Of a stretch of 64,000 nt of DNA, positions 1-64,000 are shown piece by piece (within the stretch, counting starts at the first letter, position 1; each line of letters starts with the position of its first letter). The notes below the pieces were generated by a model. That model saw only the letters and a list, made by a program, of their open reading frames with translations, did no database searches and was not told the DNA's origin. A program made the position numbers and the translations under genes. Source of the DNA: an uncultured Clostridia bacterium (GTDB lineage Bacteria > Bacillota > Clostridia > Oscillospirales > QAKW01); the NCBI GenBank assembly GCA_944385895.1, contig CALWYZ010000004.1, positions 1 to 64,000 on the forward strand, written 5' to 3'.

Positions 1-7
1 CATAGGA

Positions 8-37
8 GGAGCAAGGTCGATACACCTTGCTCCTTTT
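8..37 (+). terminator. rho-independent terminator
   Basis: GGAGCAAGGT at 8-17 pairs with ACCTTGCTCC at 24-33 and is followed by TTTT. The T-run lies on the plus side only, so it most likely ends a plus-strand gene lying before the window. Confidence 0.7.
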
Positions 38-141
38 CATTGGGCATTCATAAAAAATGAATAAAAAGGTCAGTTATGCATACCAATACTTATCTCGGAC
101 AGAGACTATATTTTTTACACTTATAATATGACGATGAATTG

Positions 142-255
142 ATGTATCAGGGCTTGTGCGTATTTATCGGTGATTATATTTACAGCTTTGATATTAATGA
201 CAATGCAATTTATAATCAGAAGCTGAAAGTATTCGCATATAAATATCGCCTGTAA
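142..255 (+). pseudogene. possible gene remnant (37-codon open frame)
   Basis: The frame from ATG 142 to TAA 255 reads like the end of a repeat or propeller-type protein: it contains GLCVFIGDYIYSFDIND, with alternating hydrophobic and aromatic residues. An in-frame stop lies just upstream at 124-126 and there is no ribosome binding site. I read it as the tail of a decayed gene. It could equally be a chance open frame. The rest of 38-320 shows nothing else I can support. Confidence 0.25.
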
Positions 256-320
256 AATAACAACGCAGATAAATTCATCACTCTTTCAGACATAAAAATT
301 CAAGCACGCTGTTATTTAAA

Positions 321-350
321 AACGCCGGGTCCTTATACGGACCCGGCGTT
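321..350 (-). terminator. terminator of mltG
   Basis: AACGCCGGGTCC at 321-332 pairs with GGACCCGGCGTT at 339-350. Read on the minus strand it is followed by TTTTTAAAT, so it ends the mltG transcript about 80 nt after the stop codon. Confidence 0.85.
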
Positions 351-428
351 ATTCATATATTTACCGCATAACAGCAATACTTTATAAAATATTGCGGTTT
401 TTATTGAGTTTATCGTTAAAACAGCAGT

Positions 429-1484
429 TTATTTCCAAAGACCTATTTCATAACAAGTAGCTACATGCTCTGCATAAGTTTTATTGTAGTAGAAGTTGCC
501 TTGCGAATCTGTCACAAAATAATAATAATCCGTATCATCGGGATTCAGCACTGCATTTATCATATCCATACCCGGACAATTCACAGGACCTATCGGCAGA
601 CCGATGCATGTATATGTATCATAGGCATCGTACATAGCTTGAGTATATCCCGGCAGATCTCTGAGCGATTTGGCATATGAAGTTGTAGGATCAGACTGAA
701 GCTGTCTGAGTGTTTGAGAATTCAGCCTGTTCCAGAACACAGATGATACCTTTGTCATTGACTCGTCGGACAGTGCCTCCGCCTGAACAACAGATGCGAA
801 TGTGATAAGCTCATTAAGAGACAGACCCATATCCGCCGCCTTTGTAACTATATCCTCTGTCACATACCCCTGAAATGCCGACAGCATTCTGTCTACAATA
901 TCACGGGGGGTTACAGTATCGCTTCTGAACTCATATGTAGCAGGGAAAAGAAAGCCCTCAAGCTTGTACCCTATTTTTGACTGGTCACGGGCTTTAAGCT
1001 CAGACATAAAGCTGTAATTATAATCATAGCTGTCCGCAGCCTCCAAAAACTCCTGCGCCGTGCAAAGTCCAGACTTTTCAACTATTTGGGATATTTGCTC
1101 AACACTTTTGCCCTCAGGAACAGTAAACTTCACATACTCGATACGGTAATCAGGCGACTGAAGCTTTTGACACAGCTGTTCATACGACATCTGAGCGTTA
1201 ACTGTATAGATCCCGTTATACCATACAAAGTCGGGGTAATTTTTATGCAGATACCCCAGAAACCTTACCGCCGAGATAATAATGCCCTCATTTTCAAGAC
1301 GCACTGCAACCTCGTTTTCAAAATCGCTTTTTTCAATGGTAAGTACGTATTCGATATCCTGCTGATGTTTTCCTGTCTTGTCAAAATAATATGGAAGATA
1401 CTGTTTGATTTTTATTCCGCCAAACACTCCCGCCACCAGTACTACGACCGCACAGACGCAAGCGATTATTATTTTCTTTTTCAT
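429..1484 (-). CDS. mltG: endolytic murein transglycosylase MltG (YceG-like)
   Basis: A 351-residue protein with an N-terminal membrane anchor (about residues 5-25) and a YceG-like domain outside the membrane. Family motifs seen are VPEGKSVEQI, LEGFLFPATYEF, the LQSDPTTSYA stretch, and a C-terminal part with LPIGPVNCPG and NPDDTDYYYFV. MltG enzymes cut nascent glycan strands and set their length during wall growth. In the catalytic segment, near residue 235, this protein has ASVVQAEA where Escherichia coli has ASIVEKE, so the first Glu is Gln and the second Glu is kept; which one acts here is not certain. It is a single gene, transcribed away from the ABC exporter gene, with its own promoter and terminator. 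Confidence 0.92.
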   Translation of the reverse strand: MKKKIIIACVCAVVVLVAGVFGGIKIKQYLPYYFDKTGKHQQDIEYVLTIEKSDFENEVAVRLENEGIIISAVRFLGYLHKNYPDFVWYNGIYTVNAQMSYEQLCQKLQSPDYRIEYVKFTVPEGKSVEQISQIVEKSGLCTAQEFLEAADSYDYNYSFMSELKARDQSKIGYKLEGFLFPATYEFRSDTVTPRDIVDRMLSAFQGYVTEDIVTKAADMGLSLNELITFASVVQAEALSDESMTKVSSVFWNRLNSQTLRQLQSDPTTSYAKSLRDLPGYTQAMYDAYDTYTCIGLPIGPVNCPGMDMINAVLNPDDTDYYYFVTDSQGNFYYNKTYAEHVATCYEIGLWK

Positions 1485-1516
1485 TTTCTTCTCCTTACGA
1501 GATTTTTTATATATAC

Positions 1517-1545
1517 AGTATAAATTAAACTTTCTGTAAAAGCAA
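1517..1545 (-). promoter_or_regulatory. sigma-A type promoter of mltG
   Basis: On the minus strand TTGCTT (1540-1545), a 17-bp spacer and TATACT (1517-1522) lie upstream of mltG. The gene has a good SD (AAGGAGAAG). Confidence 0.6.
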
Positions 1546-1565
1546 CAGTTTAATCTGTTTTGTGA

Positions 1566-1594
1566 TTGAAATGGCTTAACAAATAGTTTATAAT
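1566..1594 (+). promoter_or_regulatory. sigma-A type promoter of the ABC exporter gene
   Basis: TTGAAA at 1566-1571, a 17-bp spacer and TATAAT at 1589-1594. An SD-like AGGCAGGTG precedes the ATG at 1621. Confidence 0.7.
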
Positions 1595-1620
1595 ATGTTC
1601 AATAAAGGCAGGTGTGATAT

Positions 1621-3456
1621 ATGGCACATTCATACGGAGGCAGACGCTCTATCGGAAGAACGCTGTCTGAAGAAGAAAAGCAAAATATGCCTAAAATCAC
1701 AAAGCAGCTGGTACTGCGCATTTTTTCATATCTAAAGCCGTATAAGCTGCATTTATTCATTGTGTTTCTGGCAATTATCGCATCATCCGTACTGGGGGTA
1801 CTGCCGAGCATACTGACCGGCAAAATGATAGACGAAGGACTGTATAATAAAAATCTTGATGTGCTTATACAGCTTGTCATAATTTCATTTTTTGTAATGC
1901 TTCTCTCCAACCTTATATCCGCTGTAGAGACGTATGTCAATACCTGGGTGGCGCAGCATATAGCATTTGATATGAAAAATCAGATGTATGCGCACCTCCA
2001 GAAAATGCCTCAGAAATTTTTTACATCAAATCAGCAGGGCGAAATAATAACCAGAATGACAAGTGATATCAGCGGAGTACAAAGCGTGATATCAGGCACC
2101 ATGTCAAGCATATTCAGCAACGTGTGTACTATTGTTGTAACAACCGTCGCTCTGCTCCAAAAAAACTGGGTACTTGCCTTGATCGGAGTAAGCCTTATCC
2201 CGCTTCTATCAGTACCTACAATAAACGTCGGTAAACGCCGCTGGAAAATAGCGACAAAGACGCAGGAGCAGTCTGACAAAATGAACGGTATCTTAAACGA
2301 GACTCTCTCTGTCAGCGGACAGCAGCTCACAAAAATATTCACACGCGAACAACAGGATCTGAAAAAATATACCGATACAAACCGTGAATGTATGCGCCTT
2401 ACCATCAAAGAGCGAATGGCAGGCATGTGGTTTTGGAGGGTAATGGGTGTGCTCAACGGCATGAATCCTCTGATAATTTACCTGCTGGGCGGAATAATGA
2501 TAATAAAATTTGGTATTACAAGCCTAACGGTCGGAGATATAACAGTTATAGTCACGCTTCTGAGCAGGCTGTACAGACCTGTAGAACAGCTGTTCGGCAT
2601 CCAGGTAGATATAGTACGTTCGATGGCTCTTTTTGTAAGAATTTTTGAATATTACGACATGCCCGTTGACATAGAATCCCCGCCTGACGCGATAAAACCG
2701 CAAAGCGCCCAGGGCCACGTTGAATTTAAAGACGTGCATTTCAGGTACACACAAGACAAAGAAATACTCAGTGGAATAAGCTTTGAGCTCAAGCCCGGAC
2801 GTTCAGTGGCGCTTGTAGGTACTTCAGGCGCCGGCAAATCAACAATAGCCGGACTTATTCCCAGACTCTATGACGTAACAAGCGGACAGGTGCTGTTTGA
2901 CGGCATTGATGTACGACAGCTTGATCTTAAGTTTTTACGCTCCAATATTGCCATTGTTACTCAGGAAAGCTATCTGTTTAACTCAACGGTTAGGGAAAAT
3001 TTACTGTTTGCCAAAGAAGACGCAACAGAACAGGAAATAATATCTGCATGCAAAGACGCCAATATACATGATTTTATAATGACTTTGCCCGATGGATATG
3101 ATACGCTTGTAGGAAACCGCGGCTTTAAGCTTTCGGGAGGAGAAAAGCAACGTATATCTATAGCACGCGCTATTCTGAAAGATCCATGCCTGCTGATCCT
3201 TGACGAGGCCACAAGTTCTCTTGACAGCATAAGTGAATATGCAATACAGCAGGCGCTTGAGCCTCTGCTGTCAGGCAGAACAAGCCTTATTATAGCACAC
3301 AGGCTTTCAACTATAATGGCCGCAGACGAGATAATCGTGCTTAAAAACGGCATTATCGACCAGCGCGGAACTCACAGTGAGCTTCTTAAAAAGGGCGGTA
3401 CATATAAAGTGCTGTATGACACTCAATTCAGACGCGAACTGATACAGGATCTGTAA
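1621..3456 (+). CDS. ABC exporter, fused permease and ATPase (MsbA/LmrA type)
   Basis: A 611-residue half-transporter. Residues about 25-340 hold the six-helix type-1 exporter domain and residues about 365-600 the ATPase. Visible motifs are Walker A GTSGAGKST near 400, the signature LSGGEKQ near 504, Walker B LLILDEA near 524, and the switch His in AHRLST. It must act as a dimer in the membrane, pumping lipid, peptide or drug outwards; the substrate cannot be told from sequence. It stands alone, with its own promoter, and shares a terminator with the convergent metal-uptake operon, so nothing nearby points to a partner. Confidence 0.9.
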   Translation: MAHSYGGRRSIGRTLSEEEKQNMPKITKQLVLRIFSYLKPYKLHLFIVFLAIIASSVLGVLPSILTGKMIDEGLYNKNLDVLIQLVIISFFVMLLSNLISAVETYVNTWVAQHIAFDMKNQMYAHLQKMPQKFFTSNQQGEIITRMTSDISGVQSVISGTMSSIFSNVCTIVVTTVALLQKNWVLALIGVSLIPLLSVPTINVGKRRWKIATKTQEQSDKMNGILNETLSVSGQQLTKIFTREQQDLKKYTDTNRECMRLTIKERMAGMWFWRVMGVLNGMNPLIIYLLGGIMIIKFGITSLTVGDITVIVTLLSRLYRPVEQLFGIQVDIVRSMALFVRIFEYYDMPVDIESPPDAIKPQSAQGHVEFKDVHFRYTQDKEILSGISFELKPGRSVALVGTSGAGKSTIAGLIPRLYDVTSGQVLFDGIDVRQLDLKFLRSNIAIVTQESYLFNSTVRENLLFAKEDATEQEIISACKDANIHDFIMTLPDGYDTLVGNRGFKLSGGEKQRISIARAILKDPCLLILDEATSSLDSISEYAIQQALEPLLSGRTSLIIAHRLSTIMAADEIIVLKNGIIDQRGTHSELLKKGGTYKVLYDTQFRRELIQDL

Positions 3457-3458
3457 AC

Positions 3459-3496
3459 AAACGGCACGGGAGTAAATCAAGCTCCCGCGCCGTTTT
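3459..3496. terminator. bidirectional terminator between convergent genes
   Basis: AAACGGCACGGGAG (3459-3472) pairs with CTCCCGCGCCGTTT (3482-3495) apart from one A-C mismatch, with A-runs and T-runs on the two sides. It serves the ABC exporter gene and probably also the metal-uptake operon coming from the right. Confidence 0.8.
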
Positions 3497-3542
3497 ACAT
3501 TTTAGGTTTTTTTGTAAATCTTCTTGGCTTTAGATTTTATTT

Positions 3543-4382
3543 TTATATACGTTTTGCAATCGCTCCGCCCGCAGCGCATACCGCAAAGCCCACAATATCC
3601 GCTGCCACTACCGCCGAGCCGACAGGCGCGCCTGTAAGCAGCGCCGCGATTATTCCGGTAATTGAGCACACCACCGAAAACGCCGCCGAAAACATAGTCA
3701 CCGACCGGTAGCTGTTAAACAGCCGCATAGCGGACAGTGCCGGGAATATTATAAGCGCAGATATCAGAAGCGAGCCGACAAGCTTCATACCCAAAACTAT
3801 GATGACTGCAATAACGACAGCCATAACAATGTTGTACACCCCCGCATGCACACCTGTCGCCCTTGCAAAATCCTCGTCAAAGGTAACCGAAAAAATACGG
3901 TTGTAAAACATTAAAAACAGCAAAACTACAACAGCGGAAACGACTACACATAAAAATACCTCGTATCCTTTAAGAGTTAGAATTGATACTGAACCGAAAA
4001 GTGTACCGCACACGTCTCCTGAAACATTCGCAGACGGAGAAAAAATATTCAGTATCAGGTATCCGATAGCTAAAGCCCCTACTGACAGCACTGCCATCGA
4101 TGCGTCTCCTTTTATCTTTGAATTTTGTCCCGCACACAATACCAGCACCGCACATACAACAGTCACAGGCATCACTATCAGCATGTTGTCTGTTATATTC
4201 AGCACAGCCGCTACAGCTACGCCTAAAAACGCGACATGTGAAAGTCCATCGCCTATAAACGAAAACCTCCTGAGAACCAGCGTGACCCCGAAAAGCGATG
4301 AACACAGCGATATCAGCACTCCGACTATAATTGCGTAGATTACAAACGGAAACTGAAAATAATATACAAGCTTATCAATCAT
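3543..4382 (-). CDS. zinc/manganese-type ABC transporter permease
   Basis: A 279-residue membrane protein with about eight hydrophobic helices, of the ABC-3 family (ZnuB/AdcB/MntB/TroC). The opening QFPFVIYAIIVGVLISLCSS and the segment LVLRRFSFIGDGLSHVAFLGVA are typical of the family. It forms the channel of the metal uptake system with the ATPase gene just upstream in the operon, overlapping it by four bases (ATGA). It comes last in the operon. Zinc is favoured over manganese because of the His-rich binding protein, but this is inference. Confidence 0.9.
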   Translation of the reverse strand: MIDKLVYYFQFPFVIYAIIVGVLISLCSSLFGVTLVLRRFSFIGDGLSHVAFLGVAVAAVLNITDNMLIVMPVTVVCAVLVLCAGQNSKIKGDASMAVLSVGALAIGYLILNIFSPSANVSGDVCGTLFGSVSILTLKGYEVFLCVVVSAVVVLLFLMFYNRIFSVTFDEDFARATGVHAGVYNIVMAVVIAVIIVLGMKLVGSLLISALIIFPALSAMRLFNSYRSVTMFSAAFSVVCSITGIIAALLTGAPVGSAVVAADIVGFAVCAAGGAIAKRI

Positions 4383-5065
4383 AAGCCTTCCCCCTGTATC
4401 CCGTATTTTGAGATATATTCGGCCTTTTCACCGAAAAACACGTCGCTGCCTATATGCAGAACATGCGTTGCATATTTTTTTACCGCGGCCATGTCGTGCG
4501 TAATCATGATTATTGTCATACTGTCTTTGTTAAGACTGCTGATAACAGAATACATCTCTTGCGCCGCCGCCGGATCGAGACCTGATGCCGGTTCATCAAG
4601 CAGAAGCATTTTATCCGCAGCACACAGCGCACGCGCAAGCAATACCCTTTGCTGCTGACCGCCCGAGAGCTGACGATAGCTTTTTTTGGCAAGCTCCCCT
4701 ATTGCGACCTTACGCATATTGTCATAGGCTCTCTGCCTGAGGTCTTTGGAATAAAACAGGCCACGTGCTTTGTTAAGGCACCCCGACAAAACTATTTCAT
4801 AAACCGATGCCGGAAAATCTCTCTGTATCTGAGTCTGCTGAGGGAGATATCCTATTTGAACCGATTCCAACCCATCACAGGTTATTATTTTACCGGATAC
4901 AGGAGTCAGCAGTCCAAGCAAAGTCTTCATAAATGTGGTCTTACCCGATCCGTTATCTCCTACGATACACAAATAGTCACCTTTTTCAATACTCAAATTT
5001 AAGCCGCTCAGTATTGTTTTGCCGTCATAGCCCAGCGTTAAATTTTCACATATGATCTGTGCCAT
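4379..5065 (-). CDS. zinc/manganese-type ABC transporter ATPase
   Basis: About 228 residues. Walker A is GDNGSGKTT, the signature LSGGQQQRV, Walker B KMLLLDEP and the switch His is in ITHD. The best start is the ATG at 5065, with GGAG placed six bases before it; an upstream in-frame TTG at 5071 would overlap the spacing. It powers the permease with which it overlaps. The binding-protein gene ends a few bases upstream, so the three genes form one transcript. Confidence 0.9.
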   Translation of the reverse strand: MAQIICENLTLGYDGKTILSGLNLSIEKGDYLCIVGDNGSGKTTFMKTLLGLLTPVSGKIITCDGLESVQIGYLPQQTQIQRDFPASVYEIVLSGCLNKARGLFYSKDLRQRAYDNMRKVAIGELAKKSYRQLSGGQQQRVLLARALCAADKMLLLDEPASGLDPAAAQEMYSVISSLNKDSMTIIMITHDMAAVKKYATHVLHIGSDVFFGEKAEYISKYGIQGEGL

Positions 5066-5074
5066 ATACAACTC

Positions 5075-6031
5075 CTAATCAAGTGCAGTTTTAATAATAT
5101 CAAGATTGGATCGCATAACCGAAAGATAGGTTTTTCCCTGTTGTATTTCTTGCTGACCACCCGTCTGCATTGAATCCATGGACAATATCTGCATTTCATC
5201 GTTATGTGTGTTTTCCGCGACGGCTGCTGCTATTGCAGACTGAGAACCATCAACTGTCAAAAGGAAGTTGACAGATAACTCGTCTGCCTTTTGAGCAAGA
5301 AATAAAATAGTTTCAAAGCTTGCCTGGGTCTCAGTCGAGCATCCGGGAAAAGCGGCATAATATTTAATGCCGTAATCGTCCATAAGATATACAAACGGAA
5401 AACGGTCCGCAAAAATCAGTGTATCCTTTTTTGATTCTGTCACCGTGCTCTGATACAGACTGTCAAGCTCTTCAAGCTCTTTTATATACTGTTTGGCATT
5501 CTGCAGGTACAGCTGCGAGTTTTTAGGATCTGCAGCGGCAAGCGTATCTGCTATCTTATTACAGAACAAAACAGCGTTTTTCAGCGACAGCCACACATGC
5601 TCGTCATATTCCGTGTCTTCATGCCCGCTCGATGAATGTTCCCCGGTCTCCATGCCTTCCGTATGCCGTTCAATTTTTGCTGATGTACCGAGTATCTCAA
5701 GCAAATTTATAATTTCAGCTTTTTCATTTGAAGCCACAGCGTCACTTACCCATTTTTCCGACTGGCCTCCGGTATAAATTAGTATATCGCACAGCGACAG
5801 TTCTATAATGTCATCTGCCGACGCCTGATAGCTGTGCATATCAGCTGTGCTGTCGCAAAGCAAGACTGTATCGATATCCGTGTTATCCTCGCCTATAATA
5901 CGGCTTGTCCAATCATATGCCGCAAATGTTGTGCATACCACTTTTATTTTTTCATTTTCAATAGTCCGGCATCCGCTAATCATTACGATCAGCAATACCG
6001 CCAGTACAATCAATCCTGTAGTTTTTTTCAT
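5075..6031 (-). CDS. metal ABC transporter substrate-binding lipoprotein (ZnuA/AdcA-like)
   Basis: About 318 residues. It has a lipoprotein signal (lipobox near LIVMISGC) and the cluster A-1 / ZnuA fold: early VVCTTFAAYDW, DMHSYQ with a metal-ligand His, then an acidic His-rich loop (residues about 125-145, with HTEGMETGEHSSSGHEDTEY) before DEHVWLSL, which gives a second ligand His. A His-rich loop of this type is usual in zinc binders. It captures metal outside the membrane and passes it to the permease. I prefer the ATG at 6031 because GAGGGA lies six bases before it. The promoter carries a very strong palindrome, see that entry. Confidence 0.88.
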   Translation of the reverse strand: MKKTTGLIVLAVLLIVMISGCRTIENEKIKVVCTTFAAYDWTSRIIGEDNTDIDTVLLCDSTADMHSYQASADDIIELSLCDILIYTGGQSEKWVSDAVASNEKAEIINLLEILGTSAKIERHTEGMETGEHSSSGHEDTEYDEHVWLSLKNAVLFCNKIADTLAAADPKNSQLYLQNAKQYIKELEELDSLYQSTVTESKKDTLIFADRFPFVYLMDDYGIKYYAAFPGCSTETQASFETILFLAQKADELSVNFLLTVDGSQSAIAAAVAENTHNDEMQILSMDSMQTGGQQEIQQGKTYLSVMRSNLDIIKTALD

Positions 6032-6045
6032 AATCAATCCCTCGA

Positions 6046-6088
6046 ATGGTATTCTGATTTGCGATTTATTCGCAAATCAGAATACCAT
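6046..6088. promoter_or_regulatory. perfect palindrome, candidate Zur/Fur-family operator
   Basis: ATGGTATTCTGATTTGCGA at 6046-6064 is mirrored exactly at 6070-6088 around a five-base centre. It covers the -10 box and the expected start of the metal-uptake transcript, the classical place for a metal repressor. The inner part (TTTGCGA and TCGCAAA) resembles the dyads of Fur-family zinc regulators. In RNA it would also form a strong hairpin just before the SD. Confidence 0.65.
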
Positions 6089-6107
6089 AAAAATAAAAAT
6101 AAGTCAA
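6079..6107 (-). promoter_or_regulatory. sigma-A type promoter of the metal-uptake operon
   Basis: On the minus strand TTGACT (6102-6107), a 17-bp spacer and TATTCT (6079-6084). The -10 box lies inside the outer arm of the palindrome at 6046-6088. Confidence 0.65.
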
Positions 6108-6164
6108 TAAACACATGATAAATATAATAAAAAGGCTCATTAATATATACAGACGCAATAAAAA

Positions 6165-6194
6165 GACGGTGCGTACTTTTAAGTACGCACCGTC
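6165..6194 (-). terminator. terminator of the zinc-ribbon gene
   Basis: GACGGTGCGTACTT (6165-6178) pairs with AAGTACGCACCGTC (6181-6194). On the minus strand it is followed by TTTTTATTG. Confidence 0.85.
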
Positions 6195-6210
6195 AGTTTT
6201 GACAATTAAA

Positions 6211-6492
6211 TTATGCCTGCTCTTCTTTTATTTTGGCATAGCACTCGCTGCAGTATACAGGTCTGTCCTCTGTTGGTTTAAAAGGAACTTTCGCTTCCTT
6301 GCCGCATTCTGCGCAGACTGCATCATAAAGAACGCGCTGACCTTTAATAGCCGCTTTTTTAGCATCTCTGCAGGCTTTACATCTCTGGGGCTCATTCTGA
6401 AAACCCTTTTCGGCATAAAACTCCTGCTCTCCTGCAGTGAAGATGAATTCCTGGCCGCAGTCTTTACAAATAATTTTTTTGTCCTCGTACAT
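6211..6492 (-). CDS. small zinc-ribbon protein
   Basis: A 93-residue soluble protein with four CxxC pairs: CKDC, CKAC, CAEC and CSEC. These make two treble-clef or ribbon modules of the 'probable zinc-ribbon / CxxC_CXXC' type common in Clostridia. Its charge and size suggest a nucleic-acid or protein adaptor role, but no activity is known to me. It follows the SigH-like gene on the same strand, separated by a tRNA-like remnant, and has its own SD (GAGAGGT) and terminator. Confidence 0.8.
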   Translation of the reverse strand: MYEDKKIICKDCGQEFIFTAGEQEFYAEKGFQNEPQRCKACRDAKKAAIKGQRVLYDAVCAECGKEAKVPFKPTEDRPVYCSECYAKIKEEQA

Positions 6493-6527
6493 TTGCTTTT
6501 ACCTCTCTTGTGGTATGAAAATATTTT

Positions 6528-6592
6528 TACCCCAAACGGAATTGAACCGTTCCCTCTGTATACCAGCGCTCCGCCACTTAGCTTTAAGGGCA
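6528..6592 (-). pseudogene. decayed tRNA, probably tRNA-Thr
   Basis: Read on the minus strand, this 65-nt stretch has an intact T arm (AACGG, loop TTCAATT, CCGTT), a D-arm-like part (GCTAAGTGGCGGAGC) and ends TGCCCTT / TGGGGTA that pair over most of an acceptor stem. It is about eight bases too short: the anticodon arm has shrunk to CTGGTATACAG, which cannot form a 5-bp stem with a 7-nt loop. The GGT in the remnant and the flanks AGCGCTG and CAGAGG recall tRNA-Thr(GGT). It begins right after the stop of the SigH-like gene. The identity is an inference. Confidence 0.5.
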
Positions 6593-7138
6593 TTATATAA
6601 GTTTGTTGCGTATCCTGGTAATTGCATTATCAACAGATTTAACGCTTTTACCTGTACGCCTGGCAATTTCCTTATAGGATAATCCGTCTACATAAAGATT
6701 TAAAACAAGTTTTTCGTAATTTGAAAGCTTTGCCTCTATCTGTGAATACACAGTAAGGAGCTGTTCTCTTGCAAGAAACAGCTTTTCAGGATCGACACTT
6801 GATACAGCGTCAATATTTTCAAAACCGACTGCAGTATTGAGAGGAGAATGCTTTTTCCGGTTTGCTTCCCGTATAGCATCCATTATTCTGCTGTGAATAC
6901 AAACTTTTGCAAATTTAGTAAAATCAGTGTTTTTTGTCTTGTCATATTTTTTTATTGCGTCATAAAAAGCAATAAGGCCTATCTGATATAGATCCTCGCT
7001 GTCCCCGCCGTATAAAAAATACGAACCGGAAATAGCACGGATAACAGGCGAAAAGCAGGACGTAAGACTGTCCATTGCATTGGCATCACCGTTTCGTGCT
7101 TTTTCCAATATTGATAAATCAAGTTTAAAGTCTGCCAA
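6593..7138 (-). CDS. RNA polymerase sigma factor, SigH-like
   Basis: A 181-residue sigma-70 family protein. Region 2 is visible in GDSEDLYQIGLIAFYDAIKKYD and FTKFAKVCIHSRIMDAIREANRKKHSPLN, and region 4 in LSNYEKLVLNLYVDGLSYKEIARRTGKSVKSVDNAITRIRNKL. The ANRKKHSPLN segment and the region 4 helix-turn-helix follow Bacillus SigH (sigma-30), which starts the sporulation cascade. It is somewhat shorter than Bacillus SigH because the linker is short. Another stationary-phase sigma of this branch cannot be excluded. It has its own promoter and is divergent from rpsT. Confidence 0.75.
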   Translation of the reverse strand: MADFKLDLSILEKARNGDANAMDSLTSCFSPVIRAISGSYFLYGGDSEDLYQIGLIAFYDAIKKYDKTKNTDFTKFAKVCIHSRIMDAIREANRKKHSPLNTAVGFENIDAVSSVDPEKLFLAREQLLTVYSQIEAKLSNYEKLVLNLYVDGLSYKEIARRTGKSVKSVDNAITRIRNKLI

Positions 7139-7177
7139 AAAGTGCTTCCTTAAATAATTATACTTTTACTTTTATTC

Positions 7178-7206
7178 ATTTTACATTGCTTATGGTCAAG
7201 TGTCAA
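7178..7206 (-). promoter_or_regulatory. sigma-A type promoter of the SigH-like gene
   Basis: On the minus strand TTGACA (7201-7206), a 17-bp spacer and TAAAAT (7178-7183), 40 nt before the start codon. Confidence 0.65.
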
Positions 7207-7289
7207 GAAAAATTTAAAAAACTGTTTAAATTTTGACAGCATACACCCATGTAAGGTATATAAAAAGAAAAACTATTTTAAAAAAACAC

Positions 7290-7318
7290 TTGATTTTACA
7301 AAAAAATAATGCTAAAAT
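7290..7318 (+). promoter_or_regulatory. probable promoter of rpsT
   Basis: TTGATT at 7290-7295, a 17-bp spacer and TAAAAT at 7313-7318, giving a leader of roughly 40 nt before the GTG at 7363. The whole stretch 7139-7353 is very AT-rich and holds no further gene. Confidence 0.55.
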
Positions 7319-7362
7319 AATACTTGCTATTTTAAAAAGTCATTAAAAAGGAGGTGCCGGGC

Positions 7363-7626
7363 GTGCCGAATATTAAATCTGCAAAAAAGAGATGCTTAGT
7401 TACAAGCACTAAAACGTTACAGAATAAAATCATCAAGTCAGAGCTTAAATCTTCTATCAAAAAGTTTGATTCACTTGCTCAGGCCGGTGAAAAGGAAGCA
7501 GCTAAAGCTGCATATCTCGTTGCCGTAAAAAAGATTGAAAAGGCAGAGAGAAACAATATTATTCATAAAAACAATTCCAACAGAAAGAAGAGCGCCTTGA
7601 CATTGAAGCTGAACAAGCTTGCATGA
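7363..7626 (+). CDS. rpsT: 30S ribosomal protein S20
   Basis: An 87-residue, very basic protein starting PNIKSAKKR and ending in KSALTLKLNKLA, with the helical repeat of Lys and Ala typical of S20, which binds 16S rRNA early in small-subunit assembly. An in-frame GTG at 7354 would lie inside the SD: AAAGGAGGTG ends at 7356 and is fully complementary to the 16S tail, so the GTG at 7363, six bases later, is the real start. It is monocistronic with its own promoter and terminator. Confidence 0.95.
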   Translation: MPNIKSAKKRCLVTSTKTLQNKIIKSELKSSIKKFDSLAQAGEKEAAKAAYLVAVKKIEKAERNNIIHKNNSNRKKSALTLKLNKLA

Positions 7627-7640
7627 CGCGTTGAATTCTT

Positions 7641-7667
7641 ACCGGCAAACATAGTTTGCCGGTTTTA
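7641..7667 (+). terminator. terminator of rpsT
   Basis: ACCGGCAAAC (7641-7650) pairs with GTTTGCCGGT (7654-7663) around a three-base loop, followed by TTTATTTTTT. Confidence 0.9.
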
Positions 7668-7744
7668 TTTTTTGCTGCCAACAGATCAATATATGCAGGC
7701 AATATTATGTATATGCAGCAGGCTGTGCTCAATTATGTTTTATA

Positions 7745-8164
7745 CTATCTAAAAAATTTCTTTAAAAAAACAACAGCTGATACTGAGATGACAGCTGCAG
7801 CAAAAACAAATATCCATATAAACGCCGCCTTGCCGCCGCCCTGTACAATTATCAGTATGCTTGCGGTACGGCCTGTACTGTCCGTGACGGTCACGCGGGA
7901 TCTGCCGCAGACTCCGGCATGTACAATACCCGAGCGGTCGACAGATGCCACAAAAATATTTGAAGAATAGAACCTGAGGTCTTTATATACCGGAAGACCC
8001 GTGACAGGGCAAGTCACATTCAGCCTTGTTTTCTCTCCCGGGGATAAAACAACACTTGACTTGCCGTTTTCTATAACAAGATGCCTGTTATACTTCATAC
8101 CAGCGCAGCCGCATGATACAAATATCATAATTACCGCAGCAATCATCAAGATTATTTTTTTCAT
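7745..8164 (-). CDS. small lipoprotein with Ig-like (BIG2-type) domain and C-terminal membrane segment
   Basis: A 139-residue protein. It has a lipoprotein-like signal (MIFVSCGCAG), then one bacterial Ig-like domain (residues about 30-105: VVLSPGEKTRLNVTCPVTG through YSSNIFVASVDRSGIVHAGVCGRSRVTVTD), then a hydrophobic helix (about 112-133) and a basic tail (KKFFR). The pattern 'S.n..vasVd..G.V.a...G...vtv.d' is that of BIG2 domains found in surface proteins. The tail helix would anchor it a second time. No function is known to me and nothing next to it helps, though it lies just downstream of dpaAB. Confidence 0.6.
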   Translation of the reverse strand: MKKIILMIAAVIMIFVSCGCAGMKYNRHLVIENGKSSVVLSPGEKTRLNVTCPVTGLPVYKDLRFYSSNIFVASVDRSGIVHAGVCGRSRVTVTDSTGRTASILIIVQGGGKAAFIWIFVFAAAVISVSAVVFLKKFFR

Positions 8165-8203
8165 TGTATCACCGTCACAATGTATTTGCCTATATATAAT
8201 AAC

Positions 8204-8224
8204 CGCCGCATTATAATTGCGGCG
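8204..8224 (-). terminator. hairpin after dpaB
   Basis: CGCCGCA (8204-8210) pairs with TGCGGCG (8218-8224). On the minus strand it is followed by the AT-rich GTTATTATATA, a weak U-tract; it lies between dpaB and the lipoprotein gene and may end the dpa transcript. Confidence 0.5.
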
Positions 8225-8231
8225 TTTGTTT

Positions 8232-8804
8232 TTATTTAATCATGGGCTGGATTTGTTCTCCCCTAAGAGCAGCCGTAACCGTTGTATCGATAAGTGACAT
8301 ATCGGCTATGCATGAGCGTTCCTTAGTTTTTGGATTATCCTGTGAAAACGGCACGAAGTAAACATTTCTGTAATTCATCAGCGCACCGATGTTTTTGGCG
8401 CTTCCAGAAAGAGCGTCGTTTGTAGAAAGAGCGATTACCAACGGTTTCTGGTTTCTAAGATGCGCCTTTGCAGCCATTGTTACAGACGTGTCTGTTATAC
8501 CGTTTGCAAGCTTTGCAAGCGTGTTGCCAGTACAGGGCGCTATTACCATAACATCCAGCAGCTTTTTAGGTCCTATTGGCTCTGCCTGTGCGACAGTATG
8601 AATTATCTCTTTCCCCACGGCCGTAGTAATCCGTTCTTTAAAGCTGTCCGCTGTCCCAAACCGCGTGTTTGTCTCGTACGTTATAGCGGACATTATCGGT
8701 GTAATATCATATTTATCTTTAAGAGAGCATAGTGCATTCACTGCCGTATCAAGAGTACAGAAAGAACCGCACATTGCAAATCCGAGTCTTAGTTTTTCTT
8801 CCAT
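8232..8804 (-). CDS. dpaB: dipicolinate synthase subunit B
   Basis: A 190-residue flavoprotein-like protein of the SpoVFB family. Family features are LRLGFAMCGSFCTL at the start, IGPKKLLDVMVIAPCTGNTLAKLANGITDTSVTMAAKAHLRNQKPLVIALSTNDAL in the middle, and a conserved block with KNIGALMNYRNVYFVPF. With DpaA it makes dipicolinic acid from dihydroxy-tetrahydrodipicolinate in the mother cell, for loading into the spore core. It lies one base after dpaA, in the same transcript, behind a sigma-K type promoter. Confidence 0.95.
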   Translation of the reverse strand: MEEKLRLGFAMCGSFCTLDTAVNALCSLKDKYDITPIMSAITYETNTRFGTADSFKERITTAVGKEIIHTVAQAEPIGPKKLLDVMVIAPCTGNTLAKLANGITDTSVTMAAKAHLRNQKPLVIALSTNDALSGSAKNIGALMNYRNVYFVPFSQDNPKTKERSCIADMSLIDTTVTAALRGEQIQPMIK

Positions 8805-8805
8805 T

Positions 8806-9561
8806 TCATACCTCCGAAAGCAAGGAAATAATAGTGCATTTTAAAATGTCGCCCGCGGTTTTAGGTGCGTATTTTCCCGGCAGCCCCAGCGCGTGTATGG
8901 CAGTAATCCCTAATTTTTCAGCATATTTAAAATCAGTGCCTCCCGGCATGGATGCCAAGTCTATAATAAGCGTATTTTCACCTATTCGGTCAAGAACGGC
9001 TTTATCAATAACAAGAGCAGGTACTGTATTGAAAATGATATCCGATCTGAGCCGTGACAGCGCAGAAAAATCGCATGCAGCAGCGCCGTAATTTTCAGCC
9101 TGAGCCCGGTCGCTTTCCTTTCTTGCCACTGCCGTAACCGAAGCACCAAGACACAGCAGCAAATCCGTCAGACATTTTCCTATATTCCCGTAGCCGACAA
9201 CGGTAACGCTGCTATTGCACAAAGTATGGTCAGTTCTTTGCATGGCTATACTTAAAGCTCCCTCAGCAGTCGGAAGTGCATTGCGAACTTTAAAATAATC
9301 GCTTGCGGCATAATTGATTATATCAACTCCGTCAACAGACGGAGTATCTCCTATAAACCCGCCCGCGACAATTTTGCCGGTGCAAAGCGGCAGAATATTG
9401 TCAAAGCTGCGGCTTACCGGAAAGACTAAAACGTCATTTTCAGATATGAATTTATCCAGTTGCTGGTCTTCAAATAGCTGTGCGGCATATCCGTCGCTGC
9501 AAAGTGAAGCAGCTAAATATTTCATACGCGCGTCGCTGCCGAAAATACCGAAACGATACAT
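8806..9561 (-). CDS. dpaA: dipicolinate synthase subunit A
   Basis: About 251 residues, NAD(P)-binding (Rossmann) subunit of the SpoVFA family: N-terminal FGIFGSDARMKYLAASL, a second nucleotide-binding glycine motif VTVVGYGNIGKCLTDLLLCLGA near residue 140, and a C-terminal part with HALGLPGKYAPKTAGDIL that is characteristic of DpaA. The ATG at 9561 is chosen because AAGGGG stands eight bases before it; an in-frame TTG two codons earlier lies too close. The gene marks the organism as a true endospore former. Confidence 0.95.
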   Translation of the reverse strand: MYRFGIFGSDARMKYLAASLCSDGYAAQLFEDQQLDKFISENDVLVFPVSRSFDNILPLCTGKIVAGGFIGDTPSVDGVDIINYAASDYFKVRNALPTAEGALSIAMQRTDHTLCNSSVTVVGYGNIGKCLTDLLLCLGASVTAVARKESDRAQAENYGAAACDFSALSRLRSDIIFNTVPALVIDKAVLDRIGENTLIIDLASMPGGTDFKYAEKLGITAIHALGLPGKYAPKTAGDILKCTIISLLSEV

Positions 9562-9582
9562 ACACAATTCCCCTTTTCTCTT

Positions 9583-9611
9583 TATCCTATGTCAACCATG
9601 CCGCGCTTGTG
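9583..9611 (-). promoter_or_regulatory. sigma-K type promoter of dpaAB
   Basis: On the minus strand CACA (9608-9611), exactly 16 bases, then CATAGGATA (9583-9591). This fits the sigma-K consensus as I know it (mACm, 16-17 bp, CATAnnnTA). The dpa (spoVF) operon is sigma-K dependent in Bacillus subtilis. Confidence 0.7.
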
Positions 9612-9625
9612 CAGAATAAAACATA

Positions 9626-9660
9626 AAAAACGTCCCTTATATAAAATAAGGAACGTTTTT
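9626..9660 (-). terminator. terminator of the AraC gene (bidirectional shape)
   Basis: AAAAAACGT and CCTTAT pair with ATAAGG and ACGTTTTTT around ATAAA, with one mismatch. It lies 8 nt after the stop of the AraC gene on the minus strand. Confidence 0.75.
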
Positions 9661-9667
9661 TTCCGTA

Positions 9668-10495
9668 TCAGAATTTTCTGTACCAGCCCGGAGTATGCCC
9701 CGTATGCTGACGTATAAGCCTGCTGAAATAGTTTTTATCGTCTATACCCACAGCCTGTGCGGCCTCTTCTATTGTATACCCGTGATTTTCAAGCAAAAGA
9801 CAGGCCCTGGACACTTTAATTTTTGTTAAATACTGCTTTGGCGAAACACCGGTTTGCTCTTTGAACAAATGAGAAAACCTGCTTATGCTCAGACTGCAGT
9901 CTTGTGCATAATGAGCAATAGAATAGTTTTTTCCTGTATCCCTATGCATCTGACTGCATATTCTTTCTATGCTTGTGTCATAGTTCACAGACCTCTGCCC
10001 TGTAAGAGACAGCCTTGATGCGCAAGACAAAAACTGTATCAAAAGACCTGTGCACATTTCTATCGAAAGAGGCTTTTTAAGCATGTATTCGCTTGTCAGT
10101 CTTAAAAATATTCGTTCCAGAGCGTCACTTTTCCCGACATAATTTATCGGTCTGCTCAGTCCTATTTTTTTCAGAATATCCTCGCATCCGTATCCGCTGA
10201 AATGCAAATAATACGATACTGCGTTTTCTCCTGCCGAAAACCTGTAAAACTGCGGTTCATGAGGTCTGTACAAAATAATGTTCCCCTCGTTTATCACCAT
10301 ATCCTTATCGTCACGTGTTATCGTACACCTGCCCTCTTTTATATAAAGAATATGATAATCCAGCCTGCCCTCAGGTCTGCAGGCGGCGCGCAGCTTGCCT
10401 TTGTTTTGCTGTATTCCGCAGCAGTTTAACTGCAAATACTCGTCTGAGACCCTGTTGCTTGTTATTTCAATCGCTCTGTCTCCCGTCAGATTCAT
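9668..10495 (-). CDS. AraC-family transcriptional regulator
   Basis: A 275-residue protein. Residues about 15-130 form a cupin-like sensor domain (DYHILYIKEGRCTITRD, LYRPHEPQFYRF), and residues about 170-275 hold the two helix-turn-helix motifs of AraC proteins (SLSISRFSHLFKEQTGVSPKQYLTKIKVSRACLLL and EEAAQAVGIDDKNYFSRLIRQHTGHTPGWYRK). It is divergent from a Gfo/Idh oxidoreductase gene and probably controls it in response to a sugar or sugar derivative; that link is inference from position. Confidence 0.85.
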   Translation of the reverse strand: MNLTGDRAIEITSNRVSDEYLQLNCCGIQQNKGKLRAACRPEGRLDYHILYIKEGRCTITRDDKDMVINEGNIILYRPHEPQFYRFSAGENAVSYYLHFSGYGCEDILKKIGLSRPINYVGKSDALERIFLRLTSEYMLKKPLSIEMCTGLLIQFLSCASRLSLTGQRSVNYDTSIERICSQMHRDTGKNYSIAHYAQDCSLSISRFSHLFKEQTGVSPKQYLTKIKVSRACLLLENHGYTIEEAAQAVGIDDKNYFSRLIRQHTGHTPGWYRKF

Positions 10496-10552
10496 ATAAT
10501 CACCTTTTTAATGATTTGATATCGGCTTGCATCACAAACTTGTTTTATAAGT

Positions 10553-10580
10553 ATTATAACACAACAAATAAATTATTCAA
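10553..10580 (-). promoter_or_regulatory. promoter of the AraC gene
   Basis: On the minus strand TTGAAT (10575-10580), a 16-bp spacer and TATAAT (10553-10558), preceded by TGT (extended -10). The rest of 10496-10669 carries the start region of the divergent oxidoreductase gene, where no clear -35/-10 pair stands out. Confidence 0.55.
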
Positions 10581-10669
10581 CAGCAGATTTGTGCTAAATA
10601 TAAGCGTATATGTTTATTGTTTTTATAATTTAGCCGTGGTAGTATTAAAACAAAAAGGGAGTTGATTTC

Positions 10670-11794
10670 ATGTATAAAATAGGAGTAATCGGCAGTGGAA
10701 GCAGAATGACACCGCTTGTCAAAAATGTAATAGCTAAAGAAGGCTTTGAATTAAGTGCGGTATGTGACTTGCAAATAGAGTCTGTAAAGGAAAAATACAA
10801 AGACTGTCCGAATGTAAAATTTTATACAGATGCAGAAAAAATGCTAAAAAGCGAGACCTTAGACGGCGTTATGATAGGTACACGTTGTTCTCTGCATACA
10901 CATTTTATGCAATTGGCAGCCAAGTATAAAATCCCGACTTTTTTGGAAAAGCCGGTCTGCATAAATGAAGAGCAGCTCCATATACTGGAAGGTCTGCAAG
11001 ATATGAGCGACAAAGTGGTTGTATCTTTTCCTCTTCGCAATACCGCTATTGTAAACTGCGTGAGAGATATTATAAAAAGCGGTAAGCTGGGTCAGATCGC
11101 GCATGTTCAGGCATATAATAACGTGCCGTACGCAAGATGCTATTATCACACATGGTACAGAGACGAAAATGAAACCTCGGGGCTCTGGCTGCAAAAAGCC
11201 ACTCATGATTTTGACTATATAAACAGCCTGCTTTATGATATAAAGCCTGTACGCATATGCGCCGTAAGCTCAAAGCAGGTGTTTAAAGGCGACATGCCCG
11301 CCGGACAAAAATGTACAGACTGTCCCAAGAGAAAAGAATGTCCCGAGAGCGCTCAGAATGTTGCCGGATACGGCGACAAATATGAAGTGGGAGACAGCTG
11401 CTGCTTTGCAGTTGATACAGGCAATCAGGACAGCGGAAGCGCTATCATTGAATACAGCAACGGAATGCACGCGGTATATTCACAGGACTTTATCGCAAGA
11501 AAAGGCGCCGGCAAGCGCGGGGCAAGACTTATCGGTTATTACGGAACAGTAGAGTTTGACTTTGTTACCGGAAAAGTGCAAGTATTTTACCATAATGAAG
11601 ACCGCACAGAAACACATACATTCGCTAAAGGTCACGGTCATTTCGGAGGAGATGCAGCACTGATAAACAACTTCTGCGATGTAGTAGCCGGGTGCGATAC
11701 CTCTCGTTCGCCTCTTAACGAAGGAATACTCAGCGCGAAAATGTGTCTGCTTGCAAAAAAATCCGCCGAGCAAAAAATATTCTGTCAAATATAG
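10670..11794 (+). CDS. Gfo/Idh/MocA-family oxidoreductase with Cys cluster
   Basis: A 374-residue protein. It starts with a Rossmann fold (IGVIGSGSRMTPLV, nucleotide-binding glycines) and has the family's FLEKPVC block near residue 90, then a C-terminal substrate domain. An insertion near residues 205-225 carries CTDCPKRKEC and is followed by SCC, a possible metal site seen in a subset of the family. The enzymes oxidise or reduce sugars and cyclitols with NAD(P). SD is AAAGGGAG before the ATG at 10670. It is divergent from an AraC regulator; the substrate is unknown. Confidence 0.85.
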   Translation: MYKIGVIGSGSRMTPLVKNVIAKEGFELSAVCDLQIESVKEKYKDCPNVKFYTDAEKMLKSETLDGVMIGTRCSLHTHFMQLAAKYKIPTFLEKPVCINEEQLHILEGLQDMSDKVVVSFPLRNTAIVNCVRDIIKSGKLGQIAHVQAYNNVPYARCYYHTWYRDENETSGLWLQKATHDFDYINSLLYDIKPVRICAVSSKQVFKGDMPAGQKCTDCPKRKECPESAQNVAGYGDKYEVGDSCCFAVDTGNQDSGSAIIEYSNGMHAVYSQDFIARKGAGKRGARLIGYYGTVEFDFVTGKVQVFYHNEDRTETHTFAKGHGHFGGDAALINNFCDVVAGCDTSRSPLNEGILSAKMCLLAKKSAEQKIFCQI

Positions 11795-11837
11795 CCTCAA
11801 GACCGCAGCACAGTTTATAATATTTTTTCTGATACAT

Positions 11838-11877
11838 AAAACAGCCGCAAAGAATAATCTTTGCGGCTGTTTTTATA
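11838..11877. terminator. bidirectional terminator
   Basis: AAACAGCCGCAAAGA and TCTTTGCGGCTGTTT form a perfect stem around ATAA, with TTTT after it on the plus side and an A/T-rich flank on the other. It ends the oxidoreductase transcript and overlaps the stop codon of rnj coming from the right. Confidence 0.9.
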
Positions 11878-13975
11878 CTTCCATTATAATAGGAATAATA
11901 ACAGGACTTCGTTTGGTTTTTGAAGTGATATATTTGGTTATGCTGTCCCTGACATCCGTTTTAAGAGTGCTCCAGTCAAAAATATCACGTTCCATTGAGC
12001 GCTTTAGAGCAGTTGACACTGCAGCCTTGGCGCCGTTTATGAGTTCTTCACTGTCACGCATATATATAAATCCGCGTGAAATAATATCCGGTCCGGACAA
12101 TACCTTTCTCTGCTTTACACTCACAGCGGCGACAACTACGATCATTCCGTCTTCCGCAAGCAGATGTCTGTCGCGCATAACGATATTGCCGACATCGCCG
12201 ATACTTTCGCCGTCCACGAGTATCTGTCCGGATTGTACCGACGAATTTATTTTAGCTGTCGTCTTGGTAAGCTCCAGCACACCGCCGATCTGATTAATAA
12301 ACACATTTTCCGGCGCGATACCGGTTTCAACCGCCAGTTTTTTATGCGCGAGCAGATGTCTGTACTCACCGTGCACCGGCATAAAGAATTTAGGCTTTAT
12401 AAGCCCCAGTATAAGCTTTAACTCTTCTTGACAGGCATGCCCCGAAACGTGCACTCCCGCAAGGCTGTCTGCCACAACCTCGGCTCCAAGCCGCTCCAGC
12501 TCATTTACGACAGCGGAAACAAATTTTTCATTGCCGGGTATAGGCGAGGCGGATATAACTACAAGATCGTCCGGTGTTATTGAAATATTTCTGTGATCGG
12601 AAAAAGCCATACGGTAGAGAGCGCTCATCGGTTCGCCCTGAGAACCGGTGGTTATTATCACCAGCTCATTTTTGGGGAATTTGTTTGCCTGGTCTATTGT
12701 CACAATCGTGCCCTTCGGATAATCTAAATACCCCAGTTCATGCGCCACAGCTATAACGCTTTCCATGCTCCGTCCGGAAATTGCGACCTTTCTTCCGTAT
12801 TTGACAGCGGTTGTTATTATCTGCTGAACACGGTGGACATTTGATGAAAATGTCGCTATAAATATACGCTTGTCACGAGCTCTTGCAAAAATATTTTCTA
12901 TCGACACGCCTACCTTGCGTTCCGAAAGTGCCATACCCGGGCGCTCGGCGTTTGTGGAATCGGACATCAAAAGCAATACTCCCTCGCGTCCCAGCTGACC
13001 CAGACGGGTAAGATCTATCATACGTCCGCGTATAGGAGTCGTATCAATTTTAAAGTCACCCATGTCTATTATCGTTCCGACCGGTGTTTTAATGGCAAAT
13101 GCAGCGCTGTCCGCAATCGAATGATTGACCTTAATAAATTCCACCGAAAAACAACCGCGGTTTATAACGTCTCCCGGCTTGCATTCCATAAGTATGCTCT
13201 GCTTATCAAGCCTGTGTTCTGCAAGCTTGCGTTTTATAAGACCCAGAGTAAGCTTATTTGCGAAAACAGGCACGTTTACTTCTTTTAGAAAATACGGAAG
13301 CGATCCGATATGATCTTCATGCCCGTGTGTAACAAATATACCGCGCAGCTTCTGACGGTTTTTGAATATATAGGTAAAGTCCGGTATAACGTGGTCAATA
13401 CCCAGCATATCCGCATCGGGGAAAGCCAGACCGCAGTCAATTACTATCATATCGTCACCGTATTCAATAACGGTTATATTTTTCCCTATCTCGTCAAGTC
13501 CCCCTAGCGGTATCACCTTAAGTTTCCTTTTGGAAGATACTCGCTTTTGAGACGCTGTATCCTGCTGAGCTGAAATGCTTTCATTTTGTGTCAATGCCAT
13601 ACCGGATGATCTCCTGCCCGCGGCAGATTTGCTCTCGACGCGCTTTGTGCCTGTAGAGCTTTTTTCCGGTTTCCGGCTAATCTGAGTCACAGCTCCGCCG
13701 GCGTGCGCAGACAAAGTCGGATTTTTACTTTCCCGCTTTAAGCTGCCTGCCGGTTTTGTCGCGGCATTGGCTGAATTTGAAACTCGCTGTCTTCGTTTTG
13801 ACGGCTGACCGACAGTTCTGCCGCCCGTGTCCGATGCGGATTTTTTAATGTTTTTAGTTTTTACGGTACTGTTTTTACCTTTTTTGCTGTTTGTATCAGA
13901 ATTTTGTTTTTTTACGGCACCTGCCGCCTTGTCAGCCAGACTGTCAAGCCTTGCTATTTTTTCTTTAAGCTCCAT
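11873..13975 (-). CDS. rnj: ribonuclease J with long basic N-terminal extension
   Basis: A 700-residue protein. Residues about 150-700 are a standard RNase J: LKVIPLGGLDEIGKN, the metallo-beta-lactamase motif HGHEDHIG, the beta-CASP block with TTGSQGEPMSAL, and the C-terminal domain that holds the dimer and RNA. RNase J combines endonuclease and 5'-3' exonuclease activity in mRNA decay. The first 150 residues are an added low-complexity tail rich in Lys, Ser, Thr, Arg and Ala, very likely disordered and suited to RNA or protein contacts; typical Bacillus RNase J is about 555 residues. The mRNA has a structured leader. Whether this is J1 or J2 cannot be settled here. Confidence 0.93.
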   Translation of the reverse strand: MELKEKIARLDSLADKAAGAVKKQNSDTNSKKGKNSTVKTKNIKKSASDTGGRTVGQPSKRRQRVSNSANAATKPAGSLKRESKNPTLSAHAGGAVTQISRKPEKSSTGTKRVESKSAAGRRSSGMALTQNESISAQQDTASQKRVSSKRKLKVIPLGGLDEIGKNITVIEYGDDMIVIDCGLAFPDADMLGIDHVIPDFTYIFKNRQKLRGIFVTHGHEDHIGSLPYFLKEVNVPVFANKLTLGLIKRKLAEHRLDKQSILMECKPGDVINRGCFSVEFIKVNHSIADSAAFAIKTPVGTIIDMGDFKIDTTPIRGRMIDLTRLGQLGREGVLLLMSDSTNAERPGMALSERKVGVSIENIFARARDKRIFIATFSSNVHRVQQIITTAVKYGRKVAISGRSMESVIAVAHELGYLDYPKGTIVTIDQANKFPKNELVIITTGSQGEPMSALYRMAFSDHRNISITPDDLVVISASPIPGNEKFVSAVVNELERLGAEVVADSLAGVHVSGHACQEELKLILGLIKPKFFMPVHGEYRHLLAHKKLAVETGIAPENVFINQIGGVLELTKTTAKINSSVQSGQILVDGESIGDVGNIVMRDRHLLAEDGMIVVVAAVSVKQRKVLSGPDIISRGFIYMRDSEELINGAKAAVSTALKRSMERDIFDWSTLKTDVRDSITKYITSKTKRSPVIIPIIMEV

Positions 13976-14036
13976 GTATACTCCTTACAACCGTAAATCA
14001 CGGCCCAATAAAAATTAATGAAACAATAATAAACCG

Positions 14037-14094
14037 AGGCATAGCTTGCTATGCCTTTTTATCTAACAGCCGGCCATTGCGTCCTGCCGGCTTA
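14037..14094 (-). promoter_or_regulatory. two stable hairpins in the rnj leader
   Basis: AGCCGGC pairs with GCCGGCT (14068-14094, loop of 13 nt) and AGGCATAGC with GCTATGCCT (14037-14056, loop of two). With the promoter at 14108-14136 both fall inside a leader of about 125 nt. Read on the plus strand both have T-rich tails (CTTTTTA and CTTATTTCCC), so they could also act as terminators for antisense transcription. Confidence 0.5.
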
Positions 14095-14107
14095 TTTCCC
14101 TTTTATT

Positions 14108-14136
14108 AGTATATCACAAATATTTCAAATATACAA
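14108..14136 (-). promoter_or_regulatory. promoter of rnj
   Basis: On the minus strand TTGTAT (14131-14136), a 17-bp spacer and TATACT (14108-14113), with TGA just before it (extended -10). Confidence 0.6.
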
Positions 14137-14350
14137 GAACAATTTAAAAGTACACAATATTTCACTTGTTATTTTGCATAATTTTTAATTATTAAATTTG
14201 TTGATTTTACCAAAGTTTTATTTTTTATAATATTTTGGTTAAAAAATGCAACATTTTCATTTGCTCATTACATATATAGATGAAAGGCAAAATGCATAAT
14301 ATTATTGTTCGCAGACAGTCCTATATTATCATATTTAGGGAGGAATAATC
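14137..14350 (+). other. AT-rich upstream region of the lipoprotein gene
   Basis: No gene is seen here. TTGATT (14201-14206) and TATAAT (14226-14231) are 19 bp apart, a wide spacing for a promoter. A good SD (GGGAGGAAT) precedes the ATG at 14351. Confidence 0.3.
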
Positions 14351-14992
14351 ATGAAAAATAATTATTTAATAAAAAGACTGACGGCAGTTATTTTATCGGC
14401 AATATTTGTGTTTTCACTGTTTTCCTGCAGCAAAGGCGACAGCGTCAAAAGCGATACCCAGGACCCCGGTGAATCAGCGCAGAGCGCAGGAGAGGATACG
14501 CGGGAATTTGACGAAGTGATACAGAGCGCAAGCTACGAATATCTGTCACCGCAGAAGCTTGAAGAGGAAGCCGACCTTATCGCGGTATTAAAATTCACCG
14601 GCAGCACCGAGCAGGTGATACTGCCTGATCAGGCGGAAAAGGAATATCCCGATGAGGTCTACACCGATTATGAGATGGAAGTTATCGACACCGTAAAAGG
14701 AGAAGCGCCCGAATCGATAAAGATAAGAGCCTTCGGCGGAACATACAACGGTATCATATACTCCCGCAGAGGCAATCCGGATTTTGAAGAGGGCCGCAAA
14801 TACTTCATATACCTTCGCAGAGACCCTCAGACCGATCGCTATTCGCTTATTGCGGGAGGCGGCAATATCTTTGATATAAAAGATGACGGAACGCCGGATG
14901 TCGAGAGCAAAAAGAGTCAAGAGGATACCGCCGAGATAATGAGCCTTTACAATTCAAATATAAACGCCGCAGATATTGCAGCAATACAATAA
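14351..14992 (+). CDS. lipoprotein of unknown function
   Basis: A 213-residue protein with a lipoprotein signal (VFSLFSCS, lipobox Cys near residue 26), a short acidic linker (about 28-55), then one folded domain: LEEEADLIAVLKFTGS, YTDYEMEVIDTVKGEAPESIKIRAFGG and FEEGRKYFIYLRRD. The pattern 'ADLI..v.f.g / Tdy...V...lKG / i.ir..GG / f..G.ky..fL' is seen in many secreted proteins of Gram-positives, but I know of no assigned activity. It is a single gene ended by a strong terminator. Confidence 0.7.
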   Translation: MKNNYLIKRLTAVILSAIFVFSLFSCSKGDSVKSDTQDPGESAQSAGEDTREFDEVIQSASYEYLSPQKLEEEADLIAVLKFTGSTEQVILPDQAEKEYPDEVYTDYEMEVIDTVKGEAPESIKIRAFGGTYNGIIYSRRGNPDFEEGRKYFIYLRRDPQTDRYSLIAGGGNIFDIKDDGTPDVESKKSQEDTAEIMSLYNSNINAADIAAIQ

Positions 14993-15038
14993 AGCTTAAA
15001 ACCGCAAACAGCTTACAGTCAGCAACAAAGCGGTAAAC

Positions 15039-15073
15039 AAAAAACAGCAGGGATCAATCCCTGCTGTTTTTAT
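15039..15073. terminator. bidirectional terminator
   Basis: AAAAACAGCAGGGAT and ATCCCTGCTGTTTTT form a perfect stem with loop CA. It ends the lipoprotein gene on the plus strand and touches the stop codon of the S26-like frame on the minus strand. Confidence 0.85.
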
Positions 15074-15385
15074 CTGAAAACCAAAAGAACCTTTCCTAAA
15101 ACAGTTTCGGCTTTTACATGTTCTAACAAAAATGAATTATCCCCTTTACAATACAATAATTTCCCTTTTATTTTTAAAAGTCTATGCACAATTAATTCGT
15201 TATTATAGAAAAATACTAATATATCTCCAGGATAGTATTCTTCTTGTTTTTTGCAGCTAATTAAATCTCCCTCCAATAAAAAAGGGTTCATACTCAAGCC
15301 TGCAACAGTTAGTTCAAATGGTATTTCCGTTTCGCTTATTTTTTTTTAAAACTGTAAAATCAAGTGAATTACCCATATAAAACAT
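15070..15385 (-). pseudogene. SipW-like S26 signal peptidase-type protein, frameshifted at a run of nine A
   Basis: The open frame 15070-15297 (75 residues from its first Met) keeps only part of a small S26B-type peptidase: SMNP with the expected catalytic Ser, GDILVFF, IVHRLLKI with the expected His, and YCKGDN. The missing start lies upstream in another frame: from ATG 15385 or 15376, MGNSLDFTVLKK, then nine A at 15339-15347, after which the reading must drop one base to give ISETEIPFELTVAG and join SMNP. With eight A the protein would be about 105 residues and complete. The start is 10 nt after pth, so the two form a unit. It may be broken, phase-variable, rescued by slippage, or a sequencing error. 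Confidence 0.65.
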
Positions 15386-15394
15386 TCCAATTAA

Positions 15395-15973
15395 CTAATT
15401 AAATTTCAACATAGCATCGTCTATTTTGTTGTTTAATATAAGTTCAACAGCTATGCATGCTTTTTCGAGTGCCTTATTAGTTGCAGATATCTCATCATTA
15501 GTCATATCTGACACCACCCATTTCTCTAAAGAACAATCCTCTCCTGGACGTCCAACACCAATTCTAATTCTTGGAAAATCACTGGTACATAAGTGTTCAA
15601 TTACACTATTAATACCCTTATGCCCACCTGAACTGCCTTTTCTACATATTCGCATTTTACCTGGTGAAAAATATATATCATCGAAAACAATCAATAACCG
15701 ATGTGGAGGTATATTGTTTTTTTTCAAGCATTCAAGCACGGCTATTCCACAATTATTCATGTACGTTAATGGTTTCATCAGCATACATGAATGATTTCCA
15801 ATGTTTCCAATTCCAATTTGAGCATTGAACTGTATAATATTCATTTCTATATTGTGATTTTTAGATAACAAATCAATACAAGAAAATCCAATATTATGCC
15901 TGTTATATTTATGCTCTATGCCCTTATTTCCCAAACCGACAATTACCCATTCTATTGATGTTTGCTTTTTCAA
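15395..15973 (-). CDS. pth: peptidyl-tRNA hydrolase (Pth)
   Basis: A 192-residue protein with the full Pth set: IVGLGNKG at the start, YNRHNIGF with the catalytic His, KPLTYMNNCG with the substrate-site Asn, FDDIYFSPGKMRICRKGSSGGHKGINSV, and FPRIRIGVGRP. It frees tRNA from peptides dropped by ribosomes. The start is TTG at 15973 with GAGGAG six bases before it. The DNA is clearly more AT-rich than the flanking genes and pth sits away from its usual partners (mfd, spoVT), which suggests a second, acquired copy; whether the genome has another pth cannot be seen here. A peptidase-like gene follows directly. Confidence 0.85.
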   Translation of the reverse strand: MKKQTSIEWVIVGLGNKGIEHKYNRHNIGFSCIDLLSKNHNIEMNIIQFNAQIGIGNIGNHSCMLMKPLTYMNNCGIAVLECLKKNNIPPHRLLIVFDDIYFSPGKMRICRKGSSGGHKGINSVIEHLCTSDFPRIRIGVGRPGEDCSLEKWVVSDMTNDEISATNKALEKACIAVELILNNKIDDAMLKFN

Positions 15974-16006
15974 GAAAATCTCCTCTTAATAAGAAATAAC
16001 TACTAA

Positions 16007-16072
16007 TTTAAAGCTTTTTGCTCAGCGTTGTGACTGGGTACGTACGCTTTTTTAAAGCTTTTTGCTCAGCGT
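16007..16072. repeat. 22-nt direct repeat, 44-bp tandem duplication
   Basis: The 22 bases at 16007-16028 recur at 16051-16072 (both begin TTTAAAGCTTTTTGCTCAG). They are 44 bp apart and lie at the end of the DUF1287 gene, at the edge of the AT-rich pth segment. The second copy, read in another frame, supplies the present stop codon of that gene. Confidence 0.85.
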
Positions 16073-16778
16073 CAGGACTTAAGTTCTGCCGTTTTATATA
16101 CTCCGGGATATTTGAGCTGTCAAACCGGTAGTGCGCCGTTATCGACATTCTCCAAAGCGCGTTTTCCTCGCGTCTTGGCTGTCCGGCGTTATGAATGACA
16201 TACGGCACGCCGTCGGCGTTTCTCTTGTCGGATATTATCCCGATATGCTTTGTACCGTTTACGATAACGATATCACCGGGCTGAAACTGCCCTATATCAC
16301 TAATATCTGTTGTAAGGCTTAAAGCATATTTGTCAAAAAATATCTTTAAATTCTGCACGCGGCGAAAATCAATATTTTTATCAGCGGCTGAAATATTGGG
16401 ATAATCCTGAGGATTTGCCCTGATATCACAGTCAACCATATCCTTAAGACTGTAGCCGGCATTTTTCAGTGCACGCCATATAACGTCGGTGCAGACCCCC
16501 TCATTGTCAGGCGGATATCCGCCCGCATAATACTTGTCAATATACCTGGGCTTATTTGCCGCATCCTGTTTTGCGCCCAAAAGTATATCAGTGTAGTCGT
16601 CTGTGCCGTTGCCGTTAAAATCCTGCGTACTTTTGACCGTCTCTATGCCAAAATGCGCGCCGTCATAGCTTTTCTGCGGAATAAGCCCGTAATAATACAG
16701 CACACATAATATCGCGGCAATAATAACAGTCACCGATAAGACAGCAAATATTTTGATTTTTGTTTTTGTGCCAATCAT
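16008..16778 (-). CDS. membrane-anchored DUF1287 protein
   Basis: A 256-residue protein with an N-terminal membrane helix (about 8-30) and a DUF1287 domain outside the membrane: ILLGAKQDAANKPRYIDKYYAGGYPPDNEGVCTDVIWRALKNAGYSL with a likely nucleophile Cys, then FQPGDIVIVNGTKHIGIISD with a matching His, a Cys/His layout like NlpC/P60 wall hydrolases. A wall-linked hydrolase role is plausible but not shown. The start overlaps the end of the histidine kinase gene by four bases, so it is the last gene of the two-component operon and probably part of the response. The last residues (after SPDAEQKALKK) come from a tandem duplication. Confidence 0.8.
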   Translation of the reverse strand: MIGTKTKIKIFAVLSVTVIIAAILCVLYYYGLIPQKSYDGAHFGIETVKSTQDFNGNGTDDYTDILLGAKQDAANKPRYIDKYYAGGYPPDNEGVCTDVIWRALKNAGYSLKDMVDCDIRANPQDYPNISAADKNIDFRRVQNLKIFFDKYALSLTTDISDIGQFQPGDIVIVNGTKHIGIISDKRNADGVPYVIHNAGQPRREENALWRMSITAHYRFDSSNIPEYIKRQNLSPDAEQKALKKRTYPVTTLSKKL

Positions 16779-17779
16779 ACTACTCCGAAATAAAATCTTA
16801 TAATAAATTGAGCTCCGCCGTCAGGGTGGTTCAAGGCTTTTATTGTACCGTTTTGCTGTACAATAATGCTTTTTGCAAGAGCCAGACCTATGCCGACACT
16901 CGATTCTGTACAGTTTTTGCCTTTATAAAATCGATCAAACAGATGCGGTATGTCCTCAATATCAAAACCGCTGCCGGTATCCCGTATGGTTATTTGGGTA
17001 AATATATTTGTCTGCTCACAGGTCACATATATACTGCCGCCGTTAGGAGTGTGCTCGATACAGTTTTTCAAAATGTTCCCCAATGCCTCTGCGCTCCAGG
17101 ACAGATCACCCGTGAAATACTCGTCCCCTATAGTGCTGATAAGCTGCTGACAGTGAATTTCAAGCGAAGTTTCAAGCGGCTGCGCCGACTTGTCTATAAG
17201 CGTTTTTACCGATACCCTGCCATTTTCAAAGAAAGCCGTTCCGGCGTCGATTTTCGATATTTTAAGAAGCGTTTCGATAAGCCAGTCTATTCGTGACAGC
17301 ATATGCTTCAAGGAAAACATAAGTTCCGAGCGTCGACTTTCGGCAATATCAGGTTCCTTAAGCATTGACAGCATCAGATTTATCGACGTCAGCGGTGTCC
17401 TCAGCTGATGTGAGATGTCGGCTATCGAATCTGTAAGATAGATTTTGTCCTTTTTAAGGTTTTCAGCCGCTTCCCTCAGCATTACCGTCATTTTTCTGAT
17501 TTCACTCTGCAAAACCGCAAGATCGCCTTCGCGGCATTTGCATATCATCTCTGTATCCTTGCCGTGAAGTATCCTGTCAAGGCTTTCGCTCATTTGGCGT
17601 ATACGCTTGTACCGTGCAAGAGCAAACATCATATAAATAACAGATACTATTATCAGAGAGACCAGTATCAGCACCCCCGCATATATACCGAAAAAGGCAA
17701 AGCCGATACCTGAAAATATAACACTGCTTAAACCAAAGCAGATGCATAAGCCCTTGATTTCAGGATTGCGAAGTTTCAT
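16775..17779 (-). CDS. sensor histidine kinase
   Basis: A 334-residue membrane kinase. Two helices (about 8-28 and 31-53) are joined by only a few residues, so there is almost no outer sensor domain, as in kinases that sense in or at the membrane. Then come HisKA with SHQLRTPLTSINLML (phospho-His near residue 128), the N box (LGNILKNCIEHTP), DTGSGFDIEDIPHLFDRFYKG and SVGIGLALAKSI of the ATPase domain. It overlaps the response regulator gene by four bases. Together with the DUF1287 protein it looks like a wall or membrane stress circuit (inference). Confidence 0.9.
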   Translation of the reverse strand: MKLRNPEIKGLCICFGLSSVIFSGIGFAFFGIYAGVLILVSLIIVSVIYMMFALARYKRIRQMSESLDRILHGKDTEMICKCREGDLAVLQSEIRKMTVMLREAAENLKKDKIYLTDSIADISHQLRTPLTSINLMLSMLKEPDIAESRRSELMFSLKHMLSRIDWLIETLLKISKIDAGTAFFENGRVSVKTLIDKSAQPLETSLEIHCQQLISTIGDEYFTGDLSWSAEALGNILKNCIEHTPNGGSIYVTCEQTNIFTQITIRDTGSGFDIEDIPHLFDRFYKGKNCTESSVGIGLALAKSIIVQQNGTIKALNHPDGGAQFIIRFYFGVV

Positions 17780-18444
17780 ATGTCTATTTTGTATCCTATC
17801 CCGCGTACTGTTTTTATTATCTGCGGATCCTGCGGATCAGCCTCGATTTTTTCGCGCAGACGTTTTATATACACAGTAAGCGTATTATCGTTGACAAAAT
17901 CGCCCGTCACATCCCAGATATCCTCCAGCAGCTTGGAGCGGGACATAACTATACCTCTGTTGTTGAGCAGTACCAGCAGCAGCCTGTACTCAAGCGCGGA
18001 CAAAAACAGGTCGGACCCGTTTCTCTCAACTATGCCCTTTTCGGTATCGACAGTAACGTCTGCAAGTTTTATCACGGACCGCATTTTACCGCATCGGCGC
18101 AAAACGCTCTTAATTCTCGATACAAGCTCACGCGGACGGAAAGGCTTGGAAATATAATCGTCAGCACCCATATCAAGACCGGTGACCACGCTGTACTCAT
18201 CACCGGAGGCAGTAAGAAAAATAACCGGCAGCCCCATTTCCTTGGCGCATGCGCACACTGCAAATCCGTTTCCCTCAGTCAGTGATATATCCACAAGTAA
18301 AATATCAAACTGCCGCTGTCTGAGCATTTCTATCGCCTTTGTCTGACCGTCGGCGTTTTCAACCAAAAACCCCTCGCCTTTCAAAAACTCGCTGAGACTT
18401 TTTATTATATTGATATCATCCTCAACAAGAAGTATACTGTTCAT
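17776..18444 (-). CDS. response regulator, OmpR/PhoB family
   Basis: A 222-residue two-domain regulator. The receiver has the acidic pair (VEDD), the phospho-Asp in DILLVDISL and the Lys in ISKPFRPRELV. The C-terminal winged helix (about 125-222) shows FLSALEYRLLLVLLNNRGIVMSRSKLLEDIWD and VNDNTLTVYIKRLREKIE, ending VRGIGYKIDI. It is the first gene of the operon with the kinase and the DUF1287 gene. Targets are unknown. Confidence 0.92.
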   Translation of the reverse strand: MNSILLVEDDINIIKSLSEFLKGEGFLVENADGQTKAIEMLRQRQFDILLVDISLTEGNGFAVCACAKEMGLPVIFLTASGDEYSVVTGLDMGADDYISKPFRPRELVSRIKSVLRRCGKMRSVIKLADVTVDTEKGIVERNGSDLFLSALEYRLLLVLLNNRGIVMSRSKLLEDIWDVTGDFVNDNTLTVYIKRLREKIEADPQDPQIIKTVRGIGYKIDI

Positions 18445-18470
18445 AATAAAACCGCCGTTCTTTTTTTATG

Positions 18471-18499
18471 ATTTTATCATATTATATCTTATTTTTCAA
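18471..18499 (-). promoter_or_regulatory. promoter of the two-component operon
   Basis: On the minus strand TTGAAA (18494-18499), a 17-bp spacer and TAAAAT (18471-18476). Confidence 0.6.
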
Positions 18500-18519
18500 C
18501 GAAATTACAAAAGCGTAAT

Positions 18520-18552
18520 AAAAACGGTCTTTCAATAGAAAGACCGTTTTTT
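18520..18552 (-). terminator. terminator of the thiamine operon
   Basis: AAAAACGGTCTTTC (18520-18533) pairs with GAAAGACCGTTTTT (18538-18551), directly after the thiN stop codon. A/T runs on both sides make it work in either direction. Confidence 0.9.
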
Positions 18553-19166
18553 TATCTGACCTTTATAAGCAAAAGTCTGCCTTTTTTTACGCTGACGACC
18601 GCTTTGTCGCCCATCACCTGATTACTTATGCCGTAAGGGTAGTCACAGTTGATGCAGGCATCTTCAAGCGGATACTTTGCGCCCGTGACCGTGACTTTGC
18701 CTGCGCTGCCGCAGAATGCAAGCAGTGAAAAATAGGAAAAGCTTTTTGAAACGGTTTTGGGAGCACTGCCCACTATTTCCATTTCGGAAAAGTCATCTGC
18801 AAGCATTGCCGTCTTTCCCTTTTCAAAAAGATTCAAAAGGACTGACACATTTCCCAGCGTATGATCAAGTCTGTCTCCGGCAGCCCCAAGCAGCAGAAAA
18901 TCATCAAAGCCGCGTGAAAGAGCCTCTTTTGCGGCGTACACCGTGTCGGTATCGTCTTTTTCACAAGGCAAGGTTATTGTCTCGATATCGGAATCAGGCT
19001 TTGGATGTGAGTCAAAATCACCGATTATAAGATGAGGTGTTATTTCAAGTTTCTGAGCATTATACAGTCCGCTGTCACAACAGATGATATAATCATCGGT
19101 TTTCAGATATTTTTTTATTGCGGATACATTGTTTATAGCCGCGCCTCCTATTATTACACAGCGCAT
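18552..19166 (-). CDS. thiN: thiamine diphosphokinase
   Basis: A 204-residue protein with the family's order of motifs: DDYIICCDSGLYNAQKLEITPHLIIGDFDSHPKP, then CEKDDTDTVYAAKEAL and LLGAAGDRLDHTLGN, and a C-terminal beta domain. It turns thiamine directly into thiamine diphosphate with ATP. Because it uses free thiamine, the thiamine monophosphate made by ThiE must first lose its phosphate. It is the last gene of the riboswitch-controlled operon and overlaps cytX by 13 bases. Confidence 0.93.
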   Translation of the reverse strand: MRCVIIGGAAINNVSAIKKYLKTDDYIICCDSGLYNAQKLEITPHLIIGDFDSHPKPDSDIETITLPCEKDDTDTVYAAKEALSRGFDDFLLLGAAGDRLDHTLGNVSVLLNLFEKGKTAMLADDFSEMEIVGSAPKTVSKSFSYFSLLAFCGSAGKVTVTGAKYPLEDACINCDYPYGISNQVMGDKAVVSVKKGRLLLIKVR

Positions 19167-20335
19167 TTTTTACACTTCTTTCTTATAAATCCTACCACAA
19201 GACAAAGCGCAAAAGTGACCGCCATTGCGGGAATCGTACTCCCCGTTATAAGGTCAACACGCATAAAGAGACGGTAACATACAAAGCCTATGGCCCATAC
19301 CGCAAGATTTATCCAATCAAAGTTCTGCTCACTGCTGTTTTTCTTAAAGACAAAAAAGTCTGCTACAAGCACTGCTATCATAGGTGCAAATACAGAACCT
19401 ATAAAGTACAAAAATCCTGTTATGTCATCCATTGGGAAAATAATTGCAAGCACCGTTCCCACGCCCGTAACCGCCAGAGCAAACCACTTTGCGTTCAGCT
19501 TGCCGCTTAAAGACAGCGCCGAGACTCCGGCAGAGTATGCATCAAGATAAGTAGTTGTCACGGTTGAGAAAACAATGATAACAAGGCCTGCCATTCCGAG
19601 TCCGGCTTTCAGCATTATCTGCGCTATGTCCGAGCTGCCGGCAAGCGCCGAGGCACCCATGCCTATAAAATACATCCAGCAGCTGATAATACTGTATGTA
19701 ACAGCGCTGACAACAGACGCCTTTACCGGTTTTTGCGCACTGCTTGTGTAATCGCTTATAAGCGGAAGCCATGACAGAGGCATCGCTATAGCAAGCTCTA
19801 TTGCGCTTCCCATGGAAATGCCGTCTCCCGTGTTCCACGCGCCGCTGCCGTCAACAAATATGACCTTACAAAGAATAATCGTCAGCACAAACAATGCAGC
19901 CATTGCAACGGTATTGAGCTTTTCAAGACTTTTTATTCCTATATATATCCATAATGCGATAAGCACGCCTATAACCAAACACCAGACCCAGCTGCCGGTT
20001 TTGAAAATACCGTTTGCGGCAAGAGAGCCGTCATAAATCATGATTGCCGTCCAGCCTACAAGCTGAGCGATATTAAGAGCGCAAAAAAGCAGACTTCCGT
20101 ATCTTCCAAACGATAATTTAACAGTCTCCATAGCACTTTTTCTTGTCTTAGCCCCGACAACTCCGGCCAAAAACATTAAAAATCCGCCGATTACATGTCC
20201 GATAATTATTGCAGCAGCTCCGCGGGCAAGACCCAGCGATGCAAATGCCGTGCCGGACAGTATCTCCGCAAGCGACACCCCCGCTCCGAACCAGATAAGA
20301 CCGTTTGCAAAAAGCGATGTACCTTTGTTTTCCAT
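19154..20335 (-). CDS. cytX: putative hydroxymethylpyrimidine transporter CytX
   Basis: A 393-residue membrane protein of the NCS1 (cytosine/purine permease) family with about 12 helices. The opening LIWFGAGVSLAEILSGTAFASLGLARGAAAIIIGHVIGG is typical of the CytX branch, which is repeatedly found in thi operons and is predicted to import the pyrimidine half of thiamine. Position between thiD and thiN supports this. The substrate has not been shown here. Confidence 0.88.
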   Translation of the reverse strand: MENKGTSLFANGLIWFGAGVSLAEILSGTAFASLGLARGAAAIIIGHVIGGFLMFLAGVVGAKTRKSAMETVKLSFGRYGSLLFCALNIAQLVGWTAIMIYDGSLAANGIFKTGSWVWCLVIGVLIALWIYIGIKSLEKLNTVAMAALFVLTIILCKVIFVDGSGAWNTGDGISMGSAIELAIAMPLSWLPLISDYTSSAQKPVKASVVSAVTYSIISCWMYFIGMGASALAGSSDIAQIMLKAGLGMAGLVIIVFSTVTTTYLDAYSAGVSALSLSGKLNAKWFALAVTGVGTVLAIIFPMDDITGFLYFIGSVFAPMIAVLVADFFVFKKNSSEQNFDWINLAVWAIGFVCYRLFMRVDLITGSTIPAMAVTFALCLVVGFIRKKCKKCAV

Positions 20336-20336
20336 A

Positions 20337-21128
20337 TCAATAGTCCCCCTTTATATCAAAAGCATGATTTAGGGGGCCTGAGCCGTGTCCCAGATCCAGC
20401 ATAGCCGAAAGCGCGCCTGATATATACCGCTTTGCGCTCTCAACAGCCTTTTCAAGCGTATAGCCCTTTGCAAGATTTGACGCCACAGCGCTTGACAGCG
20501 TACAGCCGGTACCATGGGTATTGGGATTGTCGATTCGCTTTACATTGAACCAGACCGCCTTTCCGTCTTTGAAAAGCAGGTCTGAAGCGTCATTCACATT
20601 ATGACCGCCCTTCAATAAAACGGCACATCCGAATTTATCGTAAATATCAGCCGCCGCAAGTTCCATTTCGGATTTATCATTTATTTTTTTACCGCACAGA
20701 ATCTGCGCCTCCGGTATATTCGGAGTTATAAGAGTGCTGAGCGGGAATAGCCGCTCTGTCAGGGCATTAACCGCGCTGTCCTCAATCAGCACCGCCCCGC
20801 TTGTCGCTACCATAACAGGATCGACAACTATATTTTCGGCATTGTACTTTGCAAGCTTGTCGGCTATCACCTCTATCAGAGCGGCGTTTGATACCATTCC
20901 GATTTTGACAGCGTTCGGGTAAATATCCGTAAAAACACTGTCAAGCTGCAGTCCCAGAAACTCCGGACTGACATTATAAATTCCCTGAACGCCGGTTGTA
21001 TTTTGAGCTGTCAAGGCTGTGATCGCACTCATGGCATATACCCCGTTTGCGGTCATTGTCTTGATATCGGCTTGTATTCCGGCGCCTCCGCAGGAATCAC
21101 TTCCCGCGATTGTTAATGCTGTTTTCAT
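20337..21128 (-). CDS. thiD: hydroxymethylpyrimidine/phosphomethylpyrimidine kinase
   Basis: A 263-residue ribokinase-fold protein: AGSDSCGGAGIQADIKTM at the start, DPVMVATSGAVLIEDSAV in the middle and HGTGCTLSSAVASNLAKGY with the catalytic Asp/Gly loop replaced by the family's usual GTGC form. It phosphorylates imported HMP twice to give HMP-PP for ThiE. It stands 64 bases after the HAD gene, the largest gap in the operon, and is followed at once by cytX. Confidence 0.93.
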   Translation of the reverse strand: MKTALTIAGSDSCGGAGIQADIKTMTANGVYAMSAITALTAQNTTGVQGIYNVSPEFLGLQLDSVFTDIYPNAVKIGMVSNAALIEVIADKLAKYNAENIVVDPVMVATSGAVLIEDSAVNALTERLFPLSTLITPNIPEAQILCGKKINDKSEMELAAADIYDKFGCAVLLKGGHNVNDASDLLFKDGKAVWFNVKRIDNPNTHGTGCTLSSAVASNLAKGYTLEKAVESAKRYISGALSAMLDLGHGSGPLNHAFDIKGDY

Positions 21129-21192
21129 TTTTTTCTCCTAACATTAATTTTATATAGCGGAAAAAAGTGGTGCCCCCGATTTCCCGCTTTAT

Positions 21193-21840
21193 TTACATTT
21201 TTATTATTTCGTTTATTATACTGTCTGTATTTTCAAGTGTATCATAATACAGATCGGATACTTCTTTCATGCTTCCGCTGTATTTCTGTGTAACGGCGTC
21301 GTGCACGCCCAGTATCTTCATACCGGCAGCTTTTGCGTTTTCGGCCGGCAAAACAGTATCCTCCGCGACACAGCACTCATAGGTATGCAGCCCGGCGGAT
21401 TTTGCAATCTCATAAAAAATATCCGGTTTGGATTTTTTTATATCGCAGTAATGCTTATCAAAAAGCTGCCACATGGAAAGACGAGTAAGAACCGACTCTG
21501 CTATCTGGCGGCTTGAAGCGGTGGCAAGAATAAGAATAATGCCGAGTTTTTTTAGACATTTTAAAAGCTTTATTGCCCCCGGTTTATCTTTAACGTCCTT
21601 ATAATTTTCAATTATCTGGCAGTTAATATCATCATAAATCTTTTCAGAAGTGTCGTTTACCGAATACTGCTGCTTTACATATTCAATAAATTGACTTATA
21701 TTCATATAAAATATTTTATCGTCAAGTCCGGGCTGAGGAGCAATTCCCAGAGAATTCAAATAGTCGCTTCCTACATGCGTCCATAGAGGCATGGAATCTA
21801 TTATCGTCCCGTCCATATCGAAAATCACAGCTTTTATCAT
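21193..21840 (-). CDS. HAD-family phosphatase, candidate thiamine monophosphate phosphatase
   Basis: A 215-residue HAD hydrolase with motif I FDMDGTIID (both Asp), a cap domain, motif II ILATASS, the motif III Lys in DIKKSKPD and the motif IV acid in EDTVLPAENAKAAGM. It lies two bases after thiE and before thiD. The operon has ThiE, which makes thiamine monophosphate, and ThiN, which needs free thiamine, but no ThiL. A phosphatase is needed in between and this is the only candidate in the operon. That role is inference; the fold and active site are clear. Confidence 0.85.
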   Translation of the reverse strand: MIKAVIFDMDGTIIDSMPLWTHVGSDYLNSLGIAPQPGLDDKIFYMNISQFIEYVKQQYSVNDTSEKIYDDINCQIIENYKDVKDKPGAIKLLKCLKKLGIILILATASSRQIAESVLTRLSMWQLFDKHYCDIKKSKPDIFYEIAKSAGLHTYECCVAEDTVLPAENAKAAGMKILGVHDAVTQKYSGSMKEVSDLYYDTLENTDSIINEIIKM

Positions 21841-21842
21841 AT

Positions 21843-22469
21843 TTACAGCTCCTTTGCAAGCGTCAAAAGCTGACTTGCCGCGTTTTTTACGTCTGCAGCG
21901 GCAAATACGGCGCTGACAACCGCTACACCGGAAATGCCGCTGCCCTTGAGTTTTAAAATATTATTGCAGTTTATACCGCCAATAGCAACAACCGGTATTG
22001 AAACAGCGCTGCAAATGCTGCGCAACGTATCAAGTGAAACTGAGTCTGCATCTGTTTTTGTCCCTGTCGGAAAAATCGCGCCTACCCCTATATAATCCGC
22101 ACCTGCCGCCTGAGCGTCCAGTGCCTGCTGTACAGTGGATGCAGACACTCCTATTATCCTGTCGTCACCCAGTATATGTCTGGCTTTCTGCGCTTCCATA
22201 TCGCTTTGACCTATATGCACGCCGTGAGCGCCGCACTCAAGAGCAATATCGACGTCATCGTTTACAATAAACGTAACGCCATGTTCATCACATACTTTTT
22301 TTATCCGTATTGCTTCATTCAGAAAATCGTCATGGCCCAGATTCTTTTCCCTAAGCTGTATCATGGTAACGCCTCCGGCAACCGCAGATTCCACAACACT
22401 TTCAAGCGTTCTCCCGTTAAGCCATGACCTATCTGTGACAGCATATAGCAGAAGGTCATCTGATTTCAT
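21843..22469 (-). CDS. thiE: thiamine-phosphate synthase
   Basis: About 208 residues, TIM-barrel enzyme joining HMP-PP and thiazole phosphate. Motifs are LYAVTDRSWL, TMIQLREKN, IVNDDVDIALECGAHGVHIGQSD, IIGVSAST, GADYIGVGAIFPTGTKTDAD and VVAIGGI. The ATG at 22469 is chosen because AGGGGG lies before it; a longer frame from 22496 would ignore that SD. It overlaps the end of thiM by 14 bases. Confidence 0.95.
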   Translation of the reverse strand: MKSDDLLLYAVTDRSWLNGRTLESVVESAVAGGVTMIQLREKNLGHDDFLNEAIRIKKVCDEHGVTFIVNDDVDIALECGAHGVHIGQSDMEAQKARHILGDDRIIGVSASTVQQALDAQAAGADYIGVGAIFPTGTKTDADSVSLDTLRSICSAVSIPVVAIGGINCNNILKLKGSGISGVAVVSAVFAAADVKNAASQLLTLAKEL

Positions 22470-23274
22470 ATTTAGCCCCCTGTGACAGTTTGTCACCTGT
22501 CATATTGTAAAGAGCGTCTATTATATAGCCTCGAAGTGCGCAGTTTCCGTCTTTTTGGTCCATTTTCAGAACACCCAGCTGACCGGCATAGCCCATAGCG
22601 CAAACTGCCGCCGCAACAGCGGTACACATATCATCGGGGTTAGCTGCAGCAAAAGCTGCACAAATTGCCGAAAGCTGGCATCCGGTGCCTGTTATACGGC
22701 TCATCTGCGCAGCACCGTTGCGGATAATATAGCATTTTTCGGCATCGCTTACAAGATCGATTTTACCTGTAACGGCTATAACGGCTCCTGTATTTTTTGC
22801 AAATTCTTTTACAAATGCTACAGCAGTGTCAAGATTTTCCTCCGTCACGGCGTCCTGCTCAGCCGCGTCTACTCCCGATGTAAATCCGCTGCCGCAAGCC
22901 AGGGTTTTTATTTCCGAAATGTTTCCGCGTATCACCTGCGGCTTTACCTTTTCCATGATCTCAAGCGCAGTTTTTGTGCGCAACGCAGAAGCTCCGGCTC
23001 CAACGGGATCGAGCACTACCGGATGTCCCAGCTGAGATGCAGTCTTGCCGGCATCAAACATTGCAGGTATTGTACGCTGGTTTAAAGTGCCTATGTTAAT
23101 TACAAGAGCATTGCAAATAGAAGTAATATCGGATGTTTCTTCTATATCGTCTGCCATTATGGGAGAGCCTCCAATTGCAAGCAGTGCATTGGCAACATCA
23201 TTTACCGTCACATAGTTTGTAATACAGTGCACAAGCGGACATTTCTCTCTTACATTTTCAAGACTTTTTTTCAT
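22456..23274 (-). CDS. thiM: hydroxyethylthiazole kinase
   Basis: A 272-residue ribokinase-like protein with CPLVHCITNYVTVNDVANALLAIGGSPIMADD, VVLDPVGAGAS and GTGCQLSAICAAFAAANP. It phosphorylates salvaged thiazole for ThiE. It is the first gene after the TPP riboswitch. AAAGGAAG lies before the ATG. Since no thiC or thiG is seen here, the operon as a whole looks like salvage. Confidence 0.95.
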   Translation of the reverse strand: MKKSLENVREKCPLVHCITNYVTVNDVANALLAIGGSPIMADDIEETSDITSICNALVINIGTLNQRTIPAMFDAGKTASQLGHPVVLDPVGAGASALRTKTALEIMEKVKPQVIRGNISEIKTLACGSGFTSGVDAAEQDAVTEENLDTAVAFVKEFAKNTGAVIAVTGKIDLVSDAEKCYIIRNGAAQMSRITGTGCQLSAICAAFAAANPDDMCTAVAAAVCAMGYAGQLGVLKMDQKDGNCALRGYIIDALYNMTGDKLSQGAKYEIR

Positions 23275-23297
23275 ACTATCTTCCTTTCATGAAAAAT

Positions 23298-23321
23298 GCG
23301 GTGCCGACAAAAAGGCACCGC
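23298..23321 (-). terminator. riboswitch-controlled terminator
   Basis: GCGGTGCC (23298-23305) pairs with GGCACCGC (23314-23321). On the minus strand it is followed by ATTTTTC and then at once by the thiM SD. It is the off-state terminator of the TPP switch. Confidence 0.8.
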
Positions 23322-23342
23322 GCAAAATAAGCGTAAATATGT

Positions 23343-23421
23343 GTCCCTACGTTGGCATTATCCAAATCAGGTAAGGTCAGGGCGATACAGCCCACTCTCA
23401 GCAGGGTTCACCCTGCTCCCC
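23343..23421 (-). ncRNA. TPP riboswitch (THI element) aptamer
   Basis: On the minus strand it runs GGGGAGC, CAGGGTGAACCCTG, CTGAGAG, then GACCTTACCTGATTTGGAT and AATGCCAACGTAGGGA, the fixed elements of the THI box. It controls thiM-thiE-HAD-thiD-cytX-thiN through the terminator at 23298-23321, shutting the operon off when thiamine diphosphate is plentiful. Confidence 0.97.
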
Positions 23422-23434
23422 TTTTTTCGATAAA

Positions 23435-23463
23435 ATTATACAACCGACATTAAGTAAAGTCAA
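23435..23463 (-). promoter_or_regulatory. promoter of the thiamine operon
   Basis: On the minus strand TTGACT (23458-23463), a 17-bp spacer and TATAAT (23435-23440), a few bases before the aptamer. Confidence 0.75.
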
Positions 23464-23471
23464 GAAAAAAC

Positions 23472-24134
23472 TTACAGTCTCCAATCCATTTCCATTCCGT
23501 GCTGTCTTAAAAACTCACAAGCCTTGGAAAAATGCCGGCATCCGAAAAATCCGTTATATGCCGATAGCGGCGACGGATGAGCGCACTCCAGTATAAGGTG
23601 CGACGGATTTGTTATAAGAGCTGCCTTTTCTCTGGCAGGTCTGCCCCAGAGCATAAATACCATCGGCTTTTCCCTGTCATTTAACAATTCGATTATACGG
23701 TCGGTAAGCTTTTCCCAGCCGTGGTTTCTATGAGAACCGGCCTGGCCTGCACGTACAGTCAATACCGTATTGAGCAGCAGTACACCGTTTTTTGCCCATT
23801 TTGTGAGATTACCGCTTGACGGCGGGTCTATATCTAAATCACTCTTAAGTTCTTTAAAAATATTTACAAGCGACGGCGGCATAGCTACACCGTCCCTGAC
23901 AGAAAAACACAGTCCGTGTGCCTGTCCCGGGCCGTGATACGGATCCTGTCCCAATAAAACCACTTTCACATCATTATAATCGGTGATGCGCAGAGCATTA
24001 AAAATATCATTCATATGCGGATAAACAGTATAGTGTGAATACTCATACTTTAAAAACTGCCTCAGATTCTTATAATATTCAGATTCAAATTGATCTGCCA
24101 AAAGTGTATCCCAGCTGTTGCCTATGTTTACCAT
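23472..24134 (-). CDS. ung: uracil-DNA glycosylase
   Basis: A 220-residue family-1 UDG. The water-activating motif GQDPYHGPGQAHGLCFSV, the LLLNTVLTV block and the HPSPLSAYNGFFGCRHF leucine-loop region are all present. It cuts uracil from DNA to start base-excision repair. It is a single gene, divergent from galM, with back-to-back promoters. Confidence 0.96.
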   Translation of the reverse strand: MVNIGNSWDTLLADQFESEYYKNLRQFLKYEYSHYTVYPHMNDIFNALRITDYNDVKVVLLGQDPYHGPGQAHGLCFSVRDGVAMPPSLVNIFKELKSDLDIDPPSSGNLTKWAKNGVLLLNTVLTVRAGQAGSHRNHGWEKLTDRIIELLNDREKPMVFMLWGRPAREKAALITNPSHLILECAHPSPLSAYNGFFGCRHFSKACEFLRQHGMEMDWRL

Positions 24135-24157
24135 ATTAATGTCCTCCGTACAAAAAG

Positions 24158-24186
24158 ATTATATCAACAAACAGTTGACAAAACAA
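24158..24186 (-). promoter_or_regulatory. promoter of ung
   Basis: On the minus strand TTGTTT (24181-24186), a 17-bp spacer and TATAAT (24158-24163). Its spacer region holds the -35 box of the divergent galM promoter. Confidence 0.55.
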
Positions 24187-24203
24187 GAGAGATTATACAT
24201 AAT
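24175..24203 (+). promoter_or_regulatory. promoter of galM
   Basis: TTGACA at 24175-24180, a 17-bp spacer and CATAAT at 24198-24203. It overlaps the ung promoter, so the two may compete for polymerase. Confidence 0.5.
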
Positions 24204-24230
24204 TATAATAAATATACGGAGGTGGACAGA

Positions 24231-25244
24231 ATGGTAGAAAAAAGCATAATAGGTACTTATGAAGGCAAAAATGTATACGAATATACAGTGACCGACGGCG
24301 GTCTTTCCGTAAAAATCATGGAATACGGCGCAACCATACATAATATATTTTTTGCAGGCGTCGACTGTATTGCGGGATATGACAGTCTTGACGGATACAT
24401 AAACGGCGGGTCATATCAGGGCTCGACTGTAGGAAGATATGCAAACCGTATCGGCGGCGCTGAGTTTGAAATCAACGGTATACGATACGATGTCGACAAA
24501 AATGACAACGGCTGCAACTCACTGCACGGCGGTAACTGCGGATTTTCACACAGACTGTATAAAGGCGAGCAGATTTCAGACAACTCAGTGAAATTTACCA
24601 TATTCTCAGCTGACGGAGAGGGCGGATATCCGGGCAACCTGACTCTGTCGGTTATATTCTCTGTCAAAAATGATACGCTCGGCATAAGCTATGACGCGAT
24701 ATCTGATAAAGACACGATTATGAACTTTACAAATCACGCTTATTTCAATCTAGGATCGCAGAACTGTCTTACGACCGTTCTGAAAATAAAATCAGACAAA
24801 ATAACGCCTGTGGACAGTTTGCTTATACCTACCGGTCAGACTATGGATGTAGAAAATACTCCTTTTGATTTCAGAACCGAAAAATCCATAGGCCGTGATA
24901 TCGATAGCCAAGACACCCAGCTTCGACTCGGAAATGGCTATGACCACAACTTTGTGCTGGGATTGGACAGACAATACAAAAAAGATGTCATAACCGCATT
25001 CTGTCCTGAAAGCGGCATCACTCTTTCCTGCTCAACTGACCTGCCTGGTGTGCAGCTGTATACCTCGGGATGCCTTGATGAACCTTGCGGCAAAAACCAA
25101 AAGCCGCTCACACAGTACTATGCATTTTGTCTTGAAACACAGTTCTGGCCTGATTCTCCAAACAAACCTGAATTTCCGTCTTGTCTTGTAAAAGCGGGAG
25201 AACATTTTAGTTCTGTAACAGAGTATTCTTTTAAGAAGCAATAA
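24231..25244 (+). CDS. galM: aldose 1-epimerase (galactose mutarotase)
   Basis: A 337-residue beta-sandwich enzyme that interconverts alpha and beta sugars. Motifs are VGRYANRIGGAEFEINGI, LHGGNCGF, the catalytic His in MNFTNHAYFNL, GYDHNFVL and the catalytic Glu in FCLETQFWPDSPN. The ATG at 24231 has GGAGGTG seven bases before it; a longer frame upstream runs into the ung promoter and is not real. It is monocistronic. Confidence 0.93.
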   Translation: MVEKSIIGTYEGKNVYEYTVTDGGLSVKIMEYGATIHNIFFAGVDCIAGYDSLDGYINGGSYQGSTVGRYANRIGGAEFEINGIRYDVDKNDNGCNSLHGGNCGFSHRLYKGEQISDNSVKFTIFSADGEGGYPGNLTLSVIFSVKNDTLGISYDAISDKDTIMNFTNHAYFNLGSQNCLTTVLKIKSDKITPVDSLLIPTGQTMDVENTPFDFRTEKSIGRDIDSQDTQLRLGNGYDHNFVLGLDRQYKKDVITAFCPESGITLSCSTDLPGVQLYTSGCLDEPCGKNQKPLTQYYAFCLETQFWPDSPNKPEFPSCLVKAGEHFSSVTEYSFKKQ

Positions 25245-25263
25245 AAATACCTTTTTGTCTATC

Positions 25264-25297
25264 AATAAAGTCCGGCCAAAAGCCGGGCTTTATTTTT
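25264..25297 (+). terminator. terminator of galM
   Basis: AATAAAGTCCGGC pairs with GCCGGGCTTTATT, with one wobble, followed by TTTTT. The stretch 25298-25432 beyond it is AT-rich and must hold the promoter of the next operon, but no clear boxes stand out. Confidence 0.8.
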
Positions 25298-25432
25298 TCT
25301 GATATTTAATCAATATTAAAATTATTTAATTTTGTGCAAATTTTGTTTAATATTTGCTAAATACAAATGCTTCTTTGTAAAGTATATTTAAATCAACAGG
25401 CTAATGCCAAAAAATCAGCAGGAGAGAAAGCA

Positions 25433-26605
25433 ATGAGCAGAATATGTATACCCGACTACGAATATAAGGAAAGGATCCAGAAAGCTGCAAGGCTTATAAG
25501 AGAGCGCGGCTTGGATGTAATGGTGGTTTCCAGCACAGAATCAGACTATGCAAACGCAAGGTATTTCAGCGGATTCTGGCCGCTTTTTGAACGAGCGGGA
25601 GTAGCAATTTCAGCAAACGGAGATGCGGCATTAATGGTCGGACCCGAGTCAGCTGTGTTTGCAAAGGATTTTGGAAAAATTGAAAAACAGTTTGTATTGC
25701 GCGAATTTCGCGAGTCAGCCGATCCGTCATACCCGGAGCTTCACGCCGACACATTTGCAGACGTCTTTAAAGCAATCGGAGTAAGCGGCAAACATATAAA
25801 AATCGGTCTTGGCAGCTATGTCGAATGTACACTGCCTATATTTGAAGGATTGCGTGACAGCTTTCCTGAGGCAAAAATCGTCAAATGCAATGACATTATG
25901 GTAACGCTGCGTCAGATAAAAAGTGAAAACGAACTTGCCTGTATAAAAGAAGGTTTTAGAATTATAGAACTAGCAACAGACGAAGTTATTAAAAATCTGC
26001 GTCCCGGTGTAACTGAACTTGAAATGGTAGGAGTTGCACAAAAGGTAATATATGAAAACGGAGCAGAGTATGAAGGTCTTCCAATGTATGTTTTCAGCGA
26101 AGAATCAACACGTCATGCCATCAGCCGTTCGCGTTACCGTACACTGAAAAAGGGCGATATCGTCCAGCTCAATTTATCTGCAAAAATTGACGGATATTCT
26201 CCTTCCATAGGGTTGCCTGTCGTTCTGGGAAAATTAGAAGGCGAGCGCAGGCGCATCGTTGAATTTTGTTTAAAGGCCCATAATTGGACAACGGAGCAGA
26301 TAAAAGCCGGAGTTACCGCCAGTGATATTGCAAAAGACTTTTACCGTTTATATGAAGAAAACGGCATGAAAGAAAACTATGTTTATGGACCCTGCCACGG
26401 TACCGGCATGATAGAGGTCGAGGCTCCTTGGATGGAGACAATAAGTGATTATAAGCTTGAGGAAAATATGACATTCCAAGTTGATACGTTTATATCCGGT
26501 CCTACCTTCGGTGTGCGCTGGGAAAAAGGTGTTGCCGTTAAAAAAGACGGATGCCTTTCAATGACAGACTATCTGGGGAAAGGAATAATTGAAATCAATG
26601 GCTGA
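25433..26605 (+). CDS. creatinase-like M24 family protein lacking two metal-ligand Asp
   Basis: About 390 residues: an N-terminal creatinase domain (to about residue 160) and a C-terminal pita-bread fold. Active M24 aminopeptidases carry two Asp in 'D.GA..gY.sD.tR'; here the stretch reads NLSAKIDGYSPSIGLPV, so both are replaced. His in PCHGTGM, Glu in EVEAPW and Glu in RWEKGVAV remain. This is the layout of creatinase-like enzymes that work without metal, or of a binding protein. The ATG at 25433 follows AGGAGAG. It is the first gene of a tight cassette with an ASRT-domain gene and a creatininase-family gene, so C-N bond cleavage of a small guanidino- or amide compound is a fair guess. Confidence 0.8.
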   Translation: MSRICIPDYEYKERIQKAARLIRERGLDVMVVSSTESDYANARYFSGFWPLFERAGVAISANGDAALMVGPESAVFAKDFGKIEKQFVLREFRESADPSYPELHADTFADVFKAIGVSGKHIKIGLGSYVECTLPIFEGLRDSFPEAKIVKCNDIMVTLRQIKSENELACIKEGFRIIELATDEVIKNLRPGVTELEMVGVAQKVIYENGAEYEGLPMYVFSEESTRHAISRSRYRTLKKGDIVQLNLSAKIDGYSPSIGLPVVLGKLEGERRRIVEFCLKAHNWTTEQIKAGVTASDIAKDFYRLYEENGMKENYVYGPCHGTGMIEVEAPWMETISDYKLEENMTFQVDTFISGPTFGVRWEKGVAVKKDGCLSMTDYLGKGIIEING

Positions 26606-26969
26606 CGGAGCAGGTAAAAAAATATGGATAATACCCGACTGCGAACTGCCGCATGAAGGTAACGGAGTACTTAAAGGTCATGAATCTGTAATTGTGGTAA
26701 ACGATAGTGACAGTGACGCCGAAATTACAGTAAAACTGTTTTTTACAAATGACAAACCCTTTGAAAATATTAAATGGAATGTAAAAGCAAACAGAGTACG
26801 ATGTTTTAGAATGAATAATACAGATGATATGTGCGGATTTAAAGTTCCTTTTGACACACAGTATGCAATGAAACTTGAAAGCAACTGCAATATCGTTGTC
26901 CAATATGGCAGACTTGACAACCGTCAGACTAATTTGGCATATTATACTACTCTTGGGTTTTATCAGTAA
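26598..26969 (+). CDS. ASRT-domain protein (sensory rhodopsin transducer family)
   Basis: A 123-residue single-domain protein. The family pattern is strong: GKKIWIIPDCELPHEGNGVLKGHESVIVVND near the start, NVKANRVRCFRMNN in the middle and VVQYGRLDNRQTNLAYYTTLGF at the end. The name comes from the Anabaena sensory rhodopsin transducer, but most members have no rhodopsin and were proposed to bind small molecules. The start may be this ATG or an in-frame TTG at 26589, which has the better spaced SD (AAAGGA). It overlaps the end of the M24 gene by 8 bases, so the two are translationally coupled. Confidence 0.85.
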   Translation: MADGAGKKIWIIPDCELPHEGNGVLKGHESVIVVNDSDSDAEITVKLFFTNDKPFENIKWNVKANRVRCFRMNNTDDMCGFKVPFDTQYAMKLESNCNIVVQYGRLDNRQTNLAYYTTLGFYQ

Positions 26970-27022
26970 TCGTTTCCAATAACTAATTTCGGATTTTTCC
27001 GGTTAAAGGTATGGTGATTTTA

Positions 27023-27757
27023 ATGCAGCTTAATTATTGTTTTCCGCTTGAACTTGAAAGAATTAGAAAAGAAAATATACCTGTTGTGATCGCAGGAGGC
27101 ACTGTTGAGTATCACGGTCCTCACTGCTGCTTGGGTTGTGACACTCTTGTTGCCCAGGGACTTATTGAAAAGCTGGCTCAAATCAAAGAAATATGCGTTG
27201 CCCCGTATATTTGTTACAGTCCATCCAGTTATGCTGTTGCAGATGAAAAAAGCGGTACTGTGCATGTGGAAGAGGATGCATTTGAGGCATATCTCTACTA
27301 TATTTTTTTCAGTCTTTTATCTTCCGGTCTCCATAACATTTATGTTGTAATTCACCACCAGTTTGAGCAGGAATCGCTCATGCCGATGACTTTATCTTAT
27401 ATGAAAGCGGCAAAACGTGCGACGATGAAATATCTTGAAAATACATTAGGACGTGGCTGGTGGGGCAGTGAAAAATACTCAAACTACTATGATCAACTTG
27501 AAGGTGCTGATAATCCTTTCGGATGGATAAAAGTTATTCCGACAATGAGCACAAATGTTCAAAATGCCACAGGATATGATCATGCAGGTAAATATGAGTG
27601 CTCAATACTGATGTCGCTCTACCCTGACGCTGTAAAACTTGAAAGACTTGGCGATATTAATCACTGGTTTACCAAAAGTGCTGCTGATGCAAATACCCAA
27701 CTTGGAGACAAAATGGTAGAACTTTCACTCGAATATCTTGCCGAAACAATAAAATAA
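27023..27757 (+). CDS. creatininase-family amidohydrolase, atypical
   Basis: About 244 residues. It starts with the family's first metal motif, here GGTVEYHGPHCCLGCDTL (compare 'GS.EQHG.HLPl.tD'), keeping Glu, His and Asp. The usual second motif 'NGHGGN' is replaced by VIHHQFEQE, so the second half of the site differs. Creatininase relatives open small cyclic amides. An in-frame ATG at 27011 lies too close to AAAGGT, so the ATG at 27023 is preferred; this is not certain. It closes the M24-ASRT cassette and is followed by a strong terminator. Confidence 0.8.
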   Translation: MQLNYCFPLELERIRKENIPVVIAGGTVEYHGPHCCLGCDTLVAQGLIEKLAQIKEICVAPYICYSPSSYAVADEKSGTVHVEEDAFEAYLYYIFFSLLSSGLHNIYVVIHHQFEQESLMPMTLSYMKAAKRATMKYLENTLGRGWWGSEKYSNYYDQLEGADNPFGWIKVIPTMSTNVQNATGYDHAGKYECSILMSLYPDAVKLERLGDINHWFTKSAADANTQLGDKMVELSLEYLAETIK

Positions 27758-27759
27758 TA

Positions 27760-27794
27760 AAAAGAGCAGTAAGAAAAATCTTACTGCTCTTTTA
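27760..27794. terminator. bidirectional terminator
   Basis: AAAGAGCAGTAAGA (27761-27774) pairs with TCTTACTGCTCTTT (27779-27792), with a T-run on either strand. It ends the creatininase cassette and, 160 nt after pyrI, probably the pyr operon. The stretch 27795-27952 between them is AT-rich and shows no gene. Confidence 0.85.
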
Positions 27795-27952
27795 CTGTAT
27801 AAATTACTTTTAAAAATTTCAACTGCAGAATAATTAATATACCAGTTATATCTGCTTATTTTTACAAACTATATTTCACTTACTATATATTTTATAAAAG
27901 CACTTGTATGTTTAGATATATACTACATAATTTACACAGTTGATTTATGACT

Positions 27953-28375
27953 CTATTGCTGTTTTGCTTTAGACTCACAGTATATACAGCGGTATATACG
28001 ATCATTTCTGTCCGTCAACCTGAAAACATGCTCTATATCCTGTTCGGTGGACGTTATGCATCTGGGGTTTTTACAGCGTATGACGCCGCGCACAAATTTC
28101 GGCAGCTCGACATGCCGTTTTTCGACTCTGTTTCCGTTTTTTATTAAATTTACCGTAATACCCGGATCAACATATCCAAGTACGTCAAGGTCAAGATCTA
28201 TCTGCGCATCTATTTTAATAATATCTTTTCTGCCCATTTTCTTGCTCTGGACATTTTTTATTATAGCGACAGAGCAGTCAAGATCACCCAATCCTAAAAT
28301 TCTGTACAGCTCCATGCTCTGACCTGCACGTATATGATCAAGGACGATACCGTTTTTGATAGAATCAATAGTCAT
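27953..28375 (-). CDS. pyrI: aspartate carbamoyltransferase regulatory subunit
   Basis: A 140-residue two-domain protein. The N-terminal nucleotide-binding part shows GIVLDHIRAGQSMELYRILGL and the C-terminal zinc part four Cys: CKNPRC, then CIYC. It brings feedback control by nucleotides to PyrB. It is the last gene of the pyr operon, four bases after pyrB, so the enzyme here is of the regulated PyrB-PyrI kind. Confidence 0.95.
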   Translation of the reverse strand: MTIDSIKNGIVLDHIRAGQSMELYRILGLGDLDCSVAIIKNVQSKKMGRKDIIKIDAQIDLDLDVLGYVDPGITVNLIKNGNRVEKRHVELPKFVRGVIRCKNPRCITSTEQDIEHVFRLTDRNDRIYRCIYCESKAKQQ

Positions 28376-28379
28376 TTTA

Positions 28380-29294
28380 TCACACCTCCGATAAAAGCTT
28401 CAAAATCAGTGCCATGCGTATAAACTTACCGTTTTCCACCTGGTTGAAATAGCAGGCTCTGGGATCGTCATCCACTGCTGTAGAGATTTCGTTGACACGC
28501 GGCAAAGGATGAAGTATTTTAAGCTGAGAGCTTGCATTTTTAAGCTTATCGGGAGTCAATATATAGCTGTCCCGCAGTCTCAGGTAATCGTCCTCATTGA
28601 AAAAGCGTTCGCGCTGTACACGCGTCATATACAGAATATCAAGTATCGGCATAACATCAGTCATGTCAAAGCACTCAGTATATTCTATATTGTTTTTTTC
28701 AAGTATCTCATGACGTACATATCCCGGAATTTTCAGTTCATCCGGTGATATAAGCACTATCTTGATATTTTCATACCTGGACAGTGCAGAAATGAGCGAG
28801 TGTACCGTTCTGCCGAATTTAAGATCCCCGCAGAATCCGATCGTAAAACCATTCAGCCTGCCAAGCTCCCTTTTTATCGTCAGCAAATCTGTCAGGGTTT
28901 GCGTCGGATGATTATGTCCTCCGTCTCCTGCGTTGATGACGGGGACTCTGCTTTTATAAGAAGCGGCAAGAGGCGCGCCCTCTTTGGGGTGGCGCATAGC
29001 GATGATATCCGCATAACAGCTTACCGTCCTTATCGTATCGGATACGCTCTCTCCCTTTGAGGCCGAGCTTGACTGTGCCTCGGAAAATCCCAATACGCTG
29101 CCGCCCAAATCCAGCATAGCCGCCTCAAAGCTCAGACGCGTTCTTGTGGACGGTTCAAAAAACAAAGTGGCAAGCTTTTTATATCTGCATTTTTCCCTGT
29201 AAAGCTGCGGATCTGCGATTATATCGTTTGCTGTTTCTATCAGGCTGTCAATCTCTTCAACGCTCAAATCCATAATGTCAATTAAATGGCGCAT
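28380..29294 (-). CDS. pyrB: aspartate carbamoyltransferase catalytic subunit
   Basis: A 304-residue protein with the carbamoyl phosphate motif [13 protein letters not shown], the [12 protein letters not shown] block and the LHPLPR motif near the end. It joins carbamoyl phosphate and aspartate, the first committed step of pyrimidine synthesis. It is followed directly by its regulatory subunit. Confidence 0.96.
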
Positions 29295-29298
29295 ACTA

Positions 29299-29937
29299 TC
29301 ACCTCTTGTCTGTTATCCACGATTCATCAGACGGATTGTCGCGAAATGCTTTCAGACGGCTGATATCGTCATGTGAAATATATCCGCTTTGGGCTGCCTG
29401 TTCAATAACAGTATCAAAGTCCGTAAGGCTGACATTTTTGACATTTGCCGCTTCAAGCCGTTCAATACCCTTTTTCATTCCGTAGGTAAAGATGCTGACG
29501 ATCCCCAAAACCTCAGCGCCCGCTTCCCTGAGCGCCTCCACAACATCTATAACGCTTCCGCCCGTTGATATCAGATCCTCTATAACTACTGCCTTCTGAC
29601 CCGGTTCAAGCCTGCCCTCTATACGGTTTTGTCTGCCGTGATCCTTATTGCCTGAGCGTACATAACCCATAGGCATATCAAGCAGATGCGCCGCGATCGC
29701 CGCATGAGCGATACCTGCGGTGCTCGTGCCCATCAGCACCTGAGCATCAGGATACTCACGCTGTACCGTATCGGCAATAGCACGTTCTATCATATTTCTC
29801 TGCTCCGGTGCCGTCAAAATCAGACGGTTATCGCAGTATATCGGGCTTTTGATACCGCTTGCCCATGTAAACGGCTCCTGCGGACGCAGAAATACCGCTT
29901 TTATTTCAAGCAGTGCGTTTGCAACTTGTTTTTTCAT
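29299..29937 (-). CDS. pyrE: orotate phosphoribosyltransferase
   Basis: A 212-residue type-I phosphoribosyltransferase with the PRPP loop [14 protein letters not shown] and the flexible loop region [14 protein letters not shown]. It makes OMP from orotate. The ATG at 29937 follows GGAGG by seven bases; an in-frame start 39 bases further upstream would overlap pyrF and lacks an SD. Confidence 0.94.
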
Positions 29938-29951
29938 GTTATTACCTCCGT

Positions 29952-30653
29952 TTATATATTCAAAAATTCCCTGCATGCCCTGTCATATGCTTCAACAGGG
30001 TTTTGAGCTCTGGTGATCGGCCTGCCGACAACTATATAATCCGAACCTATTTCACGTGCTTTTTCCGGGGTCGTTATACGCACCTGGTCTGCTGCGCTGT
30101 CGCCTGAAAAACGAATACCCGGAGTTACCGTAAGAAAATCGCTGCCGCATACTGATTTGACTGCGTCCACCTCGAGCGGAGAGCATACAACACCTGAAAG
30201 CCCGCAGTCTGCGGCTGTTTTTGCATAATGCGACACAACGTCTGCCATAGGTTTATCAATAAGCAAATCCTTTTCGAGCATTTCCTGAGACGTTGAGGTC
30301 AGCTGTGTCACGGCAATAAGTATAGGATGTGTTCCGTCCGGGCGTGTAAGGCCTTCAACTGCCGCCTGCATCATTTTGCTGCCGCCTGCCGCGTGCAGAT
30401 TTGTCATATCGATATCAAGCCTTGACAGCACTGACATTGCCGATTTCACCGTATTGGGTATATCGTGCAGTTTCAGGTCAAGAAAAACCTTATGTCCCCT
30501 TCGTTTTATTTCACGTACAGCCTGTGGTCCCATCGCGTAAAAAAGCTCCATACCGATTTTGACATAAGGCTTTTTATCGGAAAACAGATCCAAAAAAGAC
30601 ATAGTCTCACTTTCACCCGGAAAATCCAAGGCTATTATAACATCACTTGCCAT
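29952..30653 (-). CDS. pyrF: orotidine 5'-phosphate decarboxylase
   Basis: A 233-residue TIM-barrel enzyme, group 1: ALDFPGE at the start, the catalytic [15 protein letters not shown] (Asp-Lys-Asp array) and VTPGIRF and [10 protein letters not shown] at the phosphate end. It makes UMP, the last step of the pathway. It overlaps pyrD by 11 bases. Confidence 0.95.
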
Positions 30654-31563
30654 TGTGTGCTCCTCCTGTTATCTGACTTAAATTTTGTATTCCGTATTGC
30701 CGCATAACGTCAGGCAAATTTTCAATAATATCACGGCAGACATAAGGGTTTACAAGATTTGCCGCGCCGATCTGCACGGCGCTGGCGCCTGCCAGCATCA
30801 TTTCTATCACATCCTTGGCGCAGGATATGCCGCCCATACCGATTATGGGAATATCAACCGCCTCATAGACCTCATATACCATGCGAAGTGCCAGAGGCAG
30901 CAGGCACGGTCCCGACATACCGCCTTTTGTATTGGCGATGACCGGCTTTTTAGTTTTAAGATCGATTCTCATTCCCAGCAGGGTATTTATCATAGAAATC
31001 CCGTCAGCTCCGGCGTCCTGCACCGCGCGTGCGATTTTTGTTATGTCGGTGACATTGGGCGACAGCTTGATATATACCGGCTTGGATACTGCCGATTTTA
31101 CAGCGCGCGTCACCTCTGCCGCCGATTCCGGGCAGGTTCCAAAGCTCATGCCGCCGCCGTGCACATTCGGACAGCTTATATTTATCTCGAGTATCCCTAC
31201 CTGATTTACTTTGTCCAGCATTTTTGCACAGCACACATATTCATCGACCGAAAAACCGCTGATATTTGCAATCAGAGGCTTTTTAAAGTACTTTGAAAGC
31301 CTTGGTATCTCAGAAGAGATAACCTTTTCCACTCCCGGATTCTGAAGACCGACAGAGTTTATAAGCCCGGACGGTATCTCCGCGATTCTGGGCGTGGGAT
31401 TGCCGAAACGCGGCTCTTTTGTAGTACCCTTAAAAGAAATCGAGCCCAAAATATTTATATCGTAATAATCGGCAAATTCATATCCGAAACCGAATGTACC
31501 GGACGCCGGAATTACGGGATTATCCAATTTGATCCCCGAAAGTGTTACACTGGTATCAGTCAT
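30643..31563 (-). CDS. pyrD: dihydroorotate dehydrogenase, class 1B catalytic subunit
   Basis: A 306-residue FMN enzyme. Features are [15 protein letters not shown], the [11 protein letters not shown] stretch, [21 protein letters not shown] and [19 protein letters not shown]. Class 1B enzymes pass electrons through PyrK to NAD. The gene starts within the stop codon of pyrK (TGATG), so the subunits are made together. Confidence 0.95.
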
Positions 31564-32291
31564 CAGAATATCACCTCGCTTTTTTTAAGAACCGGACCGT
31601 CACGGCAAATACGTTTATTTCCGTATTTGGTCTTGCATGAACAGCCCATACATGCGCCGAATCCGCAGCCCATCCTCTCCTCAAAGGAGAGCTCGCCTTC
31701 GGTCACTGTCTTTTCATATACCGCCCTCAGCATCGGCTCAGGCCCGCAGGCATAAAAATAGCTGTAGTTTTGGGGAAGGATATCAGTGACAAACCCCTTT
31801 GTTCCAAAGCTTCCGTCAACCGTAGCGGTCAAAACGCGTGCGCCTAAGCTTTCAAGCTCATTTACCAGAAACACATCAGTCCTGCTGTTAAATCCGAGCA
31901 CAGCGGTGACCTTTTTTTGCTGCTTTACAAGCTGCTTGCAGAGAAAATACATTGGCGGAGCGCCGACTCCCCCTCCTATGAGCAGCGGAAAATCTCCCGA
32001 CAGTGCGGTATCGAATCCGTTTCCAAGACCCGTAAGCAGATTAAGTTCTGCACCTTTTTTTAGCTCTGACATCGCAAGCGTTCCGTTACCTACGACTTTA
32101 TAAATTACAGTAAGCCTGTCCTTTTCTATATCGCATACCGAAATAGGCCGGCGAAGAAAAAAACCGTCGAGTTTTATGTTGACAAACTGTCCCGGTGCGG
32201 TTATTTGAGAGACATCGCCCAAAAGAGTCATTTTGTAAACCTTATCGGCAATTTTTTCATTCTCACAAATTTCAAAAAAAGACTGCCTCAT
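31563..32291 (-). CDS. pyrK: dihydroorotate dehydrogenase electron transfer subunit
   Basis: A 242-residue ferredoxin-reductase-like protein: FAD site with RRPISVCDI, NAD site with LLIGGGVGAPPM, and the [2Fe-2S] loop CGFGACMGCSC with a fourth Cys in RICRDGPV. It carries electrons from PyrD to NAD. Confidence 0.95.
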   Translation of the reverse strand: MRQSFFEICENEKIADKVYKMTLLGDVSQITAPGQFVNIKLDGFFLRRPISVCDIEKDRLTVIYKVVGNGTLAMSELKKGAELNLLTGLGNGFDTALSGDFPLLIGGGVGAPPMYFLCKQLVKQQKKVTAVLGFNSRTDVFLVNELESLGARVLTATVDGSFGTKGFVTDILPQNYSYFYACGPEPMLRAVYEKTVTEGELSFEERMGCGFGACMGCSCKTKYGNKRICRDGPVLKKSEVIF

Positions 32292-32300
32292 ACTTCCTCC

Positions 32301-35300
32301 TTATTCATCGATAGTAGAGATACCCAGTGTTGTCTCCTCCAAAACGTCCAGCAATACGCGAACCGTATCAAGAGCCGTAAATATAGTAACATTATTTTCA
32401 ACCGCACAGCGTCTTATTTCATATCCGTCTGTCATAACTGACTCGGAATTTATATCTCTGGTATTGATTACATAAGCGACATATCCCCGGCGTATCGAAT
32501 CGAGTATCTCCTCGCTTCCCTCCGACAGTTTGGCACGTACACGCGTACGGATACCGTGCTGCTTTAAAAATACTGCAGTACCGTGTGTAGCTTCGATATT
32601 AAATCCCATATTATAAAAACGTCTGATAAGAGGCAGAGCTTCCTCTTTGTCTGCATCGGCTATAGTTACAAGAATAGTACCGTAGTTGACAACGTTCATT
32701 CCCGAAGATTTGAGCGCCTTGTATAAAGCACGTGTCAGCGATTTGTCATAGCCTATCGCCTCGCCAGTGGATTTCATCTCAGGTGAGAGATAAGTATCCA
32801 TTCCGCGCAGCTTGGAAAATGAAAACGCAGGTGCTTTTACATACCAGCGCTGTTTTTCTTTGGGATAAACAGTATCAAATCCCTGTGATTTAAGACTGAC
32901 TCCCAGCATAACGCGCGTCGCTATATCCGCAATCGCAAAACCCGTAGATTTTGATATAAACGGGACAGTCCTCGACGAGCGCGGGTTTACTTCAATTACA
33001 TATACGTTCTGATCTTTATCGACAATAAACTGTATATTATAAAGACCGATAATTCCTATACCAAGTCCCAAACGTTTTGTATAGTCAAGTATTGTATTTT
33101 TAACATTATCCGACACGCTGAAAGTCGGGTATACGCTTATAGAATCGCCTGAGTGAACGCCTGTACGCTCGACATGCTCCATAATTCCCGGCACGAACAC
33201 ATCCGTACCGTCGCACACGGCATCCACTTCCAGCTCCTTGCCCATGATATACTTATCAACAAGCACCGGCTTGTCCTCGTCTATTTCAACTGCATTTTTA
33301 AGATAATGCCGAAGTCCCTTTTCGCTTGTGACTATCTGCATCGCACGTCCGCCCAGCACAAAGCTTGGACGCACCAGAACGGGATAGCCTATTCTTTTTG
33401 CGGCGGCGATGCCGCTTTGAACATCTGTGACTGCAGTACCGTTTGGCTGCGGTATTTCAAGCTCGCAAAGCACCTTTTCAAACAGGTCGCGGTTTTCCGC
33501 CCGGTCTATTGCCGTGCTGTCGGTGCCTATTATTTTAACATTTCTCTCAGCCAGTCTGTCGGCAAGATTTATTGCCGTCTGGCCGCCCAGCGATGCCACA
33601 ACGCCCTGTGGCTTTTCAAGGTCGATAATATTCATAACGTCCTCAACCGTAAGCGGCTCAAAGTAAAGCTTATCGCTTATCGTGTAATCGGTAGAAACGG
33701 TTTCGGGGTTATTGTTTATTATTATTGCCTCAAATCCGCTGCTTTTTATTGTCTTTACCGCATGGACGGTGGAATAATCAAATTCCACGCCCTGTCCTAT
33801 ACGGATAGGACCGGAACCGAGAACCACGATTTTTTTGCCGCTGCTGACCTTTGACTCGTTTTCCTGTTCATATGACGAATAAAAATACGGAATATAACTG
33901 TCAAACTCAGAGGCGCAGGTATCTATCATTTTATACACGGGAATTATATTGTTTTCAACGCGAAAATCATAAACTTCCTTTTCCGTGCAGTCCCAAAAAT
34001 CGGCAACCGCCCTGTCCGAAAATCCCATTCGCTTTGCACAAATCAGCTCTTCTCTGTCAAACCTTGTATTTTTAAGCGAGAATTCCTCGTCTATTATATT
34101 CTTTATTTTATCAAGAAACAGCATATCGATCTGGGTATTATTTGCTATAACGCCAAGATCGGTATGTCTGCGTATCAGCTCTGCTATCGCAAACAGCCTG
34201 TCGTCGCGTCCGACCTTGATATAATCAAGAAGCCCGGCGGTGTCCTGTCCGTCAAATTTTTTAAGATGCAGATGGTAAGCGCCTATTTCAAGCGACCGCA
34301 CTGCTTTAAGCAGACTCTCCTCTATGGTTCTGCCTATAGACATGACCTCGCCTGTAGCCTTCATCTGAGTTGAAAGCTGATTTGACGCGAGCGCAAATTT
34401 ATCAAACGGAAAGCGTGCCATTTTTGTTACGACATAGTCGAGCGCCGGCTCAAAAGACGCCGGAGTGTTTGCTATCTGTATCTCATCAAGAGTAAGGCCA
34501 ACCGCGATTTTAGCCGAAACGCGGGCTATCGGATACCCGGAAGCCTTGGACGCCAGTGCCGATGAGCGGGACACACGCGGGTTGACCTCTATAAGATAAT
34601 AATCAAAGGACTGCGGGTCAAGAGCAAACTGTACATTGCATCCGCCTTCGATTTTCAGAGCGCGGATTATTTTAAGAGCGCTGTCCCGAAGAAGGTGGTA
34701 TTCTTTATTAGTCAGAGTCTGGCTCGGACAAACAACCACCGAGTCACCGGTATGTATACCGACCGGATCGATATTTTCCATATTGCAGATAGTAATAACG
34801 GTATCGTTTTTATCCCGCATTACCTCATATTCTATCTCCTTATATCCCTTTATCGACTTTTCGACAAGCACCTGATGCACCGGAGACAGCTTGAGTGCAT
34901 TTTTCATTATCTCCCTGAGCTGTTCTTGGTCATCTGCAAATCCGCCGCCGGTGCCGCCGAGTGTAAATGCGGGACGAAGTACTACCGGATAACCTATCTG
35001 ATTTGCGGCGTTTATCCCCTCTTCTATAGAATGGGTAATAATACTGGGAAGAACAGGCTCGCCGAGGCTTTCACACAGTTTTTTGAACTTTTCCCTGTCC
35101 TCTGCCATATCGATCGAGTCGGAAGACGTACCCAAAAGCTCTGTCTGACATTCTGCAAGAACGCCCTTTCTTTCAAGCTGCATTGCAAGATTTAAGCCTG
35201 TTTGTCCGCCGATGCCCGGAACGATAGCGTCAGGACGCTCGTAACGTATTATTTTTGCGACATACTCAAGAGTGAGAGGCTCCATATACACTTTATCGGC

Positions 35301-35480
35301 AATAGTCGTATCCGTCATTATCGTAGCGGGGTTGGAATTGACAAGAATAACCTCATATCCCTCTTCACGAAGAGCAATGCACGCCTGAGTGCCGGCATAG
35401 TCAAATTCCGCCGCCTGACCGATAACAATCGGTCCGGAGCCTATTACAAGTACTTTTTTGATATCAGTTCTTTTAGGCAT
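32301..35480 (-). CDS. carB: carbamoyl phosphate synthase large subunit
   Basis: A 1059-residue protein made of two homologous halves, each with an ATP-grasp domain (first half [21 protein letters not shown], second half [19 protein letters not shown]), and a C-terminal MGS-like regulatory domain (from about residue 930). It makes carbamoyl phosphate with CarA. Length is normal. The gene begins inside the last codons of carA. Confidence 0.97.
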
Positions 35481-36570
35481 TGCATTTTCCCTCCATCAAG
35501 TCAATAAAACGGTCGAAAAGGTAAGTACTGTCCTGCGGTCCCGGTGCGCTTTCGGGGTGATACTGCACCGAAAATACACGGTCTTTGAGACAGCGGGCAC
35601 CCTCCACCGTATTGTCCAGCAGATTTATATGAGTGATCTCAAGTCCGGTATTTTCAAGACTTTTGCTGTCAACGGCATAGCTGTGGTTTTGGCTTGTGAT
35701 CTCTATTTTACCGTTAAGAAGATTTTTTACCGGATGATTTCCGCCGCGATGTCCGAATTTCAGCTTATACGTATCGCCGCCGTAAGCAAGACTTATCATT
35801 TGATGCCCAAGACATATCCCGAAGATCGGATATTTGCCGCGCAGAGCTTTTATCATTTCTATCACCGGCGTTACATCCTGCGGATCTCCCGGGCCGTTTG
35901 ATATAAAAATCCCGTCCGGAGCAATCTTGTCAATTTCATCCGCCTGAGTATTCCACGGCATTACAGTAACATTGCAGCCGCGGGCATTCAGGCTTCTGAT
36001 TATATTGAGCTTTATTCCGCAGTCGATTGCCACGACATTAAATTTATGATTAGAAGTACGAGAATACCATTTCTTTTTACAGCTGACAGTTTCTACGGCA
36101 TTGTGCGGCACAGGGGTTTTTGCTATTATTTCAAGCGCGCGGTTAAGACTTGTTTGGGTAGATGTTATAAGTCCGCGCCTGCTTCCGATATCTCTTATGG
36201 AACGTGTAAGCTTTCTGGTGTCTATGCCTTCGATTCCGGGTATATGATTTTCCTCCAGTATCTCGGATAAAGTTTTGGTATATCTGAAATTTGAAGGGCT
36301 GTCATTATATTCTCTTACGATCAGCCCGCCTATTGTGGGGATCCTGCTTTCAAAGTCATCGTCCGCAATACCGTAATTGCCTATGATAGGATATGTCATT
36401 ACAACCGCCTGAAAGGTATAGGACGGATCCGATATGATCTCCTGATATCCCACCATTGAGGTGTTGAATACAATCTCACACACGCTTTCCTTTGTCATAT
36501 CACCGAAAGCGTAGCCGTAATACTGTGCTCCGTCTTCCAGCACCAGTTTTCTGTCATACTGCCTTTTCAT
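35473..36570 (-). CDS. carA: carbamoyl phosphate synthase small subunit
   Basis: A 365-residue protein with the CarA N-terminal domain ([13 protein letters not shown]) and a glutamine amidotransferase domain from about residue 180, with the catalytic Cys in FGICLGHQM and His/Glu in [10 protein letters not shown]. It supplies ammonia from glutamine to CarB. The start overlaps the pyrC stop (ATGA). Confidence 0.97.
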
Positions 36571-37775
36571 ATCTGTTCTCCTTTGTAAACTGTAGTGAGC
36601 CTTTTTCCGTATACGCGTTTCCCCGCAAAAGGCGTTGCGCGCCCCATTGATTTAAACTGCTGCGGATCGATTTCAAAACTTTTATCCAAATCAAATACCG
36701 TATAACAATCCGAATTATCTATATTAAATCTTTTTGCCGGGGCAATACTCATTGCAAAAATGAGTTTCTCAAGACTTATTTTGCCCGTTTTGACAAGCTC
36801 TGTATAAAGTACCGCAAATGCGGTTTCAAGCCCTGCAACACCCATCAGACTGCCTGCAAGACCCCGGGATTTTTCCTGAGCTGTATGAGGGGCGTGATCC
36901 GTGGCTATCATATCCACCGTACCGTCGAGCATTCCTTCTATCAGCGCGTCTCTGTCATCTTTACTGCGCAGCGGGGGATTCATTTTGAATCTGCCGTCCT
37001 CCTGCAAGTCATCTTCGGTAAGTGTAAGATAGTGCGGCGCTGTTTCACAGGTGATATCAACGCCGCTTTTTTTAGCCTGACGTATAAGCTCCACGCTCTC
37101 CTTTGCCGAAACATGACAAACGTGATACGAGCATCCCGTTTGTGCACACAGCTCTATATCACGGTCTATTTGCCTCCATTCCGACTCAGACGGTATACCG
37201 ATATGTCCGTGAGCCTTGGCATATCTGCCGTCATGGATATATCCGCTGCCCACAAGCGATATATCCTCGCAGTGGGCAGAGATGACCTTGCCCAGCTGTT
37301 TGGCTTTTACCATTGCCGCACGCATGATCTCATCGTTTTGGACACCGCGCCCGTCATCCGAAAATCCTGCAACAAACGGCGCCATGCTCTCCATATCGGA
37401 AAGCTGCTTTCCTGCCTGTCCGACAGTAATGGAGCCCATAGGCAGGACTTGGATGCTGGCGTCCCGCCGTATTATATCAAGCTGGACTTTAAGATGCTCC
37501 ATACTGTCCGGCACCGGGTTTAAGTTGGGCATTGTACAGACTGCCGTAAAACCGCCGTTTGCCGCGGCAAGACTGCCTGTACGTATCGTTTCCTTAAAAG
37601 AAAAACCCGGCTCGCGAAAATGTACATGTACATCAACGAAACCGGGAAAAATATAAACATTATCAGATAAATTCTGAGTTTTTGAATTTATAAACACTGC
37701 GTCCAGTAAAAAATTATCTTTAAAAACCAAATTTCCGTCTTTATAAATATATGCCTTGCTGTAAAACGGGCTCAT
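36567..37775 (-). CDS. pyrC: dihydroorotase
   Basis: A 402-residue class-I dihydroorotase: zinc ligands in VDVHVHFREPG, a further His in SAHCED and CHVSAK, and Asp in IATDHAPH. It closes carbamoyl aspartate to dihydroorotate. The ATG at 37775 has GGAGG six bases before it; an in-frame TTG would lie upstream of that SD. It is the first gene of the pyr operon and follows a near-perfect promoter with a very short leader. Confidence 0.95.
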   Translation of the reverse strand: MSPFYSKAYIYKDGNLVFKDNFLLDAVFINSKTQNLSDNVYIFPGFVDVHVHFREPGFSFKETIRTGSLAAANGGFTAVCTMPNLNPVPDSMEHLKVQLDIIRRDASIQVLPMGSITVGQAGKQLSDMESMAPFVAGFSDDGRGVQNDEIMRAAMVKAKQLGKVISAHCEDISLVGSGYIHDGRYAKAHGHIGIPSESEWRQIDRDIELCAQTGCSYHVCHVSAKESVELIRQAKKSGVDITCETAPHYLTLTEDDLQEDGRFKMNPPLRSKDDRDALIEGMLDGTVDMIATDHAPHTAQEKSRGLAGSLMGVAGLETAFAVLYTELVKTGKISLEKLIFAMSIAPAKRFNIDNSDCYTVFDLDKSFEIDPQQFKSMGRATPFAGKRVYGKRLTTVYKGEQI

Positions 37776-37785
37776 TTTCAACCTC

Positions 37786-37828
37786 CGCAAATTTTTTCAA
37801 TTATACCACAGAGGAAAAAGCTTGTCAA
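37786..37828 (-). promoter_or_regulatory. consensus promoter and short leader of the pyr operon
   Basis: On the minus strand TTGACA (37823-37828), a 17-bp spacer and TATAAT (37800-37805), both perfect. The next bases are TGAAAAAATTTGCGG, so transcription should begin in the A-run around 37792-37793 and give AATTTGCGG or a form with more A. The leader is then about 18 nt, just room for the SD and too short for a PyrR attenuator. Confidence 0.85.
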
Positions 37829-37847
37829 CCGATTTTTTAAAAACAAG

Positions 37848-38564
37848 TTACGTTTTATTGAACCGGTGCAGTATCAGCGTAAGCATAAGAAAAATAAATG
37901 ACAAAACAAAAAGTGACAGCACGTTTTCAGGAAAAAAGCTGAAATAATCCGCTCTTGGCATTGTTGCGCCCCGAAACAATGTGTACTTATCAAAAAGTAT
38001 AGGAAATGCACGGATTTCCATTATACAAATAACCAGTGTCAACACTATTACATAAACTTTATTTTTCAGCAACGCCATAAAAAACATAGCTGACGTTACT
38101 GCAAAAAGCATAAACACCGAACATTGAAAAATGGGTTTTAACGGGTCTATTAGTTCAAATACAGACCCGAAAAATTCCATATTATAACGTATATTTTTAT
38201 TTGCACGAAATATACAAATATATACAAACGGCAAATATATGATTTCCATTATAAAAAGCAAACGCACATATCTTAAAAAAACCGTCCTAAACGTACCTAA
38301 TTTAAATGTGCCGATATAATGCGCTGAAGGTGTCCGAAATGTCTCCTCAAAATAGAAGCACACAATCAAAGCTATAAATACGTATGCAACCAGCTGCATC
38401 CAAAAATATATATCGTTGTCAGCGGAAGGCGGCAATTGAGTGTCCATTTGACTTGATGTTATAAACACCTGCGGCATAAGCTGTATAAAACACAAAAATA
38501 TCAAAAATGCCATTAACGGATAGCGTATAGAAAGAAAATCGGTTTTTTTACTCCACCGTATCAT
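37848..38564 (-). CDS. ABC transporter membrane protein (small permease)
   Basis: About 238 residues with six hydrophobic helices and no ATPase motifs. It starts after AGGAGG at ATG 38564, inside the end of the ATPase gene, so it is coupled to it. The fold suggests an ABC-2 type permease half, but I cannot assign a family by eye. With the larger permease and the ATPase it makes up a transporter that lies downstream of a small secreted protein gene. Confidence 0.65.
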   Translation of the reverse strand: MIRWSKKTDFLSIRYPLMAFLIFLCFIQLMPQVFITSSQMDTQLPPSADNDIYFWMQLVAYVFIALIVCFYFEETFRTPSAHYIGTFKLGTFRTVFLRYVRLLFIMEIIYLPFVYICIFRANKNIRYNMEFFGSVFELIDPLKPIFQCSVFMLFAVTSAMFFMALLKNKVYVIVLTLVICIMEIRAFPILFDKYTLFRGATMPRADYFSFFPENVLSLFVLSFIFLMLTLILHRFNKT

Positions 38565-39273
38565 TTCCGGCCTCCTGGTAGTGAATCCACAGTTCTTCAA
38601 GCGTTGCCTCTCTGCCCAGTGAACTTATAAACTCACTATACGGCATGTTGCAGGTGATTTTCCCTCTTGACAGCATTATAATATTATCCGCCAGCGATTC
38701 TATATCGTCTAAAATATGTGTTGATATCAGTACTGTCTTACCGGCAAAGCACTCTTTTATAGTCCTGTAAAACTGCCGGCGCTCCTTGGGATCCACTCCG
38801 GCGGTAGGCTCGTCCAGTATTATCACATCTGCGTCTCCCATAAGAGCAGATGCGATGCCGACACGTCTTTTCATGCCCTGTGAGCATTTTTTGAATTTTG
38901 TTTCAAGAAACGACTCTGTATTAGTTCTCTGAGCCGCGTCTTTTACCGCTTGTTTGACCTCTTTTTTCGGCACGCCCTTCAGCCCTGCAACAAATTCAAG
39001 TATCTCGCCAACCTTCAGCGCGGGATAAACGTCAAACGTCTGCGGAAGATATGATACGCAGCGCGCATATTCCCTGCTGCCGCAGGGCACGCCGTCTATC
39101 TCGATTTTGCCGCTGCCGCAAAGCACACCTGTCATACAGTTTATAAGCGTAGACTTTCCGCTGCCGTTTTCTCCCACAAGCAGGGAAAAGCCGCTGTCTA
39201 AGGTTAAATTTATATCTTTTAGCACCGGCACGTTCTTTTTGTATCCGAAGTTTAAGTTATTGATTGTCAGCAT
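38548..39273 (-). CDS. ABC transporter ATPase
   Basis: A 241-residue ATPase with Walker A GENGSGKST, a degenerate signature CSQGMKRRVGIA, Walker B DVIILDEPTAGVDP and the switch His in ISTHILDD. The 'SQGM' signature and the short C-terminal part are usual in ABC-2 exporters of peptides or drugs (CcmA-like). It is in one unit with two permease genes. Confidence 0.9.
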   Translation of the reverse strand: MLTINNLNFGYKKNVPVLKDINLTLDSGFSLLVGENGSGKSTLINCMTGVLCGSGKIEIDGVPCGSREYARCVSYLPQTFDVYPALKVGEILEFVAGLKGVPKKEVKQAVKDAAQRTNTESFLETKFKKCSQGMKRRVGIASALMGDADVIILDEPTAGVDPKERRQFYRTIKECFAGKTVLISTHILDDIESLADNIIMLSRGKITCNMPYSEFISSLGREATLEELWIHYQEAGNDTVE

Positions 39274-39282
39274 ATTTTCTCC

Positions 39283-40884
39283 TTATATGGGATATCCGTA
39301 GTTATACATCATATAATCATCATAAACAACAAAGAAATTATTATTTCCGTAAAGATAATATATCATAAATACCTTTGATTTTTCATCGCCGCTGTATTTT
39401 TCAAGATCATACGTATCGGGGTTAAATACTGAAATACTGTTTGAATTCATTCTACTGTAATACGCTTCAAATGATTTTTGCAATTTTCTTGAACAGCTTG
39501 CATGATAAAATGTAATACCGTCTATTTCTGTCTGTGTCAGAAATCCGCTGAAAAGACACATGTTTTGTGAGTTTCCGCTAAGCTTATACACGCCGTTTTC
39601 TTTGTTAAAATCCAGATTAGATATAAGCGTGTTATTGCTCTTAACACTGAGGTCATACTGCTTTTTGCTTTTATCTCCGTCGATTTTAGGCAAAAATGCA
39701 AACTCAGGAGGAAGAGCGCAGCTTGTATTTGTAGTATATATATTTACTGAATGCAGCTCATTGACATACGATATCCTTCCGCCGCAGCTTAAATTTAGCG
39801 TAAACTCCTCTTTATTACAGTCTATCTCCAGAATATCCCCGAAGCGTTTGTAATCAACGTCTTTACCGTCTATATCAAGAGATTTTATTTTCATGCTTTG
39901 GTCAAGACGCAGAGTAAGCCCGTCTGCCTCACCCGTTTTTTTGATTCCCACGCTTATGCTGTAATCAGACCATTCCTTGAGATTTATATCTCCGCTGTAC
40001 GAGGTTATTTCATAGGGCTGCTGTTTATAATCAAGAATATACAGCTTTTCCAAATCGTTATATCTTACCGGATGATATTTCCAAAAAGCTGCTGCCAAGC
40101 CTATATAAGCCGCAACGCAAAAAACAGTTCCTACTGCTGAAAATGTACGGACTTTTCCTCTTAAAACCTGGAATAATATAAAACAGAGCAATAAAGCCAC
40201 AACCATTGTCATTAAGAATTTAATTAAAAAAAGAATATTTAGGTTCGGGCCTCTGTATTCTACCTCCACTCCTTCTCCGAAAAAAGAGTTCATGGTAATC
40301 ATGTGGTATATTCTGAATGAGATATCCTTGTAATATCCAAAAATTTTAAAAATCGTATTTTGAAACAAAATTGAAAAAATCACTGCAAACGGGATCGAAA
40401 AAATATAAGCATAAAACGGACGTACAATATAGCCTGTCAAAAATCCCAGTGTCGTTGCAACAGATATAATTCCTATAAGATATATTACCATATACAATAT
40501 TGTGAGACTGAAAAACAAAATGCCGTTTTTCTCAATGATTTCCAAAACCAAAAAAAAGCAGACAGGAATAATACAAAATGTCATAAAAGATATTAAAACG
40601 GCAGCAAATTTCGATTTATATACAATATGTACCGGTGTAAGACAGCTTTGTTCCAGTACTGTTTTATTATGAGAAAAATAAACTGCTGAAATAAAACACA
40701 AAATAAATAAAATAATAATTATATAGCCGCTTTGGCTTAAAATCAACGAATAATTGACAAACTCCAAGTAATCATACATAAAAACGGTCAGACCGAAGGC
40801 AAAAATAAAAATAACGCTGCATATCCAAAAAACAGCTGAACGAAATATAAGCTTAAAATTAAGTTTTATAAGATTTAAAAACAT
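39283..40884 (-). CDS. ABC transporter permease with large C-terminal extracytoplasmic domain
   Basis: A 533-residue protein. Residues about 1-270 hold six or seven hydrophobic helices; the rest (about 290-533) is a soluble, beta-rich domain with no membrane segments (YILDYKQQPYEITSYSGDIN onwards) and few clues to its fold. The soluble part should face outwards and could bind the transported compound. It is the first gene after the intercistronic hairpin that follows the secreted-protein gene. SD is GGGAG. Confidence 0.65.
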   Translation of the reverse strand: MFLNLIKLNFKLIFRSAVFWICSVIFIFAFGLTVFMYDYLEFVNYSLILSQSGYIIIILFILCFISAVYFSHNKTVLEQSCLTPVHIVYKSKFAAVLISFMTFCIIPVCFFLVLEIIEKNGILFFSLTILYMVIYLIGIISVATTLGFLTGYIVRPFYAYIFSIPFAVIFSILFQNTIFKIFGYYKDISFRIYHMITMNSFFGEGVEVEYRGPNLNILFLIKFLMTMVVALLLCFILFQVLRGKVRTFSAVGTVFCVAAYIGLAAAFWKYHPVRYNDLEKLYILDYKQQPYEITSYSGDINLKEWSDYSISVGIKKTGEADGLTLRLDQSMKIKSLDIDGKDVDYKRFGDILEIDCNKEEFTLNLSCGGRISYVNELHSVNIYTTNTSCALPPEFAFLPKIDGDKSKKQYDLSVKSNNTLISNLDFNKENGVYKLSGNSQNMCLFSGFLTQTEIDGITFYHASCSRKLQKSFEAYYSRMNSNSISVFNPDTYDLEKYSGDEKSKVFMIYYLYGNNNFFVVYDDYMMYNYGYPI

Positions 40885-40905
40885 TTTTAGCTCCCTTTTA
40901 AAAAC

Positions 40906-40933
40906 AGCTTTCCGCCGTTTTCGACGGAAAGCT
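40906..40933 (-). terminator. intercistronic hairpin, partial terminator
   Basis: AGCTTTCCG (40906-40914) pairs with CGGAAAGCT (40925-40933), with an inner CG pair. On the minus strand it is followed by GTTTTTAAAA. It stands between the secreted-protein gene and the ABC genes, where it would lower expression of the transporter relative to the secreted protein. Confidence 0.65.
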
Positions 40934-40943
40934 TTTGCTGCAT

Positions 40944-41369
40944 CTACGGCATTATTGTTATACTGGTTCTTCCGTAAACACCGGTTTTGGTCTCCTCGGT
41001 TATACGTGAATAATATGTTTTATTAAGCTCGGGAATAAACAATCTTCCCTGCCATGTTCCGTTTGCACCGGAAAAGCGGACCTGGGCTATCCATTGATCC
41101 TGAAGAAGAGGAACGTATTTGAATATAGAACCATGAACCTGAACTGTCTGGGAAGAAAGAATAGATACATTGTAGCGGCACTCTGTATTAACCGTCACCT
41201 TCCATCTTGCACCTTCATTCCATCCATTCCAATGGTCGCTGCCGGTAGGAATACTGTAGCTGCATCCCCAATCAGCGTCTACAGCAATTACAGACGGTAC
41301 GACAGCCACGGCAAGCATTACTATCAAAACGATCAGCGCCGCCGCATTTTTGAATTTTGACTTTTTCAT
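40944..41369 (-). CDS. small secreted protein of unknown function
   Basis: A 141-residue protein with a clear Sec signal (AALIVLIVMLAVAVVPSVIAVDA, cut likely near residue 30) and a mature part of about 110 residues rich in Trp, Tyr and Ser/Thr (DADWGCSYSIPTGSDHWNG, then WIAQVRFSGANGTWQG). Two Cys are present, enough for one disulfide. I do not recognise a family. The layout of a small exported protein, a hairpin, then a dedicated ABC system recalls bacteriocin and immunity operons of the lactococcin 972 kind, but sequence similarity to those is not visible. SD AAAGGAG is strong. Confidence 0.6.
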   Translation of the reverse strand: MKKSKFKNAAALIVLIVMLAVAVVPSVIAVDADWGCSYSIPTGSDHWNGWNEGARWKVTVNTECRYNVSILSSQTVQVHGSIFKYVPLLQDQWIAQVRFSGANGTWQGRLFIPELNKTYYSRITEETKTGVYGRTSITIMP

Positions 41370-41418
41370 GAATTTGCTCCTTTCATTTCAAACTTATTTT
41401 TTCAATAATATGTGCCGA

Positions 41419-41451
41419 GAAAATCGATTTTCAATAAGAAATATTTCTTAT
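41419..41451. promoter_or_regulatory. two adjacent perfect palindromes, candidate operators
   Basis: GAAAATCGATTTTC at 41419-41432 and ATAAGAAATATTTCTTAT at 41434-41451 are each perfect dyads, one base apart. They lie just downstream of the -10 box (41456-41461) of the secreted-protein gene, over the expected start of transcription, where a repressor would act. Confidence 0.6.
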
Positions 41452-41455
41452 ATAT

Positions 41456-41484
41456 ATTTTACCAAAAATTTCACAAATTGTAAA
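41456..41484 (-). promoter_or_regulatory. promoter of the secreted-protein/ABC operon
   Basis: On the minus strand TTTACA (41479-41484), a 17-bp spacer and TAAAAT (41456-41461). Confidence 0.6.
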
Positions 41485-41545
41485 CATGGCAAATTTAATA
41501 TATTATTATTTAAAAAATTATATAAACCATACAACAAATCATATA

Positions 41546-41578
41546 AAAAATCACGGCAACACAGTTGCCGCGATTTTT
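41546..41578 (-). terminator. terminator of the DUF4091 gene
   Basis: AAAAATC and CGGCAAC (41546-41560) pair with GTTGCCG and GATTTTT (41564-41578), with one mismatch. It is 15 nt after the stop codon. Confidence 0.85.
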
Positions 41579-41593
41579 ATTTTAAAAAAACAA

Positions 41594-43246
41594 TCATCCA
41601 AGCATTTCAAGCACTTTATCGTGAAGCTCGGTAAGAAATTTATTGTTTCTGGGATAGTTTTCAAAAGTTATCTGCTCTCCGGCAAGTTCTTCTATAAGGG
41701 ACAAGACTCTATCTCTGCCGATTTTACGCTCCAGCATTTTAAGAAGCATTCTGTCCTGAAGTCCCTGATAAAATACGACTGTACGAATAGATTCTATCGC
41801 ACCGCCTTTATACGGATATACCGAATACGGGTCGCCTGACGGCCAGGAATGAATTCCGTCGCTTGTAAGATACGGATCTATTTTATTTTCCGCACCCGCC
41901 GAATAGTAAAAATTATAACCCCACTGTAAAAATCCGGTCATATCAGCAGCATAGAGCTGTACTCCCATTATACGGTTGCGGTAGGACGGCATTGCAAAGA
42001 AACGGTTTGAGACCTTATCTCCTTGGCTGCAGCAATAGTAACACCAACGCTCCTTGATATCACGCTCCATAAACGGCTGAATATGATTTGTAGAACAAAT
42101 CGGATATTCAATAAGACCGTTATCATAAAATTCTACATTTGACAGAGCATCGATTATTTTATAGCCTTTAAGATACGCAGACACAAATTTTTTGGCGGCC
42201 AGATAATTTTCATAATCCGGCTTTTTGGGGTCGGCAGACGGTTCGTCGGATATATGAAAATAACATTTATCCGCTATTTTCAGCGCTTCAAGGTGGCTTG
42301 TAAGCGCCGGCAGAAACTGGGACAGAAAGTCTTTATACATATCGCTCATAGCCGCAACATGCCAGCCGAATAAATGCTCGTCCTTGCCGTTTACGTTAAC
42401 AATGATCTTAGGACAATAAGCTACTCCCCACTGTGTGAAAAGGTGCGACATTTCAAAATATTCTATACCGTACTTGTGACAGATATCCACCCATTTGTCA
42501 AGCAGAGAGAAATCAAAGTCGTATTTATCACCTGTTTTTACAACGCGTACAAGCTGCATTGTCGGGCGCTGCGTTCCGACTGCCGTATCGAGAGGAGGTG
42601 TAAACAACGGGGTCAGCAGCATTGTAATACCTGTTCTGGCAGCTGTTTTAATAAACTGTTCAATGAGTTTCCAATGCTGCTGACTCATCATTTTAACTCC
42701 GAAATAATCAGCAATCGAGTCACAGTGAAACCATTGCGTAAAAATAAGGTCATTTTTATCTATAACAGTATTTATAACGTTAATAACAACACGTACTTTT
42801 GTCTTGGAATTATCTTTAAGGTCGGTAAAAGTAATACAAACAGGATACTGTCCCGGCTCAATATCCTGCGGGATATTCACAGTAAACCAAAGCGTTTTAG
42901 GAGCATATCTTCCCAAAATTATTTTATCCGTTCTTTTTACAGGATACAGCACATCGGGAAAAAGACCCGGATCTTTTGATATGTAATCATCGTCACACCT
43001 TTCAATATATACCGGCATTTCGGACGGAATATATCCGACAGTTGCGACAGTGATATTTTCAAGAAGTTTAGAGCGTACTGACATTTTGACATCAGATCTT
43101 GAACCGATTTTATCCTCTTTTATTATAACCTGAAAAGAAATACGCTCGCCGCGGGCAGAATTTAAGATTTTGACAGATTCAAACTCATCAGGATCGTTTG
43201 TAAGCATTACCTTTTCAAGGGAAATAATCGCCTTTGCCTTTATCAT
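41594..43246 (-). CDS. DUF4091 family protein, glycoside hydrolase-like
   Basis: A 550-residue soluble protein. The first 150 residues are beta-rich (GERISFQVII, EPGQYPVCITF), then a TIM-barrel-like part carries LTPLFTPPLD, FEMSHLFTQWG, the acidic pair in CYFHISDEPS (expected catalytic Asp-Glu, as in GH123 relatives) and GYNFYYSAG. DUF4091 proteins are thought to act on amino sugars or similar glycans. There is no signal peptide, so it works in the cytoplasm on imported fragments. It is a single gene with its own promoter. Confidence 0.8.
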   Translation of the reverse strand: MIKAKAIISLEKVMLTNDPDEFESVKILNSARGERISFQVIIKEDKIGSRSDVKMSVRSKLLENITVATVGYIPSEMPVYIERCDDDYISKDPGLFPDVLYPVKRTDKIILGRYAPKTLWFTVNIPQDIEPGQYPVCITFTDLKDNSKTKVRVVINVINTVIDKNDLIFTQWFHCDSIADYFGVKMMSQQHWKLIEQFIKTAARTGITMLLTPLFTPPLDTAVGTQRPTMQLVRVVKTGDKYDFDFSLLDKWVDICHKYGIEYFEMSHLFTQWGVAYCPKIIVNVNGKDEHLFGWHVAAMSDMYKDFLSQFLPALTSHLEALKIADKCYFHISDEPSADPKKPDYENYLAAKKFVSAYLKGYKIIDALSNVEFYDNGLIEYPICSTNHIQPFMERDIKERWCYYCCSQGDKVSNRFFAMPSYRNRIMGVQLYAADMTGFLQWGYNFYYSAGAENKIDPYLTSDGIHSWPSGDPYSVYPYKGGAIESIRTVVFYQGLQDRMLLKMLERKIGRDRVLSLIEELAGEQITFENYPRNNKFLTELHDKVLEMLG

Positions 43247-43277
43247 AAAAACACCTCTTTATAATAATTTCAACCTG

Positions 43278-43306
43278 AGTATATTATACATACAAATAAA
43301 AATCAA
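43278..43306 (-). promoter_or_regulatory. promoter of the DUF4091 gene
   Basis: On the minus strand TTGATT (43301-43306), a 17-bp spacer and TATACT (43278-43283). Confidence 0.55.
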
Positions 43307-43344
43307 CTTTTTATCTTTTTATATAATTTTTAAGTCCAAAATTA

Positions 43345-43375
43345 TAAATCAGTGTGAATAATTCACACTGATTTA
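43345..43375 (-). terminator. terminator of the nucleoside operon
   Basis: TAAATCAGTGTGAAT and ATTCACACTGATTTA form perfect 15-bp arms around one base. The stem starts within the last codons of pdp and is followed on the minus strand by TAATTTT. Confidence 0.75.
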
Positions 43376-44667
43376 ACTGTATCTATGATAAGCGGATGCG
43401 TTTGAGGACAGATGTCTGAAAATTTAAGCGCCGATATATATTTTTGTATTATTTCCCCTACATCCTGAAGGCTTGTATGCAAATATGCAATAATATCGCC
43501 CGCTTTAACATAGTCTCTTGTTTTTTTAGTCATAACAATGCCGGCTGACAAGTCTATAGGCGCATCCTTAACGGTACGTCCCGCTCCAAGCAGTGATGCA
43601 CATATTCCTATTGCTTCCGTATTCATATGCGATATATACCCGCTGCAGGGTGATTTTACTTCAAAAATATTTTTTGCCGTCGGCAAAAGCTTGGGATCAT
43701 CTGCATATATGCGTTCACTTCCCTGTCTCTCTATCCACTGGCAAAACTTATCGAAAGCAGCGCCGCTTTTTATTGCACTTTTCACTCTTTCCTGCGCTTG
43801 CTTTTCAGATATGTCAAGGGACATCTCTAGCATATTCACAGCCAGTACAGTACAAATTTGCCTCAAGTCATCAGGTCCTGAGCCCATAAGCACCTCAACA
43901 GCTTCTTTCATCTCAAGTGAATTTCCTACGGTATTTCCCAGCGGTGTATCCATATCGGTTATTATCGCACAGACTTTTCTGTTAAATGCCTTGCCTATTT
44001 CGACCATAGTTTTTGCAAGATCTTTTGCCTGCTTATGCGTCTTTAGGAATGCTCCGCTGCCGGTTTTGACATCCAATACAATAGAGTGTGCACCAGCTGC
44101 CAGTTTTTTACTCATAATACTGGATGCAATAAGAGGTAGACTGTCAACGGTGGCGGTCACATCACGCAATGCATATAATTTTTTATCGGCAGGCGTCAGA
44201 TTGCCAGATTGACCTATAAGTGCTATGCCTATATCGGATACCTGATTTAAAAAGTCGTCACGGGACAGTTGAGTTTTATATCCGGGAAAAGACTCCAGCT
44301 TATCTATTGTACCTCCCGTATGTCCCAGGCCTCTGCCGCTCATTTTGGCACATATACCGCCGCACGCCGCAACAATAGGCAAAACAATGACAGATGTCTT
44401 GTCACCTACTCCGCCTGTAGAGTGTTTATCGACCGTTCTTTTACCGAATTGTGAAAGATCAACTCTATCACCCGATTCATACATGGCACGGGTAAGACAA
44501 GCAGTCTCATGCTTATCCATTCCCTGATACCAGATAGCCATCAAAAGCGCAGACATCTGATAATCGGGAATACTTCCATCGGTATAACCCTTTATCACAT
44601 ACATTATCTGTTCATCACTCAGGCTCTCTCCGTCACGTTTTGACCTTATCACATCAATCATGCGCAT
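43363..44667 (-). CDS. pdp: pyrimidine-nucleoside phosphorylase
   Basis: A 434-residue protein with the thymidine/pyrimidine phosphorylase signature SGRGLGHTGGTIDKLESFPG, the phosphate part KHSTGGVGDKTS, LDVKTGSGAF and the C-terminal PYNP domain (KAGDIIAYLHTS). It splits uridine and thymidine with phosphate. It is the last gene of the nucleoside operon and overlaps cdd by 14 bases; the start ATG 44667 follows GGAGGTG. Confidence 0.93.
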   Translation of the reverse strand: MRMIDVIRSKRDGESLSDEQIMYVIKGYTDGSIPDYQMSALLMAIWYQGMDKHETACLTRAMYESGDRVDLSQFGKRTVDKHSTGGVGDKTSVIVLPIVAACGGICAKMSGRGLGHTGGTIDKLESFPGYKTQLSRDDFLNQVSDIGIALIGQSGNLTPADKKLYALRDVTATVDSLPLIASSIMSKKLAAGAHSIVLDVKTGSGAFLKTHKQAKDLAKTMVEIGKAFNRKVCAIITDMDTPLGNTVGNSLEMKEAVEVLMGSGPDDLRQICTVLAVNMLEMSLDISEKQAQERVKSAIKSGAAFDKFCQWIERQGSERIYADDPKLLPTAKNIFEVKSPCSGYISHMNTEAIGICASLLGAGRTVKDAPIDLSAGIVMTKKTRDYVKAGDIIAYLHTSLQDVGEIIQKYISALKFSDICPQTHPLIIDTVKSV

Positions 44668-45073
44668 CGGACTTCACCTCCAATAAATTAAATGACAGAG
44701 GCAGGAGCTGTTCCAATGTATATTTTTCAAATCCTGTATCCGTCACAAGCAGTATTTCAAAATCCTTTTTGCAAAATTCGCTCATCACCTGCCTGCAAAC
44801 TCCGCACGGAGGACATATTTTTAAAGACTCACCTTTGCTGCCGCCTGCTATTGCTATTTTTTTAAATTCTAAATTTCCCTCGCTTACAGCCTTAAAAAAA
44901 GCTACCCGCTCGGCACAAACAGTCGGAGTATAAGATGCGTTTTCGATATTGCAGCCTTCGTATACACTGCCGTTTTTACAAAGCAGAGCCGCACCGACAC
45001 TGAAGTTTGAATATGGGTTATATGCATGCGTCATTGCATGCAGCGCTGTCTTACAAAGCTGTAAATCAGTCAT
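44654..45073 (-). CDS. cdd: cytidine deaminase
   Basis: A 139-residue zinc enzyme: AYNPYSNFSVGAAL, EGCNIENASYTPTVCAERVAF (Cys and catalytic Glu) and CPPCGVCRQVMSEF (two more Cys). It turns cytidine and deoxycytidine into uridine forms for pdp. It overlaps deoB by four bases. Confidence 0.95.
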   Translation of the reverse strand: MTDLQLCKTALHAMTHAYNPYSNFSVGAALLCKNGSVYEGCNIENASYTPTVCAERVAFFKAVSEGNLEFKKIAIAGGSKGESLKICPPCGVCRQVMSEFCKKDFEILLVTDTGFEKYTLEQLLPLSFNLLEVKSDAHD

Positions 45074-46230
45074 ATTATCTCCTTTTCAAATCCGGCGCAA
45101 TCCGTTTTAAGAGGTACTCCGAACATATCGGCAATCGTCTTTCCTATATTGCCGAAGTTTTCATGTGTTCTAAGATTTACCGGCCTGATTTTTTCACCGT
45201 AAATCAACAGCGGTATATACTCACGCGTGTGATCGGTACTGGCATTTCCCGGATCACAGCCATGATCGGCAGTTATGACCAGTATATCATCAGAGCGCAT
45301 CTTATCTTTAAATCCAGGCAAAAATTTGTCAAACGAAGCTATAGCCCGTGCATATCCGTCAATATCATTACGGTGACCGTACAGCATATCAAAATCCACA
45401 AGATTAATAAAACAAAGTCCGTTAAAGTCTTCATCTAAAAGCTTGATTGCAGCCGCCATACCCTCATCGTTTGAATGTGTAAATACAGAGCGTGTAATAC
45501 CTCTTGCAGCAAAAATATCCGTTATTTTTCCTACTGCGATTACATCAAACCCACAGGATTTCAGACTGTCCAAGACAGTGATGCCGCTCGGCTCCAGTGA
45601 AAAATCACGCCTGTCTGCCGTGCGTATAAAATTGCCCGGTTTACCTGTAAAAGGCCTGGCTATTACCCGGCTGACCGCATTTTTGCCGGTCAAAATTTTT
45701 CTTGCGATCCTGCAGTATTCGTAGAGCTGTTCAAGCGGGACGATATCCGTATGCGCGGCGATTTGAAATACGCTGTCAGCCGAGGTATAAACTATCAGGG
45801 CGCCTGACTCAAGATGTTCTTTGCCGTAATCCTTTATGACCTCAGTTCCCGAATAGGGTTTATTGCAGATAATCTTTCTTCCGATCCGTTTTGAAAATTC
45901 TTCGATAACATCATCCGGAAAGCCGTCGGGATAAGTGGGCATAGGCACACTTGAAACGATACCGGCAATTTCCCAATGCCCGGTAGTTGTATCCTTTCCC
46001 GCCGATTTTTCAAACAACCTGCCATACGCTGCGTCCGGACTTTCATATTTAGGCGGGATATCCACCCCGTCTATATTGAACAGACCTAAACGCCGCAGGT
46101 TATCCGCGTGAAATTCATTAGAACCCGAAATACTCCTAAGCGTATTTGAGCCCTCATCACCGTATTTAAAAGCATCAGGTGCCGCACCTATTCCGAAACT
46201 GTCAAGAACAATCAAAAATACCCTTTTCAT
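45070..46230 (-). CDS. deoB: phosphopentomutase
   Basis: A 386-residue alkaline-phosphatase-fold enzyme: IVLDSFGIGAAPDA with the first metal site, GKDTTTGHWEIAG with the phospho-Thr, INLVDFDMLYGHRND and ITADHGCDPG near the end. It moves phosphate from C1 to C5 of (deoxy)ribose for DeoC. It lies between deoD and cdd, with overlaps on both sides. Confidence 0.95.
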   Translation of the reverse strand: MKRVFLIVLDSFGIGAAPDAFKYGDEGSNTLRSISGSNEFHADNLRRLGLFNIDGVDIPPKYESPDAAYGRLFEKSAGKDTTTGHWEIAGIVSSVPMPTYPDGFPDDVIEEFSKRIGRKIICNKPYSGTEVIKDYGKEHLESGALIVYTSADSVFQIAAHTDIVPLEQLYEYCRIARKILTGKNAVSRVIARPFTGKPGNFIRTADRRDFSLEPSGITVLDSLKSCGFDVIAVGKITDIFAARGITRSVFTHSNDEGMAAAIKLLDEDFNGLCFINLVDFDMLYGHRNDIDGYARAIASFDKFLPGFKDKMRSDDILVITADHGCDPGNASTDHTREYIPLLIYGEKIRPVNLRTHENFGNIGKTIADMFGVPLKTDCAGFEKEII

Positions 46231-46949
46231 TTTTCTATTGCCGCCGCTGTTTCCAGGGCTACCTCCATCATCTGTGTAAAAGACGTCTCCCGCTGAGCGG
46301 CGCTTGTTGTCTCACCGGTAATAATATGGTCAGAAACAGTACAAACAGCAAGCGCGTGTTTTTTACTGTAAGCCGCCGTCATGTATAGTGCTGCCGCCTC
46401 CATTTCCGCTCCCAGAACGCCCATATTTGCATAACTGTCATTAAGAGAGCTGTCCGCACTGTAAAACGTATCGGTAGACACTAAATTACCCACATGCCAG
46501 CATGCGCCTATACGCTCACACTGCCGTACCGCCTCACACAAAAGTTTGTAATCGCAGACAGGAGCAAAACTGCCGTTTATTTTATACTGTGACGCAAAGT
46601 CCGAATTTGTACATGCACCCATTCCTATTATTATGTCCCTGATCTTAACATCGCGGCTCAGCGCTCCGCAGGAGCCTATCCGAATGATATTTTCCACTTC
46701 AAAAAAGTTGAAAAGTTCATAGCTGTAAATACCCATGGACGGCATTCCCATACCGGACGCCATAACGCTTACCTTTTTACCTTTATAAGTGCCCGTATAT
46801 CCCTGTACACCTCGGACATTATTTACAAGTACAGCATCAGTCAGAAAATTTTCGGCAATAAATTTTGACCGCAGCGGATCGCCCGGCATAAGTACCGTTT
46901 TTGCGAAATCCGATGGTTTGGCATCAATATGAGGTGTCGGATAATTCAT
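46227..46949 (-). CDS. deoD: purine-nucleoside phosphorylase, DeoD type
   Basis: A 240-residue protein: TPHIDAKPSDFAKTVLMPGDPLR, the phosphate site with RIGSCGAL, LGAEMEAAALYMTA and the catalytic Asp in VSDHIITGE. It frees purine bases from nucleosides. It overlaps the end of deoC by 26 bases. Confidence 0.95.
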   Translation of the reverse strand: MNYPTPHIDAKPSDFAKTVLMPGDPLRSKFIAENFLTDAVLVNNVRGVQGYTGTYKGKKVSVMASGMGMPSMGIYSYELFNFFEVENIIRIGSCGALSRDVKIRDIIIGMGACTNSDFASQYKINGSFAPVCDYKLLCEAVRQCERIGACWHVGNLVSTDTFYSADSSLNDSYANMGVLGAEMEAAALYMTAAYSKKHALAVCTVSDHIITGETTSAAQRETSFTQMMEVALETAAAIEK

Positions 46950-47607
46950 AACTGTTTTTCTCCTTTTTTATCAATTTAATAATTCTGCTGGTGCCCAGCC
47001 TGTCTGCACCCAATTCCAAAAACCGCTGTGCGTCTTCAAGAGTTTTTATTCCGCCGGCCGCCTTTATTCTAACGTTCGGTAAAACATGCTTTTTAAACAG
47101 CATTATGTCTGCATCCGTCGCTCCGCCCGTTGAAAACCCGGTCGACGTTTTTATAAAATCCGCACCGGACTGCGATACCACCTCGCACATTTTGACTTTT
47201 TCGTCTTCCGTCAACAGACATGTTTCTATAATGACCTTCAATATTTTATCCTTACAGACTGACTTTATTTCTGAAATCTCTCTTTCAGCAGCCTTAAAAT
47301 CCCCTGATTTTACAAGGCCCAAATTTATAACCATATCAATTTCGTCAGCACCGTCAGAAATTGCGCTTTTCGCCTCATAAATTTTGACCTTGGTATTGTT
47401 ATAACCGTTGGGGAATCCAATCACCGTGCATATTTTTATCCTTCCGGCAGCATATTTTCCGGCAGCTCTAACGTGACACGGAGGGATGCATACCGATGCG
47501 GTCTTATACTCTATACCCTCATCGCACAATCTGAAAATTTGCTCAGCCGTCGCTGTCTGTGACAAAAGAGTATGATCGACGGCGGACAGTATCCTTTGTA
47601 TATCCGT
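46924..47607 (-). CDS. deoC: deoxyribose-phosphate aldolase (unusual start codon)
   Basis: A TIM-barrel aldolase with VCIPPCHV, ICTVIGFPNGYN, the KVIIETCLL block with the catalytic Lys region, FIKTSTGFSTGGAT and VRIKAAGGI. It breaks deoxyribose 5-phosphate to acetaldehyde and glyceraldehyde 3-phosphate. No ATG, GTG or good TTG fits. A TTG at 47565 would lose VDHTLL, a conserved part with a key Asp. Upstream in the same frame lie ACG at 47607 (six bases after AGGGG) and ATT at 47613 (no spacing from the SD), with a stop just beyond. I chose ACG, giving a normal-length start (DIQRILSAVDHTLLSQ). It is the first gene of the operon. Confidence 0.88.
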   Translation of the reverse strand, partial: TDIQRILSAVDHTLLSQTATAEQIFRLCDEGIEYKTASVCIPPCHVRAAGKYAAGRIKICTVIGFPNGYNNTKVKIYEAKSAISDGADEIDMVINLGLVKSGDFKAAEREISEIKSVCKDKILKVIIETCLLTEDEKVKMCEVVSQSGADFIKTSTGFSTGGATDADIMLFKKHVLPNVRIKAAGGIKTLEDAQRFLELGADRLGTSRIIKLIKKEKNSYELSDTSY

Positions 47608-47662
47608 TTTAATCCCCTGCTTTCAATTACTTATGAAATACAGCTAAATTTTGCCTGAATTT

Positions 47663-47691
47663 ATTATAACATACGCATCCGAGTCTTTCAA
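47663..47691 (-). promoter_or_regulatory. promoter of the nucleoside operon
   Basis: On the minus strand TTGAAA (47686-47691), a 17-bp spacer and TATAAT (47663-47668), with TGT before it (extended -10). Confidence 0.75.
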
Positions 47692-47694
47692 CTA

Positions 47695-47723
47695 AAAAGC
47701 GCGTCAAAATTCGACGCGCTTTT
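47695..47723 (-). terminator. terminator of the fucosidase gene
   Basis: AAAAGCGCGTC (47695-47705) pairs with GACGCGCTTTT (47713-47723). On the minus strand it ends in TTTTTAG and is followed at once by the promoter of the nucleoside operon. Confidence 0.85.
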
Positions 47724-47726
47724 ATA

Positions 47727-49067
47727 TTAATCAAGAAACAGTTCAACTACCGGAACGATAACATCAGGCTTTACATACGGTACTTCTAAAATGAGCATAT
47801 TTTCATCAATGCTGCTGTGTTTTTCTCCGCCGCTGTTTGTAAGACGAGTTGCGGCGTCTGACGAGATCTTCAGCTCTGATGCATCATGCAGAAACTGAGC
47901 GTACTTTACTTTTTCTGCAAGACCCGGAAGCAGAAGATAGCGATACGGATAATTGTATATATGTACATACAGCCTCTTGCCGTCCTCACTTTGAGTATAG
48001 CGCAATCCGTTTGGAGCCTTGAACTCAGGTTCCGCCATAGTACAGCCGTAAATTGACCTTGAATTGTATTTCATCCATTCGGCATATACTCCCAGAGCGT
48101 GTTCCGCACGCTTGTCAAAATATCCTCGCGCCGTGGGTCCTACATTCATTATAAGATTTCCTCCCAAGCTGACACAGTCTATAAGCAGCTTTATAAGCAT
48201 CTCGGGTGATTTCCATGTCATCTCATCACGGTAATAGCCCCAGGATCCGGAAAAGGTATGACATGCCTCCCAAGGCACAAGTTCACCGGTCTTTGAATGC
48301 CTCGGCCATGATTTAACTTCTATCTGCTCCGGTGTCCACAGATCCTGTTCTACCTCGGTACGGTTGTCTATTATTATGCCCGGCTGAAGAGAACGGGCAA
48401 GTTCTATAAGCTTGTCAGCCTCCCAGTCCTCTTTGTGTTTTCCGGTATTTATCCTAGGGTCGGGGATATCGGCCGGGTTTTTCTTTGCAGAATATGAAAA
48501 ATCAAACCAGAGTATATCTATCTTTCCGTAATTTGTCAAAAGTTCACGCACCTGATTGCGCATGTACTCCGCATAACGGTGCATATCACGGTCTTCATTC
48601 ATTTCAAAAGCGTTGGGATCAGAGCGCAATGGATGCAGGCAGTCTATGGTGAAGTCAGGATGATGCCAGTCAATCAGTGAATAATAAAATCCGATTTTAA
48701 GACCCTCAGCACGGAAAGCATCCACATATTCACTCACTAAATCACGCCCGGCCTTTGTATTTGTGGCTTTATAATCAGTATATTTTGTATCAAACAGACA
48801 AAATCCCTCATGATGCTTTGTAGTAAGCACCGCATATTTCATCCCTGCCGCCTTTGCAGCTTTTGCCCATTGCCGAGCATCATACATATCGGGATCAAAA
48901 TAATCAAAATAACGCTGATAATCTTGTTCACTTATTTTTTCCCTTGTTTTTATCCATTCGTGACGCGCAGGAAGAGCATAAAGCCCCCAATGAATAAACA
49001 TTCCAAAACGATCATGAATGAACCACTTGGTATCACCCGGAGTTTTCCTTATTTTATAACTTGACAT
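47727..49067 (-). CDS. alpha-L-fucosidase, GH29
   Basis: A 446-residue enzyme. Motifs of the family are KWFIHDRFGMFIHWGLYALPARHEW, KYAVLTTKHHEGFCLFDTKYT, GLKIGFYYSLIDWHHPDF, the nucleophile Asp in IDILWFDFSY and GNLIMNVGPTARG. It removes fucose from host or plant glycans. There is no signal peptide, so it acts on imported oligosaccharides. It is divergent from an AraC regulator that may control it. Confidence 0.92.
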   Translation of the reverse strand: MSSYKIRKTPGDTKWFIHDRFGMFIHWGLYALPARHEWIKTREKISEQDYQRYFDYFDPDMYDARQWAKAAKAAGMKYAVLTTKHHEGFCLFDTKYTDYKATNTKAGRDLVSEYVDAFRAEGLKIGFYYSLIDWHHPDFTIDCLHPLRSDPNAFEMNEDRDMHRYAEYMRNQVRELLTNYGKIDILWFDFSYSAKKNPADIPDPRINTGKHKEDWEADKLIELARSLQPGIIIDNRTEVEQDLWTPEQIEVKSWPRHSKTGELVPWEACHTFSGSWGYYRDEMTWKSPEMLIKLLIDCVSLGGNLIMNVGPTARGYFDKRAEHALGVYAEWMKYNSRSIYGCTMAEPEFKAPNGLRYTQSEDGKRLYVHIYNYPYRYLLLPGLAEKVKYAQFLHDASELKISSDAATRLTNSGGEKHSSIDENMLILEVPYVKPDVIVPVVELFLD

Positions 49068-49082
49068 AATTCTGATCCTTTC

Positions 49083-49136
49083 ATATACTATATGTGTATT
49101 TTAAATTTAGTATATCAGTATTTAAGATTATTTCAA
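49083..49136 (-). promoter_or_regulatory. promoter of the fucosidase gene with overlapping inverted repeat
   Basis: On the minus strand TTGAAA (49131-49136), a 16-bp spacer and TATACT (49109-49114). ATATACTA at 49083-49090 is mirrored by TAGTATAT at 49108-49115, which covers the -10 box, a possible site for the divergent AraC protein. Confidence 0.55.
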
Positions 49137-49170
49137 TGTGTTTAACAGTTGTGAATATGGAGATTTCAGC

Positions 49171-49983
49171 ATGGATATAACAAGCTGCAAATATGTTTCA
49201 AAAAATATAAACTCTATCGATATCAAGCTTGGAGTACACGGTTATCTGCGTGCCGACAGCGAATGGAAAAGTGACGGCATGTCAATTCCATATTCAAAGC
49301 TTTACTTTATTTTCAGCGGCAACGCCAAGCTTGTGCATAATGCAAAGATATATGATCTTGTACCGGGACACGTATACATGATACCGTATAGCACCCTTCA
49401 CGGATTTTACTGTGAATCCTCCATGGAAAAGCTGTACTTTCATTTTACCGCTACCAAGCCTTCAGGCGGAGATATTTTTGAGAGTATTGACCGAATCATG
49501 ACGCTTGATCTGGATATTGAAAAAATGCGGCAGATAAAACGCCTGTATTTTGACGAAAATATATACTCCTGCTTTAATCTGAAAAAAGAACTTTACATGC
49601 TGGTTTCGGAATTTATAGATAAGTTCGACATAAAAATTGAACCGGATCCGTTATACAGCGATACAGTATCAAACGCCATATCTTATATACGCAGCAATCT
49701 ATCTCAGAATATCAGCGTCAAAAAGCTTGCGGATAAACTTTTCGTATCAGAGAGCATGCTGTCAAAAAGCTTTTCAAGAGAAACGGGTATTTCAATAGGT
49801 AAATTTATTGACAGAGAAGTTATGATAGAAACCCAGCGCCGGCTTCTTCTGTCTGACGAACCGATACAGAATATAAGCGAAGAACTTGGATTTTGCGATC
49901 AGTTTTACTTTTCAAAAAAATTCAAACAATTCTGCGGCGTCCCACCTATAAAATACAGAAAACAGAACAGAGACGGTATGTAA
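49171..49983 (+). CDS. AraC-family transcriptional regulator
   Basis: About 270 residues: a cupin-type sensor (SKLYFIFSGNAKLVHNAKIYDLVPGHVYMIPYSTLHGF) and the AraC DNA-binding domain (NISVKKLADKLFVSESMLSKSFSRETGISIGKFIDREVMIE, then NISEELGFCDQFYFSKKFKQFCGVPPIKYRK). The ATG at 49171 has GGAG eight bases before it; an in-frame GTG at 49138 does not. It is divergent from the fucosidase gene and likely senses a sugar related to it. Confidence 0.85.
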   Translation: MDITSCKYVSKNINSIDIKLGVHGYLRADSEWKSDGMSIPYSKLYFIFSGNAKLVHNAKIYDLVPGHVYMIPYSTLHGFYCESSMEKLYFHFTATKPSGGDIFESIDRIMTLDLDIEKMRQIKRLYFDENIYSCFNLKKELYMLVSEFIDKFDIKIEPDPLYSDTVSNAISYIRSNLSQNISVKKLADKLFVSESMLSKSFSRETGISIGKFIDREVMIETQRRLLLSDEPIQNISEELGFCDQFYFSKKFKQFCGVPPIKYRKQNRDGM

Positions 49984-50008
49984 AATTGAATAAAATTGAA
50001 ATTATGTA

Positions 50009-50037
50009 TTGACTTTCACTGCAAATTTCTTTATAAT
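50009..50037 (+). promoter_or_regulatory. promoter of rpsU
   Basis: TTGACT at 50009-50014, a 17-bp spacer and TATAAT at 50032-50037. In the leader ACAAGCAC (50054-50061) pairs with GTGCTTGT (50064-50071). A 10-base direct repeat (TAAAATTGAA twice, 49981-50000) lies just before it. Confidence 0.75.
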
Positions 50038-50097
50038 CATGTTGTAACTGTGTACAAGCACAAGTGCTTGTCTAAAAGCGGAGGGAGGGAAATAAGC

Positions 50098-50271
50098 ATG
50101 GCTGAAATCCGCATCAAAGAAAACGAAACATTGGACAGCGCTTTGAGAAGATTCAAAAGACAGTGCGCAAAATCAGGCGTTCTCTCCGAAATCAGAAAAA
50201 GAGAGCACTATGAAAAGCCCAGCGTTAAGAGAAAGAAAAAGTCAGAAGCTGCAAGAAAGCGCAAATATTGA
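50098..50271 (+). CDS. rpsU: 30S ribosomal protein S21
   Basis: A 57-residue basic protein: [22 protein letters not shown], then a Lys/Arg-rich tail ending EAARKRKY. S21 helps mRNA start sites meet the 16S tail. The ATG at 50098 follows GGAGGGAGGGA; a longer frame reading through the promoter is not real. It stands alone with its own promoter, a leader hairpin and terminator. Confidence 0.96.
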
Positions 50272-50294
50272 TCTGCCTTGATTTTAACGTACAT

Positions 50295-50322
50295 AAAGGT
50301 TCTGAAAATCAGAGCCTTTTTT
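50295..50322 (+). terminator. terminator of rpsU
   Basis: AAAGGTTCTGA pairs with TCAGAGCCTTT (one G-U pair), loop AAA, followed by TTTT. Confidence 0.85.
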
Positions 50323-50338
50323 ATTTTATAAAGAATAA

Positions 50339-50364
50339 AAAGCCGGAGCAAATGCTCCGGCTTT
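50339..50364 (-). terminator. terminator of spoVT
   Basis: AGCCGGAGCA (50341-50350) pairs with TGCTCCGGCT (50353-50362). On the minus strand it is followed by TTTTTATTC. Confidence 0.9.
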
Positions 50365-50376
50365 TAATATGACTTA

Positions 50377-50916
50377 TTAATTTTCCATTTGCTTTCCTAA
50401 AAACATTGCATATGACGAAAGCAGCTTTTCCTCCGTCACGGACGATTTTCTGTCCGGCGTTTCAAGAAAAGCCACAAGTCCCATAACATCCCCCTCTGAA
50501 ATTATCGGACTTGCCGCAATAATGACGGGAGAATTGGTATCGTTGATTATCTTTACTCCCGCGTCACTGCCCTGTGCAAAATAGTTTTTGCGCGACAGTA
50601 TAAGCTGTTCGCACTCACGGCTTACGGAACGTTCTAAAATATCCCGTTTACCCTGTCCTGAGTAAGCAATTACGTTATCCATATCGCATACGCAGCAAAA
50701 CATGCCGCTTACTGTGTAAAGAGAGGTGCAGCAATCCCCTGCAAAATTGGACAATTCTCCAAGCGGTGAATATTTTTTAAATATAACACCGCCCTCCTTG
50801 TCTGTGAATATTTCAAGAGGATCGCCCTCGCGTATGTGCATTGTACGGCGTATTTCCTTCGGGATTACCACTCGCCCGAGGTCGTCGATTCTTCTGACAA
50901 TTCCTGTTGCTTTCAT
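50377..50916 (-). CDS. spoVT: stage V sporulation protein T
   Basis: A 179-residue regulator: an AbrB-type swapped-hairpin DNA-binding domain (MKATGIVRRIDDLGRVVIPKEIRRTMHIREGDPLEIF) and a GAF-like C-terminal domain (about 55-179). SpoVT tunes forespore genes under sigma-G control. It is a single gene upstream of rpsU, convergent with it. In the 110 bases upstream I could not find a convincing sigma-G promoter. Confidence 0.95.
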   Translation of the reverse strand: MKATGIVRRIDDLGRVVIPKEIRRTMHIREGDPLEIFTDKEGGVIFKKYSPLGELSNFAGDCCTSLYTVSGMFCCVCDMDNVIAYSGQGKRDILERSVSRECEQLILSRKNYFAQGSDAGVKIINDTNSPVIIAASPIISEGDVMGLVAFLETPDRKSSVTEEKLLSSYAMFLGKQMEN

Positions 50917-51024
50917 TGTAAAACTCCTTTTAAAATGCTTGCATTGTTAGTGTTTTCCAAAGTAAGCTATTTATTCACAAAGTTTAAAATCAAATTTTTT
51001 TATAAATCGGTACAATGCTGTCAA

Positions 51025-51591
51025 CTATCTGCAAAAGCAGCAACATAATCTTGCCAAAATCATGGCAATCATAAGTCTTGCAAAACCTCCGGCAGGTGTA
51101 ACCACTACACGTCTCTGATAATACGCCGTCTGCCCGATCTTAAGTTTTTCCAAAAGCTGCCGATACTTTATGTTCTGCGGCTCAAGCTGAACCGCAATCT
51201 GGGCATGCTGAAGTGCGGTAACACCATAACCTGCCTGAGAAAAGGCAATTGCGCTGAGAAAATGCCAGCGCGCATTGTGATCCTGTATATTCTGGAGTAT
51301 ATACAGCGCCTGTTCATACATTCCCGAAGCCAGATAGCTTTCAGCTAAATCAAGCGGTGAAACGGAAGAATCCGGTCTGCGACCATACTGGCTGCCGGAT
51401 GCAGCGCCGTAGCCTGTGCCTTTTTTTATCATATCATACGCCTGATTGATTTCACGCATACGCTCCTGGGCAGTTTCATCTCCTGGGTTGAGATCGGGAT
51501 GATACTTTTTTACCAGCCTGCGGTATGCCTTCGTTATTTCTTCTTCCGAAGCGTTGGGAGAAACCCCCAGCACTTTATACGGATCCATCAT
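51025..51591 (-). CDS. DnaJ-domain protein
   Basis: A 188-residue protein with a J domain at residues 3-70 ([36 protein letters not shown], with HPD), then a TPR-like helical stretch ([55 protein letters not shown]) and a hydrophobic Cys-rich end ([11 protein letters not shown]) that may touch the membrane. It would recruit an Hsp70. It overlaps the DUF5685 gene by 17 bases and is the last gene of that operon. Confidence 0.85.
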
Positions 51592-52387
51592 ATTTTTTAC
51601 CTCTGAGTCGTTTTAGCAGTTCGTATTTCAACTGAATGCCGCTGTAAATAACATTATCCGCGATTTCCTTTGAGCGATACAGCTCAAGCTTCTCATATTC
51701 TAAAGCACAGCAGCTGTAAACCTGATTGAGGATACTGTCCAGCTCCGACATGCGGAAACATACAAAAGGATTGTAGCGCTTATGCTTAAGGTCGGATTTA
51801 AAATCGCAGGCAGCATCAGTAAGATATATAGCCTTGCCTAGCATATATCCGAATTCTTCTGCATCTTTATTATACGCAAATACAGCTTTTAAAATTTGTC
51901 CGAAAATATTGGCGGGAATATCCGGATTTGTCTGAGATGTTTTTTCCTCGCGGTCCAGCTGTTTCAAAGCATGTAAGATCTGCAGACTAAGCTGCGGATG
52001 CTTTGCCCGTGATTTATCGTATGCCCGCCTGTAAATCCGCCTCATAACTGCCGCCGCGTGAGATTTGCTGTCCGCTATGTCATCCTCAAAATTAAGATAT
52101 GCAAGAATAACCGTCACATCCGCACAGTATTCTGCAATATCTCCGCAAAAGCAGGTTTTTTGGGCACCAAAATGATAAGGACACCTTTGCTGTGTGCACT
52201 GCGGCTGCTGGCGTTCCATGGCAGAAAGAATTATAAACAAAAATACAGTGTCAAAGCTTAAAAGCCACCTCGCAGCAGCACCGTAATTCTTAGAAAGTGC
52301 ACGGCAAAGACCGCAGTAATACGACCTGTACTCTTTTAGCGCGTCATGCGGCAGACTGCGCAGATCGACGTTGACATATCCAAACAT
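51575..52387 (-). CDS. DUF5685 family protein
   Basis: A 270-residue protein that begins [31 protein letters not shown], the mark of DUF5685, and has a Cys set (YCGLC, QRCPYHF, KTCFCG) that could hold metal, then a long helical part with [18 protein letters not shown], whose acidic residues recall polyprenyl-binding helices. The function is not known to me. It starts inside the stop codon of the ABC gene (TAATG) and overlaps the DnaJ gene, so the three are made together. Confidence 0.75.
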
Positions 52388-54999
52388 TATTCTGTCCTAA
52401 GCGCCTCTACAGGGTCACGTTTTGCCGCAAAGCCTGACGGAATAAGCCCCGCTATATAAGTCAGGAAAATACTGATAAGCACAAGTATCACCGCACCCAA
52501 TACCGGAAGAGTGGCGGTCAGTGACGAAATGCCTGTAAGCGAATGAAGGATGGCATTTATCGGTATCAAAAGCAGCAAAGTCACAACGATCCCTATAATC
52601 CCTGCTGAAAAACCTACGATTGTGGTCTCAGCATTAAACACATGTGATATATCTTTTTTGGAAGCTCCTATGGAACGCAGTATACCTATTTCCTTTGTGC
52701 GCTCCAAAACCGAGATATAAGTTATTATTCCAATCATTATAGATGATACTATAAGTGAAATTGCTACAAAGGCAATAAGAACATATGAAATGGCGTTTAC
52801 GATAGTGGTAACCGAACTCATAAGCATGGCAACCATATCGGTATAGGTTATTTTATCCTCCTCGGCGGCAGTATCGTTATACTGCTCTATCGTATCTGTT
52901 ATAACCTCTTTAGCATCAAAGTCCTTGGGGTAAATATTTATTGCTGACGGTTTGCTGCGGTCAACATATCCCAGTTTTTGAAGATTCCCCTCATATGTTG
53001 CATTCGTCTGCATAAAAGCTTTGCCGTATTCCAGCAGCATTTCGTCCGGCATCTGTGCATATTGGCTCATCTGAGGATCGTTGGAGATAAAAGCGCGTAT
53101 CTCATCGGCTGTATATTCCTTTTGCTCAAAAGAAAGTCCTGTAAACATATCTACAGATTCATTTTCCAACTGAGCCTTAACGACATCGCTGTTGTTAACC
53201 CTATCAATAAGACTGTCCATAAGCTCTTTTGTATAACCGATGGTGCCCTCCTGAGATGAGGCTTCATTCTCATCCGAAGGTTTTACAATTCCCACCACTT
53301 TCAGCTTTATGGCATCATTCAGCTTATTTGTAACCGCAGCGTCGGAGCTTTCACTTATAAGATTTTTTGTGCTGTCATAGCTGTAATAATCAGCATCTGT
53401 AAGAACGCTGAAAGTATAGCCGCACAATTCCTCATAAGTATAGCTTCTTGTCTCCAGTTCTACGTTGTTTTCTTCATTTTTGCCCGGAGAGTTCTTAACA
53501 TTATCCAGATATTCCTTAAGCTGGTTTACATCTCTAATACCAAGAGAATACAGCGTATAATCCGAAACCTGGTTTTTATCATTTACAATAATAATAACTT
53601 CCTGACTGCTTTGGGGCATTCTGCCGTAAAGCAGGTCATAGCTTTGGGCAATATAATCGCTGTCGCCTACAAGCTCGGTCCAGACAGAGGAACCGGATAC
53701 CGCCGAACCCATCATTTCCGATGCGCTTCCGGTATCCATGCCCATAGCGTCGTACAGTTCATAAATATTCATAAGTCCTTTGGTATAAGTTCCGTCATCA
53801 TTGTTCAGATATACATTCATTCCTGTGGCATATGAATATTTTATATCATTGCTGTTATCTTTGATTTGCTGATTGGAATCCAAAAATGTCTTAAAATCTT
53901 TTAAATTATTTGTTGTAACACCTGCTGTCATTGATTCCATCATCTGTACGACTATATCGTTAGAGTATACGGTATTTTCCTGCTGCTGCTGATTATCCGA
54001 TGTATTTGCGGCATTCATAAACGCAGACAACATAGCAGAAGTATCCATAGTCGTTTCGCTGATAGAAATAGGATAACTTGCCATTGTGTTTCTTTCAATC
54101 GAGTTTATATAGGCATTGACACCGGTAGAAACCGACATAATAAGGGCAATCCCGATTATACCGATAGACCCTGCAAAGGAAGTCAGTATTGTTCTGGTTT
54201 TTTTTGTAAGCAGGTTGTTTACGGAAAGAGAAAGCGCGGTCATAAATGACATAGACGGCTTTTTCTTCTTGCCCGTTCTTTTATTCTGCTCAACAGCACC
54301 CGCCGCCTCAGCCTGCTCATCGGTATACGGGTCGGTATCGTCAGTTATTTTTCCGTCAAGCAGACGGATGATTCTTGTAGAATATCTGTCTGCAAGATCG
54401 GGGTTATGGGTAACCATTATAACAAGGCGGTCTTTTGCGACTTCCTTGAGTATTTCCATTATCTGCACGGAAGTTTCTGAATCCAGCGCTCCGGTAGGTT
54501 CATCAGCAAGTAATATTTCAGGGTTATTGACAAGTGCGCGTGCTATTGCTACTCGCTGCATCTGACCGCCCGACATCTGATTCGGCTTTTTTTTCAGCTG
54601 ATCGCCAAGCCCTACCTTTTCTAGGACTTCCTTTGCGCGCTTTCTGCGCTCGTGCTTTGAAACTCCCGACAGCGTCAGTGCCAGCTCGACATTTGATAAA
54701 ACGGTCTGATGCGGTATCAAATTATAGTTTTGGAATACAAACCCGACGCGCCGGTTGCGGTAATTATCCCAGTCACTGTCGCGAAACTGCTTTGTGGATT
54801 TTCCGGCGATTATGAGATCCCCGTCGGTATAACGGTCCAGGCCGCCTATGATATTTAGCAGTGTTGTCTTTCCGCATCCGGACTGTCCAAGTATTGCGAC
54901 AAACTCGTTTTTGCGAAATCTTACGGACACCCCTTTTAATGCAACAACATTTTCATTACCTGTCTTATATGTTTTTACAATATTTTTAAGATTTAACAT
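52387..54999 (-). CDS. MacB-like ABC transporter, fused ATPase and FtsX-type permease
   Basis: An 870-residue protein. Residues 1-225 are the ATPase (Walker A GQSGCGKTT, signature MSGGQMQRV, Walker B LLADEPTGALD). After a charged linker comes a first membrane helix (about 270-295), a very large outer domain (about 300-740) and three helices of the FtsX type at the end. Such proteins transmit force to the outside of the membrane and act in peptide resistance, lipoprotein release or wall control. It heads an operon with DUF5685 and a DnaJ protein, an odd set that may point to protein export or folding at the membrane. Confidence 0.88.
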   Translation of the reverse strand: MLNLKNIVKTYKTGNENVVALKGVSVRFRKNEFVAILGQSGCGKTTLLNIIGGLDRYTDGDLIIAGKSTKQFRDSDWDNYRNRRVGFVFQNYNLIPHQTVLSNVELALTLSGVSKHERRKRAKEVLEKVGLGDQLKKKPNQMSGGQMQRVAIARALVNNPEILLADEPTGALDSETSVQIMEILKEVAKDRLVIMVTHNPDLADRYSTRIIRLLDGKITDDTDPYTDEQAEAAGAVEQNKRTGKKKKPSMSFMTALSLSVNNLLTKKTRTILTSFAGSIGIIGIALIMSVSTGVNAYINSIERNTMASYPISISETTMDTSAMLSAFMNAANTSDNQQQQENTVYSNDIVVQMMESMTAGVTTNNLKDFKTFLDSNQQIKDNSNDIKYSYATGMNVYLNNDDGTYTKGLMNIYELYDAMGMDTGSASEMMGSAVSGSSVWTELVGDSDYIAQSYDLLYGRMPQSSQEVIIIVNDKNQVSDYTLYSLGIRDVNQLKEYLDNVKNSPGKNEENNVELETRSYTYEELCGYTFSVLTDADYYSYDSTKNLISESSDAAVTNKLNDAIKLKVVGIVKPSDENEASSQEGTIGYTKELMDSLIDRVNNSDVVKAQLENESVDMFTGLSFEQKEYTADEIRAFISNDPQMSQYAQMPDEMLLEYGKAFMQTNATYEGNLQKLGYVDRSKPSAINIYPKDFDAKEVITDTIEQYNDTAAEEDKITYTDMVAMLMSSVTTIVNAISYVLIAFVAISLIVSSIMIGIITYISVLERTKEIGILRSIGASKKDISHVFNAETTIVGFSAGIIGIVVTLLLLIPINAILHSLTGISSLTATLPVLGAVILVLISIFLTYIAGLIPSGFAAKRDPVEALRTE

Positions 55000-55027
55000 T
55001 GCGTGCCTCCGTCATATTTGTACCATA

Positions 55028-55055
55028 ATTATAATACATAAAACAGTAAAATCAA
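55028..55055 (-). promoter_or_regulatory. promoter of the MacB-like operon
   Basis: On the minus strand TTGATT (55050-55055), a 16-bp spacer and TATAAT (55028-55033). Confidence 0.6.
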
Positions 55056-55137
55056 ATAATTTTTAATAAATTAAAAATTTGTTAATATTTACAAATTTGA
55101 TAACTTCATTTTGTATGATTTAACTATACCTAAATTA

Positions 55138-55166
55138 TTGAAGAGTCAGACGAAAAATATTATAAT
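55138..55166 (+). promoter_or_regulatory. promoter of the radical SAM gene, giving a leaderless mRNA
   Basis: TTGAAG at 55138-55143, a 17-bp spacer and TATAAT at 55161-55166. The ATG at 55173 comes six bases after the -10 box, where transcription itself should start. Confidence 0.65.
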
Positions 55167-55172
55167 TACAGT

Positions 55173-56072
55173 ATGTACTATAATTCATTAAATAAAAATT
55201 TAAAAGAGCGGTTCGGGTGTAAAGTTTACAAGCTTGCGCTTGACGGAAAAATGACATGTCCAAACAGAGACGGAAAAATCGATACCCGCGGCTGCATATT
55301 CTGTCTTGGCGGCTCGGGTGAATTTGCTCAGTCGGCAGCGACGGTACCAGAACAGATAGAGGCGGCAAAGCGAGTTGTTTCAAACAAAATCAAAGACGGC
55401 AGATACATTGCGTATTTTCAAAACTACACAAATACTTACGCCGATATTAAGTATCTTAAAAAAATATTTACCCAAGCCATAAACCATCCCGACATCGTCG
55501 CGCTGTCCGTGGCAACTCGACCGGACTGCCTTGAAGATCAGAAAATACAGCTGCTTAAAAGTCTGTCAGAGATAAAGCCGGTAACGATAGAGCTGGGACT
55601 TCAGACAATTCATAAAAAAACCGCGGAATATATACGGCGCGGATATCCGCTTGAGACATATGACAGCGCAGTAGATCGCCTCCACAGCGCTGGTATTGAA
55701 GTTGTCACACATATTATACTCTACCTTCCGGGCGAGACGGAGCAAATGATGCTGGATACCGTGCGATATGTCGCCGCAGGTAAAATAAGCGGTATAAAGC
55801 TTCAGCTTCTGCATGTTCTTGAGGGCACAGATCTTGAAAAAGATTATATGGAAGGCAAATTCAAACTGCCCGACATGCAGAAATATATAAATACGCTTGA
55901 AAAATGCATACGTATACTTCCTAAAGAAATTGTAATACACAGACTGACAGGCGACGGCGCAAAGCGACATCTTGTTGCGCCGATGTGGAGTGCTGATAAA
56001 AAGCATGTGCTAAACAGTATAAACGCCGCCTTTGAGCGTGATAATGTTGTTCAGGGCAGCAACATACAATAG
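55173..56072 (+). CDS. radical SAM protein, YhcC/YtqA (TIGR01212) family
   Basis: A 299-residue protein with the iron-sulfur site in TCPNRDGKIDTRGCIFC, then YFQNYTNTYADI, LSVATRPDCLED, ELGLQTIHKKTAEYIRRG and a C-terminal part with RLTGDGAKRHLVAPMWS. The family uses SAM and a [4Fe-4S] cluster; its substrate is not settled. No SD is seen before the ATG and the next in-frame Met lies just before the cluster Cys, so this start must be right and the mRNA is probably leaderless. Confidence 0.9.
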   Translation: MYYNSLNKNLKERFGCKVYKLALDGKMTCPNRDGKIDTRGCIFCLGGSGEFAQSAATVPEQIEAAKRVVSNKIKDGRYIAYFQNYTNTYADIKYLKKIFTQAINHPDIVALSVATRPDCLEDQKIQLLKSLSEIKPVTIELGLQTIHKKTAEYIRRGYPLETYDSAVDRLHSAGIEVVTHIILYLPGETEQMMLDTVRYVAAGKISGIKLQLLHVLEGTDLEKDYMEGKFKLPDMQKYINTLEKCIRILPKEIVIHRLTGDGAKRHLVAPMWSADKKHVLNSINAAFERDNVVQGSNIQ

Positions 56073-56089
56073 CATGTAAAAGCGGGTAC

Positions 56090-56119
56090 AATATTTTCAA
56101 CTGTTGAAAATATTTTTTT
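56090..56119 (+). terminator. palindromic terminator, possible operator of the araM operon
   Basis: AATATTTTCAA (56090-56100) and TTGAAAATATT (56104-56114) are perfect mirror arms around CTG, followed by TTTTT. It can end the radical SAM gene. The TTGAAA in its right arm, 17 bases and TATCAT (56127-56132) would also make the promoter of the next operon, so the palindrome overlaps a likely -35 box. Confidence 0.65.
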
Positions 56120-56160
56120 ATTATGATATCATCATATAAAAATACTGAAAGAGGTATACA

Positions 56161-57489
56161 ATGGAATATAATATTTCCTATTTGCTTAAAAATGACGGTA
56201 TAAAATGCAGCTGCAAAAAGCAGCATTTTGCTCAGGTTTCAGATGTAATAATAGAATCAGGCGCAGTAAAAAGCCTGCCCGGACTTATAAAAAAATACGG
56301 CGGCAGCAAGGCATTTGTGCTTGCGGATGAAAATACCCTTAAAGCCGGCACAGCCGCAATAGAAGAAATACGCCGTACAGGAATAGCGCATACGCTTTAC
56401 TGTTTTGGTTCAGAGCCGCTTGAGCCGGATGAGCGGGCAGTGGGCTGCGCCGTGATGCATTATGACTTGTCATGTGACATTATAGTAGGTATCGGCTCGG
56501 GAGTTATAAATGATATCGGTAAAATAATTGCAGCTTTGACAGGGCACAAATATATTATAGTCGCTACTGCTCCGTCAATGGACGGATATGCCTCTGCCAC
56601 CTCCTCAATGGCAAGAGACGGACTTAAGGTGTCGCTGCCTTCAAAATGTCCCGATGCCGTATGCGCCGACCTGGATATTCTATGCAATGCTCCTATGCGT
56701 ATGCTTTGCGCGGGCGTCGGGGACATGATAGCAAAATACATAAGTATTTGTGAATGGCGCCTTGCACAAATTATTGTCGGTGAATACTACTGTGAAACAG
56801 TGGCTAAAATTATCAGAGAGGCGCTTGATAAATGCGTGAAGTCCGCCGCCGGACTCACAAAGCGCGATCCCTTGGCGGTAAAGGCTGTAATGGAAGGTAT
56901 GGTAATATCGGGTATAGCCGCAAACTACGCCGGGATTTCCCGTCCGGCATCGGGTGTAGAGCATTATTTTTCACATGTATGGGACATGCGCGGACTGGAA
57001 TTCCATACCCCTGTCGATCTTCACGGAATACAGTGCGCCGTGGCAACTCTGTTAGCCATTAAATTATACGATTATGTTCGAACCATCAAACCCGATCGTC
57101 AAAAAGCTCTAGATTACGTAAAGAATTTTTCGTTTGAAGACTATTGCGGGTTTTTACGTGATAACATGGGCTTTGGCGCCGAAAGCATGATACAGGGCGA
57201 GTATAAAGAGCACAAGTATGACGTTGAAAAGCACAGGCTGCGGCTTGATGTGATAATAAATAACTGGGACAATATATGTCAGATTATCGATGAGGAGCTG
57301 CCTGAATATGACAGTGTAAAAGATCTGCTGCAATCGATAGGTGCACCCATAAGCCCTACGGAATTCGGAATCAGCCGTGAGGAAATACAAAATGCTTTTG
57401 TTATTACCAAGGATATACGTGACAAGTATGTTGTATCACGCTTGCTGTGGGATTTGGGAGAACTTGATAACGCAAAACAAATTCTCTGA
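56161..57489 (+). CDS. sn-glycerol-1-phosphate dehydrogenase (AraM/EgsA-like)
   Basis: A 442-residue protein of the iron/zinc alcohol dehydrogenase superfamily. The NAD site has [13 protein letters not shown], followed by [33 protein letters not shown] (metal Asp) and [13 protein letters not shown] and FHTPVDLHG with metal His residues. Such enzymes reduce dihydroxyacetone phosphate to glycerol 1-phosphate, or work in reverse. An extended C-terminal helical part is normal for bacterial AraM. It heads an operon with glycerol kinase and a lipase-like gene. Confidence 0.85.
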
Positions 57490-57502
57490 TAAGGAGATAA
57501 AA

Positions 57503-58993
57503 ATGAAAAAATATATTTTGGCACTCGACGAAGGTACAACCAGCGCCCGTACCATTATTTTTGACAGGGACGGGAATGCTGTTTCAAGCGCTCAGCATGA
57601 ATTTAAACAAATTTATCCAAAGCCGGGCTATGTCGAACAGGATGCCAATGAAATTTATGCCTGTCAGTATTCTACAGTTACGGAGGCAGTCTTCAGAAAC
57701 GGAATTAATCCTGATGAAATCGCGGCCATAGGTATAACAAACCAGCGTGAAACTACGGTGGTATGGGAAAAGGATACCGGCAAGCCGATATACAATGCCA
57801 TTGTATGGCAATGTCGGCGTACTGCGGATATCTGCAAGCAGCTGGAGCAAAACGGTCTGAACGAATATATACAAAAAACCACCGGACTTATTGCAGACGC
57901 ATACTTTTCGGCGACAAAAATCAAGTGGATACTTGACAATGTAAGCGGCGCCCGTAAGAAGGCGGAAAACGGAGAGCTTTTATTTGGAACCATCGACACA
58001 TGGCTTGTATGGAAACTTACCGAAGGCCGGGTGCATGTGACAGATTATACAAACGCATCCCGCACGATGCTGTATGATATAAACAATCTGTGCTGGGACA
58101 AAGCATTACTTGAAGCGCTAGATATCCCTGAATGCATGCTCCCCAAGGTGTGCTCATCCTCAGAGATATACGGAGAAATAGAGCTGTTGGGAAATATAGT
58201 ACCGATTTGCGGCATAGCAGGAGACCAGCAGGCCGCCATGTTCGGACAGTGCGCTTTTAACAAAGGTGATATGAAAAATACGTACGGCACCGGCTGTTTT
58301 TTGCTTGCCAACACCGGTCATGACCGTGTTGACAGCAAAAGCGGCCTGCTCACGACAATAGCCGCCACCTGTAAAAATCAGCCGGTAAGCTATGCGCTTG
58401 AGGGCAGCGTATTTGTCGGCGGAGCGGTAGTGCAATGGCTCAGAGACGAAATGAAGCTGATACACGAGGCGTCAGACAGCGAATATTTTGCATCAAAAGT
58501 CCCGGACAGCGCGGGAGTATATATAGTCCCCGCATTTGCGGGACTGGGCGCTCCGCATTGGGATATGTACGCCAGGGGGTCAATTTTCGGACTGACTCGC
58601 GGCAGCGGTAAAAATCATATAATACGCGCCGCGCTGGAGTCTATAGCATATCAGACAAATGATGTAATAAAGGCAGTCCAGAACGATATGGGCATGACTG
58701 TTAGTTTTTTAAGCGCCGACGGCGGAGCATCAGCAAATAATCTTCTTATGCAGTTTCAGGCGGATATATCCAATATACCAGTCCACCGTCCCGCGTCTGC
58801 AGAAGCTACCGCAAAGGGTGCGGCGTTTCTGGCAGGTCTTGCATGCGGATTTTATGAAGATACAAATGAACTTATGAACTCTTGCCGCAACGGTTCGGTC
58901 TTCATGCCTAAAATGGACCAGAGTACAAGATCGCGTCTCACGGAAGGCTGGGACAGAGCTGTCAAAAGAAGTCTGAGCTGGGAGAAGCAGTAA
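57503..58993 (+). CDS. glpK: glycerol kinase
   Basis: A 496-residue FGGY kinase: [18 protein letters not shown] at the start, [31 protein letters not shown], the ATP site in [12 protein letters not shown] and [13 protein letters not shown]. It makes sn-glycerol 3-phosphate. The ATG at 57503 follows AAGGAG; a longer upstream frame overlaps araM. It is followed by the hydrolase gene with a TAATG overlap. Confidence 0.96.
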
Positions 58994-59904
58994 TGAAAGT
59001 ATATGAAAATAAAGTTTTGTCAACAGACGGCATACACACCCTGTATGGTAAAGTTTATGTCCCTGACGGACAAATACACGGTATTGTACAGATAGTACAC
59101 GGCAAAAGCGAACATATAGACAGATATGAAAGATTTATGACAGTACTTGCCGAAAACGGGTATGTCGCTTGCGGGCACAATCACATCGGACATAAAAACA
59201 GTTCTTCTGATGAAGAACTTGGATTTTTCGGATATGACAGTGGGTTTAGGCATCTGATAAACGATGTGATAGCGTTCGGGGATGATGTCGCAGGGCAGTT
59301 TGAGGGAGTAAAAAGATATCTTTTCGGACATAGCATGGGCTCTTTTATCGTCCGGCTTTCAGTATTGAAAAACGCCGATAAACTGTCGGGTCTGATAATA
59401 TGCGGCACAGGCGGTCCGCAGAAAGCCGCGCCCGCAGGGCTTATGCTCTGTAATCTTATAACTCTTCTGAAAGGCGGAAGACATGTTTCCCCGCTTATGG
59501 AAAAGCTGACCTTTTCTGGATTCAGCAAACGCTTTGAAAAAGACAATCCCGACAGCTGGCTGTCAACCGATACTCAAGAGGTAAAAAAATTCAGTCAGGA
59601 CAGATACAGTGGATTTCCGTTTACTGTATGTGCCATGCATGACCTTATCAAGCTCAACTCGCTGTGCAACAAGCCGATATGGTCACAGGCAATAAGCAAA
59701 GAGCTTCCGATATTTATTATTTCCGGAAACGACGATCCTGTCGGAGATTACGGACGCGGCGTTTTGACTGTATACAATCGTCTGAAAAAAGCCGGATGCA
59801 ATGTATCCGTCAAATTATACCCGGGCGCTCGTCATGAACTTTTAAATGAATTCTGTAAAGACGAAGTTATAAGTGACATCTTGAATTTTATAAGCAAAAA
59901 CTAA
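58993..59904 (+). CDS. alpha/beta hydrolase, monoacylglycerol lipase-like
   Basis: A 303-residue serine hydrolase with HGKSEHIDRYERF, a GHSMGSF nucleophile elbow, the acid in SGNDDPVGD and the catalytic His in GARHELLNE, the layout of monoacylglycerol lipases and lysophospholipases (Hydrolase_4). In one operon with glpK and the glycerol phosphate dehydrogenase, it would free glycerol from glycerides. There is no signal peptide, so it acts inside the cell. Confidence 0.88.
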   Translation: MKVYENKVLSTDGIHTLYGKVYVPDGQIHGIVQIVHGKSEHIDRYERFMTVLAENGYVACGHNHIGHKNSSSDEELGFFGYDSGFRHLINDVIAFGDDVAGQFEGVKRYLFGHSMGSFIVRLSVLKNADKLSGLIICGTGGPQKAAPAGLMLCNLITLLKGGRHVSPLMEKLTFSGFSKRFEKDNPDSWLSTDTQEVKKFSQDRYSGFPFTVCAMHDLIKLNSLCNKPIWSQAISKELPIFIISGNDDPVGDYGRGVLTVYNRLKKAGCNVSVKLYPGARHELLNEFCKDEVISDILNFISKN

Positions 59905-59935
59905 AAAAACGGCCTTAATTTCCGGTCGTTTTTTA
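59905..59935 (+). terminator. terminator of the glycerol operon
   Basis: AAAAACGGCC pairs with GGTCGTTTTT (one wobble pair), right after the stop codon of the hydrolase gene. Confidence 0.8.
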
Positions 59936-59996
59936 TTTATTCCAAAGCGGGCAGACCCGCTTTCAATGATAGAATGATATTATGCATAAGAAAATA

Positions 59997-61037
59997 TTAT
60001 AATACCTTTTTTAAAACACTGCCGATTGCTTTTGCCATACACATAAATCCCAGATCATTGGGATGACAGTTGTCCACCGTTCCGCTGTCTGAGCCGAAAA
60101 TATTGAGTATTTCTCCTCCGTCAATAAAATATACGTTTTTATCTCCTCTGTCAACAGCGGCAACATAAGTTTTCAATATGATATCACGTCTTTTCTTTTC
60201 ACTTTCATTTAGTCTTGACTGCGGCCGGGACAGCATTATAATCGGAAGGTCGGGATTTTTTTCATGCACAGTCAAATAAAACGGAAAATGTGTTTCTTTC
60301 AGATGATGAGAGCTGGGCGAGTTATGGTCGTAGTCCAGCACGAACGCCGACATATCAAGCCCCGCAATATATTCTGCCATCGCCTGTTCGCCGCGTGCTG
60401 AGCCGGAAAATCCCAGATTAATATAATCGCAGTCAAGCAGCCTTGAAATAATGCTTTCATAGCTGTTGCCGGGACGGCTTGCACATCCGCCCTGTGTTAT
60501 AGACGATCCGTAATATACTACCGGACGTGACACACTGTAATCATCCGCTGCCGACAGAGACGCACCCGCGGCAAGCCCGATTTCCAAAGATGATACCGAA
60601 CTGTACAGCGGAAAGTTTACGGTCACAAGACGCTGTCCGGTAAAACCGGTCGCAAGCTTTGATTCATAGCCGTCTGTTATTTTAAAAGGTGGAACAAATG
60701 TGCCGATGTAGTCATTATCCGCATACAGATCAAAACCGGCACTGCCGGTAAGTGCAAAATGCGGCATTTTCCCTATCGATGTCATCTTTGCGCGTATGCT
60801 TATACACGGGGAGTCTGTTACAAACCTGACTCTGCCTCCCGCAGTATTTTTATTAAGCGACTTGACCCCGTCGTTTATATCGTCGGCAATATTCTGCGGC
60901 ATTCTTAAAAATCCGCCGTCCGACTGAATGATACCGTACAAGCGAAACGGTTTTTCGGTACATCCGAAATAAATCATATTATCTGTGTTTTCGGTGCCGA
61001 CGGCAAAATTTTTATCTATTTTTTCTATTTCACTCAT
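59997..61037 (-). CDS. SGNH/GDSL esterase with N-terminal GxDLY domain
   Basis: A 346-residue protein. Residues about 1-165 form a beta domain with GSAGFDLYADN (the 'GxDLY' mark) and the rest is an SGNH hydrolase: Ser in VYYGSSITQGG, Gly in NLGFSGSARG, Asn in DYDHNSPSS and Asp/His in DNCHPNDLGF. Such esterases remove acetyl or similar groups from sugars. There is no signal peptide. It is a single gene. Confidence 0.88.
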   Translation of the reverse strand: MSEIEKIDKNFAVGTENTDNMIYFGCTEKPFRLYGIIQSDGGFLRMPQNIADDINDGVKSLNKNTAGGRVRFVTDSPCISIRAKMTSIGKMPHFALTGSAGFDLYADNDYIGTFVPPFKITDGYESKLATGFTGQRLVTVNFPLYSSVSSLEIGLAAGASLSAADDYSVSRPVVYYGSSITQGGCASRPGNSYESIISRLLDCDYINLGFSGSARGEQAMAEYIAGLDMSAFVLDYDHNSPSSHHLKETHFPFYLTVHEKNPDLPIIMLSRPQSRLNESEKKRRDIILKTYVAAVDRGDKNVYFIDGGEILNIFGSDSGTVDNCHPNDLGFMCMAKAIGSVLKKVL

Positions 61038-61059
61038 GCTTTGTCACATCCCGTTATCA

Positions 61060-61088
61060 ATTATAACCTCCGATGCAGACAAAAGCAA
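61060..61088 (-). promoter_or_regulatory. promoter of the SGNH esterase gene
   Basis: On the minus strand TTGCTT (61083-61088), a 17-bp spacer and TATAAT (61060-61065). Confidence 0.6.
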
Positions 61089-61092
61089 TAAA

Positions 61093-61114
61093 AAAAGCGG
61101 GATTTCCCGCTTTT
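61093..61114 (-). terminator. terminator of tspO
   Basis: AAAAGCGGGA pairs with TCCCGCTTTT. On the minus strand it is followed by TTTATTGC and overlaps the tspO stop codon. Confidence 0.85.
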
Positions 61115-61577
61115 AGTTGAGTATAAAAACACCGAGATTAAGATATCCTGCAAAAAGCACCCATACAAAATATGGTATCATAAGATATCCGGCACGTTTG
61201 TCGGCAGCATAGAAGGCTATCGCCGTAAACAGTATAAGCACAAGCATAATCAGCAGCCATACAAACGAAATACCGTAAGCTTCAAGATTAAAAAACAGTA
61301 TCGGCCAGATAAAATTCATCGCAAGCTGCGCAAAATACAGCAAAAGCGCCGTTTTTTTATTCTCATATTCAGATTGCCATACAATATAAAAGGCGACGCC
61401 CATCAGAATATAGAGTATCGTCCAAACTACCGGAAATACCCGGCCGGGAGGCGACAGCGGCGGGCGCACTATCTGGGAATAGGTGTCCATAGAACCTCTT
61501 GTAAGCAGCCCGGCAATACCGCCGGTCGCCAAAGGTATCAGTATGCTTATCACAAGTTTTTTCAAATTTATTATCAT
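61113..61577 (-). CDS. TspO/MBR family membrane protein
   Basis: About 154 residues with five membrane helices and the family motifs: GLLTRGSMDTYSQIVRPPLSPPGRVFPVVWTILYILMGVA and LYFAQLAMNFIWPILFF. TspO proteins bind porphyrins and related molecules; their job in Clostridia is not clear. The ATG at 61577 follows GAGGGTGAG; an in-frame ATG 27 bases upstream has no SD. It lies about 70 bases after malQ, and could be read through from it. Confidence 0.9.
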   Translation of the reverse strand: MIINLKKLVISILIPLATGGIAGLLTRGSMDTYSQIVRPPLSPPGRVFPVVWTILYILMGVAFYIVWQSEYENKKTALLLYFAQLAMNFIWPILFFNLEAYGISFVWLLIMLVLILFTAIAFYAADKRAGYLMIPYFVWVLFAGYLNLGVFILN

Positions 61578-61650
61578 AATCTCACCCTCTACAATATACG
61601 GCATATTACAAAAAATTATTCACACGAACGTATAATTTATGCTATTTTAA

Positions 61651-63132
61651 TTAACGAGGAATGCGACAGTAAAGAGATGTTATATCATATATATTTTCAG
61701 CAAGAGCGTTGTTGATAAGTGACTTGTCTATTCTCCATTTCCAGTTTCCAAAAGGCGTTGACGGAACATTTATGCGCGACTGGCTGCCCGCCTCGATATA
61801 ATCCTGCATAGGTATGATGACGGTATCCGCCACAGAAGCCATTGCAGTTTTTATCATTGCTTGACAAAAGCTTTCTCCGTCATGAAAACGAATATATTTT
61901 TTTGCCTGTTCCACATCGGCTCGTGGTGCGCTTTGCTGCCAGCCGGCAAGAGTATCATTGTCATGAGTCCCGGTATATACCACACAGTTTTTTGTATAGT
62001 TATGGGGCAGATAATCGCTGTCCTCACGCGAGTCAAAGGCAAATTCCAGCACCTTCATACCCGGAAATCCGCAGTCGCTGAGAAGCTTTTTAACGTCATC
62101 TGTCAGGTATCCCAGGTCTTCGGCAATTATAGGCAGCTGCCCGAGTCTGGCAGAAAGCGTATCAAACAGCTTTTTGCCCGGGCCTTTTCTCCAGCGTCCG
62201 AATCGGGCTGTGCTTTCCCCAAACGGCACAGAATAGTATGATTCAAATCCTCTGAAATGATCGATTCGCAATATATCATACAGCTTTAAAGCCTGTCTTA
62301 CGCGCTCCGTCCAGAATTCAAAACCGTCCCGGCGCATTTTTTCCCAGTCATAAATCGGATTTCCCCAAAGCTGGCCATCCTTAGAAAACGCATCCGGAGG
62401 ACAGCCTGCCACTTCAGTCGGCGCCATCATCTCATCCAGCTGAAACTGCTCGGGATTTGACCAAACATCCGCACTGTCATAAGCTACATATATCGGCATG
62501 TCTCCCATGATTTTTATACCACTGCCGCCGGCGTAGCGTTTAAGCGCTCGCCATTGCTTCATAAACAGATACTGAAGTACACGGTGGAATTCAATCTCCT
62601 CCTGCAGCTTTACCCTGTATTCCGACAATGCCTGCGGATTGCGGCGCATAGCGCCCGTCTCCCACTCATACCACGGCTGCGCACCGTTATTATCCTTCAA
62701 TGCCATGAAAAGCGCGTAATCCTCAAGCCATATCGCGTTTTCCGTGCAAAATTCGGAATAGTACTCGGGCGGATCGGCAAGAAATCTTAAAAATGCTTTT
62801 TTAAGCACCTCATACCTGTTTTTATACAGTAGTCCGTAATCCGCAGCATTCCGGTCTGAACCGAAATCTACATTCTTATATTCACTTTTTTTTAACAGTC
62901 CGTCCTTTTCCAGCAGGTCCAAATCAATAAAATACGGATTTCCCGCATAAGAGGAAAACGACTGATACGGCGAATCACCGTAGCTTGTGGGACAGACTGG
63001 AAGTATCTGCCAAATAGCCTGACCCGCAGCTTTCAAAAAATCCACAAAGTCATATGCCGCTTTCCCCAATGTTCCGATACCGTAATCTGACGGCAATGAA
63101 AAAATCGGCATCAAAATTCCGCTTGAACGCAT
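61651..63132 (-). CDS. malQ: 4-alpha-glucanotransferase (amylomaltase)
   Basis: A 493-residue GH77 enzyme: GILMPIFSLPSDYGIGTLGKAAYDFVDFLKAAGQ, WQILPVCPTSYGDSPYQSFSSYAGNPYFIDLD, the catalytic Asp in LRIDHFRGFESYY, IIAEDLGYLTDDV and YTGTHDNDTLAGW. It rearranges glucans during glycogen or maltodextrin use. The ATG at 63132 follows GGGGTGA by four bases. Between it and the divergent dehydrogenase promoter I see no clear promoter for malQ. Confidence 0.95.
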   Translation of the reverse strand: MRSSGILMPIFSLPSDYGIGTLGKAAYDFVDFLKAAGQAIWQILPVCPTSYGDSPYQSFSSYAGNPYFIDLDLLEKDGLLKKSEYKNVDFGSDRNAADYGLLYKNRYEVLKKAFLRFLADPPEYYSEFCTENAIWLEDYALFMALKDNNGAQPWYEWETGAMRRNPQALSEYRVKLQEEIEFHRVLQYLFMKQWRALKRYAGGSGIKIMGDMPIYVAYDSADVWSNPEQFQLDEMMAPTEVAGCPPDAFSKDGQLWGNPIYDWEKMRRDGFEFWTERVRQALKLYDILRIDHFRGFESYYSVPFGESTARFGRWRKGPGKKLFDTLSARLGQLPIIAEDLGYLTDDVKKLLSDCGFPGMKVLEFAFDSREDSDYLPHNYTKNCVVYTGTHDNDTLAGWQQSAPRADVEQAKKYIRFHDGESFCQAMIKTAMASVADTVIIPMQDYIEAGSQSRINVPSTPFGNWKWRIDKSLINNALAENIYDITSLYCRIPR

Positions 63133-63225
63133 TGATTCACCCCGATATATTTTATGTCTCAATGTATATTCTTGCCAGCAGCAGCGCGGTTAATCCATGA
63201 CTTCCGAATTATTTTCAAAAATATA

Positions 63226-63253
63226 TTGACATTACGCCGAATATGTATATAAT
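63226..63253 (+). promoter_or_regulatory. promoter of the Ldh_2-family gene
   Basis: TTGACA at 63226-63231, a 16-bp spacer and TATAAT at 63248-63253. Confidence 0.75.
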
Positions 63254-63280
63254 GATAGTGTAAAGCACAGAGAGATTTTG

Positions 63281-63319
63281 AGAGTGCACTTACCCCATAG
63301 GGTTAGGTGCGCTCTTTTT
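63281..63319 (+). terminator. intrinsic terminator inside the leader
   Basis: AGAGTGCACTTA (63281-63292) pairs with TAGGTGCGCTCT (63304-63315), with G-U pairs and an inner CCC/GGG, then a U-tract (63315-63319). It lies between the promoter and the start codon of the dehydrogenase gene, so it works either as an attenuator or as the end of a short RNA of about 60 nt. Confidence 0.75.
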
Positions 63320-63356
63320 GTTTCTCTTGATAATTAATTTAACGGAGGAAAAGAAA

Positions 63357-64000
63357 ATGGCTAAAAACAATGTAGTAGATTGGAAAACAATCACAAATTT
63401 CGTGATCGATTCGTTTGTAGGTTACGGAATCCCCAGAAAAGATGCTGAAATATGCGCGGATATACTTCTGGAGTCTGACAAAAGAGGTATAGAATCTCAC
63501 GGTGTCAACCGCTTTAAGCCAATTTATCTTGACAGAATAAAGGACGGTATCCAGAATCCTGTCACAAATTATGAAATACTGAAAGAGACACCTACAACAG
63601 CAGTTGTAGACGGACATGACGGCATGGGTCAGGTCATCGGCTATAAATCAATGAAAATGGCTATAGACAAAGCAAAAGAGTACGGTATGGGAATGGTAGT
63701 TGTACGCAATTCCTGCCATTACGGTATTGCCGGATACTACGCTACAATGGCGTGTAAAGAGGGCTGTATCGGTATAACCGGAACAAATGCAAGACCGTCT
63801 GTTGCTCCAACCTTTGGCGTCGAGGGCATGTTTGGTACAAACCCGCTAACTGTCGGTATACCGACCGATGAAAAGTTTGATTTTTTAATTGACTGCGCAT
63901 CCTCCATAACTCAGAACGGAAAAATCGAATATTACGCAAGAATAGGCGAAGATGTACATCCCGGCACAATCATCGGTCAGGACGGGCAGCCAATTGAAGG
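63357..64000 (+). CDS. malate/L-lactate dehydrogenase-like (Ldh_2) oxidoreductase, partial
   Basis: The first 214 residues are seen; the gene runs out of the window. It starts at ATG 63357 after ACGGAGGAAAAG. Family features are LLESDKRGIESHGVNRF, VDGHDGMGQVIGYKSM, the catalytic His in VVVRNSCHYGIAGYY, GTNARPSVAPTFG and GTNPLTVGIPT. The family reduces 2-oxo acids such as pyruvate, oxaloacetate, ureidoglycolate or diketogulonate with NAD(P)H; the substrate cannot be told. The leader holds a terminator. Confidence 0.9.
   Translation, partial: MAKNNVVDWKTITNFVIDSFVGYGIPRKDAEICADILLESDKRGIESHGVNRFKPIYLDRIKDGIQNPVTNYEILKETPTTAVVDGHDGMGQVIGYKSMKMAIDKAKEYGMGMVVVRNSCHYGIAGYYATMACKEGCIGITGTNARPSVAPTFGVEGMFGTNPLTVGIPTDEKFDFLIDCASSITQNGKIEYYARIGEDVHPGTIIGQDGQPIE

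Follow-up and report, generated by a model that had tools for sequence, protein, structure and literature searches.

A widely conserved gene cassette of creatinase-like M24, ASRT-family and creatininase-family proteins in Clostridia, with a possible role in the catabolism of a sugar-derived compound

Introduction

Solo intracellular ASRT proteins are predicted, in the main text of De Souza, Iyer and Aravind (2009, PMC2739507), to be sugar sensors that act through protein contacts. The same text describes their genes (there called ASRAH) next to those of sugar ABC transporters, kinases and aldolases, and ASRT-linked sugar operons are in that sense an already published prediction. It also gives a ligand signature for the family, SHExxCxxN, with His25 and Cys29 in TM1070, and it makes no mention of creatininase or of Xaa-Pro/M24 proteins. 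For the ASRT protein of Anabaena, binding and bending of DNA and altered expression of a reporter have been reported, with a DNA affinity that is weak (about 10 uM) and weakly sequence-dependent (PMC8660804). For organisms other than Anabaena, what ASRT proteins do has been predicted from sequence, and the three soluble proteins described here make that prediction directly testable.

Creatinase and ectoine hydrolase are M24 folds without the metal site that are nevertheless active. Ectoine hydrolase (DoeA/EutD) is in addition encoded in an operon with a second hydrolase. As to the creatininase family, IolN (3-dehydro-scyllo-inosose hydrolase) is a member that works in sugar/polyol catabolism, and shows that this fold can serve such pathways.

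Here we analyse a stretch of 64,000 nucleotides of clostridial DNA (the window) in which genes of the three families form one cassette. ASRT is paired in it with a particular M24 subfamily and a particular creatininase subfamily, and this pairing is tight and widely kept. A search of the open-access literature, with subscription papers outside its scope, found no paper that combines M24, ASRT and creatininase proteins in such a cassette.

Results and discussion

An intact tricistronic operon

The original prediction had placed a cassette of these three families at 25433-27757 of the window, and Pfam confirms the assignment, with all three proteins above the gathering score. We found the three genes to be intact and co-directional on the plus strand (Table 1, in which the first coordinate of each gene is its likely start), the ATG of the ASRT gene overlapping the final 8 nt of the M24 gene. 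Because there are terminators at both ends, and because the M24 and ASRT genes overlap, the three genes are one self-contained tricistronic operon between two terminators. Comparison with the nearest relatives gave, across all three genes, a pN of 0.04-0.21, a pS of 0.70-0.86 (near saturation) and a pN/pS of 0.05-0.25, so that amino-acid changes are rare at a point where synonymous sites are nearly saturated, and all three genes are thus under purifying selection. Decaying pseudogenes are ruled out by the open frames and by the strength of this selection.

Table 1. Features of the cassette and its borders, in window coordinates
Feature	Position	Strand	Evidence or remark
Intrinsic terminator of the aldose-epimerase gene	25264..25294	+	13-pair stem followed by a T run; parts that upstream gene from the cassette
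M24-fold protein, 390 aa, creatinase-like with altered metal ligands	25433..26605	+	PF00557 and PF01321, alignments, AlphaFold model
ASRT-family protein, 123 aa from ATG 26598, predicted sugar-type small-molecule binder	26598..26969	+	PF07100, solved relatives, pocket signature
Creatininase-family protein, 244 aa from ATG 27023 (longer ORF opens at 27011)	27023..27757	+	PF02633, model, alignment with 1j2t
Perfect 15-bp inverted repeat, bidirectional terminator between the cassette and convergent pyrI	27760..27793	.	Repeat sequence

Linkage of the three genes across species

By scanning one genome per GTDB species we obtained 73 loci from relatives. An M24 gene lies on the same strand and at most 700 bp from the ASRT gene in 70 of them, and a creatininase-family gene (CRN) is found within the examined locus DNA in 56, the gene order being M24-ASRT-CRN in 50 loci and ASRT-M24-CRN in 6. 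These counts come from direct BLAST, since automated gene calling at times placed a frame on the reverse strand across ASRT or CRN. The second sample consisted of 291 genomes of the same class, some of them common to both samples; 21 have a creatininase ortholog, 27 an M24 ortholog or close paralog and 56 some ASRT. The M24 gene is present in every one of the 21 creatininase-positive genomes, and an ASRT in 20 of them; the corresponding hypergeometric probabilities (6e-27 and 4e-15) take no account of shared ancestry and are indicative only. Better evidence than these probabilities is that linkage is kept despite rearrangement, with the order CRN-ASRT-M24 in genome G562, ASRT-M24-CRN in G441, M24-CRN with no ASRT between the two in G407, and CRN-M24 in G634, whose genome gave no ASRT match. 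Two further genomes (G491 and G556) have the creatininase gene on a separate contig. Culturable carriers include Diplocloster agilis, with M24 and ASRT alone, and Neobacillus notoginsengisoli. Chance adjacency is ruled out by the persistence of linkage across rearranged orders and many species. The gene-neighbourhood survey that the original prediction had called for thus finds the genes together in dozens of species and in several orders, which supports the functional coupling proposed there. Since M24-CRN pairs without an adjacent ASRT exist (G407, G634), the ASRT protein is likely accessory rather than catalytic, and not strictly required. In the plasmid collection, the regions inspected held no M24-type cassette, and an ASRT gene there sits with pyruvate oxidase, GMC oxidoreductase and glucosyltransferase-type genes.

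The M24 protein

Matches of the M24 protein to Peptidase_M24 (96.5 bits, E 2e-27) and to Creatinase_N (40.9 bits, 4e-10) both exceed the Pfam gathering threshold, and the nearest PDB entry to its AlphaFold model (pLDDT 89) is creatinase 7yto (Z 39.8, rmsd 2.4, 367 aligned), tied with the Xanthomonas prolidase 5cde (Z 39.6) and with DoeA near (Z 37.9). The protein was said to have lost two Asp, and this is correct; a third ligand is changed as well. Its five metal-ligand positions are N247, S258, H322, D351 and E364 in place of the prolidase/aminopeptidase P set (Asp, Asp, His, Glu, Glu), the changes being D to N, D to S or A, and E to D, the last at Asp351. Including H228, the pattern H-N-(S/A)-H-D-E is present in 91 of 106 aligned M24 sequences, a set that also covers DoeA and paralogs of Gln-Gln pattern. 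Many polar residues of the pocket (E36, E53, E72, H322, E328, E330, D351, R362, E364) vary hardly or not at all, and the His/Asp/Glu set that remains could hold one metal.

The protein resembles creatinase (1chm, 7yto) in its full-length M24 fold and in the loss of the first two metal Asp. By alignment, creatinase (sequence checked against PDB 1chm) has N249, A260, H324, E358 and H376 at the five positions, so that its Asn249 and Ala260 correspond to N247 and S258 here, the latter being Ala in many orthologs; the equivalents of His324 and Arg64 are also kept. Unlike in creatinase, however, Glu262 is replaced by Gly260, Glu358 by Asp and His376 by Glu364, and the position of the canonical catalytic His232 is occupied by Ile230, with an invariant His228 two residues upstream. 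This two-residue offset in the alignment speaks against His228 as the exact equivalent of creatinase His232. The protein is not expected to bind creatine. With ectoine hydrolase DoeA/EutD it shares an M24 fold lacking the prolidase metal site and an operon that holds a second hydrolase, but it differs from it in having Asn247 rather than Glu at the first-ligand position, in an identity of about 17% and in its other operon partners. It also falls short of the NCBIfam equivalog cut-off for DoeA (51.8 against 613 bits), and score and first-ligand residue together rule out that it is a DoeA ortholog.

The creatininase-family protein

The third protein (residues numbered from 27011) matches PF02633 with 93.2 bits, against a gathering threshold of 31.3 (E 2e-26), and its model (pLDDT 87) aligns with creatininase 3a6g at Z 22.4 (rmsd 2.4, 215 aligned), unrelated folds reaching Z 6. 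The claim that its NGHGGN motif is lost stands for the motif itself, which is replaced (HHQFEQ here), but does not extend to the metal site. Four of the five ligands, E33, H35, D44 and H116, are retained, equivalent to Glu34, His36, Asp45 and His120 of creatininase 1j2t (aligned sequence checked, one Gly differing). The fifth position (Glu122) is F or T, with an invariant Glu119 adjoining, and H191 and E196 of the catalytic set are kept as equivalents of His178 and Glu183. Since most metal ligands are kept, the protein is probably a working metallohydrolase. It is like the creatininase family (1j2t, IolN, MftE) in fold, in four of the five metal ligands and in the catalytic pair, and unlike it in carrying HHQ(F/T)E where the family has its NGH-Y-E motif. 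It also scores far below every curated equivalog cut-off, with 55.4 against 235 bits for creatininase (TIGR04448), 49.6 against 245 for IolN (NF041098), of which it is no ortholog, and 46.2 against 172 for MftE (TIGR03964).

The ASRT protein and its changed pocket

The ASRT protein matches PF07100 with 107.8 bits against a threshold of 25 (E 4e-31) and has solved relatives (2ii7 and 1nc7). With residues numbered from 26607, its pocket signature is H25, I29, N32 and C66. The Trp, His and Asn of the family (W7, H25, N32) are found in 74 of 74 close relatives, and in the same 74 position 29 is I or V, not the pocket Cys of SHExxCxxN. ASRT proteins encoded near an M24 gene have I, V or M at position 29 and Cys at position 66, and thus lack the ligand-contacting Cys29, whereas the 50 that have no M24 in the DNA examined carry Cys29 and His66. 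Two ASRT proteins carry the cassette-type signature as exceptions to this split, those of L062, where the M24 gene lies further off in the same cluster, and of L063; L093 is cut by a contig end. In a midpoint-rooted tree, the 92 ASRT proteins with the changed signature form one clade (support 0.91). The pocket change and the partnership with M24 thus go together, most likely with a single origin, and the changed pocket suggests a ligand or a mode of use unlike that of other ASRT proteins. For the rhodopsin partner that an Anabaena-type transducer would have, a search with PF01036 gave no match in the genome that carries the cassette, but equally none in its 14 controls.

Gene neighbourhoods in relatives

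For several relatives, we found the cassette among genes of sugar uptake and phosphorylation. At L065, L069-L071 and L074, genes for LacI, ASRT, M24, class II ketose-bisphosphate aldolase (not called in L070), FGGY kinase, PfkB kinase and CRN form one block, with RbsA/RbsC/RbsB-type transport genes wherever the locus reaches that far. The Neobacillus locus L062 has LacI, M24, RbsB, RbsA, RbsC, ASRT and an L-ribulokinase-like gene, and in G562 the genes for RbsB, RbsC, RbsA, M24, ASRT, CRN, an M20 hydrolase and LacI adjoin one another. At L109 an ASRT gene is accompanied by RbsABC, LacI, a creatininase gene and an M24 gene whose product is more distant, at 28% identity to the M24 protein of the window. 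In G445 an M24 paralog and its ASRT lie beside a PTE-family hydrolase, with PfkB kinase and KDPG/KHG aldolase genes opposite. Neighbourhoods of the sugar-operon type set out in the main text of PMC2739507 are therefore seen in L062, L069, L071, L074 and G562 (in L109 as transport genes), and not in this window. Such neighbours stand out clearly only at the Lachnospiraceae-type, Bacillus and L109/G562 loci, the flanks being variable in most rumen/hindgut MAGs. Since the ABC substrate-binding proteins are dissimilar between loci, the ligand may differ between lineages; the binding protein of L074 points to no particular substrate, as it has many sugar-binding matches and no clear specific one. 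The neighbours favour a sugar-type substrate, as a class rather than a named compound. The small-molecule role foreseen in the original prediction is supported, and among the ligands listed there for screening the context speaks for sugars or their derivatives more than for guanidino compounds or hydantoins.

Other neighbours recur as well. A divergent AraC regulator gene is present in 44 of the 73 loci. A glycoside-hydrolase-like (GH-like) protein without a Pfam match is found near the cassette in 15 of the 73 loci and in G407, G441 and G634, once accompanied by a heparinase-like protein and a CBM9 protein. Members of this family, of about 715 aa, are encoded at L203:2370-4505 (-), L201:4796-6940 (+) and L060:8504-10681 (+), and a homolog in the own genome (L237) was scored with one in-frame TAA. 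At L060:2706-8351, from a yak caecum MAG, there are tandem cassettes, the first with AraC, an M24 paralog (25% identical), an M81/MlrC-like protein and a second ASRT, followed by AraC, M24, ASRT and the GH-like gene; the M81 protein occupies the place where a creatininase might be expected. A further M24 paralog subfamily (L215, L216, L217, L218 and L219), about 38% identical and with Gln at the H228 and N247 positions, regularly adjoins a PTE-family hydrolase and/or a protein of about 260 aa without a Pfam match, and its member at L217 also adjoins ASRT, near PfkB and KDPG/KHG aldolase genes. Four distant loci (L208, L068, L063 and L109) have a gene for a polysaccharide-deacetylase-like protein (PF01522 in L109, about 295 aa) close to ASRT/M24 genes; in the DNA examined at L063, M24 was not seen.

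What the cassette may do

On balance, and with modest confidence, we take the cassette to be a catabolic module that acts on a small polyhydroxylated compound, probably derived from a sugar, and in which ASRT is the sensor or adaptor. This reading builds on what the sequences show: an operon whose genes stay linked across species, neighbours for sugar uptake and phosphorylation in several relatives, purifying selection, and altered sites that are conserved. In the steps that we propose, whose order is as conjectural as their chemistry, the substrate class and the role given to ASRT, the creatininase-family protein would hydrolyse a C-N or C-O bond with the help of metal, opening or cleaving a cyclic amide, a lactone or a similar compound. 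The M24 protein would bind that intermediate, or the one after it, in a pocket that is creatinase-like and probably works without metal, and perform a second cleavage, and ASRT would bind a sugar-type ligand and either modulate both enzymes or report the ligand. The product could then feed the sugar kinases and the aldolase found in the same cluster in some relatives. Counting against this module are the Ile230 at the canonical catalytic-His position of the M24 protein, the variable flanks in most rumen and hindgut MAGs, and the lack of sugar genes beside the cassette in its own genome. More speculative, and in our view a doubtful possibility, is that M24, ASRT and creatininase-family proteins form a physical complex, where ASRT, once it has bound its ligand, gates a metal-independent M24 protein with a new reaction on a sugar-derived substrate; if true, such a gated complex would be new catabolic chemistry and the first known enzyme partner of a solo ASRT. 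Very likely, a sizeable group of proteins in Clostridia of the herbivore gut, which are likely annotated as Xaa-Pro peptidases and creatininases, does neither.

We consider it unlikely that both enzymes act on a nitrogen-rich non-sugar compound (a modified amino acid, a cyclic dipeptide, an ectoine-like or a ureido compound), in the manner of EutD (DoeA)-EutE and with ASRT binding the same compound. C-N cleavage is the best-known activity of both families, DoeA is a close structural match that pairs with a second hydrolase in its operon, and the M81 peptidase of L060, the M20 hydrolase of G562, the PTE-family hydrolases beside M24 paralogs and the polysaccharide-deacetylase-like proteins would be fitting neighbours, but the transport and kinase genes are of sugar type, and DoeA is remote both in its first-ligand Glu and in its cut-off. 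Rather improbable is that the M24 protein is a pseudoenzyme which, with ASRT, forms a sugar-binding regulatory complex controlling the creatininase-like hydrolase or the AraC/LacI regulator. Replacement of three of five metal ligands, the Ile at the canonical His position and the divergent AraC gene at so many loci are compatible with such a complex; the near invariance of many polar pocket residues is not easily squared with it, and creatinase and ectoine hydrolase, whose folds the model matches, are active without the M24 metal site. We give little credence to the reading that ASRT regulates the operon by binding DNA, a role put forward for its Anabaena relative, and is no enzyme partner: the DNA binding reported there and the co-transcription of ASRT here would fit, but that binding is weak and hardly sequence-dependent, and AraC or LacI regulators are already present with many cassettes. 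A conventional creatinine/creatine degradation pair, which the folds, family names and structural matches to creatininase and creatinase might suggest, is ruled out for practical purposes by the site residues (Gly260 and Glu364) and the missed cut-offs, and would leave ASRT and the sugar kinases without a role.

The cassette in its own genome

The catabolic module that we favour stands apart from sugar genes in the host itself, a draft genome of 1.95 Mb with a single ASRT gene, a single creatininase-family gene and two M24 genes besides that of the cassette. One of these two, at C3, encodes a canonical prolidase that has the full set of metal ligands. No transporter, kinase or aldolase adjoins the cassette in this genome, and no ribose-type sugar transporter was recognised in the regions inspected near its RbsC-like genes (contig C16, also with matches, was left out). 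The closest relative (L002) has a YitT-family gene and AraC upstream of its cassette, and genes of pyrI/pyrB size and orientation downstream. The cassette still abuts pyrI/pyrB in this genome, and its AraC (75% identical to the best match among the loci) and YitT genes (85.6% to L002) are on another contig (C7 for AraC), apart from the cassette. That AraC and YitT flank the cassette in L002 but share another contig here is evidence of a rearrangement that parted the regulator from the operon, and AraC survives in trans. The AraC and YitT-family genes that flank the cassette in L002 are found together at L239:6148-7944. Elsewhere in the window, at 19154-23274 on the minus strand, there is a thiamine salvage cluster of a CytX-like transporter, ThiD, a HAD-like phosphatase, ThiE and ThiM, called by NCBIfam matches for CytX, ThiD and ThiM and by reading of the sequence for ThiE and the HAD-like protein.
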